Virus record (IMG/VR): IMGVR_UViG_3300050016_000115
Location: 1-34,691 of that record
Length of the DNA stretch: 34,691 bases
Source of the DNA: a virus
Reading direction: 5' to 3' (one strand)
Positions 1-34,691 of the stretch are shown here, in pieces. The notes beneath the pieces are model-generated. The model did no database searches and was not told the DNA's origin. It saw nothing but the letters and a program-made list of their open reading frames with translations. A program made the translations under genes and the position numbers. Numbering within the stretch: position 1 is the stretch's first letter; the number at the start of each line of letters is the position of its first letter.

Positions 1-1
1 G

Positions 2-1441
2 ACCGCGCTGTATTTGAACAAGCGCCCGCGCGGTGAGTTCCTGCTAATCGCGCCGTCGCACGCCGTATCCGAAATTGCGTTCACCGCCTGCATCGGAATG
101 ATCGAGGAAGACGATCGTGCACAGCGCGATCTCGATGGCAAAAAAGGGTTGCTCAAACATCTGTTCAAGGTGCAGCGGCACCTCAAGAAGATCACACATC
201 GAGAGACCGGCGCATCGCTGCGCATCAAGACCTTCGATCAGAAGATTGTCGTCGGTAATAAAACCGTTGGTCTGCTGCTCGATGAATTTTGGGAACTCGC
301 GAAGCACCCGAAGGCCGCAAACATCATCGGGCAATTGAGCGGCGGCCAGCTCCCGATCCCGGAAGCCTTCCGGCTGATCATCACCACGGAGTCGGACGAT
401 ATCCCTGTCGGGGTGTTCAAGGAAAAGCTTCACCTGGCGCGCGAGGTGCGCGACGGGTCCATGAAGGGTGGGATGATGCTCCCGGTCCTTTATGAGTTTC
501 CGCAAAGCATGATGAAGTCTGGCGCGTGGAGGCTTCCGGAGAATTGGGGTCTGGTTAACCCGAACCTCAATCGGTCGATCACGATCGATGGCCTGCAAGA
601 AATTTGGAGCGATGCGGAACGTTCTGGTGATTCCGAAATGCGCCGAGCCGCTTCGCAGCATTTCGATATCGAAATAGGAATGGGGCTAGGTGCCGATCGC
701 TGGGCTGGCGCGGACTACTGGGAAAAGCGGGCCAACAAATTGATCACGCTCGAACATATCCTCGCAAATTGTGAAGTTGTGGTGGTGGGGATTGACGGCG
801 GCGGTGCGGACGATCTGTTCGGTCTGGTCGTCATGGGGCGCGAGACCGGAACGAAGCGTTGGCTGGTGTGGTCGAAGGGTTGGTGTTTCCGCAAGGTTCT
901 TGAGCGTCGCAAGTCGATAGCAGTCACGCTGCTAGGCTTTGAGAAAGCCCAGGAACTCATCATCATAGACGACAATATCGAAGGCGAGGGAGTCCTTCCC
1001 GATCTCCCATCGATCGTCGAGGTGGTGAAACAGATTGATGATGCCGGCCTTCTTGCCTGCGTGGCGATGGATCCGGAAGGGCTCGGTGCCATGGTTGATG
1101 CCCTGGCTGAAATCGGGATCACCCAGGAAGACAAAAAGCTTTTTGGCATCGATCAGCGCGGCCACAAGTTGATGAATGCGCTGCGCTCGATCGAACGCAA
1201 GCTGATCGATGGTACATTCTGGCATTCCGATAGTGGGCTGCTGAATTGGTGTGTTGACAATCTCAAGATCGAAGCAACCGCAACCGCGTTCCGCGCGACC
1301 AAAGCATTTGCTGGCGATCGAAAGATAGATGTTGCAATGGCGATGTTCGATGCGGCGGACCGGATGAGTTTGAATCCGGCCCCAATTTCGGCCGGTCGAT
1401 TGGGCGCATTTCTTTCTCGACCGATCGTCGGCATTAGCTGA
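2..1441 (+). CDS. terL: Terminase large subunit (5' end cut off by window)
   Basis: DNA packaging motor and nuclease that cuts concatemers and pumps DNA into the prohead. The reading frame is open from base 2, before the first possible start codon (TTG at 14). The opening residues (TALYLNKRPRGEFLLIAP) look internal to a terminase, so the Walker A part and true start lie upstream of the window. Walker B is seen as LLLDEFWE (Asp-Glu codons at 281-286). The C-terminal RNase H-like nuclease shows three spaced acidic positions: GIDGGG (Asp at 794), MDPEG (Asp at 1070) and KIDVAMAMFDAADRM (Asp at 1328). It is followed 32 bp downstream by the portal gene, the usual HK97-type order. Family assignment is firm; the exact length is unknown. 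Confidence 0.93.
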   Translation, partial: TALYLNKRPRGEFLLIAPSHAVSEIAFTACIGMIEEDDRAQRDLDGKKGLLKHLFKVQRHLKKITHRETGASLRIKTFDQKIVVGNKTVGLLLDEFWELAKHPKAANIIGQLSGGQLPIPEAFRLIITTESDDIPVGVFKEKLHLAREVRDGSMKGGMMLPVLYEFPQSMMKSGAWRLPENWGLVNPNLNRSITIDGLQEIWSDAERSGDSEMRRAASQHFDIEIGMGLGADRWAGADYWEKRANKLITLEHILANCEVVVVGIDGGGADDLFGLVVMGRETGTKRWLVWSKGWCFRKVLERRKSIAVTLLGFEKAQELIIIDDNIEGEGVLPDLPSIVEVVKQIDDAGLLACVAMDPEGLGAMVDALAEIGITQEDKKLFGIDQRGHKLMNALRSIERKLIDGTFWHSDSGLLNWCVDNLKIEATATAFRATKAFAGDRKIDVAMAMFDAADRMSLNPAPISAGRLGAFLSRPIVGIS

Positions 1442-1473
1442 AGACTCGGAAAGCCGATAAAGGTCTTCGCTCA

Positions 1474-2769
1474 ATGAACATTCTGACGAAGGCTGTATCG
1501 ATTCTAGCGCGCAGCCTCGGGATGACGGACCCAAGGCTATATCACTTTTTTTCGGGAGGTCCGACTTATGCAGGCGAGAATGTCACCGTCGACACGTCGC
1601 TGCAACTCGATGTCGTCTGGTCTTGCGTTCGATTGGTCTCCGATACGATCGCGACGTTGCCGCTTTTTGTCTACAAGCGGGATAAAGACGGCCGCGGGAT
1701 AATCGACGACACACATCCGCTTTACCGTATCCTGCACGATCGTCCGAATGCCGACATGACGGCGGTCGAATTCTGGACGGCAATGGTTTCGGCAATTCTG
1801 TTGTGGGGGAATGCCTACGCGGCGATTGAACGACTAGGAAACCGCATCGTTGCCATCACACCCCTGCGCCCGGATCGGGTGATGGTGCGCAGGCAACCCG
1901 ACGGGTCGTTGATTTACACCTATTCGTATTTGGGTTCTTCAGCGACCCTGAACGAAGATGATGTTTTTCACATCAAGGGATTTTCGCTCGATGGGATGAT
2001 CGGTATTCCTCCGATTACGCAGGCGCGGCAATCACTCGCAAGTGCAATGGCGGCGGAGAAAGCCGCCGGCGCATTCTTCCGCAACGGAATGCGTCCATCC
2101 GCGGTGATGGAGGCGCCGACTTATCTGACCGATCCGCAGCGCGAACAGGCAAGGGGAATTATTGATCGCTTCTCGGGCGCAATGAATACCGGCGGCGTAC
2201 CGCTGATGGAGGGCGGCTGGAAGCTCAACACCGGAGTTTCGCTTCCGCCTGAAGACGCGCAGCTCTTGCAAACCCGCGGCTTCCACGTCGAGCAAATGTG
2301 TCGCTGGTTCATGGTGCCGCCTCCCATGATCGGGCACATGGAAAAATCAACAGCGTGGGGCACCGGCCTCGAACAGATGCTGCTGTGGTTTTTGATGTTC
2401 TCTTTGCGCCCACACCTGGAGCGTATCGAGCAGGCCATCAGCAAGTCGCTGCTGACCACGAAAGAGCAACTTTCCTATTACGCGGAATTCAACGTCGATG
2501 GAATTTTGCGCGCCGATAGCACGATTCGCGCTGGGCTCTACAAAACCATGATTGCTTACGGCCTGGCCACCCCGAACGAAATCCGTGCGCTGGAAAATAT
2601 GCCACCCGATCCGGACGGCAATGATCTCATGATCATGTCCAATATGATGCCGCTTAAATACGCCGGCGAATTTGTGCGAGGCCGTGCACCCAAGCCACTC
2701 GATCCGAACGCCGATTTCAATCAACCAACCCCGGCTGATGCCGGCGCAGAGGGAGATGCAAATGCATAA
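1474..2769 (+). CDS. HK97-family portal protein
   Basis: Dodecameric ring at the capsid vertex through which DNA enters and to which the neck attaches. The 431-residue product has typical HK97 portal features: an N-terminal VDTSLQLDVVWSCVRLVSDTIATLPL segment, 'HPLYRILHDRPNADMTAVEFW', and a central 'FHVEQMCRWFMVPPPMIGH' followed by the clip region. Length is normal for the family. The ATG at 1474 has only a weak ribosome binding site. The gene lies between the large terminase and the prohead protease, and its end overlaps the protease start by 8 bp, suggesting translational coupling. Confidence 0.95.
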   Translation: MNILTKAVSILARSLGMTDPRLYHFFSGGPTYAGENVTVDTSLQLDVVWSCVRLVSDTIATLPLFVYKRDKDGRGIIDDTHPLYRILHDRPNADMTAVEFWTAMVSAILLWGNAYAAIERLGNRIVAITPLRPDRVMVRRQPDGSLIYTYSYLGSSATLNEDDVFHIKGFSLDGMIGIPPITQARQSLASAMAAEKAAGAFFRNGMRPSAVMEAPTYLTDPQREQARGIIDRFSGAMNTGGVPLMEGGWKLNTGVSLPPEDAQLLQTRGFHVEQMCRWFMVPPPMIGHMEKSTAWGTGLEQMLLWFLMFSLRPHLERIEQAISKSLLTTKEQLSYYAEFNVDGILRADSTIRAGLYKTMIAYGLATPNEIRALENMPPDPDGNDLMIMSNMMPLKYAGEFVRGRAPKPLDPNADFNQPTPADAGAEGDANA

Positions 2770-3751
2770 CTTTGAGATTTTCGTAGCGGCGGCCGAGCTC
2801 AAATTCGCCGGTAACGAACAGTCCGGGGAATTCGAGGGTTATGGTTCGGTGTACGATATCCTCGACTCCCACAAGGACGTGATCGTCAAGGGTGCATTCG
2901 ATGCATCACTCGCCGAACATGCGACCAAGGGCACGATGCCGGGGCTCTATGTCGAGCACAGCGCCTATACGGGCGGCGATCCGCTCCCGGTTGGTGTCTA
3001 TACCGAAATGAAATCGGACGAACACGGCCTCAAGGTCAAGGGCAAGATCAGCGCACTCGATACCGACTATGGCAGGCGCGTCTATGGGTTGATGCGCGAC
3101 GGCGCGCTCAAGGGAATGTCGATTGCCTATGCCGTGCCGCCGGGCGGCGCGCGCATGGGCAAGAAACAAGGTGAGCCACGCCGCACGCTCACGGCCATCA
3201 ATCTGCATTCCGTCGACATCGTGCGCGACCCAAGCAATAGCGCGGCGCGCATTCAGGAATTGAAAACCGCGTTTGCGCGCCATCTCAAGGACGCCGGCGG
3301 CCCCGGAGATCCTGGCGATCTCGATGAAGATACGTTTGAAGGACCGGATATTGAGGATGCCATCGAAAGTCTTGCAGCGGCGATCATCGCGCAAGACAGA
3401 ATCATGTGCGGCAATAGTGGCTGTTCGCCATACGCATATTCCGGGGTCAAGGACGCAGCGCTGCTGATGGATTCGCTACGCGATGCTTATGAAGCATTGA
3501 CCGGCGAGCGCGTGCCGGATGGTCTTATCGGCTGGACCAAAGCCGCACCAATCACACTTCGTGCGATACGAACAACCCTCGTTGATGAGTTAGGTTTGTC
3601 TCGCAAACGAGCAGATGATATCGCCAAACTTCTGTTCGGCTCGCTACCTCGCGATGAGGGAAGCACCAGGGCACCCGCGGCCGACACAAAATCCGCCCTC
3701 GATGAGATGGGCGCTGCTGTGGACGGTCTTTCATCCCTTCCCAAATTCTGA
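2762..3751 (+). CDS. Prohead maturation protease (peptidase S78-like) with C-terminal extension
   Basis: Cleaves the capsid precursor and scaffold domain during head maturation. The start at 2762 is chosen because GAGGGAG (2749-2755) lies at the right distance and the ATGCATAA overlap couples it to the portal gene; this gives 329 residues. The N-terminal ~170 residues carry the S78 layout: YVEHSA with His66, then GALKGMSIAY with Ser120. In the third motif (LHSVDIVRDPSN) the position that is Glu in HK97 (EVSLVxxPxN) reads Ser150, with Asp152 nearby. The C-terminal ~150 residues, after a GGPGDPGD linker, are an unassigned helical domain. The capsid gene starts 10 bp downstream. Confidence 0.88.
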   Translation: MHNFEIFVAAAELKFAGNEQSGEFEGYGSVYDILDSHKDVIVKGAFDASLAEHATKGTMPGLYVEHSAYTGGDPLPVGVYTEMKSDEHGLKVKGKISALDTDYGRRVYGLMRDGALKGMSIAYAVPPGGARMGKKQGEPRRTLTAINLHSVDIVRDPSNSAARIQELKTAFARHLKDAGGPGDPGDLDEDTFEGPDIEDAIESLAAAIIAQDRIMCGNSGCSPYAYSGVKDAALLMDSLRDAYEALTGERVPDGLIGWTKAAPITLRAIRTTLVDELGLSRKRADDIAKLLFGSLPRDEGSTRAPAADTKSALDEMGAAVDGLSSLPKF

Positions 3752-3761
3752 GGACAACACA

Positions 3762-5015
3762 ATGACGGAAAAGGTAAAGCTCGATCCGGAAACGGAAGCC
3801 GAGATCAAGAAGCTCGCCGCCGATCTCAAGTCGGCGATCGAAGTCGTCAAGCCCATCGCCGAAAAGGCGACGGCCGAGATAAAAGACCTCAAGAAGATGC
3901 ACACGGAGACCAAAACGGCGTGCGACGAAGGTCTCTTGAAGATGAACACGACTATCACCGAAAAGGTCGACGCGTTCATCAAGACGATGGATTCCCGCGT
4001 GGCCGAGATCGAGCAGAAGGTGGTGCGCCGCGGCGGAGATCATCCGATTCTCGATCAGAAGTCGCTCGGCGATATCATCGTCGAGAACGACCAGGTCAAG
4101 TCGCGGCTGCTCGGTGGCAACAAGAAGGGCACCGTCAACTTCGAAGTTGAAACCAAGACGATCCTCAGCGGTACCGGTTCGTGGGGGTCAACCGGTTCGG
4201 TGACGACGTCACTCGTGGTGGCCGATCGCCAGCCGGTCGTTCCGCTCCCGATGCGGCCGTTTGCCGTGCGCGATCTGATCGCGCCGGGACAGACGATCTC
4301 CAACGCCATCGAATATGCCGTGCAGGTGGCGCGCACCAACAATGCTGCGGTCGCCGCCGAAAATACGGCCAAGGCATATTCGAACTACACTTGGGATCTG
4401 CGGTCTTTCCCGGTTCGTACCATTGCGCACTTGGTCAAGGCGTCGCGGCAGATTCTCGATGATGCGCCGGCGTTGCGATCCACCATCGACGCCGAAATGC
4501 GGTACGGCCTCGACTTCGCCGAAGAGGTCGAACTGCTTAACGGCGACGGCACCGGGCAACATCTGCTCGGCATCATCCCGCAGGCCAGCGCATACAGCGC
4601 TGCGTTCGCGGTCACTGGCGAGACTGCCATCGATCGCATTCGTCTCGCGATGTTGCAGGGCGTCATTGCTCTCTTTCCGATGACCGGCACGGTCCTCAAT
4701 CCGACCGACTGGACCAAGATCGAGATGACCAAGGATGGCATGGGCCGTTACATCATCGGCGATCCGCAGGGTACGGTTACCCCGCGGTTGTGGGGTCTTC
4801 CGGTTGCGTCCAGCTTGGCGATGACGGCGGGGACGTTCCTCACCGGCGCCTTCAAGTATGGCGCTCAGATTTTCGACCGCATGGCGATCGAAATCATGAT
4901 CTCGACCGAGAATGTCGACGACTTCGAAAAGAACATGATCTCGATCCGGGCGGAAGAACGCCTGGCACTCGTGGTCAAGCGCCCGACAGCGTTCATCACC
5001 GGCACCCTGCCGTAA
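3762..5015 (+). CDS. Major capsid protein, HK97 fold
   Basis: Forms the icosahedral shell. The ATG at 3762 is preferred because GAGGA (3750-3754) precedes it and the protein then opens with MTEKVKLDPETEAEIKKL; this gives 417 residues. Residues ~1-90 are charged and predicted coiled coil, matching the delta (scaffold) domain removed by the protease encoded just upstream. The rest has HK97-family features: 'RPFAVRDLIAPGQTISNAIEYAVQ', 'VKASRQILDDAPALRSTIDAEMRYGLDFAEEVELLNGDGTGQHLLGI', and a C-terminal 'MISIRAEERLALVVKRPTAFITG'. The long antisense open frame at 4209-5126 is a shadow of this GC-rich gene. Confidence 0.95.
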   Translation: MTEKVKLDPETEAEIKKLAADLKSAIEVVKPIAEKATAEIKDLKKMHTETKTACDEGLLKMNTTITEKVDAFIKTMDSRVAEIEQKVVRRGGDHPILDQKSLGDIIVENDQVKSRLLGGNKKGTVNFEVETKTILSGTGSWGSTGSVTTSLVVADRQPVVPLPMRPFAVRDLIAPGQTISNAIEYAVQVARTNNAAVAAENTAKAYSNYTWDLRSFPVRTIAHLVKASRQILDDAPALRSTIDAEMRYGLDFAEEVELLNGDGTGQHLLGIIPQASAYSAAFAVTGETAIDRIRLAMLQGVIALFPMTGTVLNPTDWTKIEMTKDGMGRYIIGDPQGTVTPRLWGLPVASSLAMTAGTFLTGAFKYGAQIFDRMAIEIMISTENVDDFEKNMISIRAEERLALVVKRPTAFITGTLP

Positions 5016-5104
5016 GACAGCAGAGAGCGGCGCGTCGGGGTTATCATCTCGGCGCGCTGTTCGCTTGTCACATCGTTTTTCAACTTCACCGATAGGAGAT
5101 TCCC

Positions 5105-5539
5105 ATGGTTGAAGAAACCAAACCAATCACGACCACTACGTTTGCGAAGCCCGACCGAACGATCGAATTCGGCGGTAACGCGCAGGACGCTGAGCAAAAT
5201 CAGGACGACCAGCAGAAAATTTCCGTGCGCGCGCTGCGCACGTTTCATGAAAATCCCAGCTTGAAGGGTAACGTATTACACCCGGGCGATGAATTCGAAT
5301 GCCCGCGCGTGCGCGCCGCCGAGCTGCGGGCGAACGGTCTCATCGAATATGTGAATGAGGGTGACGAAAAGACCATTCACGGCGAGATCGGTGCAAAGGC
5401 GACCCGCGAACGTGTCGAGCGGCAGACGGAGGCAAGCAAGCTCCCCGAACAACACAAGACGACACCGCTGCGCAATCCGAAGCTCGAGCTCGGAACCGTG
5501 GACGAATCCGCCAAGCCGGACAAATACGGCAAGAAGTAA
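5105..5539 (+). CDS. Small head-region protein, unknown function
   Basis: 144 residues, strongly charged and low in hydrophobic residues. It starts at ATG 5105 behind a good AGGAG (5096). A central segment of about 45 residues (VRALRTFHENPSLKGNVLHPGDEFECPRVRAAELRANGLIEYV) looks like the small beta domain in short phage proteins with an 'HxPGDxxxxPxxxAxxLxxxGxxE' pattern. The flanks are probably disordered. The position directly after the capsid gene suggests a head accessory or completion role, but no specific function can be assigned. The 89-bp gap before it contains an imperfect GC-rich inverted repeat and no gene. Confidence 0.75.
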   Translation: MVEETKPITTTTFAKPDRTIEFGGNAQDAEQNQDDQQKISVRALRTFHENPSLKGNVLHPGDEFECPRVRAAELRANGLIEYVNEGDEKTIHGEIGAKATRERVERQTEASKLPEQHKTTPLRNPKLELGTVDESAKPDKYGKK

Positions 5540-5603
5540 TCTTCCCGCGCGGGCCGCAAGGTCGGACCTCAACGCATTAACACAACAACTCTGGAGAACT
5601 ATC

Positions 5604-6026
5604 ATGAAGCGTTTTGTTCTGGCCCTTGCGGCCTTCGCTCTTCTTGCTGGCGGTATTGCGTTTGCACAGACCGGATCACCGGCACAGCTTCGCCCGCCTG
5701 GCGGTCTCGCTCTCGATAGCGGCACCAAGACCGTCACAGCGGTCGCCGGCGCCGCAACGCTCAATAAGTTTGCCGGGGTGATCACGACGGAAGCGCTCGT
5801 CACCGCAGCGGCGGCGACTTACACTCTCACCTTGACGAATTCGATGATTGCAGCGGCGGATCAGGTGTTCGTCAGCTCGGCGTTTGGGACGAATACAACC
5901 GGATCAACGCAGGTACAGACCGTGACACCGGCGGCCGGGTCTGTCGAGATCGTGATCAGGAATGCACATGTGTCGGCGGCCCTGAACGGCACACTCAAGC
6001 TGTCATTCATCGTCATCAAAAACTGA
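5604..6026 (+). CDS. Virion-region protein with signal-peptide-like N-terminus
   Basis: 140 residues from ATG 5604 (GGAG at 5593). The N-terminus MKRFVLALAAFALLAGGIAFA followed by QTG is a classic Sec signal peptide with an A-x-A cleavage site. The mature part is Ala/Thr/Val-rich and predicted beta ('TYTLTLTNSMIAAADQVFVSSAFGTNTTGSTQVQTVTPAAGSVEIVIRNAHVSAALNGTLKLSFIVIKN'), resembling small phage beta-sandwich proteins. It sits between capsid and connector genes, where an exported protein is unexpected. It could be a secreted surface factor or a decoration protein. I do not recognise a named family. Confidence 0.78.
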   Translation: MKRFVLALAAFALLAGGIAFAQTGSPAQLRPPGGLALDSGTKTVTAVAGAATLNKFAGVITTEALVTAAAATYTLTLTNSMIAAADQVFVSSAFGTNTTGSTQVQTVTPAAGSVEIVIRNAHVSAALNGTLKLSFIVIKN

Positions 6027-6072
6027 TTCCACGTACAGCCGCGCCGCGCGTCTGTAAAAAGGTTGTCACATC

Positions 6073-6486
6073 ATGAACATCAGATGGGTTGTGGTTACAC
6101 TCGCGGCAATTCTTGGCCTTTTGGCCGGCCCGGCATCGGCGCAAATCTCCCCGGCGGCCCTGATCGCGACGGTCGAATCCGCTGCGACCACCAACGCGAC
6201 ACCGATCAAGGTGGGTCCGGTGATCCTGTATGGCTTCTCCTTGTGCAACAACACGGCGTCGATCAAGGTGTTCAAATTCTATAACAAGGCGACCGCGCCG
6301 ACCGTTGGCACGGATGTCGTGTTCTTCAAGGTGTTGATTCCCGCGAATCAATGTCGAGATCGGCACATGACACTCGGCGTTCTGTTTCCGCTCGGCATCG
6401 GTTACGCCATCACGGGTCTGGCGGCGAATACCGACACGACGGTTGTCGCCGCGGGCGATGTCTCCGGCGCGTTCGAATACAAATAA
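6073..6486 (+). CDS. Small beta-rich virion-type protein with signal-peptide-like N-terminus
   Basis: 137 residues. The N-terminus MNIRWVVVTLAAILGLLAGPASA followed by QISP again looks like a cleavable Sec signal. The body contains 'IKVFKFYNKATAPTVGTDVVFFKVLIPA ... GIGYAITGLAANTDTTVVAAGDV', a pattern I know from small beta-sandwich virion proteins of many tailed phages (K.YNKATAPTVGTD; A.TG.AA.TDTT.VA.GDV). It therefore looks like a structural-type domain carried on an export signal. It lies 46 bp after another signal-peptide gene and 12 bp before the connector gene, within the head operon. Confidence 0.8.
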   Translation: MNIRWVVVTLAAILGLLAGPASAQISPAALIATVESAATTNATPIKVGPVILYGFSLCNNTASIKVFKFYNKATAPTVGTDVVFFKVLIPANQCRDRHMTLGVLFPLGIGYAITGLAANTDTTVVAAGDVSGAFEYK

Positions 6487-6498
6487 GCGAACAGGGCG

Positions 6499-7227
6499 AT
6501 GACCCTTCAGCTCGTCAGCGCGCCGGCCGTCGAGCCGTTGACCGTCGCAGAAGCCCGCGCGCGGCTCAACATCGGTTCTGAACTAACCGACGCTGTGCTC
6601 AGCGCGCTGATCTCGGCCGGTAGGCAGATGATCGATGGCGTCGACGGATTGCTTGGCCGGGCACTTGTTACCCAGACGTGGGATTTGGTGCTCGATCATT
6701 TCTCGGGAATGAACCGACCACTTGAGACGGGTTTCTACGGATCGAGCGATCATGGCGGTTATGGCAGTCGTTACGATGACATTCACCGGATGCACCGGCA
6801 CAGGCACGGAATTGTTATCCCACTTCCGCCGCTTCAGAGTGTGACCAGCGTAAATTATATCGACACGGATGGTGTTAATCAGACAGTCGATCCGGCCACC
6901 TATCTCGTTCAAAAAGGAACGCCATCGCATATCGTGCTGGCGAATGGGGCGACATGGCCGTCGGTCAACATCACGGTGCCAGGCTCTGTGACGATCAGAT
7001 TTATCGCCGGCTATGGCGATAAAGGGACTGATGTTCCAGAGCCAATCCGAACCGCGATCGCATTACAAGCGAGTCACCTGAGATCTCTTACGCAGCAAAA
7101 TCTTTTTCTTAGCCGTGAATCCGTGCCAGGCATTATCGATCGGAATTGGACTATGGGCGGCGGGGCCGAGACAGCGATCAACGGGGCGGTACAGGCACTT
7201 CTAACCACTTATCGTGTTTGGCTGTGA
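6499..7227 (+). CDS. Head-tail connector protein (phiE125 gp8 / gp6-like)
   Basis: 242 residues. The N-terminal 'LQLVSAPAVEPLTVAEARARLNIGSELTDAVLSALISAGRQMIDGVDGLLGRALVTQTWDLVLDHF' is characteristic of the phiE125 gp8 / HK97 gp6 adaptor family, which docks under the portal. The C-terminal 'VTIRFIAGYGDKGTDVPEPIRTAIALQASHL' is the family's other conserved block. A His/Gly/Tyr-rich stretch (SSDHGGYGSRYDDIHRMHRHRHG) interrupts the middle and looks like a surface loop. The position after capsid and head accessories agrees with the assignment. Confidence 0.9.
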   Translation: MTLQLVSAPAVEPLTVAEARARLNIGSELTDAVLSALISAGRQMIDGVDGLLGRALVTQTWDLVLDHFSGMNRPLETGFYGSSDHGGYGSRYDDIHRMHRHRHGIVIPLPPLQSVTSVNYIDTDGVNQTVDPATYLVQKGTPSHIVLANGATWPSVNITVPGSVTIRFIAGYGDKGTDVPEPIRTAIALQASHLRSLTQQNLFLSRESVPGIIDRNWTMGGGAETAINGAVQALLTTYRVWL

Positions 7228-7306
7228 AATTCCAGGCGTAGGCTCTGCTTGACCGTCATCGCGTAACCGGTTTCACAACAATTTTCCAACTTAGCGGAGG
7301 CTCCCC

Positions 7307-8428
7307 ATGAGCGTCGTTCCCAATGAAATCGTGCTCTATGGCTCGGCGAACATGCCGGAGGCCGATGCTGCCACGGTAGGCGGCGCGCTCGATCTCACCA
7401 AGCGCGTGAGCTTTTACGATATCTCGGCGGCGGGCACTTTCGACCTGGTCTCGTCCTCAGCGTCCGATACCGCGACAAAATGTCAGATTACCGGGCGCGA
7501 CGCATCCGGTACGATCCAGACGCCGGCGGCGATCACGCTTACCGGGACCACGGTGCTGACGGCCTCGTTCGGCGCTCAGTCGTTCGAACGGCTGCTGGCC
7601 GGAGTCATCACCGGCGGCGCCATCGCGGGGCTAGCCAATCCGACCGGCACCGCTGCTGTGGGCGACGTCGCCGTCATGGCGAACACCAAGACGATCAGCG
7701 CGCATACCGCGCAAGTCGGTTCGGCCAACAAGTCGGGCACGACGCCGCCTCTCTTCAAGCTTCAATCCGGCGATGGAGCGACCTTGGGTGCGCTGACCTA
7801 CGGCGGCCTCGGCATGATCATCCGAATCACCGGCGGCACCGGCGTCAACCAGATGCGCATGATCATGGTGCCTTATACGGCGGGTGCTTACGGCGCCGAC
7901 ATTGTCGCGATCAACCGCGACTGGGGCACGCTGCCGGACGCCACCTCGACCTACAACGTCACCTTCGGCATGCTGTTCGATCTCTTGCCTAACCCGGTTA
8001 CCGCGATCACACGCATCTTCGCCACCGCGCAGGCCGATGTGCCGGGCGGTTCATCGCGAACGTTCTATGAGAAGATCTTCGCGCTCAACACGAACGCGAC
8101 GATCGCACTCACAAGCGCTCAGCTGCAGGTGCTAAGCGAGACGCCGTCGCTGCCGGGCACTGCATTGCTAGATCTCGCACTCTGCAAGGTGCTCAACGAT
8201 ACGGCAACCGCGGCTAACCGGCAGACGCTGCCGGCCAATGGTGATGCTTCGTCTCTGACGTTCGTCACCCAGCCTGCGGTGGTGAGCGTCATAGCTTCGC
8301 CTGGCTCACTGCCCGCGGGCGGCGTGGCGGCGGATGCGCAGGGCGTGTGGCTGCGGCTGACGCTTCCGGCCGGCACAACGGTCTACAAAGGTACGGCTGA
8401 TCTGCGCACGACCGGTTCGACGACCTAG
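7307..8428 (+). CDS. Putative virion structural protein
   Basis: 373 residues, ATG at 7307 behind GCGGAGG. The composition is rich in Ala, Thr, Gly and Val with few charges, typical of beta-rich virion proteins. Visible blocks include 'NEIVLYGSANMPEADAATVGGALDLTKRVSFYDISAAGTFDLVSSSASDTATKCQITGRDASGTIQTPAAITLTG' and 'YEKIFALNTNATIALTSAQ'. I have the impression of a conserved phage protein found in this gene position, but cannot name a function. It lies between the connector and the repeat protein at 8483. No signal peptide is seen. Confidence 0.78.
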   Translation: MSVVPNEIVLYGSANMPEADAATVGGALDLTKRVSFYDISAAGTFDLVSSSASDTATKCQITGRDASGTIQTPAAITLTGTTVLTASFGAQSFERLLAGVITGGAIAGLANPTGTAAVGDVAVMANTKTISAHTAQVGSANKSGTTPPLFKLQSGDGATLGALTYGGLGMIIRITGGTGVNQMRMIMVPYTAGAYGADIVAINRDWGTLPDATSTYNVTFGMLFDLLPNPVTAITRIFATAQADVPGGSSRTFYEKIFALNTNATIALTSAQLQVLSETPSLPGTALLDLALCKVLNDTATAANRQTLPANGDASSLTFVTQPAVVSVIASPGSLPAGGVAADAQGVWLRLTLPAGTTVYKGTADLRTTGSTT

Positions 8429-8482
8429 CTCGGCGCTGGATGGGGCCTGGCGTGCGTCAACTAAGACCGTCGGAAGCTTAAC

Positions 8483-10594
8483 ATGGCCCTTGCCCTCGAC
8501 GGCACCACAACCGGAATCTGGTCCAGCAGCAATACCGGCAGCGCGAAAGGCTCGTTGACGACCGGCACGGCCGGAAGCATCGTTATTGTCGCGGTACATG
8601 CTGAAAACGTGGCGAGTGCGGCAGCTCATCCGACATTTTCCTCCGTATCAGATAGCGCCGGGCATACCTATACCTTCGAAGGACGCGGCACGCAGGACGG
8701 AGGCGGCAGCACGGGTGCCTACTGTGTAATAGAATTATGGTGGGCCTATATTTCTGGCACACTAAGCGCGGCGACTTTCACCTTAACAGCATCGAATGGC
8801 GCTCACACAATAGACGATGCTTCGTTCGTCGCCTTTGGCGTCAAGGGTTTCACTGGCACCGATTACCAAACAAACCCTTGGGACGCGAACGTTTCATTCC
8901 CGGCTGGCGCAGGCAGTGCCTCGGCCACAATTCCAACTATCTCTGGCCTGACGACAACATCGGCCAGCACGATGTTGATTGGGTTTGCCGGATGGGCCGA
9001 TAGCCAGTCCACTATGAGTTATGGAACCGGCTACACCGTCATCGGATCACTGGCTCAGACCGGCGGCGCGACAAACTCCTCGCGCTGCGTAGGTGAGTTT
9101 CTGGATGGCACGCTATCCAGTGGGTCAATCGCTTTTGGGGCGACCGCGCCATCTTGGGCGATGGTCGTCAGTGCATTGGCCTTAGCTGGGACTGCGGGAA
9201 GTGGCACCTCGGTCACCGCAGATAGTCGCTCGGGGCTCGAATTCTTAAGCTGCCAGAAAGCCGATGCCGTCGTGCTGGCTGAGGTGAAGAGTGCCCTTCA
9301 GCGCAACAGCGGAAAGGGTGCCGAGATCATCGCCGCCCTTGTTTGCGATGCCATCTCGCCGACCGAAGCAATCGCGGCGCTCATAGCCAATGCGGCGGGA
9401 GACGCCGAACTGCTAGCGAGTCTTCGCAGTGACACCATCTCGCTGGTAGAGGGCATCGCCGTCCTGCGCCGTGACGCCGTCCTTGTGGACGAGATCATCG
9501 CGGCGTTTAGATCCGATGTGGCGGGAGATGCCGAACTTCTAGCAGGTCTACGTTCTGACATTGTATTTCCTACGGAATTTGTAGGCGGTCAAAGAAGGGA
9601 TACCGGCCAGCTCGCAGAGGTGTTGCCGAAAGTATCGTCCGATACCGCTCTCGAAATGGAGGACCTCGGCGCACTGGCGGTGACCGGCGACGCGGCGCTG
9701 CAATTGGAAGGCACGGCGAAGTTCTCGGCCGACGCCGGCCAGCTCGCAGAGGTGTTGCCGAAAGTCTTGTCAGACACCGCTCTCGAAATGGAGGATCTCG
9801 GTGCCCTGGCGGTGACCGGCGACGCGGCCTTGCAATTGGAAGGCACGGCGAAGTTCTCGGCCGACGCCAATGTCCAGACCGGATCGTCCGCAGGTCTTCG
9901 TTCCGATATTGTCTTCCCGACAGAATTCATCGGCGGCCAAAGAAGGGATGTCGGCGCGGTTACAGAAGTTTTGCCGAAAGTATTGTCTGACGCCACGCCA
10001 GAGATGGAAAACCTAGGTGCCCTGGCGGTGACCGGTGACGCGGCCTTGCAATTGGAAGGAACGGCGAAGTTCTCGGCCGACGCCAATGTCCAGACCGGGT
10101 CGTCTACGTCCGTGCTCGCATCGTCTGGGTCGGCAATCGAATTGCTGATCAAGGTTACGAGCGATCGGTCAGTGTTGGATGAAATACTTGCATCTCTCTC
10201 GGCTTCTCCTGTCAGCGAAGTCGAGATCACGGTCGGCGTTATGGGGTCGGCTGCGGAACCGATCGGGACTTCGATCGGAATAACGGTCGATCGGGCCGCT
10301 CTGTTTGAAATTCTGGCGGCCGTCAGTCGAGATCAAAGCACCAAGAGCGAGATAGTGTCGCTGGCGACCGGTGTCACCGGCAACGCGGCGCTCGCACTCG
10401 AAATTCTCGGCGGCTTGGCCTTCGGGTCGCCGGTCACTTTGGAAATTTGTGGCAATAGTTTCATTCTTGGGCGACTGCTGAAGAATTCGAAGAATCGCAT
10501 TCGGTTCCTGCTAAATCCGAACGCGCGCGTTCGGTCTCTGCAAAATCAGAAAGCACGCGTTCGCCTGCTTTCGAATTTGAAAACGCGGGATTAG
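8483..10594 (+). CDS. Repeat-containing virion protein: beta domain plus E-L-A/SD repeats
   Basis: 703 residues. Residues ~1-240 form a Gly/Ser/Thr-rich beta domain without charged helices. Residues ~245-650 are imperfect repeats of about 20 residues built around '(L)RSD-x5-E-hydrophobic-A-x-L', probably amphipathic helical or solenoid-like. Within them a unit of about 44 residues (QLAEVLPKV..SDTALEMEDLGALAVTGDAALQLEGTAKFSADA) occurs three times; the first two copies are adjacent, with a 132-bp period (ttgccgaaag at 9623, 9755 and 9971). The last ~38 residues are abruptly basic. The position among neck and tail genes suggests a fibre or other surface-exposed virion protein. The function is not known to me. 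Confidence 0.75.
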   Translation: MALALDGTTTGIWSSSNTGSAKGSLTTGTAGSIVIVAVHAENVASAAAHPTFSSVSDSAGHTYTFEGRGTQDGGGSTGAYCVIELWWAYISGTLSAATFTLTASNGAHTIDDASFVAFGVKGFTGTDYQTNPWDANVSFPAGAGSASATIPTISGLTTTSASTMLIGFAGWADSQSTMSYGTGYTVIGSLAQTGGATNSSRCVGEFLDGTLSSGSIAFGATAPSWAMVVSALALAGTAGSGTSVTADSRSGLEFLSCQKADAVVLAEVKSALQRNSGKGAEIIAALVCDAISPTEAIAALIANAAGDAELLASLRSDTISLVEGIAVLRRDAVLVDEIIAAFRSDVAGDAELLAGLRSDIVFPTEFVGGQRRDTGQLAEVLPKVSSDTALEMEDLGALAVTGDAALQLEGTAKFSADAGQLAEVLPKVLSDTALEMEDLGALAVTGDAALQLEGTAKFSADANVQTGSSAGLRSDIVFPTEFIGGQRRDVGAVTEVLPKVLSDATPEMENLGALAVTGDAALQLEGTAKFSADANVQTGSSTSVLASSGSAIELLIKVTSDRSVLDEILASLSASPVSEVEITVGVMGSAAEPIGTSIGITVDRAALFEILAAVSRDQSTKSEIVSLATGVTGNAALALEILGGLAFGSPVTLEICGNSFILGRLLKNSKNRIRFLLNPNARVRSLQNQKARVRLLSNLKTRD
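9605..10084 (+). repeat. Near-identical ~130-bp repeats inside the virion repeat gene
   Basis: Three copies of a segment of about 130 bp: two in direct tandem (starts near 9605 and 9737, 132-bp offset) and a third, more diverged one beginning about 9953 after an 84-bp spacer. That spacer repeats the upstream block encoding LRSDIVFPTEF(V/I)GGQRRD. The period is a multiple of three, so copy number can change without breaking the frame. The high DNA identity of copies 1 and 2 suggests recent duplication. Confidence 0.85.
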
Positions 10595-10607
10595 GGAAAC
10601 GCCGAAA

Positions 10608-10919
10608 ATGTATGTCGGTAGCGATTTTGATCCCAGTGACACCGCCGAGGATGAAATCTATACGCTCGATTTTGTCAACGATCTGGTGACCGGCGAGACA
10701 ATCGCGAGCGCGAGCTGGAGCTGTGCGGTCATTACCGGCACCGATCCTAGCCCAGCCAGTCGTGTTTCCGGCAGCGCCTCGAAAAGCGGCAGTCAGACCT
10801 CGCAGCGCTTCAATGGCTTTATCCCCGGCGTCAGCTATCAGCTGATCGCGACCGTGGTCACATCGCTGGGCAATACCAAGAAACTCTGGTCGCACGTTCA
10901 GGCGCGGAACCCCGATTGA
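10608..10919 (+). CDS. Small beta-rich virion protein
   Basis: 103 residues: 'FDPSDTAEDEIYTLDFVNDLVTGETIASASWSCAVITGTDPSPASRVSGSASKSGSQTSQRFNGFIPGVSYQLIATVVTSLGNTKKLWSHVQARNPD'. The pattern '(E)xYTxDFVNDLxxGETIASAxW ... PGVxYxLxAxVxTSxGxxxxLWxHxxxR' is typical of a small Ig/fibronectin-like phage protein of unknown role that sits among neck and tail genes. Its stop overlaps the next start (TGATG), so the two are probably co-translated. Confidence 0.8.
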   Translation: MYVGSDFDPSDTAEDEIYTLDFVNDLVTGETIASASWSCAVITGTDPSPASRVSGSASKSGSQTSQRFNGFIPGVSYQLIATVVTSLGNTKKLWSHVQARNPD

Positions 10920-11302
10920 TGAGCCCGGACGAATGCATATCCGCACTCGATAATGCGCTTGCTGCGGCGGGTGAAACAGTAATTCTGCGGCGTAAAGCGG
11001 GAACCGGTCATGTGGATATAACATGCCCGGCCAGGGTCGATGCATTATCTGTCCAAGAAATAGCGGCGGGAATCAATCAAACCGATTTGCATGTCATCAT
11101 CTCGCCGACGCCTCTCAATAATGCGCAGTGGACCGGCGCGTTGCCTGCACCACTTGCGGCGCCCTTCGATGTTGATCCAAGAATTCCGCAGATAGGTTCC
11201 GACAAGGTGGTTGTCAAGAATCGTCTGCGCGTAGTGGTTTTTGTCGATACGCAATCAGTGCAAGACGCTCTTGTGCGCATCAATATGCGGGTGACGGGTT
11301 AA
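10919..11302 (+). CDS. Head-closure / neck protein, putative
   Basis: 127 residues starting at the ATG inside the TGATG overlap with the previous stop; a TTG one codon upstream is less likely. Contains 'CPARVDALSVQEIAAGINQTDLHVIISPTPLNNAQWTGA... PRIPQIGSDKVVVKNRLRVVVFVDTQSVQDALVRINMRVTG'. Predicted beta-barrel-like content and position between connector and tail completion genes fit a head-closure or head-tail joining protein. The sequence alone does not prove it. TAATG overlap with the next gene. Confidence 0.7.
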   Translation: MSPDECISALDNALAAAGETVILRRKAGTGHVDITCPARVDALSVQEIAAGINQTDLHVIISPTPLNNAQWTGALPAPLAAPFDVDPRIPQIGSDKVVVKNRLRVVVFVDTQSVQDALVRINMRVTG

Positions 11303-11967
11303 TGGTAGTCACGGTCAAGGTCCAGCCGATTGATCGAGATTTGATCATCACGTTGGTTGCTGGCACGCCGGAACAACGCAGCGCGATCTTCGCGGAGTTT
11401 GCACGCAAGAAACTGGCGGAAGGAGAGGAGCAAGACAAACAAGTTCTCGGGCAAGTGCCTCCGCATAAGACATTTGTTGACGGAAGTGAGGGGGCGTCAG
11501 AGGATAATGTAAAACCAGATGGCGGGATTATCGTCTATGAATTTGAGATCGTCAGCGATGCGCTGATCTGGATCAGCGAACAGTTGCAGCAGCATTCTCC
11601 GGTTGGCTCCGGACGCGATCCTCATCCCGGTCTTTATCAAAGATCGCATGTGTTATTCGCTGATGGCAATGAAGTTCCGATGGGTTCAACAATCCCTCCG
11701 GCCTCCGAATATGAATTTGTGAACATTGTCCCCTATGCCGTAAAGATCGAACACGGATCGAGCCCGCAATTTCCCGATGGTGTTTATGAGGCGGTAGCCG
11801 CCCTGGCCAGGGCGCGTTTCGGAAATAGTGCAAAAATAGAATTCAACTACCGGGCTTTGTTGGGATCATCGGTTGCAAGTCCGGTTCCGTTAAAAAATAC
11901 CAGCGCTGCACGTGCGGCTAACAAGAGCGATGTTCGTCAGCCAAGCATTATAATCACCCCGAGATAA
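11302..11967 (+). CDS. Tail-completion protein, HK97 gp10-like (putative)
   Basis: 221 residues; start and preceding stop overlap (TAATG). The middle reads 'LIWISEQLQQHSPVGSGRDPHPGLYQRSHVLFADGNEVP ... YEFVNIVPYAVKIEHGSSPQFPDGVYEAVAALARARFGNSAKIEFNYR'. The order 'SPVGSGxxxPGxYxxSH ... xxNxxPYAxxIExG ... GVYExxAxxARxxFG' is what I expect of tail-completion proteins that join the neck to the tail tube. An N-terminal charged segment (FAEFARKKLAEGEEQDKQ) is likely helical. Followed directly by the tail-terminator-like gene. Confidence 0.78.
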   Translation: MVVTVKVQPIDRDLIITLVAGTPEQRSAIFAEFARKKLAEGEEQDKQVLGQVPPHKTFVDGSEGASEDNVKPDGGIIVYEFEIVSDALIWISEQLQQHSPVGSGRDPHPGLYQRSHVLFADGNEVPMGSTIPPASEYEFVNIVPYAVKIEHGSSPQFPDGVYEAVAALARARFGNSAKIEFNYRALLGSSVASPVPLKNTSAARAANKSDVRQPSIIITPR

Positions 11968-11970
11968 TTC

Positions 11971-12411
11971 ATGGCGAGCAAGGCCGTTGTTGATGCTGTG
12001 GAGGCCCGTCTCGGCGCGACGTGGACGGTCATCTCGACCATCGATGCCACGTCGACGGATATCCCCGTCATCGGTGTGAATGCGCAAGGTACTCCTCCGG
12101 CTGATGGTTCAGCCTTCATCGAGGTGCAGTACCCCGTTGCCAATGAAACTCATGTCGGGATGGCCGGCGTTGGCAACCGCTCGTTTCGAGAATCCGGTGC
12201 GTTCCGGCTTGTCCTCTCCATCCCGCGCGGCGCGGCAATCGCGCAGGGTCTCGACTGGGCCGAGCAATTAAGGGTCTTGTTTCGCGCAAAGCAGTTCTCA
12301 GGCGTTTCGTGCCTCGCACCGAATCCAGCCTTTATCGACAACAGCAACGACATCGGGAATTATTTTGTGCTGTCGATTGTGGTCCCATATTACTTCTATC
12401 TCTTCGCCTAA
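11971..12411 (+). CDS. Tail terminator-like protein (DUF4128-like)
   Basis: 146 residues. Features are an N-terminal helix 'AVVDAVEARLGATW', a beta region 'PPADGSAFIEVQYPVANETHVGMAGVGNRSFRESGAFRLVLSIPRGAAIAQGLDWAEQLRVLFRAKQFSG', and a C-terminal 'NYFVLSIVVPYYFYLFA'. This resembles the DUF4128 / gpU-type terminator fold that caps the tail tube and sets its final length. It lies immediately before the major tail protein gene, the standard place for a terminator. Confidence 0.8.
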   Translation: MASKAVVDAVEARLGATWTVISTIDATSTDIPVIGVNAQGTPPADGSAFIEVQYPVANETHVGMAGVGNRSFRESGAFRLVLSIPRGAAIAQGLDWAEQLRVLFRAKQFSGVSCLAPNPAFIDNSNDIGNYFVLSIVVPYYFYLFA

Positions 12412-12517
12412 CGCCACGTTTTCGTTTTGCACTTTACACAACCTCCGCTTCCACTCTTTCAGGTAAATCCCTGCCGCTCGCGAGAGACGGCTTCTACACG
12501 CGCAAAGGAAAATCGCC

Positions 12518-13981
12518 ATGGGTTCAACCAACAGAACGACACTTTCATACTGCGCCGAGATCACGCCCGGAACGACGCCGGCAAATCCTCCGTTCACCGC
12601 GCTGCGGGTCACTTCGAACACGCCGGCATTCACGCCGAAGACGGTGGTGAGCAGTGAAATCCGCGCCGATCGGCAGACGACCGATCTCATCCTGATCGAC
12701 GCGGATTCGGCTGGCGCCGCGGCGATGGAGCTTTCGTTCAAAGCCTTCGACGACATGATCCAGGCGTCCATGCAGGGAACATGGTCGATAGACCCGTTGA
12801 TCCAAGTGGTGACGGCGGGCGTTGAAATTTCCGCGCTATCGGCTACGACGGCGACTGTCGCCACCCCGCGCGGCACACCTTACGTTGCCGGCATGCTCGT
12901 CAATACCGGCGGATTTGCGAATGCTGCCAACAACGGGCTGCTGGTGCCGGTTGTGAGCTCAAGCGCGACGACCGTAGTATTTGGTGCAGCAACCTTCCAA
13001 GTGGATGCCTCTCCGCAGGCCGGTGCAAAATTGCAGAATTGCGGTTTCCAGGGTGCATCTGCCGATATCACAGCGACCGCGACCGGCTTAGCCTCAACTG
13101 TGCTCGATTTCACCACGATGAGCATCAGTGTCGGTGAATGGCTCAAAATCGGCGGCGATATTGTGGGATCGCAGTTTGCAAATGCGGCAAACAATTCATG
13201 GGCGCGTGCCATAGCTGTCACCGCGCATGCAATCACGCTCGACAACCTGCCCACCGGCTGGGCCACGGATTCTGGGACCGGCAAGACCATTCAGATATTC
13301 ACCGGGGATTTTCTAGCGAACGGGACAACACCTCGCTCGTTCACGTTGGAGCGCCAGCAGCAGGATATCACCATTCCGTCTTACGAATATTTCCCCGGCT
13401 CGCAACTCGACCAATGGTCGATCGATTTCAAGGCGGCGTCTATTCTAACCGGGTCCTTTAGTTTTATTGGTACGACCGGATCGGTGGTTACGACCCGATT
13501 GGCCGGTGCAACCGATATTGCCGCTCCCGCTTTTAGCGTGCTCAACACAGCATCGAACGTCGGACGCCTATCGGTCGGCGGTGTGACGGTCACAGGCCCG
13601 TCGTTCTTCCAGGAAATAGGCTTCGATCTCGCCAACAATCTCGCCGGCCAAAAGGCCATCGGGACGCTCGGATCGGTCGGTATTCGCGACGGCTCACTCT
13701 CGCTCTCGGGCAAGCTCAATGCGTATTTTGGCGACACCGCGTTGCTGGCAGCGGCAATCGCCAACACTCAGACCTCGATCATGATTAAGACCAACCGTTC
13801 CGATCTCAACCGCGAGGGATATGTGTTTGATATCCCTGCGTTGAAGATCACTGGATCAGCACCTGTGCCCGGCAAGGACCAGGACCGCTTCTTCAGCGGC
13901 ACCTATCAGGCGTTCCGTCACGCGAGCCTGGGCTACACCTGCTCGGTTGGAAGATTTCCTTACTTGCCAGTCGCAAACTGA
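12518..13981 (+). CDS. Major tail (tube) protein
   Basis: 487 residues, ATG 12518 behind AAAGGAAA. The N-terminal 'NRTTLSYCAEITPGTTPANPPFTALRVTSNTPAFTPKTVVSSEIRADRQTTDLILIDADSAGAAAMELSFKAFDDMIQASM' is characteristic of the phage tail tube family (Phage_tube_2 type). The rest is beta-rich with inserted domains, including 'SFTLERQQQDITIPSYEYFPGSQLDQWSIDFKAASILTGSFSFIGTTG', a conserved tube-protein core motif. It is larger than minimal tube proteins (~200 residues), suggesting decoration domains on the tail surface. The 106-bp gap upstream holds no gene. Confidence 0.9.
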   Translation: MGSTNRTTLSYCAEITPGTTPANPPFTALRVTSNTPAFTPKTVVSSEIRADRQTTDLILIDADSAGAAAMELSFKAFDDMIQASMQGTWSIDPLIQVVTAGVEISALSATTATVATPRGTPYVAGMLVNTGGFANAANNGLLVPVVSSSATTVVFGAATFQVDASPQAGAKLQNCGFQGASADITATATGLASTVLDFTTMSISVGEWLKIGGDIVGSQFANAANNSWARAIAVTAHAITLDNLPTGWATDSGTGKTIQIFTGDFLANGTTPRSFTLERQQQDITIPSYEYFPGSQLDQWSIDFKAASILTGSFSFIGTTGSVVTTRLAGATDIAAPAFSVLNTASNVGRLSVGGVTVTGPSFFQEIGFDLANNLAGQKAIGTLGSVGIRDGSLSLSGKLNAYFGDTALLAAAIANTQTSIMIKTNRSDLNREGYVFDIPALKITGSAPVPGKDQDRFFSGTYQAFRHASLGYTCSVGRFPYLPVAN

Positions 13982-13988
13982 TAACGCC

Positions 13989-14243
13989 ATGCGCGTAAGC
14001 GGTGACCGAAACAGCGTGGATTATTGGGCAATCCATTATCTGACTTGCCCGCTAATTCTGCTCGACGGCCACCGCGTTGATAATTGCATCATGGCGGATG
14101 ATGCAAGAGGTCTCGTCGAATGTCATCGGGTTGATGAAAGTGGAAATATAGTCATCGACAGCGAGGCCGGGATCTTCGTGACATTCAAAAAGACCGGCAA
14201 GGTCGAGATCGTCGCGCCGCGGAACGCCGATTCCGTGAACTGA
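13989..14243 (+). CDS. Small tail-region protein, unknown
   Basis: 84 residues from ATG 13989, only 7 bp after the tail tube stop. The product (MRVSGDRNSVDYWAIHYLTCPLILLDGHRVDNCIMADDARGLVECHRVDESGNIVIDSEAGIFVTFKKTGKVEIV...) alternates short beta strands and charged turns and ends with 'KKTGKVEIVAPRNADSVN'. It has no membrane segment. The position between tail tube and tail chaperone genes is commonly taken by small proteins of unknown role. A start at 13947 inside the tail gene is possible but unlikely. Confidence 0.7.
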   Translation: MRVSGDRNSVDYWAIHYLTCPLILLDGHRVDNCIMADDARGLVECHRVDESGNIVIDSEAGIFVTFKKTGKVEIVAPRNADSVN

Positions 14244-14282
14244 CTTTCGTTTCCTTTTTTCGTCTCTGCAAAAGGGTGCTTC

Positions 14283-14711
14283 ATGAAGCTCAATGATGTC
14301 AGCGTCGATCCGGTCCGTGTCGAGCAGGGTGAATGGATCGGGGAAAAATACGGCACGCCGATCCCTGAAATGGGTGATCTGTGTGTGAAGGTCCGCGGCA
14401 ACGGCAACGCCGACTGGCGCCGGGCGCAATCGAAGCTCATCGCGGCGTTGCCGCGCAACAAGCGCGTCGGCGGCCAGATCGACAGCGATGAGATTGATCG
14501 CATCAACTCGACCTTGCTGCTCGAGCACAGCCTACTCGACTGGGGCGGCATCGACGATGAGGCTGGAAATCCGGTGTCTTATTCCAAAGCGCAGGCCAAG
14601 GAGATTCTCAGCAACCCAACGCATCGCCGCGTGCGTGACGCAATCTTCTGGGCGGCCTCAACGGTCGGAGATGGAATCGCGGAGAAGAAGGAAGACCAAG
14701 CAAAAAACTAG
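14283..14711 (+). CDS. Tail assembly chaperone, short (G-like) form
   Basis: 142 residues: 'MKLNDVSVDPVRVEQGEWIGEKYGTPIPEMGDLCVKVRGNGNADWRRAQSKLIAALPRNKRVGGQIDSDEIDRINSTLLLEHSLLDWGGIDDEAGNPVSYSKAQAKEILSNPTHRRVRDAIFWAASTVGDG...'. The order 'W....G..F.v.......w.r.........R......d.......ll....l.dW.Gi.d..G.pv.yS...a..ll.......fr..i...a' is that of tail assembly chaperones, which bind the tape measure protein before tube polymerisation. It ends in a slippery site (A AAA AAC then TAG). A -1 shift yields the long form described in the next entry. Confidence 0.88.
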   Translation: MKLNDVSVDPVRVEQGEWIGEKYGTPIPEMGDLCVKVRGNGNADWRRAQSKLIAALPRNKRVGGQIDSDEIDRINSTLLLEHSLLDWGGIDDEAGNPVSYSKAQAKEILSNPTHRRVRDAIFWAASTVGDGIAEKKEDQAKN

Positions 14712-15031
14712 CCGCGCGCGTTGCCTTCGACCTTAAATACGGCGAACGCGCGCAATGGCTGGCGCAAGCCGCGACCGATGCAGGCCAGCCTATCCCTGAC
14801 GACGCCATCGCGCCGGAGCTCGCCGAGGAATGCGAATTCGTCTATCGCGCCTTCGCGGAACTCTCGACCGACCGATCGGTCGGTATGAGCCTTGGCGCAA
14901 TCCCCTGGTCATCGATCAATTCCTATGCCGAACGTTACGGCATTAACGACATCGACGAGTTCGAGCTTTTTGCATTCCTGATCCGCGCCTGTGATGGTGC
15001 CTATCTCAATCCGGAAAACCAACCTAAATGA
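14283..15031 (+). CDS. Tail assembly chaperone, long (GT-like) form by -1 frameshift
   Basis: Joins 14283-14708 with 14708-15031; about 249 residues. After the shift the -1 frame stays open for 107 codons and reads LAARVAFDLKYGERAQWLAQ ... and then ECEFVYRAFAELSTDR. It continues 'SVGMSLGAIPWSSINSYAERYGINDIDEFELFAFLIRACDGAYL'. The block '(F)xELSxxRxxGMxxGxIPWxxIxxYAxRxGI' is what I expect in the second part of siphophage tail chaperones. The frame has no good start codon of its own before 14885, so frameshifting is the natural way to express it. Its stop overlaps the tape measure start (ATGA at 15028). Confidence 0.85.
14702..14753 (+). promoter_or_regulatory. -1 programmed ribosomal frameshift signal
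   Basis: The slippery heptamer A AAA AAC lies at 14702-14708 in the zero frame (gcA AAA AAC), directly before the TAG stop. A 5-nt spacer (14709-14713) follows. Then comes a hairpin: GCGCGCGTT (14714-14722) pairs perfectly with AACGCGCGC (14745-14753), extended by GCC:GGC (14723-14725 with 14741-14743) across one bulged G, with a 15-nt loop. Site, spacer and stem all fit the canonical rules. Confidence 0.9.
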
Positions 15032-17706
15032 CTGACGACGTCGTCCGCACCATCACGATCAAGGGCACGACCGACGGCGTCGATCAGGCGACGGCTGCGG
15101 TCAATAAGCTCGGCGACGCCATGGCCGGTGTCACCGTCACTTCGGACACAACATCGAAGTCGACGCTGAGCGTTCAAACCGCGCTTGATCGTCAGCAGCG
15201 CTCGCTCGATACGACCTACCGCTCGCAACAGCAGTTCAACACATCGCAAAAGGTGATCAATCAAGCCTATAGCGAGGGGTTGATCAACGTCGATCGCCAT
15301 AATCAGTTGATGGGTCTGGCGAGCACGCGTTTCGATAATGCGACGGCATCGGCAAACCCATTTGCCGCTGCGATGACCAGTGTATCTGGCCAACTGATCT
15401 TGATGTCAGCGGGAGCTGGTCCCGTTGGCGTGTTTCTCGCGGCGTTGGGCCCTTGGGGTATTGCCGCTGCGGTTGGGGTTGGACTTGTCTCTGCTGCGTT
15501 TGCGGAAGCTGAGCGCACCGCGCATGTACTGGCTGAGGAAGCAGTCAATCTTGAGAAGTTTAAGGAAACGACTGGCCTCTCGACCGATGCTTTGCAGGCG
15601 CTCACGCAAGCGGCAGCAAAGCATGGCGTACAAGCCGATGCGACAATGCAAGCTATCGTGCGTTTTACGACATCTTGGGAAGCGGCACGTCAGGGCAGCG
15701 GCGCTTTTCTGACTCAACTGCAGAAGATCGATCCGGCCTTAGCGTCGCAAATCCAAAGTACAAAAGATGTCAGTGTCGCTTTGGATTTATACACGCAGGC
15801 CATTCAAAAAGCTGATGCGGCTGGCGATATCGCGGCCCGGAATCAATTGATGCGCGCGGGCGGCGGTCGCGGTGGCGTCGCGGCCTTTACCGGCGTGGCG
15901 GCGTCCGTCGGAGATGCCGGCGGCATGGCCAATCTGACGCAGGGCGCAAGAGACGCCGACAAGGTCATTGGCGAACAGCTGCTAAAGCAAGTTGCAGCGC
16001 TACAGGCCGAACTCGACGCGACTACAAAACACGCCGATCTAATGATGGGATCTATTGGGGCCCAGCCGATTTTGGAAACCGGAATTGCTTGGCAAAAAAT
16101 GCGCGAGCAGGTAGCAGGGGTGCTGTCCGATATTGCAAATGGAACGTCAACACTTTCCCCGTGGTCGCAGTTTCTAGCAAAGTTGTCGGCGTACGCTTTG
16201 GGGCCGGCAACAACCGGACAGCTATTTGGTTTTCAACCGGGCGGTGGAATGTCACAGCCCGCGCTTAATCAAATGCCGGCATACCCTCCGCAACTCGATA
16301 TGACCGGGATGCCAGGCCTCGACGCCTCAAAGACCACTTCGGCGAAGCTTGTCGTTTTGAAGGAAGAAATCAGTCTGCTTGGCAGCGCGGCCACAGCAAA
16401 CGATAAGCTGGCGCTTCGCCTGCTGGAGCTCAAGGCGGCTGTAGAGGGCAACGCGACTGCAGAAAACAAACTCGCGGCCGAGCGCGGTGTGTCGGCCGCC
16501 CAGCTCGATGCCTATACCGCCAATATCACGCTGCACACCGCGGCGATGGGCGCGGCGGCTTCGGTGACCGATGTTGTCAACGCCAAAATGGCGGCTTTGG
16601 CGAAGCAGCAGCAACAGGGCGCTGGCTTGACCTCCGACGAGGTTGCCAATGTCAGACGCGTGGCGGAAGCACAGGCCAATGGCACCTATGCCGTTATGCA
16701 GGCGACCTCAGCCACCGAGGTTCAGACCGGTGCGCTCGGGCGCTCAGTCGGCGCGGCGGAAACCTATCGGTTAGAACAGACCCGGCTTAACGAGGCGATG
16801 CTGAGCGGCAAAACCTATACCGACGCCGAGACCGCAGCCTTCAACAAGCAGGCGGAAGCGGCGGGCGGTGCAAAACAGGCGCAAGCACAGCTAACCGCAC
16901 AGCAGACCGCGAACTTCAGTATTCAGACATCTCTGATGACTGGTTTGGAATCGCAGATTGCCGCCGTTCAGCACCAGCTTCACGGCAACGATTGGCAAGC
17001 CTTCATGAATGATGGGCTTTCCGCAACGATGCGGCTGGCCGACGGAATGAAGCAGTTAAGCGCTACGGCGCAAACCGCGCTCAGTGGAATGGCAACCGAT
17101 ATGCGGGTTGGCCTGCAAGCGGGAAAGACGGCGTGGGAGTCTTTCCAGACGGCTGCCGTGAACGCGCTGAATAAGATTTCCGACAAGCTGATGCAGATGG
17201 CGATCGATAGTCTTTGGTCGAAGGCGTTCGGCGGCGCGGGTTCCAGTGGTTTAGGTGGAATTCTTGGCATGTTCGGGCTGGGTGGAGCATCCTCAAGTCT
17301 CGCATCATCGAACGCAGCCGCTACCGGCGCGGCCGCTAGCGATCTTGCATTTGCCTTTAGCTCTGGCGGCATGGTCGGAATCGATGGAACACCGCGCTAT
17401 GTGCATCCGGCTTATTTTGAGAATGCACCGCGGTTTGACACCGGAGGCATGATCACCGATGGGGGCGTGCCGATCATCGCGCATCCTGGCGAGCGCGTTC
17501 TTAATCGTCAGGAGACTTCAGCTTATAATTCCGGCGGCGGTACGAACATCCGCATGGGCGACATCCATATTGATGCCAGTGGTGCCGATCCGGCGGTCGT
17601 TGTGCGGCTGCAAACGACATTGGCGCAATTTCGCAAGAACCAATACGCCGACACAGTAAAGATCGTGCAGGACGCATCCAGTCGCGGCATGCGGCTGCAC
17701 GCTTAA
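15028..17706 (+). CDS. Tail tape measure protein
   Basis: 892 residues; sets tail length and is delivered with the DNA. Residues ~1-110 are helical with Gln/Thr-rich coiled coil. A hydrophobic Gly/Ala-rich segment follows at ~118-165 (SGQLILMSAGAGPVGVFLAALGPWGIAAAVGVGLVSAAFAEAE), a likely membrane-inserting region. A long Ala/Gln-rich helical part continues to ~700. The C-terminus has the typical tape measure ending: 'FSSGGMVGIDGTPRYVHPAYFENAPRFDTGGMITDGGVPIIAHPGERVLNRQET'. The start overlaps the chaperone stop (ATGA). Confidence 0.94.
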   Translation: MTDDVVRTITIKGTTDGVDQATAAVNKLGDAMAGVTVTSDTTSKSTLSVQTALDRQQRSLDTTYRSQQQFNTSQKVINQAYSEGLINVDRHNQLMGLASTRFDNATASANPFAAAMTSVSGQLILMSAGAGPVGVFLAALGPWGIAAAVGVGLVSAAFAEAERTAHVLAEEAVNLEKFKETTGLSTDALQALTQAAAKHGVQADATMQAIVRFTTSWEAARQGSGAFLTQLQKIDPALASQIQSTKDVSVALDLYTQAIQKADAAGDIAARNQLMRAGGGRGGVAAFTGVAASVGDAGGMANLTQGARDADKVIGEQLLKQVAALQAELDATTKHADLMMGSIGAQPILETGIAWQKMREQVAGVLSDIANGTSTLSPWSQFLAKLSAYALGPATTGQLFGFQPGGGMSQPALNQMPAYPPQLDMTGMPGLDASKTTSAKLVVLKEEISLLGSAATANDKLALRLLELKAAVEGNATAENKLAAERGVSAAQLDAYTANITLHTAAMGAAASVTDVVNAKMAALAKQQQQGAGLTSDEVANVRRVAEAQANGTYAVMQATSATEVQTGALGRSVGAAETYRLEQTRLNEAMLSGKTYTDAETAAFNKQAEAAGGAKQAQAQLTAQQTANFSIQTSLMTGLESQIAAVQHQLHGNDWQAFMNDGLSATMRLADGMKQLSATAQTALSGMATDMRVGLQAGKTAWESFQTAAVNALNKISDKLMQMAIDSLWSKAFGGAGSSGLGGILGMFGLGGASSSLASSNAAATGAAASDLAFAFSSGGMVGIDGTPRYVHPAYFENAPRFDTGGMITDGGVPIIAHPGERVLNRQETSAYNSGGGTNIRMGDIHIDASGADPAVVVRLQTTLAQFRKNQYADTVKIVQDASSRGMRLHA

Positions 17707-17722
17707 GCGGGAATGCTGAATC

Positions 17723-18388
17723 ATGACGATCACGTTTCCGCGGTCGTTTCCGGCTGGATTAGATGCTTGGGGTGCTTGCGATTTCAATCTGATGCGACAG
17801 CAGGTTGCCAATACGACTTATGGTGGTCAATTCACCGGCATGGAATTGGCCGACGCCTTCTGGACCTGCAAATATTCGACGATTCTTCTTGGTATCGACG
17901 GAAAAGATCGTGCGGTCTGGCAAGCGTGGGAGCGGAGCCTCAAGGGCGTCTTCAACGCATTCTACGGTTACGATCCTGAAAAACGCTATCCTTTTTTTTA
18001 TGGCGCATCAGTTCTTAATCTCACGCGCTTCGGCGGAGGGGCCTTCGACGGTACGGCAACGGTTGTTAGTACAACGGTATCGACGATTTCCGTCTCAGCG
18101 TTGCCCGCCAGTTATCAATTCTCGGTTGGCGATTACATCTCGATCCCGATGACGGTGGGGCAGCGCTCGCTCTATCAGATCCTTGAGGCGGTGACGGCGA
18201 GCGGTACGGGAACGGCAACGGTGTCGGTTGAACCAAGCGTGCGCAGTGGGGCCGCAACTACGGCACTCGGAGTGCAGCTCGTATCACCAACCTGCGTCAT
18301 GATTATCAAGCCGGGGACATTCTCGGCCCAGGCTCAAGCAGCATCGGCGCAAGCCGTGACGTTCGAAGCCGTGCAGAAGCTGGTCTGA
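17723..18388 (+). CDS. Tail-tip protein, distal-tail-like
   Basis: 221 residues: 'FPRSFPAGLDAWGACDFNLMRQQVANTTYGGQFTGMELADAFWTCKYSTILLGIDGKDRAVWQAWERSLKGVFNAFYGYDPEKRYPFFY'. The pattern '...FTG..q..d.....W.a......l...d.a.W.aw..sLrG....F...DP....P' is that of a tail protein following the tape measure in many siphophages, probably at the distal tail ring. A second beta domain (about residues 105-215: 'GDYISIPMTVGQRSLYQILEAVTASGTGTATVSVEPSVRSG') follows. It stands in the first tail-tip position; the exact role is inferred from position. Confidence 0.78.
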   Translation: MTITFPRSFPAGLDAWGACDFNLMRQQVANTTYGGQFTGMELADAFWTCKYSTILLGIDGKDRAVWQAWERSLKGVFNAFYGYDPEKRYPFFYGASVLNLTRFGGGAFDGTATVVSTTVSTISVSALPASYQFSVGDYISIPMTVGQRSLYQILEAVTASGTGTATVSVEPSVRSGAATTALGVQLVSPTCVMIIKPGTFSAQAQAASAQAVTFEAVQKLV

Positions 18389-18389
18389 A

Positions 18390-19031
18390 ATGAAAGCTTT
18401 CGACTCCGGCACTATCACTATGCTGGCGTCTGGGCGCGCGGTAAGCCGTGCGCTGATGGAGTTTACGTTTCCATCAGGCACCTATCGGTTCTGGACCGGT
18501 CAAGGCATTCTGACTTATAGCGGAAACCCTTATACCGGTGCCGGATCGCTGATCGATATTCAGCAGATCGGCGGCGTTTCTGATCTCTCATCAGTGCCAT
18601 TGCTGGTCACTCTCACATCAGTGCCTAATTCCGATTTGTCTCCTGACGTACTAGCCACGATTGAGGGCGAAACCTGGCACCAGGCGCCGGTTAAAATATC
18701 ACGCGCTTATTTCGATCCCGATAGCCGCACACTGTTATCGGTCGAACGATTCTATTCCGGATACATCGACAAGATCGATCACGAGGATCAGATCGGCGGC
18801 GGTGCTCTACTCAAAGCTTATCTTGAATCGAAGGCACGCGATCATCTTAAAACCGGGTACCGCACGCGCTCGGATGCCGATCAGCGATGGATCAATGCGA
18901 CAGATGGCGGCTTGGTGTTGGCGGCATTAGCCGGCGTGCAGGATATTTTCTGGGGCCGCATTAATCAGAATGCAGGATCGACCGGACACGGTTCATCTGA
19001 TGGACTTAGAAAACTTGGCTTTGGTAGATGA
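18390..19031 (+). CDS. Tail-tip / baseplate hub-like protein (DUF2163-like N-terminus)
   Basis: 213 residues. 'SRALMEFTFPSGTYRFWTGQGILTYSGNPYTGAGSLIDIQQIGGVSDLSSVPLLVTLTSVPN ... RAYFDPDSRTLLSVERFYSGYIDKIDHEDQ ... LESKARDHLKTGYRTRSDADQRWINATDGGLVL' follows the layout of a siphophage tail-tip family: 'lRlWTGxGxLTxxGxxxtGaGxLL', then a 'xxGxxD' strand and 'RxxxDQ...xxDxG'. Such proteins form the ring below the distal tail protein. The start lies 1 base after the previous stop and the end overlaps the next gene by ATGA. Confidence 0.8.
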   Translation: MKAFDSGTITMLASGRAVSRALMEFTFPSGTYRFWTGQGILTYSGNPYTGAGSLIDIQQIGGVSDLSSVPLLVTLTSVPNSDLSPDVLATIEGETWHQAPVKISRAYFDPDSRTLLSVERFYSGYIDKIDHEDQIGGGALLKAYLESKARDHLKTGYRTRSDADQRWINATDGGLVLAALAGVQDIFWGRINQNAGSTGHGSSDGLRKLGFGR

Positions 19032-19435
19032 TGAGACTTCCGAACTGGGAAACGCGGTTCGCCGCAGCGGTTGATAAGCATCGTACACTGCCATTTGAGC
19101 TTGGCGTTTCTGACTGCTTTGAACTGACGATGGACACGGTCGAGGCAATAACCGGAGAAAATCCGTGCACTGAGTTTTGCGGGTCCTATCGTACTGAAAT
19201 GGACATCGCGAGAATTCTTAGCAAATTAAAACTTCGCGATGTTGGGGATTTTTTAGCGAAGTATTTCCCCGATGAGATTGCTCCATCATTTGCGAGCCGT
19301 GGTGATCTTGTCGCGGTCAAGCAGGGCGAGCAAATAGCTGCCGCAATTTGTATTGGGCAAATGATTCTCGGCAAGGCGGCATCCGGGTTGACCTTCACAT
19401 CGCGTTCATTCGCCATCAGGGCATTCCGAATATGA
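19028..19435 (+). CDS. NlpC/P60-like tail protein (DUF6950-like)
   Basis: 135 residues. 'LPNWETRFAAAVDKHRTLPFELGVSDCFELTMDTVEAITGENPCTEFCGSYRTEMDIARILSKLKLRDVGDFLAKYFPDEIAPSFASRGDLVAV' has the family layout 'F..G..DC..........tG.dp.....G.Y.t...a...l........' and a late 'A.RGDlV'. The Cys in SDCFEL matches the NlpC/P60 catalytic cysteine position. The His expected later in an active enzyme is not obvious, so the protein may be structural. Start overlaps the previous stop (ATGA). A second ATG follows directly at 19031. Confidence 0.78.
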   Translation: MMRLPNWETRFAAAVDKHRTLPFELGVSDCFELTMDTVEAITGENPCTEFCGSYRTEMDIARILSKLKLRDVGDFLAKYFPDEIAPSFASRGDLVAVKQGEQIAAAICIGQMILGKAASGLTFTSRSFAIRAFRI

Positions 19436-19506
19436 CGGCCATCATTACCGTTCCGATATTGGTCTGGCTTATCCAGTCTCTTTTGGTGGCCTGCGGGATC
19501 ATTTAG
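19432..19506 (+). CDS. 24-residue hydrophobic peptide with lipobox-like end
   Basis: ATG at 19432 overlaps the previous stop (ATGA); TAG at 19504-19506 lies 2 bases before the next start. The product MTAIITVPILVWLIQSLLVACGII is one membrane segment and contains L-V-A-C, a match to the lipobox, although the N-terminus lacks the usual positive charge. It exactly fills the only gap in an otherwise continuous chain of coupled genes, which is the main argument that it is translated. It may only serve to carry ribosomes to the next start. Confidence 0.45.
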   Translation: MTAIITVPILVWLIQSLLVACGII

Positions 19507-19508
19507 CC

Positions 19509-22500
19509 ATGCCGTTTATTTCAGCGGCAATCGGTTTAACCGACTTAATTATAGCTATCGGGGTTGGTGCCGAGGCGGCAGCTGTCATTGGCGGAACGAT
19601 TGTCAGCGTCGTAGGGAGTGTCGCGCTTTCGTTTGGGCTAAGTTATCTCGCTAAAGCATTAGCGCCTAAGCCAGACGCGGCACCAGCCTCACTCGGCGGC
19701 GTGCAGACCGCGGTGCAGTTTGGCGCCAATCTTCCGCGCAGTGCCTTGTTCGGAACGCAGGCGACTGCGGGCGCTTTACTCTACTGGAACGCGGACGGAG
19801 CAAGTAACGACAACCTTCAGCTCGTATATGCCCTCGGGGACGGTCTGCATGACAGTCTGGCCGGCATTTTTATTAACGGATTGCCTGTCACTGTTGAAGC
19901 CTCTCCGGTCTCCTTAAGTTGGGGGTCTGGATATCCGGTCACCGAATATCGCACGGGTGGCGTCATTGGCGGCTCTCCAACAATGTTGGTGCGGTTCTTT
20001 AATGGCGCCGACAGTCAAGCAGCCGACTCAGAACTCGTCTCGCATGCCAATCCGCCAGGACGATGGAGTTCGAACAATACCCTCACCGGGATTTGCTATG
20101 TCTCGATTACGCTGCTCTATGACACCAACGTCTATTCCACCGGTGCAATTCCGCAATTCCTTTTTGTGGTCAAGGGTCTGCGCTGCTACGATGTAAGAAA
20201 GGATTCCACGGTCGGAGGTTCCGGCTCGCATCGCTGGGGCACGCAGTCAACCTACGAGTGGACAGCCAACCCGGCGATCTGTCTCTACAATTATCAGCGT
20301 GGGGTCTGGGTTAATGGCAATCTCATGCTGGGCATGGGGCTTAGCACCGCCGACATGGTGCAGAATTCTTATGTCGCGGCGGCAAATTCATGCGACGACG
20401 CTATCACGCTGGTGCTTGGTGGCGCGTCGATCAGTTCAATTAACGCCGGCGGTACCGGGCACGCGGTTGGCGACGTTCTAACGCTTACCGGGGGCACCTT
20501 TACGGTACCAATTTTGGTGCGTGTCGATACGATTGCGAGTGGTGTCATTACGCATGCGACGATCATTCAATCAGGCCACTTTACTGTTTCCGCCAGCAAT
20601 CCGGTCGCAGAAGGATCAAGCAGCGGCTTCGGCATTAGCGCCAGCTTCAATCTGACTTGGACGTCGACCGAAAATCGCTACCGCATCGGCATGCAGGTTG
20701 CCTCAAATGTGCAGCACCGCGATGCCATAACGGCGTTCCTGAGTTCAATGGCGGGGACGCTTCTGGAAGATGCCGGGATATTTGCGCCCCTGGCCGGCGT
20801 AGCGCAAACCGTCGCATTGAGTTTTACCGATAGCGATCTGGTTAATGGGCAGCCTCAAGTATATTCGTCACATCGCTCGCGCGCCGATCTGATCAATGCG
20901 GTGTTCGGTACCTATTCAGAACCAGTGCAGAACTGGGCCTCGATCTCGTCGCCGCCTCGTGTTTCATCGGCGGATGCCACGGAGGATGGCGAGGAATTAG
21001 CGACTACCATCGATTTCCCGATGGTCTATTCGGGAACGCAGGCGCAGCGGCTTGAGGAGATTACCCGCAAGCTAGCACGTTTACAGGCGACAGCAACAGT
21101 TGTTCTACCATTCAAGTTCTCGGTGCTGGAGCCGGGCGATTGGGTGACCTGGACCTCGGCGCGATTTGGTTTTACCAAGACATTTCTGATCAGCATAACG
21201 ACGCTCAATATTGACCAAACTATCGCCTTGACGTTGCGTGAGATTGCATCAAGCGCATTCGATTGGACCGCCAATACCGATGAACTCTCCGGCACAGCTC
21301 CGACCAATCTTGCTGGGTTCAATAATCTAGCTACTGCTGTTAGCGCCTTCTCGATCGCAGGCATTCAGATCAATGCCTCTGGCGGAGTAACGACACCGGC
21401 GCTGCAATGCAACTGGACAGCAATCACCGACACCACGATCAAGTCAGTCATCGTCCAGTATCGCATCGTAGGCGACACCAATGTTTTAGAGAAAAGGTTC
21501 ACCGATCCTACCACTGGTTTGGGAGTGATCAGTTCAGGCATTCAATCTGCCGCAGTCTACGAAGCTCGCGCCAATATTGAGACCATTCCATCTCGCGTGA
21601 CAATCTGGACGGCGTGGGTCAACACTGGCGCAGCGGTAGGCAACCAAGTCGTTGCGGCGGCACTGGGAGCAACTCCTCCGGTCGGAAGCGTTGGTCGACC
21701 GTCTCTCACAGACGCACTGAATACCGAGTTGAATGACGCCATCGCGTCGGTGCAGGATCAAGCTGCCCAGTTGTTTGCCACAGGCAACGATATCAGTACC
21801 GTTGCCGCGAATGCGAATGCCAATTTTGTTCTAACAAATACGAACGTGTTGGCAGCGGCGGTGGCTGCAGCTACGGCAGAAGCTGACGCGCAGACAGGCA
21901 TTGCCAATGCGTTAATTGCCAACGCCAGTATCGGTGCTCTTACTACGTCGGTTGCTACCGCACAGGCTCAGGTCAATCAGAACACCGCCAACGACTCTCT
22001 TGATCTGATTGTCTTGGCGACACTTAACGATACCTTTGCCGGATTTCAGTTTGATACGACCACACACTTCGGCACCACGGACGCCAGTGTCGCGGTAGTA
22101 GCGTCCGTAGTGACCGATGGCGTGACCGGCGTAGCGGCGCTCAACACAAACCTTGCCGCGACCAACACGAACGTCACTGCGGCTCAGACGACGGCTACGA
22201 ACGCTGGAAATACTGCAAACGCAGCAGCGGCAGCCGCAGCAGCTGTGCAGGCAGAGGCAGATGCTTCGCAGGCTAACCTGTCTCTGGATCTAGTCGCCCT
22301 GGCCACTATCACTGACGCCTTCGCCGGATTTCAGTACGACGCAACCACTCACTTCGCTTCCACCGACGCCAGCATAGCGGTCGTATCGTCTGTGGTGTCT
22401 GACGGCGTGACCGGCGTAGCAGCGCTCAATACCGCTCTTAGCGCGACCAACTCAAACGTCACGGCTGCTCAGACCGCCGCAACTAACGCCAACAACGCCG

Positions 22501-25500
22501 CCAGCACGGCGCAGGCAGCAGCCGTGGCAGCTCAAGGCACAGCCACATCGGCGAGTGCAACTGCAACGGCAGCGCAGGCCCAGGCCATCGCAGCCGCAGC
22601 CGCCGCAGCATTAGTACAAGCTGAGGCTGATGCGTCTGCAGCCAATCTAACTCTCGACTTGATCGCCTTAGCATCGGCCACCGATGCGATTGCTGGTTTT
22701 CAGTTTGACACAACGACTCACTTCGCCTCTACCGACGCCAGCCTAGCGATCGTTTCGTCTGTGGTCTCAGACGGCGTCACTGGCGTAGCTGCGCTCAACA
22801 CTGCTCTGAGTGCGACCAACACGAATGTCACGGCGGCACAAGGTACTGCCACCACAGCGCTCGGTAACGCCGCGACGGCCAACACGAATGCTGGCAATGC
22901 CGCTGCAGCCGCTGCCGTCGCACAAGCTGAAGCTGATGCATCAGCGGCCAATCTCACTCTCGACCTCATCGCACTGGCGACGATAAATGACGCTTTCTCT
23001 GGATTTCAGTTCGATACAAATACTCATTTTGCCAGCTCAGATGCCACTTTAGCCATTGTAGGAACCACGGCGACCAATAATGCTTCTGCCATAACAACGC
23101 TTACCACCAACCTCAGCGCCACCAATACGAACGTAGCCGCAGCAGAGGCCGACGCTCAGACCGGCATAACCAACGCCAACGCCGCCACCACGACCGCGAA
23201 CGCCGCCAACACGACTGCAGGAACAGCTAACACTAACGCATCAGCGGCACAGACCGCAGCGACGGCGGCACAGACAGCTGCGGCACTCGCCCAAGCCATC
23301 GCCAACGCATCAGCGGCTAATCTAAGCCTTGACTTGGTCGCTAATGCGCTGACTACCGACGCCTTCGCTGGATTTCAGTTTGATACGACCGCGCACTTTG
23401 CTACTTCAGACGCCAGTCTATTAATCGCCGGGAATACGGCGACCAGTGCCTTGGCGGCAACGGCGATACTAACTACCAACCTCAGCGCCGCAGCCTCTGC
23501 CGCTGTCGGTGGAAATGACGACCTAACAAAAATCCTTCTTCATTTTGACGGAGCAGACGGTTCGACGACGATCACCGATAGTAACGTCGGGGGCTCCTCA
23601 GCACATACCTGGACAAATCACACTGGCTCGATAGCGACAGCGCAGAGTGTGTTCGGAGGATCGTCCTACAACTGCGGGGCTGCTGCTGGGTGGGTTGACA
23701 CACCAGACAGCACTGACTTCGTGTTTGGAAGTTTAGACTTTACCGTAGATGCTCGGTTCAATAGGCAAGGCGGAGACACCACAAGCCGATGCATCGGCGG
23801 CCAGGCAGACAGCACGGCCACTTCTGCGAGCAGGTCAGTGGAGCTTTGGCTTCAGAACACTAATGTCGTCGTGGGTTATGCGTTTGTTGGCGGTACCACA
23901 TACGCCGTAACCGGAACCACGGTAATTACATCGACTGGACCAAATCACGCTGCGCTTGTTCGTTTTGGGAATATATTAAGGCTCTTCGTCAATGGCATTC
24001 AGGAAGGTGGCGACGTAGCCATCACTGGCACGGTAAACAATAGTCCTAACAATTTCGCAGTGGGGCGTCTTGGAGAATTCGTAGGGTTAAATTTCTACGG
24101 ATATATTGACGAATTCCGTGTATCAATCGGCATCGCTCGATGGACGGCAAATTTCACGCCGCCGATAACGGCCTACAACAATGCAGGCAATGATACTGCC
24201 GCAGCCGCCGCCGCTGCTGCTGCCGCCGCCGCTACCGGTATCGCCAATGCAGCGACGGCGCAAGGCACCGCCAACACTGCCAACACCAATCTTGCCACCA
24301 CCAACACGAACCTTGCTACCACCAACACCAACCTCGCAACTACTAACACCAACGTCACCAATGCGACCAACACCGCGAACGCTGCCTCTACAGCGGCCAC
24401 CGCAGCGCAGACTCAAGTCGTAGCTGTCGCTGCCAATATCGCTCTTGATCTGGCCACCTTGGCCTCGGCCACCGATGCATTGGCGGCTCTTCAGTACGAC
24501 CTAAGCGTAAACTATGGCAATCTGAGTGCTGGTGGTCAGTTTAAGATTACTGCCAGTGCCGATCCGGTCGGTGGAGCATTAGCTCTATTCGATATGCAGG
24601 TGAACGCCTCAATCGGGGCTACGTTTGCTAAAGCCGGAATACAGATCGCGGCATTCGTTGACTCACTCGGCGTTCCTTATTCTCGTGCTCGCCTCTACGG
24701 TGATCGCACCGAGATTGGGATTCCAAACGTCACGGGAGGGGCATTCTTCGCTCCATTTCTCGTACAACAAGTCAGTGGCTCCCCGCAAATTGCTCTACGT
24801 CCAGATGCGGTACCGGATGGAGCGATCAACGTGCGAATGTTGAGTAGCGGAGTGCTCGGCAATATCAGCTACGCCACTTTCACCGATGTCACAAAAACTT
24901 ATACTGCATGGAATAACGCCGCTGCCGGTGATATCATAGGAACGGTAGTATTCCCGATCTCCGCCGGCAACACATTGCTTATTGATTTTGATTTTGGCAC
25001 AAATGCGACGACGTTGACCGCCGCCGCAGCAGGTTCTTGGATCAAGATACTGGTCAATGGTTCTGTTGTTAAGACTTTCCCATTTCAGCCGCCTCTCACA
25101 GGCAACGTTCTATTTGCTTGGCAAATGCGATTTCGAGCTGTTGTGACCGGTCTGCCAGCCGGATCAACAACCGTTCAAGCTAAAATGTATATCAATGCGA
25201 CAAGTACTAACACTGTAACTTGCGTAGCGCCATCCTTTATCATACACGAACTTCCTGCACCAATCGTGACCGACGTAACCACGACGATCACACCAGCGGT
25301 TACCTATCAAACGTCGCTGGTGGGGCCATCTGGCGGAACATCTGGTCAGTTTACTGCCGCCGCACTAGGTACGTCTCCCGCTATCGGGACAGCCGATCCT
25401 AATCGCATGGTGGTTGTCTCACTTGCTTTTCAAAATACGAGTAATAATGCTCCGACGATGACTATCGGCGGCGTAGCCGCTAATATGGTCGCTTATGTTA

Positions 25501-25952
25501 GTGTCTCGCGCAATTACAGTGCATTGTTCGCGGCTCGTGTTCCGTTGGGCACTACGGCGGACATTGTTGCCAGCATAGCCGGCTCACCATCAGACATCAA
25601 TATCAACGTCTGGAAAGTGGTGGCAGCCTCGGCTACGCCAGCTTTTGCAGGTGTTGGATTTACCAGCTCCGGTCCACAAACTTCCTTTGGCATTGCGGCA
25701 GGCCCCGTGGCCAGCGGACAGGTGATGTGCGCGGCGGTCTATGGCTCTAGTGGAGCGACAAGCTATACAGGAACTTGGAGCGGTACAGATACGCCGACTG
25801 AGAACGCCGATGCTTCGACTGGCACCGCAGTTAACCTACGTTATGGCGCCTACGACATGGCGTTAACACAAACGGGCTCATTCACCCTAACACTTACTCA
25901 AGCTCTTACATCCGCCAGCGGAATATGCGGTGTTGTAGGATTCTGGCAATAA
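19509..25952 (+). CDS. Tail tip attachment and central fibre protein (gpJ-like), 2147 residues
   Basis: Likely host-recognition protein at the tail tip. Residues ~10-57 are hydrophobic and Gly-rich (IIAIGVGAEAAAVIGGTIVSVVGSVALSFGLSYLAKAL). Residues ~60-640 are gpJ / Phage-tail_3-like ('GDGLHDSLAGIFINGLPV', 'NQHRDAITAFLSSMAGTLLEDAG'-type region, 'YSGTQAQRLEEITRKLARLQATATVVLPFKFSVLEPGDWVTWTSARFGF'), with an inserted beta domain at ~299-388. Residues ~640-730 are fibronectin-like. Residues ~750-1335 hold an Ala/Thr/Asn coiled-coil shaft with five ANLxLDL...FAGFQFDTTTHF repeats. A LamG-like domain lies at ~1338-1556, then 7-residue repeats and a sixth, degenerate core at ~1645. A DUF1983-like knob region follows (~1650-1930), then a C-terminal beta domain (~1938-2147). 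Confidence 0.88.
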   Translation: MPFISAAIGLTDLIIAIGVGAEAAAVIGGTIVSVVGSVALSFGLSYLAKALAPKPDAAPASLGGVQTAVQFGANLPRSALFGTQATAGALLYWNADGASNDNLQLVYALGDGLHDSLAGIFINGLPVTVEASPVSLSWGSGYPVTEYRTGGVIGGSPTMLVRFFNGADSQAADSELVSHANPPGRWSSNNTLTGICYVSITLLYDTNVYSTGAIPQFLFVVKGLRCYDVRKDSTVGGSGSHRWGTQSTYEWTANPAICLYNYQRGVWVNGNLMLGMGLSTADMVQNSYVAAANSCDDAITLVLGGASISSINAGGTGHAVGDVLTLTGGTFTVPILVRVDTIASGVITHATIIQSGHFTVSASNPVAEGSSSGFGISASFNLTWTSTENRYRIGMQVASNVQHRDAITAFLSSMAGTLLEDAGIFAPLAGVAQTVALSFTDSDLVNGQPQVYSSHRSRADLINAVFGTYSEPVQNWASISSPPRVSSADATEDGEELATTIDFPMVYSGTQAQRLEEITRKLARLQATATVVLPFKFSVLEPGDWVTWTSARFGFTKTFLISITTLNIDQTIALTLREIASSAFDWTANTDELSGTAPTNLAGFNNLATAVSAFSIAGIQINASGGVTTPALQCNWTAITDTTIKSVIVQYRIVGDTNVLEKRFTDPTTGLGVISSGIQSAAVYEARANIETIPSRVTIWTAWVNTGAAVGNQVVAAALGATPPVGSVGRPSLTDALNTELNDAIASVQDQAAQLFATGNDISTVAANANANFVLTNTNVLAAAVAAATAEADAQTGIANALIANASIGALTTSVATAQAQVNQNTANDSLDLIVLATLNDTFAGFQFDTTTHFGTTDASVAVVASVVTDGVTGVAALNTNLAATNTNVTAAQTTATNAGNTANAAAAAAAAVQAEADASQANLSLDLVALATITDAFAGFQYDATTHFASTDASIAVVSSVVSDGVTGVAALNTALSATNSNVTAAQTAATNANNAASTAQAAAVAAQGTATSASATATAAQAQAIAAAAAAALVQAEADASAANLTLDLIALASATDAIAGFQFDTTTHFASTDASLAIVSSVVSDGVTGVAALNTALSATNTNVTAAQGTATTALGNAATANTNAGNAAAAAAVAQAEADASAANLTLDLIALATINDAFSGFQFDTNTHFASSDATLAIVGTTATNNASAITTLTTNLSATNTNVAAAEADAQTGITNANAATTTANAANTTAGTANTNASAAQTAATAAQTAAALAQAIANASAANLSLDLVANALTTDAFAGFQFDTTAHFATSDASLLIAGNTATSALAATAILTTNLSAAASAAVGGNDDLTKILLHFDGADGSTTITDSNVGGSSAHTWTNHTGSIATAQSVFGGSSYNCGAAAGWVDTPDSTDFVFGSLDFTVDARFNRQGGDTTSRCIGGQADSTATSASRSVELWLQNTNVVVGYAFVGGTTYAVTGTTVITSTGPNHAALVRFGNILRLFVNGIQEGGDVAITGTVNNSPNNFAVGRLGEFVGLNFYGYIDEFRVSIGIARWTANFTPPITAYNNAGNDTAAAAAAAAAAAATGIANAATAQGTANTANTNLATTNTNLATTNTNLATTNTNVTNATNTANAASTAATAAQTQVVAVAANIALDLATLASATDALAALQYDLSVNYGNLSAGGQFKITASADPVGGALALFDMQVNASIGATFAKAGIQIAAFVDSLGVPYSRARLYGDRTEIGIPNVTGGAFFAPFLVQQVSGSPQIALRPDAVPDGAINVRMLSSGVLGNISYATFTDVTKTYTAWNNAAAGDIIGTVVFPISAGNTLLIDFDFGTNATTLTAAAAGSWIKILVNGSVVKTFPFQPPLTGNVLFAWQMRFRAVVTGLPAGSTTVQAKMYINATSTNTVTCVAPSFIIHELPAPIVTDVTTTITPAVTYQTSLVGPSGGTSGQFTAAALGTSPAIGTADPNRMVVVSLAFQNTSNNAPTMTIGGVAANMVAYVSVSRNYSALFAARVPLGTTADIVASIAGSPSDININVWKVVAASATPAFAGVGFTSSGPQTSFGIAAGPVASGQVMCAAVYGSSGATSYTGTWSGTDTPTENADASTGTAVNLRYGAYDMALTQTGSFTLTLTQALTSASGICGVVGFWQ
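21985..24480 (+). repeat. Coiled-coil repeat array of the fibre shaft, interrupted by a LamG-like domain
   Basis: Five units share 'A(N)xxLDLxxLAxxxDAFAGFQ(F/Y)DTTTHFA(S/T)TDASLAIVSSVVSDGVTGVAALNTxLSATNTNVTAAQ', starting near 21988, 22268, 22637, 22943 and 23307. Linkers of variable length rich in Ala, Thr and Asn follow each. A sixth, shortened core (ANIALDLATLASATDALAALQYDLSVNYG) lies near 24438. The LamG-like segment (23520-24175) sits between units five and six. Units differ mostly at synonymous positions. Confidence 0.85.
24286..24360 (+). repeat. Heptapeptide tandem repeat (NLATTNT)
   Basis: About three and a half copies of a 21-bp unit encoding N-L-A-T-T-N-T in the fibre gene. The peptide is constant while third codon positions vary (aatcttgccaccacc, aaccttgctaccacc, aacctcgcaactact), so the protein repeat is maintained although the DNA has diverged. 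The 7-residue period fits a coiled coil. Confidence 0.8.
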
Positions 25953-25979
25953 TCAACTTCAACCTCGAAAGGAATTGCA

Positions 25980-26390
25980 ATGCTACAGCCTCAGATACGA
26001 ACTTACGGCCCAGTGCCGATCACGACTGCCGGCACCATCACCGGTCTTGCGCAAACACGCTTCGACGGCGCGCTCGGTTTGACCATCCAAGCCTCAATAA
26101 CGGGTTATGTCTCTGGCGGAACAACCATAGATCTCTACCTTCAAACTTCGCTTGACTCTGGTGCCACCTGGCAGGACGTGGCCAACTTCCACTGGACGAC
26201 AGCCAATGCCGTCAAGAACAGAAGTTTGTCCAAGCTAACGGTCAACGCCACCGACAAGACGCCAGGCTCCCTCGCGCTGACGGTCAGCACCTCCGTTGAC
26301 GGCATCTTCGGAGATCAGTTCCGTTGGGTAAGTGTCAGCGTCGGCACCTATGTTGGCCCTGTACTCACTGCGACCTTGATCCCGTCATAA
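25980..26390 (+). CDS. Small tail-region virion protein
   Basis: 136 residues from ATG 25980 behind AAAGGAATT. 'QIRTYGPVPITTAGTITGLAQTRFDGALGLTIQASITGYVSGGTTIDLYLQTSLDSGATWQDVANFHWTTANAVKNRSLSKLTVNATDKTPGSLALTVSTSVDGIFGDQFRWVSVSVGTYVGPVLTATLIPS' is beta-rich. Its 'Y.QTS.D.G.TW.DVA.F...' block is common in small phage beta-sandwich proteins (carbohydrate-binding or decoration-like). It lies 27 bp after the fibre gene, so a tail-tip accessory or fibre-associated role is plausible but unproven. Confidence 0.8.
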   Translation: MLQPQIRTYGPVPITTAGTITGLAQTRFDGALGLTIQASITGYVSGGTTIDLYLQTSLDSGATWQDVANFHWTTANAVKNRSLSKLTVNATDKTPGSLALTVSTSVDGIFGDQFRWVSVSVGTYVGPVLTATLIPS

Positions 26391-26486
26391 CCAATGTCGG
26401 GCGAGCTTGATAGTTTAATAATTGGGTACATCAGCAATCAACGTCTGAGTAGTATCCAAATTCTTGTCTCAATGAAAGGAGCTGCT

Positions 26487-26819
26487 ATGGCAGTCTCACC
26501 GACAGCTACACTGACCGTAGGCCACCAGCTACCGCTATCGTTCAAATGTCTTGATCAGAATGGCAATGTCATGCTGGTCGCGCCAACCTTCGACGCGCTA
26601 CCGGCATGGAGCAACACTGTTGCCGCCGACGAGTCACTCGCGCCTTCGGCTAATGGCATGACCTGCAATGCCAATGCTCTCTCCGCTGGTACGGACCAGA
26701 TCAATCTTCAAGTGAAAGTCGGTGGTGTGGCATTTAATGCCGCGCCGGTGGTCGTGACCATCGTGCCGCCGCCGCAGGTGCTCACCAGCATCGTCATCGT
26801 CCCCGGCATACCTGTCTAG
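26487..26819 (+). CDS. Ig-like (Big2-type) domain protein
   Basis: 110 residues. The start at 26487 is chosen for its strong site (AAAGGAGCTGCTATG); a longer frame from 26394 has no such signal. 'TATLTVGHQLPLSFKCLDQNGNVMLVAPTFDALPAWSNTVAADESLAPSANGMTCNANALSAGTDQINLQVKVGGVAFNAAPVVVTIV' follows a bacterial Ig-like strand order. Its opening block is paralogous to the N-terminus of the next gene (GQxLPLSxxxxDxNGNVMLxxPxxDxxPAWS). Ig-like domains on virions usually help weak surface adhesion. The 96 bp before it hold no gene. Confidence 0.72.
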   Translation: MAVSPTATLTVGHQLPLSFKCLDQNGNVMLVAPTFDALPAWSNTVAADESLAPSANGMTCNANALSAGTDQINLQVKVGGVAFNAAPVVVTIVPPPQVLTSIVIVPGIPV

Positions 26820-26821
26820 CT

Positions 26822-27859
26822 GTGACAACACTGATCGTCGGGCAGACTTTGCCGTTGTCCTTGTCCTACAAGGATGCGAATGGCAATGTCATGTTGAAGA
26901 CTCCGGCGCCGGATACGTCTCCGGCGTGGAGTCATGCCGCGCCTACCATTACGACGCTGACGTCTACTGGGATCACTGCGGCAGCAAAGTCACTCGCTGC
27001 CGGCAGCGACACTATTGCAGCATCTCTTGCCGTTGCGGGAAAACCTTTCAGCGCAACACTTCCGCTGACAGTAACTGCAGTATCAGGACTCAAGTTCAAT
27101 TTCATCTATGACCCGAGTTGGGCGACAGCTCCGGCAGGCGCGCAGACAGCATTGAATACAGCTGCAGCAGCTCTGTCCGCTGCATTCCCCTCTAAGAATG
27201 TTACCATCAGCATTCAAGTCGGCTGGGGAGAATGTGCCCAGTCACCTTTGGGTAGCGGCGACCTCGGCTCAAGTCTAACCAATTATGATGCCTCGCAAAG
27301 TTACAGTGGGCTAAGAAGCGCCCTGATCGCCAAGAATGCTCCAGGTGCTTCCACGCTGCCGTCTGCCTCTCCACTGCCGGGCATCGTTTTCTTAGCGCAG
27401 GCCGCATCTAAGGCGCTTGGGCTTTACTCAGGCACCGTGACACCAGACGGCTGGGTCGGCTTCAGCAAGTCGGTGGCGTGGAACTTTACGACGGCGGCGG
27501 CAGCAGGATATTACTTGATAGGCACCATTGAGCACGAGATTACGGAGGTCATGGGCCGCGTGTCGATGGTCGACATGCAGCCGAATTTCTACGGCCCGAT
27601 GGATCTGTTCCGCTACTCGGCTCCTGGCGTGCGCAGTCACGCGATGGGTGCCTCCGGCAGCACCGCCTATTTCTCAGTCGACAACGGCGTCACTAACCTG
27701 GGCTCATGGAATAATAATGGAAACAACGGAGACCTCGGCGATTGGTATCCATCAGGCCCGGTGGCACACGACGCCTGCAGCGACTATAGCTCTGGAGGAG
27801 TCATCAACGCCTTCTCAGTCAACGACATCAAGCTCATGCAAGCCATAGGGTGGATGTGA
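26822..27859 (+). CDS. Ig-like domain fused to a zinc-metallopeptidase-like domain
   Basis: 345 residues from GTG 26822, 2 bases after the previous stop, so probably translated by reinitiation. Residues ~1-88 are an Ig-like domain resembling the previous gene. From ~92 on, 'GLKFNFIYDPSWATAPAGAQTALNTAAAALSAAFPSKNVTISIQVGWGE' leads to a putative zinc-binding helix 'GTIEHEITEVMGRVSMVD' (His238, Glu239). The C-terminus is 'DLFRYSAPGVRSHAMGASGSTAYFSVDNGVTNLGSWNNNGNNGDLGDWYPSG...SVNDIKLMQAIGWM'. This matches my memory of the NF038122-type metalloprotease-like proteins of Alphaproteobacteria, which have HExxEVMGR instead of HExxH. In a phage it may cut a host surface layer or polymer during entry; that is inference. 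Confidence 0.8.
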   Translation: MTTLIVGQTLPLSLSYKDANGNVMLKTPAPDTSPAWSHAAPTITTLTSTGITAAAKSLAAGSDTIAASLAVAGKPFSATLPLTVTAVSGLKFNFIYDPSWATAPAGAQTALNTAAAALSAAFPSKNVTISIQVGWGECAQSPLGSGDLGSSLTNYDASQSYSGLRSALIAKNAPGASTLPSASPLPGIVFLAQAASKALGLYSGTVTPDGWVGFSKSVAWNFTTAAAAGYYLIGTIEHEITEVMGRVSMVDMQPNFYGPMDLFRYSAPGVRSHAMGASGSTAYFSVDNGVTNLGSWNNNGNNGDLGDWYPSGPVAHDACSDYSSGGVINAFSVNDIKLMQAIGWM

Positions 27860-28761
27860 TGACCTCACTGATGGAAGAAAATAAGGTGGACAAGAACGAA
27901 CTTGCGAAGATGATGCAAGAAAAGAGTCAACTTATTAAAGATAGGTTGACAAACTCGGCATCGGCATCGGCATCGCCTCCCGTCATGACCATCACCGCTG
28001 AAATCGGCACCTCGACTATCGGCTTTGGCGCGACCGGCCAGATTGTCAAGGACATCCAGCAGGCGCTATTCGATCGTGGCTTTCGGATGACGATCGACGG
28101 CTATTTTGGTCCTGGCACACAAGCCGTCGTCGAGCGGTTTCAAACGCAGCACGGTTTGACGGTCGATGGCACCGTCGGGCCGCTAACCGCAGCGCTGCTT
28201 GATGCACCGGCCACCCAGGTTGTCGCAGCCGCCAAGCCGGCGATCGTGCCGATGGTACCGCTTGTGCCGGCCTCGGGCTGGCCGCATGACGATACCGCCT
28301 CGCTCCTGGCGTTCTACGGCAAGCCCTGGGAAGACGCTTCGCTACTGACGTCGATCGCGCCGCCATTCGCGATGACCTATAAAGAGGACAGCGGCGTTCT
28401 CGTTTCGATCAAGAGCATCCGCATCCACAAGAAATGTGCTGCCGCACTTTCGGCTGTGCTCGCGACCTGCTGGGAGTTCTACGGTCACGACCAGACGGCG
28501 ATCAACGCAACGTCGATCGTGCATTTCAGCGGCAGCTTCAACCCGCGCCCGATTGCCGGTTCATCGCGCATCTCCGATCACAGCTTCGGCGCGGCCGTCG
28601 ATTTCGACGCGGAACATAACTCGTTCTACTTCCCGCCGGCGGCGCCACACTTCACGATGTCTACCGACATCGCATGGATCTTCAAAAAGAACGGCGCGTT
28701 CTGGGGTAACGAATTTAAGCAACGTCGCGATCCAATGCATTTTCAATGGGCACACGAGTAG
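27859..28761 (+). CDS. Endolysin: peptidoglycan-binding domain plus M15 (VanY/L-Ala-D-Glu type) peptidase
   Basis: 300 residues; ATG 27859 overlaps the previous stop (TGATG). A helical start is followed by a PG_binding_1 domain at ~50-115 ('GATGQIVKDIQQALFDRGFRMTIDGYFGPGTQAVVERFQTQHGLTVDGTVGPLTAALL'), a Pro/Val/Ala linker, and an M15_4-like peptidase domain at ~150-300. Zinc ligands are recognisable in 'SDHSFGAAVDFD' (His241, Asp248) and 'RRDPMHFQW' (His294). It cuts cell-wall peptides at lysis. There is no signal peptide, so it needs the holin downstream. Its last ten codons are duplicated at 29316-29345 beyond an HNH gene, which overlaps the gene end on the opposite strand. Confidence 0.9.
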   Translation: MTSLMEENKVDKNELAKMMQEKSQLIKDRLTNSASASASPPVMTITAEIGTSTIGFGATGQIVKDIQQALFDRGFRMTIDGYFGPGTQAVVERFQTQHGLTVDGTVGPLTAALLDAPATQVVAAAKPAIVPMVPLVPASGWPHDDTASLLAFYGKPWEDASLLTSIAPPFAMTYKEDSGVLVSIKSIRIHKKCAAALSAVLATCWEFYGHDQTAINATSIVHFSGSFNPRPIAGSSRISDHSFGAAVDFDAEHNSFYFPPAAPHFTMSTDIAWIFKKNGAFWGNEFKQRRDPMHFQWAHE

Positions 28762-29293
28762 CTTTAATTGTTCGGATAACGTCGCTGATGATAATCATTT
28801 CCTCATGAGAGAAGCGATTGCCGCGCGTACAATTGCAATCCCAGCATGAAGGAACGACGTTGTTTTTCGTGTGGCCCTTCGAGTTGTCGATCCGATCTCC
28901 ACCCGATCGTTTGGATGCATCGCCGCAATAGAAACATGGTTTGCTCTCGATGTTATCTCTAAACCATGCGGCGGTGAGATCGTTGGACAATCCTCGCTTC
29001 TTATCGAAATAACGATATGAACCAACTTTGAAAACAGACCACCCTCGTCCATTGTGATAACGCTTCTGTCTTTTTTGATGTGAGGCTCTAAGTTCCGGCG
29101 TTAACTTTCGATAGTTTGATGGTCGGGGTGGTCGCCGCTTATGAGCAGCGCGTTCACATTCTCTGCATTGGTAACCCAAACCGCTCGGCTGCCTATTTTT
29201 GTCGCGCGGAAAGAATTCAGCCGTGAGAGAAAATTCGCGGTCGCAGTCGTTGCAAAAACGAAATCCAGACCGGTTCTTATGCTTTTTTCTCAT
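28715..29293 (-). CDS. HNH homing-type endonuclease inserted at the endolysin 3' end
   Basis: 192 residues, the only minus-strand gene in the late region. Two zinc knuckles (FCNDCDREF ... YQCRECE) near the N-terminus are followed by a basic region and an HNH-type nuclease: 'CFYCGDASKRSGGDRIDNSKGHTKNNVVPSCWDCNCTRG', with GGDRIDN and NNVVPSCWDCN as active-site and zinc-binding blocks. Base composition is clearly more AT-rich than its neighbours (24 of 60 bases G+C in 28981-29040), and codon use differs. The last ~15 residues are encoded by the antisense of the endolysin end. Such genes spread by cutting alleles lacking them. No self-splicing intron is apparent. Confidence 0.9.
   Translation of the reverse strand: MRKKHKNRSGFRFCNDCDREFSLTAEFFPRDKNRQPSGLGYQCRECERAAHKRRPPRPSNYRKLTPELRASHQKRQKRYHNGRGWSVFKVGSYRYFDKKRGLSNDLTAAWFRDNIESKPCFYCGDASKRSGGDRIDNSKGHTKNNVVPSCWDCNCTRGNRFSHEEMIIISDVIRTIKATRVPIENALDRDVA
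28732..28761 (+). repeat. Copy 1 of the endolysin C-terminal codons (in use)
   Basis: Encodes P-M-H-F-Q-W-A-H-E-stop(TAG) in frame with the endolysin, including zinc ligand His294. Codons cca, ttt, caa, gca and tag contrast with cct, ttc, cag, gcg and taa in copy 2. Confidence 0.92.
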
Positions 29294-29315
29294 GAGATAT
29301 GTATAGCGCTTTTTG
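28732..29315 (-). mobile_element. HNH homing-type insertion restoring the endolysin C-terminus
   Basis: 584 bp inferred as inserted DNA. It begins with a recoded copy of the last ten endolysin codons (28732-28761) and ends just before the second copy (29316-29345). The two copies encode the same PMHFQWAHE-stop and differ in 5 of 30 bases, all at third positions. The downstream copy uses G/C-ending codons like the rest of the phage and is taken as the original end; the upstream copy came with the insert. Confidence 0.7.
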
Positions 29316-29345
29316 CCTATGCATTTCCAGTGGGCGCACGAGTAA
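29316..29345 (+). pseudogene. Copy 2: orphaned original 3' end of the endolysin gene
   Basis: Reads cct-atg-cat-ttc-cag-tgg-gcg-cac-gag-taa = PMHFQWAHE-stop, identical in protein to the endolysin end 584 bp upstream. It has no upstream open frame of its own, because stops precede it within the HNH promoter region. It is best explained as the displaced original gene end. Confidence 0.8.
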
Positions 29346-29412
29346 TTTTTCTATTTTGAATTCTACGCCGGGCCGGGCGCGTCAACCGAAGACGGTAACG
29401 AGGAAGTAATCG

Positions 29413-29958
29413 ATGGCAGACGTCGACAATACGGCTGCACGCGCCAAGAGTACGATCAGAAGCTCGATCGCAAACGTGAACGCAAAGATCGTGCTGGCAT
29501 TCTTCCTCACCGTCATCGCGGCGGCTCTGGTGGTCGGTTTGCTGCTTATCCTGGTCTATGGGCCGCCCGGCAAGCTCGACGCCGGCACGATCGCGCTGGT
29601 CGCCAGCATGGTCATGCTCTTCATCAAGATGGCGGCCGACGCCAACGGCTATCAGTTTAATTCGAGCTCGGGCTCGGACAAGAAAGACGATACGCAGGCG
29701 ACCGTCTCCAAGGCGCTCGCCGATAAGGTGCCGACGCCTCCCGCCTCGCCTATCGCGCCAACGCCGACGGTGCCGTGGTGGCCCAAATTTAGCGACGACG
29801 AGAAGAACGCAATCACCGCCGCCGGTAAAACCGACCCGCGCGTCGCTGCGTTCATCGCCGCGGCGATGACCGGCGCCGCCAACGGCGACGATCTCGTGCA
29901 TCTCGTGCAAAACAATCTGCTGACGCCTGCGCGCGCCATGATTATTTCTGCGACCTAA
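29413..29958 (+). CDS. Holin-like membrane protein with long C-terminal tail
   Basis: 181 residues. Two predicted membrane helices lie at ~26-50 (IVLAFFLTVIAAALVVGLLLILVYG) and ~57-75 (AGTIALVASMVMLFIKMAA), separated by a short PPGKLD turn. A hydrophilic, Pro-rich tail of about 100 residues follows, ending 'DDLVHLVQNNLLTPARAMIISAT'. Two helices and the position directly after the endolysin suggest a class II-type holin that lets the signal-less endolysin reach the wall. The tail is longer than usual, so an antiholin or other membrane role is possible. GAGGAA lies 9 bases before the ATG. Confidence 0.7.
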   Translation: MADVDNTAARAKSTIRSSIANVNAKIVLAFFLTVIAAALVVGLLLILVYGPPGKLDAGTIALVASMVMLFIKMAADANGYQFNSSSGSDKKDDTQATVSKALADKVPTPPASPIAPTPTVPWWPKFSDDEKNAITAAGKTDPRVAAFIAAAMTGAANGDDLVHLVQNNLLTPARAMIISAT

Positions 29959-29984
29959 TCTTCCTCCAACCTCAAAGGTGATCT

Positions 29985-30692
29985 ATGCGCAAACTCTTTC
30001 TTGCGTCTGCTATCGCGTCTCTGCTTGCGGTTTCCTCGATCGCGCAAGGTGCCGACATCGCGAAGGCCAAGCCGGGCCTATTCTCTGGTTATCTCGCCGG
30101 CCAGTGCGGCATGTATTTTGGTCTCAACACGATGGGTGGTGCTGGTTCCATCAGTGGCGGACCTCCGGGCGCATCGATCATCCAGGGTGACGTCGGTATC
30201 ACGCTCGGATATGGCTGCCCATTCGGCACCACGGTCGGCAACTTCTGGTTTGTCGAAGGCAACTTCGACTGGGCCAATCTGAACGGCTCGCAGAACGGTC
30301 TATCCCTGACCGGCCCGCTGCACTTCGAACAGCGTGCCGGCGTCGGCAGTCCGTTGTCGTCCATGCTCAATCTGTTCCCGAGCCTGACCAGTGGACTATC
30401 GGTGCCGTCTCTGCCGGCGTTGCCGGCGGGTGTGACCCAAGGCCCGCAATACCCGTTCATCTTCGTGTCGCTGCATGAGCAGGATGTCAGTGCGAGTTTC
30501 GGCCTGGCGCAGAACCGCGATTGGCTTATCTCGCCCGGTCTCGGCATCGGGCTGGAATCGCGCCTGAGCAACGGCGTGGTGGCCGATGTGACGGCGCAAT
30601 GGGTCATGCAGAGTAGCGGACTCTCAGTCGGACCACAGCAGAGCATCAAACTCGGCAATGCTGCCGTGGTGGGCTTCACGCTCAAATATTAA
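29985..30692 (+). CDS. Outer-membrane-like protein with signal peptide
   Basis: 235 residues. MRKLFLASAIASLLAVSSIAQG-AD is a clear Sec signal. The mature part is Gly-rich with alternating hydrophobic strands ('GYLAGQCGMYFGLNTMGG', 'GDVGITLGYGCPFG', 'NFWFVEGNFDWANLNG', 'QDVSASFGLAQNRDWLISPGLGIGLESRLSNGVVADVTAQWVMQ') and ends in an aromatic residue (VVGFTLKY), like outer-membrane barrels handed to the BAM machinery. It may block superinfection by altering the host surface, act in lysis, or be captured host DNA. It lies between the holin and spanin-like genes. Confidence 0.72.
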   Translation: MRKLFLASAIASLLAVSSIAQGADIAKAKPGLFSGYLAGQCGMYFGLNTMGGAGSISGGPPGASIIQGDVGITLGYGCPFGTTVGNFWFVEGNFDWANLNGSQNGLSLTGPLHFEQRAGVGSPLSSMLNLFPSLTSGLSVPSLPALPAGVTQGPQYPFIFVSLHEQDVSASFGLAQNRDWLISPGLGIGLESRLSNGVVADVTAQWVMQSSGLSVGPQQSIKLGNAAVVGFTLKY

Positions 30693-30697
30693 AGAGC

Positions 30698-30892
30698 ATG
30701 ATGACTTTCGAGGCTCGCGCCATCGAAGCCGTCGAGACCGCCTTTGACCGGGCGGTCTCGGAGCGTTTCATCTTGTGGTCCGCCAATCTTCAACCTGGCT
30801 CGGTCGAGAATTTTGTTGCCGGCATCTACAAGCTGAATTCGGCGCGTGAGGGCGTGATCGCGGAGCTGACGAAACAAGGGCCGAAGGTTTAG
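30698..30892 (+). CDS. Small soluble protein, unknown
   Basis: 64 residues: MMTFEARAIEAVETAFDRAV then SERFILWSANLQPGSVENFV and AGIYKLNSAREGVIAELTKQGPKV. Mostly helical and charged, with no membrane segment. The gene starts 6 bp after the outer-membrane-like gene; a second ATG follows at 30701. It sits in the lysis region, but nothing in the sequence ties it to lysis. Confidence 0.65.
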   Translation: MMTFEARAIEAVETAFDRAVSERFILWSANLQPGSVENFVAGIYKLNSAREGVIAELTKQGPKV

Positions 30893-30899
30893 AGCCGCA

Positions 30900-31202
30900 A
30901 TGACGAAAAAGCACAAGATCAACTGGCCAATCATCATGGGCGTTCCGGGCGCGCTGGGAGCGATCATCGCTTTATGGATATTGCTAGGATTTCCCACGCT
31001 AGCGACCAGCAGCGACATCCAAAGATTAGATCGCAAGCAGGCTGACACTGCGATCGAGGTTTATTCCACCAAGCAGCGTAGCCTCCTTGTCATCGCTCCG
31101 CCGGCTGGCACGGTGGCGCATGATGCGTGGCAGCAAGAACTCAAAGCGGCAGGCGATCAGCTCAAGCGCGCGGAAGATCGCAAGATCGAACTGAGCAAAT
31201 AG
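30900..31202 (+). CDS. Single-pass membrane protein, inner-spanin-like
   Basis: 100 residues with a basic start (MTKKHKINW), one membrane helix at ~10-32 (PIIMGVPGALGAIIALWILLGFPTLA) and a charged, helical C-terminal part ('SSDIQRLDRKQADTAIEVYSTKQRS ... WQQELKAAGDQLKRAEDRKIELSK'). This N-in, C-out layout with a short periplasmic coiled coil fits an inner-membrane spanin, though the periplasmic part is short and no embedded lipoprotein frame was found. The lysis-region context supports it. It could also be an assembly or exclusion factor. Confidence 0.6.
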   Translation: MTKKHKINWPIIMGVPGALGAIIALWILLGFPTLATSSDIQRLDRKQADTAIEVYSTKQRSLLVIAPPAGTVAHDAWQQELKAAGDQLKRAEDRKIELSK

Positions 31203-31214
31203 AAAGGAGACAAA

Positions 31215-32051
31215 ATGACTTCCGTGGCTAAAAGACTAACCATTGGACTTATTTTGTTTGTGCTGGCGCTTTATGTCCCGGCATGGGCGCAGATTCCGCC
31301 GGAAAACCGCCCCGGCGTTGCCGTAGACTCACACGGTAGCGCGGCAGTCGACCCCACGCGCAACGTACTCGATCTCGTGCTGGCTGCCGTAAAGCGGCTA
31401 GACGATATTATGGATGCCATTGTCAAGAGGCAGGACGATCTTCGTGGGGCTAGTGATAAATTAAATCAAGTGCGTCTCGACAGCGCTGTGGCTGAACGTA
31501 ATGTTGAATTGAAGCGCGTCGACGGCGAAGCAAAACTTCGGGCCGATTATGAGGAAAAGCTCAGGAACGCCGAGGCCAAGCGTATCGACGCCATCCGGCT
31601 CGTCGATGTTGGTGCCGCCACCACGCTGGCGCAGAGGACGACAGAGCAGGCGACCGCGTTGGCGACAGTGGTCACTCAGACCGCCGAGGTTGTCCGTAAT
31701 CAAGTGACGCGTGCAGCCGAAGAGACACGGACGCTCGTTGCCACTACGGCAGCAGCCGCGTTGCAAAATCAGCAACAGCAATTTTCGGCAGTCACGACAC
31801 GCCTTGCGGCGCTGGAGCAAGCTGGTGCTGAGGGCAAGGGCAAGCAAACTGTCACCGATCCGGCCCTTCTTGCGCTGGTGCAGGAAGTGAAAAACCTCAG
31901 CGTCGCGAGAATTAACACAGTGGGCGTCGATACCGGTCGCAACGATGTTATCGGATGGATCGCTGCAGGCATGATGTTCCTGTTTGCGGCTGGTGGGTTC
32001 TTTTTAACCATCACCAGGAGGCCGTTGCAATCAAGTGCGAAATCATGGTGA
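31215..32051 (+). CDS. Exported coiled-coil protein with C-terminal membrane anchor
   Basis: 278 residues behind a strong GAAAGGAGA site. The N-terminal 'VAKRLTIGLILFVLALYVPAWAQ' is a signal peptide or anchor. A long charged coiled coil runs ~50-215 (VLAAVKRLDDIMDAIVKRQDDLRGASDKLNQVRLDSAVAERNVELKRVDGEAKLRADYEEKLRNAEAKRID...). A C-terminal membrane helix lies at ~245-266 (DVIGWIAAGMMFLFAAGGFFLTI), followed by a basic tail (TRRPLQSSAKSW). A periplasmic rod anchored in the inner membrane beside holin-like genes suggests a lysis or envelope role, perhaps spanin-like. I do not recognise a named family. Confidence 0.72.
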   Translation: MTSVAKRLTIGLILFVLALYVPAWAQIPPENRPGVAVDSHGSAAVDPTRNVLDLVLAAVKRLDDIMDAIVKRQDDLRGASDKLNQVRLDSAVAERNVELKRVDGEAKLRADYEEKLRNAEAKRIDAIRLVDVGAATTLAQRTTEQATALATVVTQTAEVVRNQVTRAAEETRTLVATTAAAALQNQQQQFSAVTTRLAALEQAGAEGKGKQTVTDPALLALVQEVKNLSVARINTVGVDTGRNDVIGWIAAGMMFLFAAGGFFLTITRRPLQSSAKSW

Positions 32052-32054
32052 CCA

Positions 32055-32231
32055 ATGCGCGCCTACGCTGAACCGTCGCCCTCGAACCGCTGCAATAAGT
32101 GTGGTGGTGAATTGAGGCTCAAGGATATTGAGCCAGTCAATCGCGCTATCGGAGTCAATGGACAATTGCTCGTCTGCATCAACTGCGGCGATGAGCATCT
32201 CTATGTCTTGAGCAACACGCAGAAGAGATAA
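32055..32231 (+). CDS. Small zinc-ribbon protein
   Basis: 58 residues from ATG 32055, 3 bases after the previous stop. It carries two CxxC knuckles: 'NRCNKCGGELRLKDIEPVN' and 'LLVCINCGDEHLYVL', i.e. a complete four-cysteine zinc ribbon of about 30 residues. It is likely a small nucleic-acid- or protein-binding regulator; no specific function can be given. The tight spacing in the operon and intact cysteines support it as a real gene. Confidence 0.68.
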   Translation: MRAYAEPSPSNRCNKCGGELRLKDIEPVNRAIGVNGQLLVCINCGDEHLYVLSNTQKR

Positions 32232-32255
32232 TTATTCCGCAAGGAGTCCACTTAA

Positions 32256-32636
32256 ATGCAATTTCACATTTTCCATCACATCGAACCGAGTTCGGAGGTC
32301 CTATCTCGGCTCGATGCAATCGATCGAAAACTGGACCTTATTCTGAAACGAGAGGAATACATCATGTCTGCTGTAGATGATACCGCCACCGCCGTAGCGG
32401 CTGAAGATACCGTCATCGACGGGGCTGTCACGCTTTTGAATAGCTTGACTGCCGCTATCACCGCTGCCGGAACAGACCCCGCCAAGTTGGCGGCGCTTAC
32501 TTCCGATATCACAGCGAAGACCGCCGTGCTTGCTGCGGCCGTCATTGCCAACACTCCGGCGCCGGTGCTGACTTCGCCACCGGTTACACCGGCGGTTGCG
32601 GCAACAGTAGCGACTGCCGCCGTCGCGGCGGCCTAA
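32256..32636 (+). CDS. Ala-rich helical phage protein, unknown function
   Basis: 126 residues behind AAGGAG. The N-terminus 'MQFHIFHHIEPSSEVLSRLDAIDRKLDLILKREEYI' is a short coiled coil. A second part reads 'MSAVDDTATAVAAEDTVIDGAVTLLNSLTAAITAAGTDPAKLAALTSDITAKTAVLAAAVIANTPAP'. That second block is a common small phage module (LLNxLxxxIxAAGTDPAxLAALTxxI...ANTPA). A Pro/Ala/Val tail follows. A shorter product from the internal ATG at 32364 is possible. The role is unknown; it ends before a terminator-like hairpin. Confidence 0.75.
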   Translation: MQFHIFHHIEPSSEVLSRLDAIDRKLDLILKREEYIMSAVDDTATAVAAEDTVIDGAVTLLNSLTAAITAAGTDPAKLAALTSDITAKTAVLAAAVIANTPAPVLTSPPVTPAVAATVATAAVAAA

Positions 32637-32658
32637 AACCTAAGACCTGTCCCGCGTA

Positions 32659-32690
32659 AGCCCAGGCCGCATCCGCGGCTTGGGTATTTT
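32659..32690 (+). terminator. Terminator-like hairpin after the late operon
   Basis: CCCAGGCCGC (32661-32670), loop ATCC, GCGGCTTGGG (32675-32684): a 10-bp stem with one G-T pair, followed by TATTTT. The T-run is short and broken, so termination may be partial. Confidence 0.6.
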
Positions 32691-32712
32691 CATCATTGAC
32701 CGCGAGGCAACC

Positions 32713-32886
32713 ATGCGCGTGATCGTAGAGGACGACGGCGGCGAGAGGATATTCTCGTACGCTTCGCCGGAGCGCCATCCAGGCGAGATGAACACGATGT
32801 GCGCGGTCAACAAGAAAAAGGCCGTCATCATCGATCTGGCCGAGAGCATCCAGGTGCTCTGCGACACCATGTTTCCCATCGAGTGA
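32713..32886 (+). CDS. Small protein, unknown
   Basis: 57 residues from ATG 32713 with GAGG 6 bases upstream: MRVIVEDDGGERIFSYASPE, then RHPGEMNTMCAVNKKKAVII and DLAESIQVLCDTMFPIE. It looks like a compact alpha/beta protein. A TTG start at 32680 would lie inside the preceding hairpin and is less likely. No function can be given. Confidence 0.6.
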   Translation: MRVIVEDDGGERIFSYASPERHPGEMNTMCAVNKKKAVIIDLAESIQVLCDTMFPIE

Positions 32887-32931
32887 TGCCGCGCCCGGCG
32901 GCTCCGGGCATAGGAGAGCAGGAGAAGCAGC

Positions 32932-33234
32932 ATGTTTACATTGAAACTCTACCGGAATGGCCCTCTATCACCTGGAGGAAGGACGGTTGTTCTTGAGACA
33001 GTTGGCCTTTGGGTAAACCATTGTGAAAAAGATGTGAGACACATTCTGGCCTTCAAGAAAAAGGTCGGCGTGCAGGATGAGGATGGCACCCCTGAGTTTT
33101 ACGTTGGCGGTACGCCGAAAGACATGCCACCCGATAGTGGGCCACATGAAGGCGTTTGCCGTGGCGATGGCGACTATTATGACTGGGGCGTCCTCGAAAA
33201 TGCCCAAGGCAAGACAACCGAAATGTTTAGGTGA
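32932..33234 (+). CDS. Small protein, unknown
   Basis: 100 residues, ATG 32932 with AGGAGAAGCAGC just upstream, a good ribosome site that fixes the start. The sequence ('MFTLKLYRNGPLSPGGRTVVLETVGLWVNHCEKDVRHILAFKKKVGVQDEDGTPEFYVGGTPKDMPPDSGPHEGVCRGDGDYYDWGVLENAQGKTTEMFR') suggests a beta-rich N-terminal half and an acidic, Gly-rich C-terminal half with no membrane segment. It is the last plus-strand protein gene before the tmRNA. No function recognised. Confidence 0.65.
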   Translation: MFTLKLYRNGPLSPGGRTVVLETVGLWVNHCEKDVRHILAFKKKVGVQDEDGTPEFYVGGTPKDMPPDSGPHEGVCRGDGDYYDWGVLENAQGKTTEMFR

Positions 33235-33497
33235 ATAATTCAGTTTTGTTTCGTCGCGTCGCAACTACGAAAGATGGTGCTGAACCTTCGATAAGAAGAT
33301 CGTCGGACCCGGGGGCAGTACCCGGCGCCTCCACCCGGACTGCGCGCAATTACAAACTCTCATCCGCAGTGGTGAGAGGGGATCTACCGTGAGGCGATCT
33401 GGGGCGCGCAGTCTCGGCGGGGGCGACATAGGATCGACGGCGCTCGGATGATCGAAGCTGTACCCGGCGTGACCTGCCGCAATCGGTCAAAATACCT

Positions 33498-33545
33498 GCC
33501 AACGACAATCAGTTGGTCGGTCAGGAACTGCGCCTCTCGGCGTAA
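33498..33545 (+). other. tmRNA proteolysis-tag reading frame
   Basis: Resume codon GCC at 33498, frame gcc-aac-gac-aat ... gcg-taa, encoding ANDNQLVGQELRLSA. The ANDN start is characteristic of alphaproteobacterial tags (Caulobacter AANDNFAEEFAVAA). The end LSA differs from the usual (L/V)AA. The sequence before it, AAAATACCT, resembles the conserved region upstream of resume codons. Confidence 0.85.
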
Positions 33546-33561
33546 GTGCTGATCCGAGTTT

Positions 33562-33591
33562 GGCCGTTTTCTTGGGAACAGAAAAACGGCC
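33562..33591 (+). terminator. Hairpin at the 3' end of the tmRNA coding piece
   Basis: GGCCGTTTT (33562-33570) pairs perfectly with AAAACGGCC (33583-33591) across a 12-nt loop. No T-run follows, so it may be a processing or terminal helix of the tmRNA precursor rather than a terminator. Confidence 0.5.
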
Positions 33592-33642
33592 GCTCATTGA
33601 GCTCCCGCAAGGGAGTGGTATCGCGGGCCTTGGTTCCGGCTG

Positions 33643-33679
33643 AAAAGCCGTCGCGGGGAAACCTGCGGCGGCTTTTTTC
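33643..33679 (+). terminator. Rho-independent terminator between tmRNA and hicB
   Basis: AGCCGTCGC (33646-33654) and GCGGCGGCT (33665-33673) form a 9-bp stem with one G-T pair, followed by a T-run ending at 33678. It ends tmRNA transcription. AAAA on the other side may let it serve convergent hicB transcription too. Confidence 0.8.
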
Positions 33680-33680
33680 G

Positions 33681-34136
33681 TCACGCGCTCTTGCGGGCTT
33701 GTCGGCCGGAACGCGGCTCACCAACCTGTTGCTGAATTCCGCCGAAACCGATCAATCGCTCGCGCGCGGCCATTGCAAGAAAACCGGATCGCGTTTCACC
33801 GACCGTGCTCGCTGCGGCGTCAATGCGCTCCAGAAGCCCTTCGTCGAAGGTTACGTTAACGCGCGCGGCCTTGGTCGGTGGAGAATACGGCACATAAGCG
33901 ATCGCCGCGCCTTTGGCGTCTTCAATGAAAGAGGGATCGTCCTTCAACTGGCTCAACGTGCGTGCTTCTGGAACCACGCCGTCCTCCGCTAGTCCCTCGA
34001 CGTGAAACGCCAGCGCCTCGGCAGCCTTGGCAATAGCTTCATCGATCGAGCGGCCAACTGTCGTCGCACCGGGAAAATCCGGGAACGAAACGCCGAACGC
34101 GCCATTTTCTTCGTGGATCAATGCGATGGCCTGCAT
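33681..34136 (-). CDS. hicB: HicB-family antitoxin
   Basis: 151 residues. The N-terminal half is the HicB partial RNase H fold ('IALIHEENGAFGVSFPDFPGATTVGRSIDEAIAKAAEALAFHVEGLAEDGVVPEARTLSQL'), which masks HicA. The C-terminal part 'ARVNVTFDEGLLERIDAAASTVGETRSGFLAMAARERL' is a ribbon-helix-helix DNA-binding domain for autoregulation. It ends in a short basic tail. It lies 14 bp downstream of hicA on the minus strand and converges on the tmRNA. Length and domain order are normal for long-form HicB. Confidence 0.95.
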   Translation of the reverse strand: MQAIALIHEENGAFGVSFPDFPGATTVGRSIDEAIAKAAEALAFHVEGLAEDGVVPEARTLSQLKDDPSFIEDAKGAAIAYVPYSPPTKAARVNVTFDEGLLERIDAAASTVGETRSGFLAMAARERLIGFGGIQQQVGEPRSGRQARKSA

Positions 34137-34150
34137 GTCAGTCTCCTATT

Positions 34151-34360
34151 TCACCATTCCCAGCCAGCTTGCCGGTAAATCGAACGAAGCGTTCCAGTCG
34201 GTATGTCCTTGGCACCTGCATCTATCGTGACACGACCCGGTTTGGTGGCATGTTTGTATTGCAGGTGATCGCCCGGGCCCTTGCGCGCCACGAACCATCC
34301 ATCACTTGTGAGCCGCTTTTGAACATCGGCGGTCTTTCTGTCTTTGCCCTTGGCACCCAT
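34151..34360 (-). CDS. hicA: HicA-family mRNA interferase toxin
   Basis: 69 residues. It shows the dsRNA-binding-like fold of HicA: 'ADVQKRLTSDGWFVARKGPGDHLQYKHATKPGRVTIDAGAKDIPTGTLRSIYRQAGWEW'. The catalytic His sits in GPGDHLQYKH, where many family members have GSHHQFKH. The conserved C-terminal GTLRSIxRQAG block is intact. HicA toxins cut mRNA, and E. coli HicA is reported to cut tmRNA too. AAAGGA precedes the ATG on the minus strand. The order toxin then antitoxin is typical. Confidence 0.93.
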   Translation of the reverse strand: MGAKGKDRKTADVQKRLTSDGWFVARKGPGDHLQYKHATKPGRVTIDAGAKDIPTGTLRSIYRQAGWEW

Positions 34361-34375
34361 GCCTCTATCCTTTTA

Positions 34376-34440
34376 GTGTGTATAGAATACACACTCAGAT
34401 AATGGCCGTCAAGAGATAAATGTGTACCGATGTGTATTCT
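34376..34440 (-). promoter_or_regulatory. Probable HicB operator / hicA promoter region
   Basis: A perfect inverted repeat GTGTGTAT-AGA-ATACACAC (34376-34394) lies 16 bp upstream of the hicA start. Two further half-sites (TGTGTAC at 34421, TGTGTAT at 34431) lie farther upstream. TATTCT/TATACA hexamers within the palindrome on the minus strand could be a -10 box, so binding of the ribbon-helix-helix antitoxin would block transcription. Confidence 0.65.
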
Positions 34441-34459
34441 CTGAGCCTTCAAAAATCAA

Positions 34460-34522
34460 GGGGATGGCCCCGGGCGGCGGGTTTTTTCGTTTGTAGCGGC
34501 CACCCTTGTGGGGTGTTTTTTT
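34460..34522. terminator. Two terminator-like hairpins with T-runs
   Basis: First: GGGG-ATGG-CCCC (34460-34471), then a GC-rich stretch and TTTTTT (34492-34497). Second: CACCC (34501-34505) pairs with GGGTG (34511-34515), followed by seven T (34516-34522). Both read as plus-strand terminators although no plus-strand gene lies just upstream. Confidence 0.55.
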
Positions 34523-34524
34523 GC

Positions 34525-34676
34525 CCGGGATCCCGGTATAGGCTAGGCCGCGAAGCGGAAAAGCCCGGTTTCCTGGCGTTGACAACGTCCGTAGCGGGCC
34601 CCCGCTACCATCGCTGACCGATGGAGTGGCCCACTCGGGAATAACTCACCACCGGCCAGCGCTGCGAGCCGGCCGG
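34525..34676. repeat. Cluster of inverted repeats at the window end; no gene
   Basis: A 12-bp palindrome CCGGGATCCCGG (34525-34536) is followed by four consecutive inverted repeats: GTAGCGG/CCGCTAC (34591-34608), CCATCG/CGATGG (34608-34624), GAGTGG/CCACTC (34624-34636) and CCGGC/GCCGG (34652-34672). A TTGACA box lies at 34579. No protein gene is seen in 34395-34691. The block could be a packaging (cos) region, a regulatory region or a structured RNA; the sequence does not decide. Confidence 0.6.
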
Positions 34677-34691
34677 AGACGGTCAGTTCCG

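Follow-up and report, generated by a model that had tools for sequence, protein, structure and literature searches.

Two versions of an endolysin gene end flank a homing endonuclease gene in a phage contig, with parallel arrangements in other phages

How can an endonuclease gene occupy the last codons of a conserved phage gene, and why is the end of that gene then encountered on both sides of the intruder? The question is raised by the window, which is the whole stretch of DNA analyzed here, a 34,691 nt metagenomic virus contig (IMG/VR record IMGVR_UViG_3300050016_000115). At its endolysin locus the following features are found:

27850-28761, plus strand: M15 endolysin gene (PG_binding_1 and Peptidase_M15_4 in Pfam), its final codons being the probable replacement tail
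28732-28761, plus strand: copy 1, the in-frame tail PMHFQWAHE-stop (probable replacement)
28715-29293, minus strand: gene of a free-standing homing endonuclease of the HNH, endonuclease VII-like type (phrog_1035, E 7.5e-21; alignment; phage relatives)
29294-29315, no strand: 22-nt spacer (HNH leader) separating the start codon of HNH from the orphan tail
29316-29345, plus strand: copy 2, the orphan tail PMHFQWAHE-stop (probably native), joined to no gene
29346-29412, no strand: intergenic DNA, probably native, that would have lain 3′ of the endolysin before insertion
29413-29958, plus strand: next phage gene, a small membrane-like protein without family match

An earlier note on this DNA had reported 30-base copies at 28732-28761 and 29316-29345, both encoding PMHFQWAHE-stop and differing at five third positions, and this is exactly what is found. 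The endolysin 3′ end reads GAT CCA ATG CAT TTT CAA TGG GCA CAC GAG TAG and copy 2, 584 bases away, reads CCT ATG CAT TTC CAG TGG GCG CAC GAG TAA; all five differences are synonymous third-position changes (P = 0.0018 by counting), and the flank-to-flank repeat score is 19, whereas shuffled sequences reach at most 11. Equal in length and exact in register, the copies resemble a 30-bp target-site duplication generated at insertion and followed by drift, but copy 2 would have been free to drift and all five differences are nonetheless synonymous: under a duplication-then-drift model with copy 1 constrained, copy 2 free and five differences, the same peptide is obtained in 0.015% of simulations (P = 0.00015). 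Both copies were therefore coding sequence when they diverged, either in two different endolysin genes or through the recoding of one. Simulation thus rejects the duplication with drift, which is rendered very improbable also by parallel loci described below, where the tails differ in amino acids like homologues (L010 and L283) or are recoded in four of four codons (L262). Less probable still is the joining of two alleles by assembly error or strain mixture, a reading suggested by the record being a metagenomic virus contig and opposed by the position of the HNH gene between the copies and by the recurrence of the layout in unrelated contigs from different samples.

A profile built from the endolysin together with two relatives matched the Listeria L-alanyl-D-glutamate peptidase 2vo9, and in the profile alignment the His of PMHF falls in the last, C-terminal zinc-ligand region of that structure. 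In M15 enzymes the zinc-ligand role of the C-terminal His is established, and the duplicated stretch therefore includes a catalytic residue, in agreement with the original proposal that the tail covers zinc ligand His294. The endolysin has an alternative ATG start at 27859, and its start is overlapped by a gene (26822-27859) with a metalloprotease-like HEITEVMGR motif and without Pfam or PHROG match. Elsewhere in the window, the product of 33681-34136 (minus strand) resembles, on a reading of its sequence, a HicB-type antitoxin, and 19509-25952 encodes a tail-fibre-like protein of great length in which several blocks are repeated (AGFQFDTTTHFASTDAS...).

Uninterrupted relatives show the copy-1 peptide to be the usual ending of this enzyme: L001 ends DPMHFQLAHE-stop, L130 (= L124) DPMHFQWAHE-stop, and L128, L134, L136 and L138 end DPMHFQ[SF]AHE-stop. 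In these six loci, all outside the window's own lineage, the stop codon leads straight into intergenic DNA or a following gene, without a second tail. The comparison with HNH-less loci that had been proposed therefore bears out the single tail in relatives, while a locus of the window's own lineage joining 28731 to 29316 was not found: DNA searches in phages returned no uninterrupted close relative, the capsid relatives L031-L035 lack a window-type endolysin or their contigs stop before it, no relatives of the next gene (29413-29958) were detected in viral contigs, and 398 genomes of the phylum of L029 yielded only distant M15 enzymes, apart from L029 itself. L126, retrieved by a pattern scan, was discarded as a chance match.

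Which of the two copies is native was originally argued from the G/C-ending codons of copy 2. This is a weak argument, since the codon usage of the phage favours copy 2 by a margin of only 1.8 bits; the G+C content is 0.47 in the insert and 0.57 in the phage. We infer nonetheless that copy 2 is native and copy 1 the replacement, because copy 2 adjoins the native intergenic DNA and the next gene, and because parallel loci agree. The left limit of the donor DNA that copy 1 would represent is not visible and possibly lies further upstream.

Between the copies, an HNH insertion at the endolysin end is present as the earlier note had proposed, with the correction that its gene lies on the minus strand (28715-29293). 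The 3′ end of this gene, whose product has 192 residues, is antisense to the last 16 endolysin codons; homology to other nucleases runs as far as about 28754, where the endolysin has its stop, and the 12 residues beyond this point come from read-through on the strand opposite the endolysin tail. The alignment contains conserved C..C, DRIDN, N and C..CN columns, with the catalytic and zinc motifs of HNH/EndoVII present. In enterobacterial phages, relatives of the window HNH occupy varied sites, beside DNA polymerase, terminase/portal and tail genes, and no close relative was found at other endolysins. An intron or intein had been excluded from the outset, and rightly so: the endolysin gene is whole 5′ of the insert, where it has a stop codon of its own, and splicing would have no gene to restore.

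The principal parallel, and the one in which the empty site is available, is L019. Its M15 endolysin ends GAG TTC GTT AGT AGG TAA (EFVSR-stop), and two bases past that stop begins an HNH_3 endonuclease gene (3465-3872) with the last codons ATT GTT TCC CGA TAA (IVSR-stop). From TTGTTTCCCGATAA onward, L019 is identical over 84 nt to L028, which has no endonuclease and whose endolysin ends GAA TTT GTT TCC CGA TAA. The endonuclease thus sits within the last codons of the endolysin, and for this pair the downstream tail is the one carried by an uninterrupted close relative. The native tail has been left behind HNH_3, of which it now forms the C-terminus, and the endolysin carries a recoded tail. 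The AGT AG[AG] spelling of the L019 tail is that of L012 and L016, and L012 bears at the same place an HNH 61% identical to that of L019, as expected if an L012-like phage was the donor. Among 70 HNH_3 loci, the five nearest L019 all lie at M15 3′ ends (5/5, against 0/65 of the other loci), which points to a clade with a fixed site.

Further parallels involve two other genes and another M15 endolysin. In L283 (and L280), a RuvC-like resolvase ending WYGATR-stop is followed by an HNH_3 gene ending SSWYGATQ-stop, with WYGATQ-stop as the orphan, and the related L287 ends YWGAMK-stop without insert. In L262, a 559-residue structural gene ends VRGDR-stop (AGG GGC GAC AGA TGA) and the HNH_3 behind it ends LRGDR-stop (CGA GGG GAT CGT TGA), RGDR being respelled in four of four codons. 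The M15 endolysin of L010 ends HFQIAREG-stop, where LAHE-stop is usual, and is followed by an antisense ORF (3444-4070); an orphan CTA GCA CAC GAA TAA (LAHE-stop) stands alone at 4108-4122, directly before the next gene. With uniform bases, an exact LAHE-stop would arise by chance in the 66-nt gap of L010 about once in 70,000, and in the uninterrupted loci L185 and L155 a next gene of the same kind comes directly after the endolysin stop. The start of the L010 ORF resembles GIY-YIG nucleases, and from the motif TIY...KVGCT...R we tentatively read it as one; the family libraries searched do not recognize it, and its fold model has a pLDDT of 35. Two versions of a 3′ end flanking an endonuclease or endonuclease-like ORF, the in-frame one upstream, are hence found in the window and alike in L019, L283, L262 and L010.

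A stop-anchored comparison was made of 91 gene-end/endonuclease pairs, with 300 permutations of pairs as control. Four scores of at least 20 were obtained (the window, L283, L262 and L210), compared to a mean of 0.2 and a maximum of 2 such scores in permuted pairs; one of the four is the window, the source of the hypothesis. L210 (QMLRA / QMLKA, score 20) was discounted, its second tail lying inside a 22-residue ORF. No orphan tail was detected at segA, segF, mobA, mobB and mobC of T4, nor beside eight enterobacterial-phage relatives of the window HNH, so that the feature is recurrent and not general to homing endonuclease genes.

Several loci show related configurations. Endonuclease genes, HNH_3 and HNH-AP2-like, stand directly behind the stop of an M15 endolysin, with no clear orphan tail, in L012 (1364-1771), L204-L206 and L208/L209 (2456-2875); in L204-L206 only AAATGA is repeated at both junctions, and the L208 endolysin ends EAVS-stop, missing the usual final Arg. 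A mirror case is seen in L237, where a ATGACCTCCCCC start is present at both the HNH start and the start of the next gene (2455-2479 and 2982-3006), as though the intruding endonuclease gene had taken its 5′ end from the gene that it invaded. In L278 (about 2480-3060), the RuvC-like gene known from L283 is again followed by an HNH_3, which here is joined to the final part of the gene that comes next (PGHGDQWHFG), with a deletion adjoining the endonuclease.

The architecture itself is well supported: two tails with the HNH between them, a complete endolysin frame, an orphan second tail, and a layout shared with other phages. Our preferred explanation, to which we assign a probability of about 0.75, is that a free-standing homing endonuclease gene was inserted in the last endolysin codons and that this event also provided an entire 3′ end with synonymous differences. 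The entry of an endonuclease, the synonymous replacement and the orphaning of the native tail, all put forward in the earlier note, gain support from independent parallels, chiefly L019 with L028. Ordinary illegitimate recombination or mosaic exchange, in which the endolysin tails of two phages came to overlap and cutting and recoding had no role, is an unlikely though not negligible rival. Phage mosaicism is common at gene ends, the tails differ as those of different phages would, and in a breakpoint scan the endolysins of L019 and L028 differ along their whole length, without a visible breakpoint; yet the DNA between the tails consists in each case almost entirely of a gene for an endonuclease or an endonuclease-like protein, one gene end is repeatedly occupied by different nuclease families, and one clade of HNH_3 is bound to M15 ends.

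For the insertion with tail replacement, we infer a path of cutting, invasion and repair, joining, and protection by recoding. The nuclease of a co-infecting phage bearing the element would cleave the uninterrupted gene immediately 5′ of the PMHF codons, and the left broken end would invade the donor endolysin, which has the endonuclease gene behind its tail, in a one-sided homologous repair. Repair synthesis would copy the donor tail and then the endonuclease gene, and the far end of the copied DNA would be connected to the right-hand end of the break through little homology or none at all. The predicted outcome, with its junction at the cut, is donor tail, endonuclease and native orphan tail, which is the layout observed. 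The synonymous differences may protect the repaired gene from re-cutting; the spelling of the tail may have been selected to that effect or may simply be the donor's own.

A broader and more tentative reading, to which we lend somewhat less than even credence, is that phages carry recurrent natural cleave-and-rescue elements, drawn from several homing endonuclease families, in which recoded 3′ ends have been selected for immunity of the rescued gene and the targets are catalytic or translation-coupled 3′ ends of conserved genes. The window insert would then be a natural counterpart of the engineered cleave-and-rescue element, its recoded tail possibly sparing the rescued gene. To our knowledge, a tail-replacing endonuclease insertion could previously be named only from fungal mitochondria; our search for a description of replaced gene ends in phages returned none, which, being confined to open-licence papers, is weak evidence. 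Judging from the loci compared, the same arrangement appears to occur in at least three other phage loci. It would explain how a homing endonuclease gene with neither intron nor intein can target the most conserved catalytic codons without killing its host, it would bring a fungal-mitochondrial mechanism into phages, where mixed infection allows testing, and orphan gene ends behind endonuclease genes would provide a simple genomic signature for homing sites.

For phages, free-standing endonucleases that adjoin or overlap conserved genes are known from reviews and genome studies (PMC2988022, PMC10448857, PMC12724721). The T4 Seg/Mob genes, known from intronless homing, resemble the window in that a free-standing homing endonuclease gene adjoins a conserved gene, often overlapping its end, with segC, segF, mobA and mobC overlapping upstream ORFs by 11-24 bp; they differ in that neither duplication nor replacement of a gene end is described in the excerpts of PMC2988022. 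The window HNH shares its Cys-Cys zinc site and DRIDN...N motif with the endonuclease VII-like homing endonucleases (phrog_1035; F-CphI, PMC6083498, may be compared), whose enterobacterial-phage representatives adjoin polymerase, terminase or tail genes and show no duplicated gene end. Among described elements, the nearest to the window insert are the mobile ORFs (mORFs) of fungal mitochondria that carry a replacement C-terminus, reported from atp6 of Allomyces macrogynus, from atp6, atp9, cox2 and nad3 of Glomus sp., from atp9 of Rhizopus and from cox2 of Mortierella (PMC3630166). As in the window, an endonuclease gene lies near the 3′ end of a conserved gene, a foreign in-frame tail stands upstream and the native orphan downstream, the differences between the tails are largely synonymous, and neither intron nor intein is involved. 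The mitochondrial mORFs are LAGLIDADG or GIY-YIG genes in sense orientation, sometimes fused in frame, whereas the window presents a phage locus with an endonuclease VII-like HNH in antisense and a 10-codon tail on a catalytic zinc ligand.
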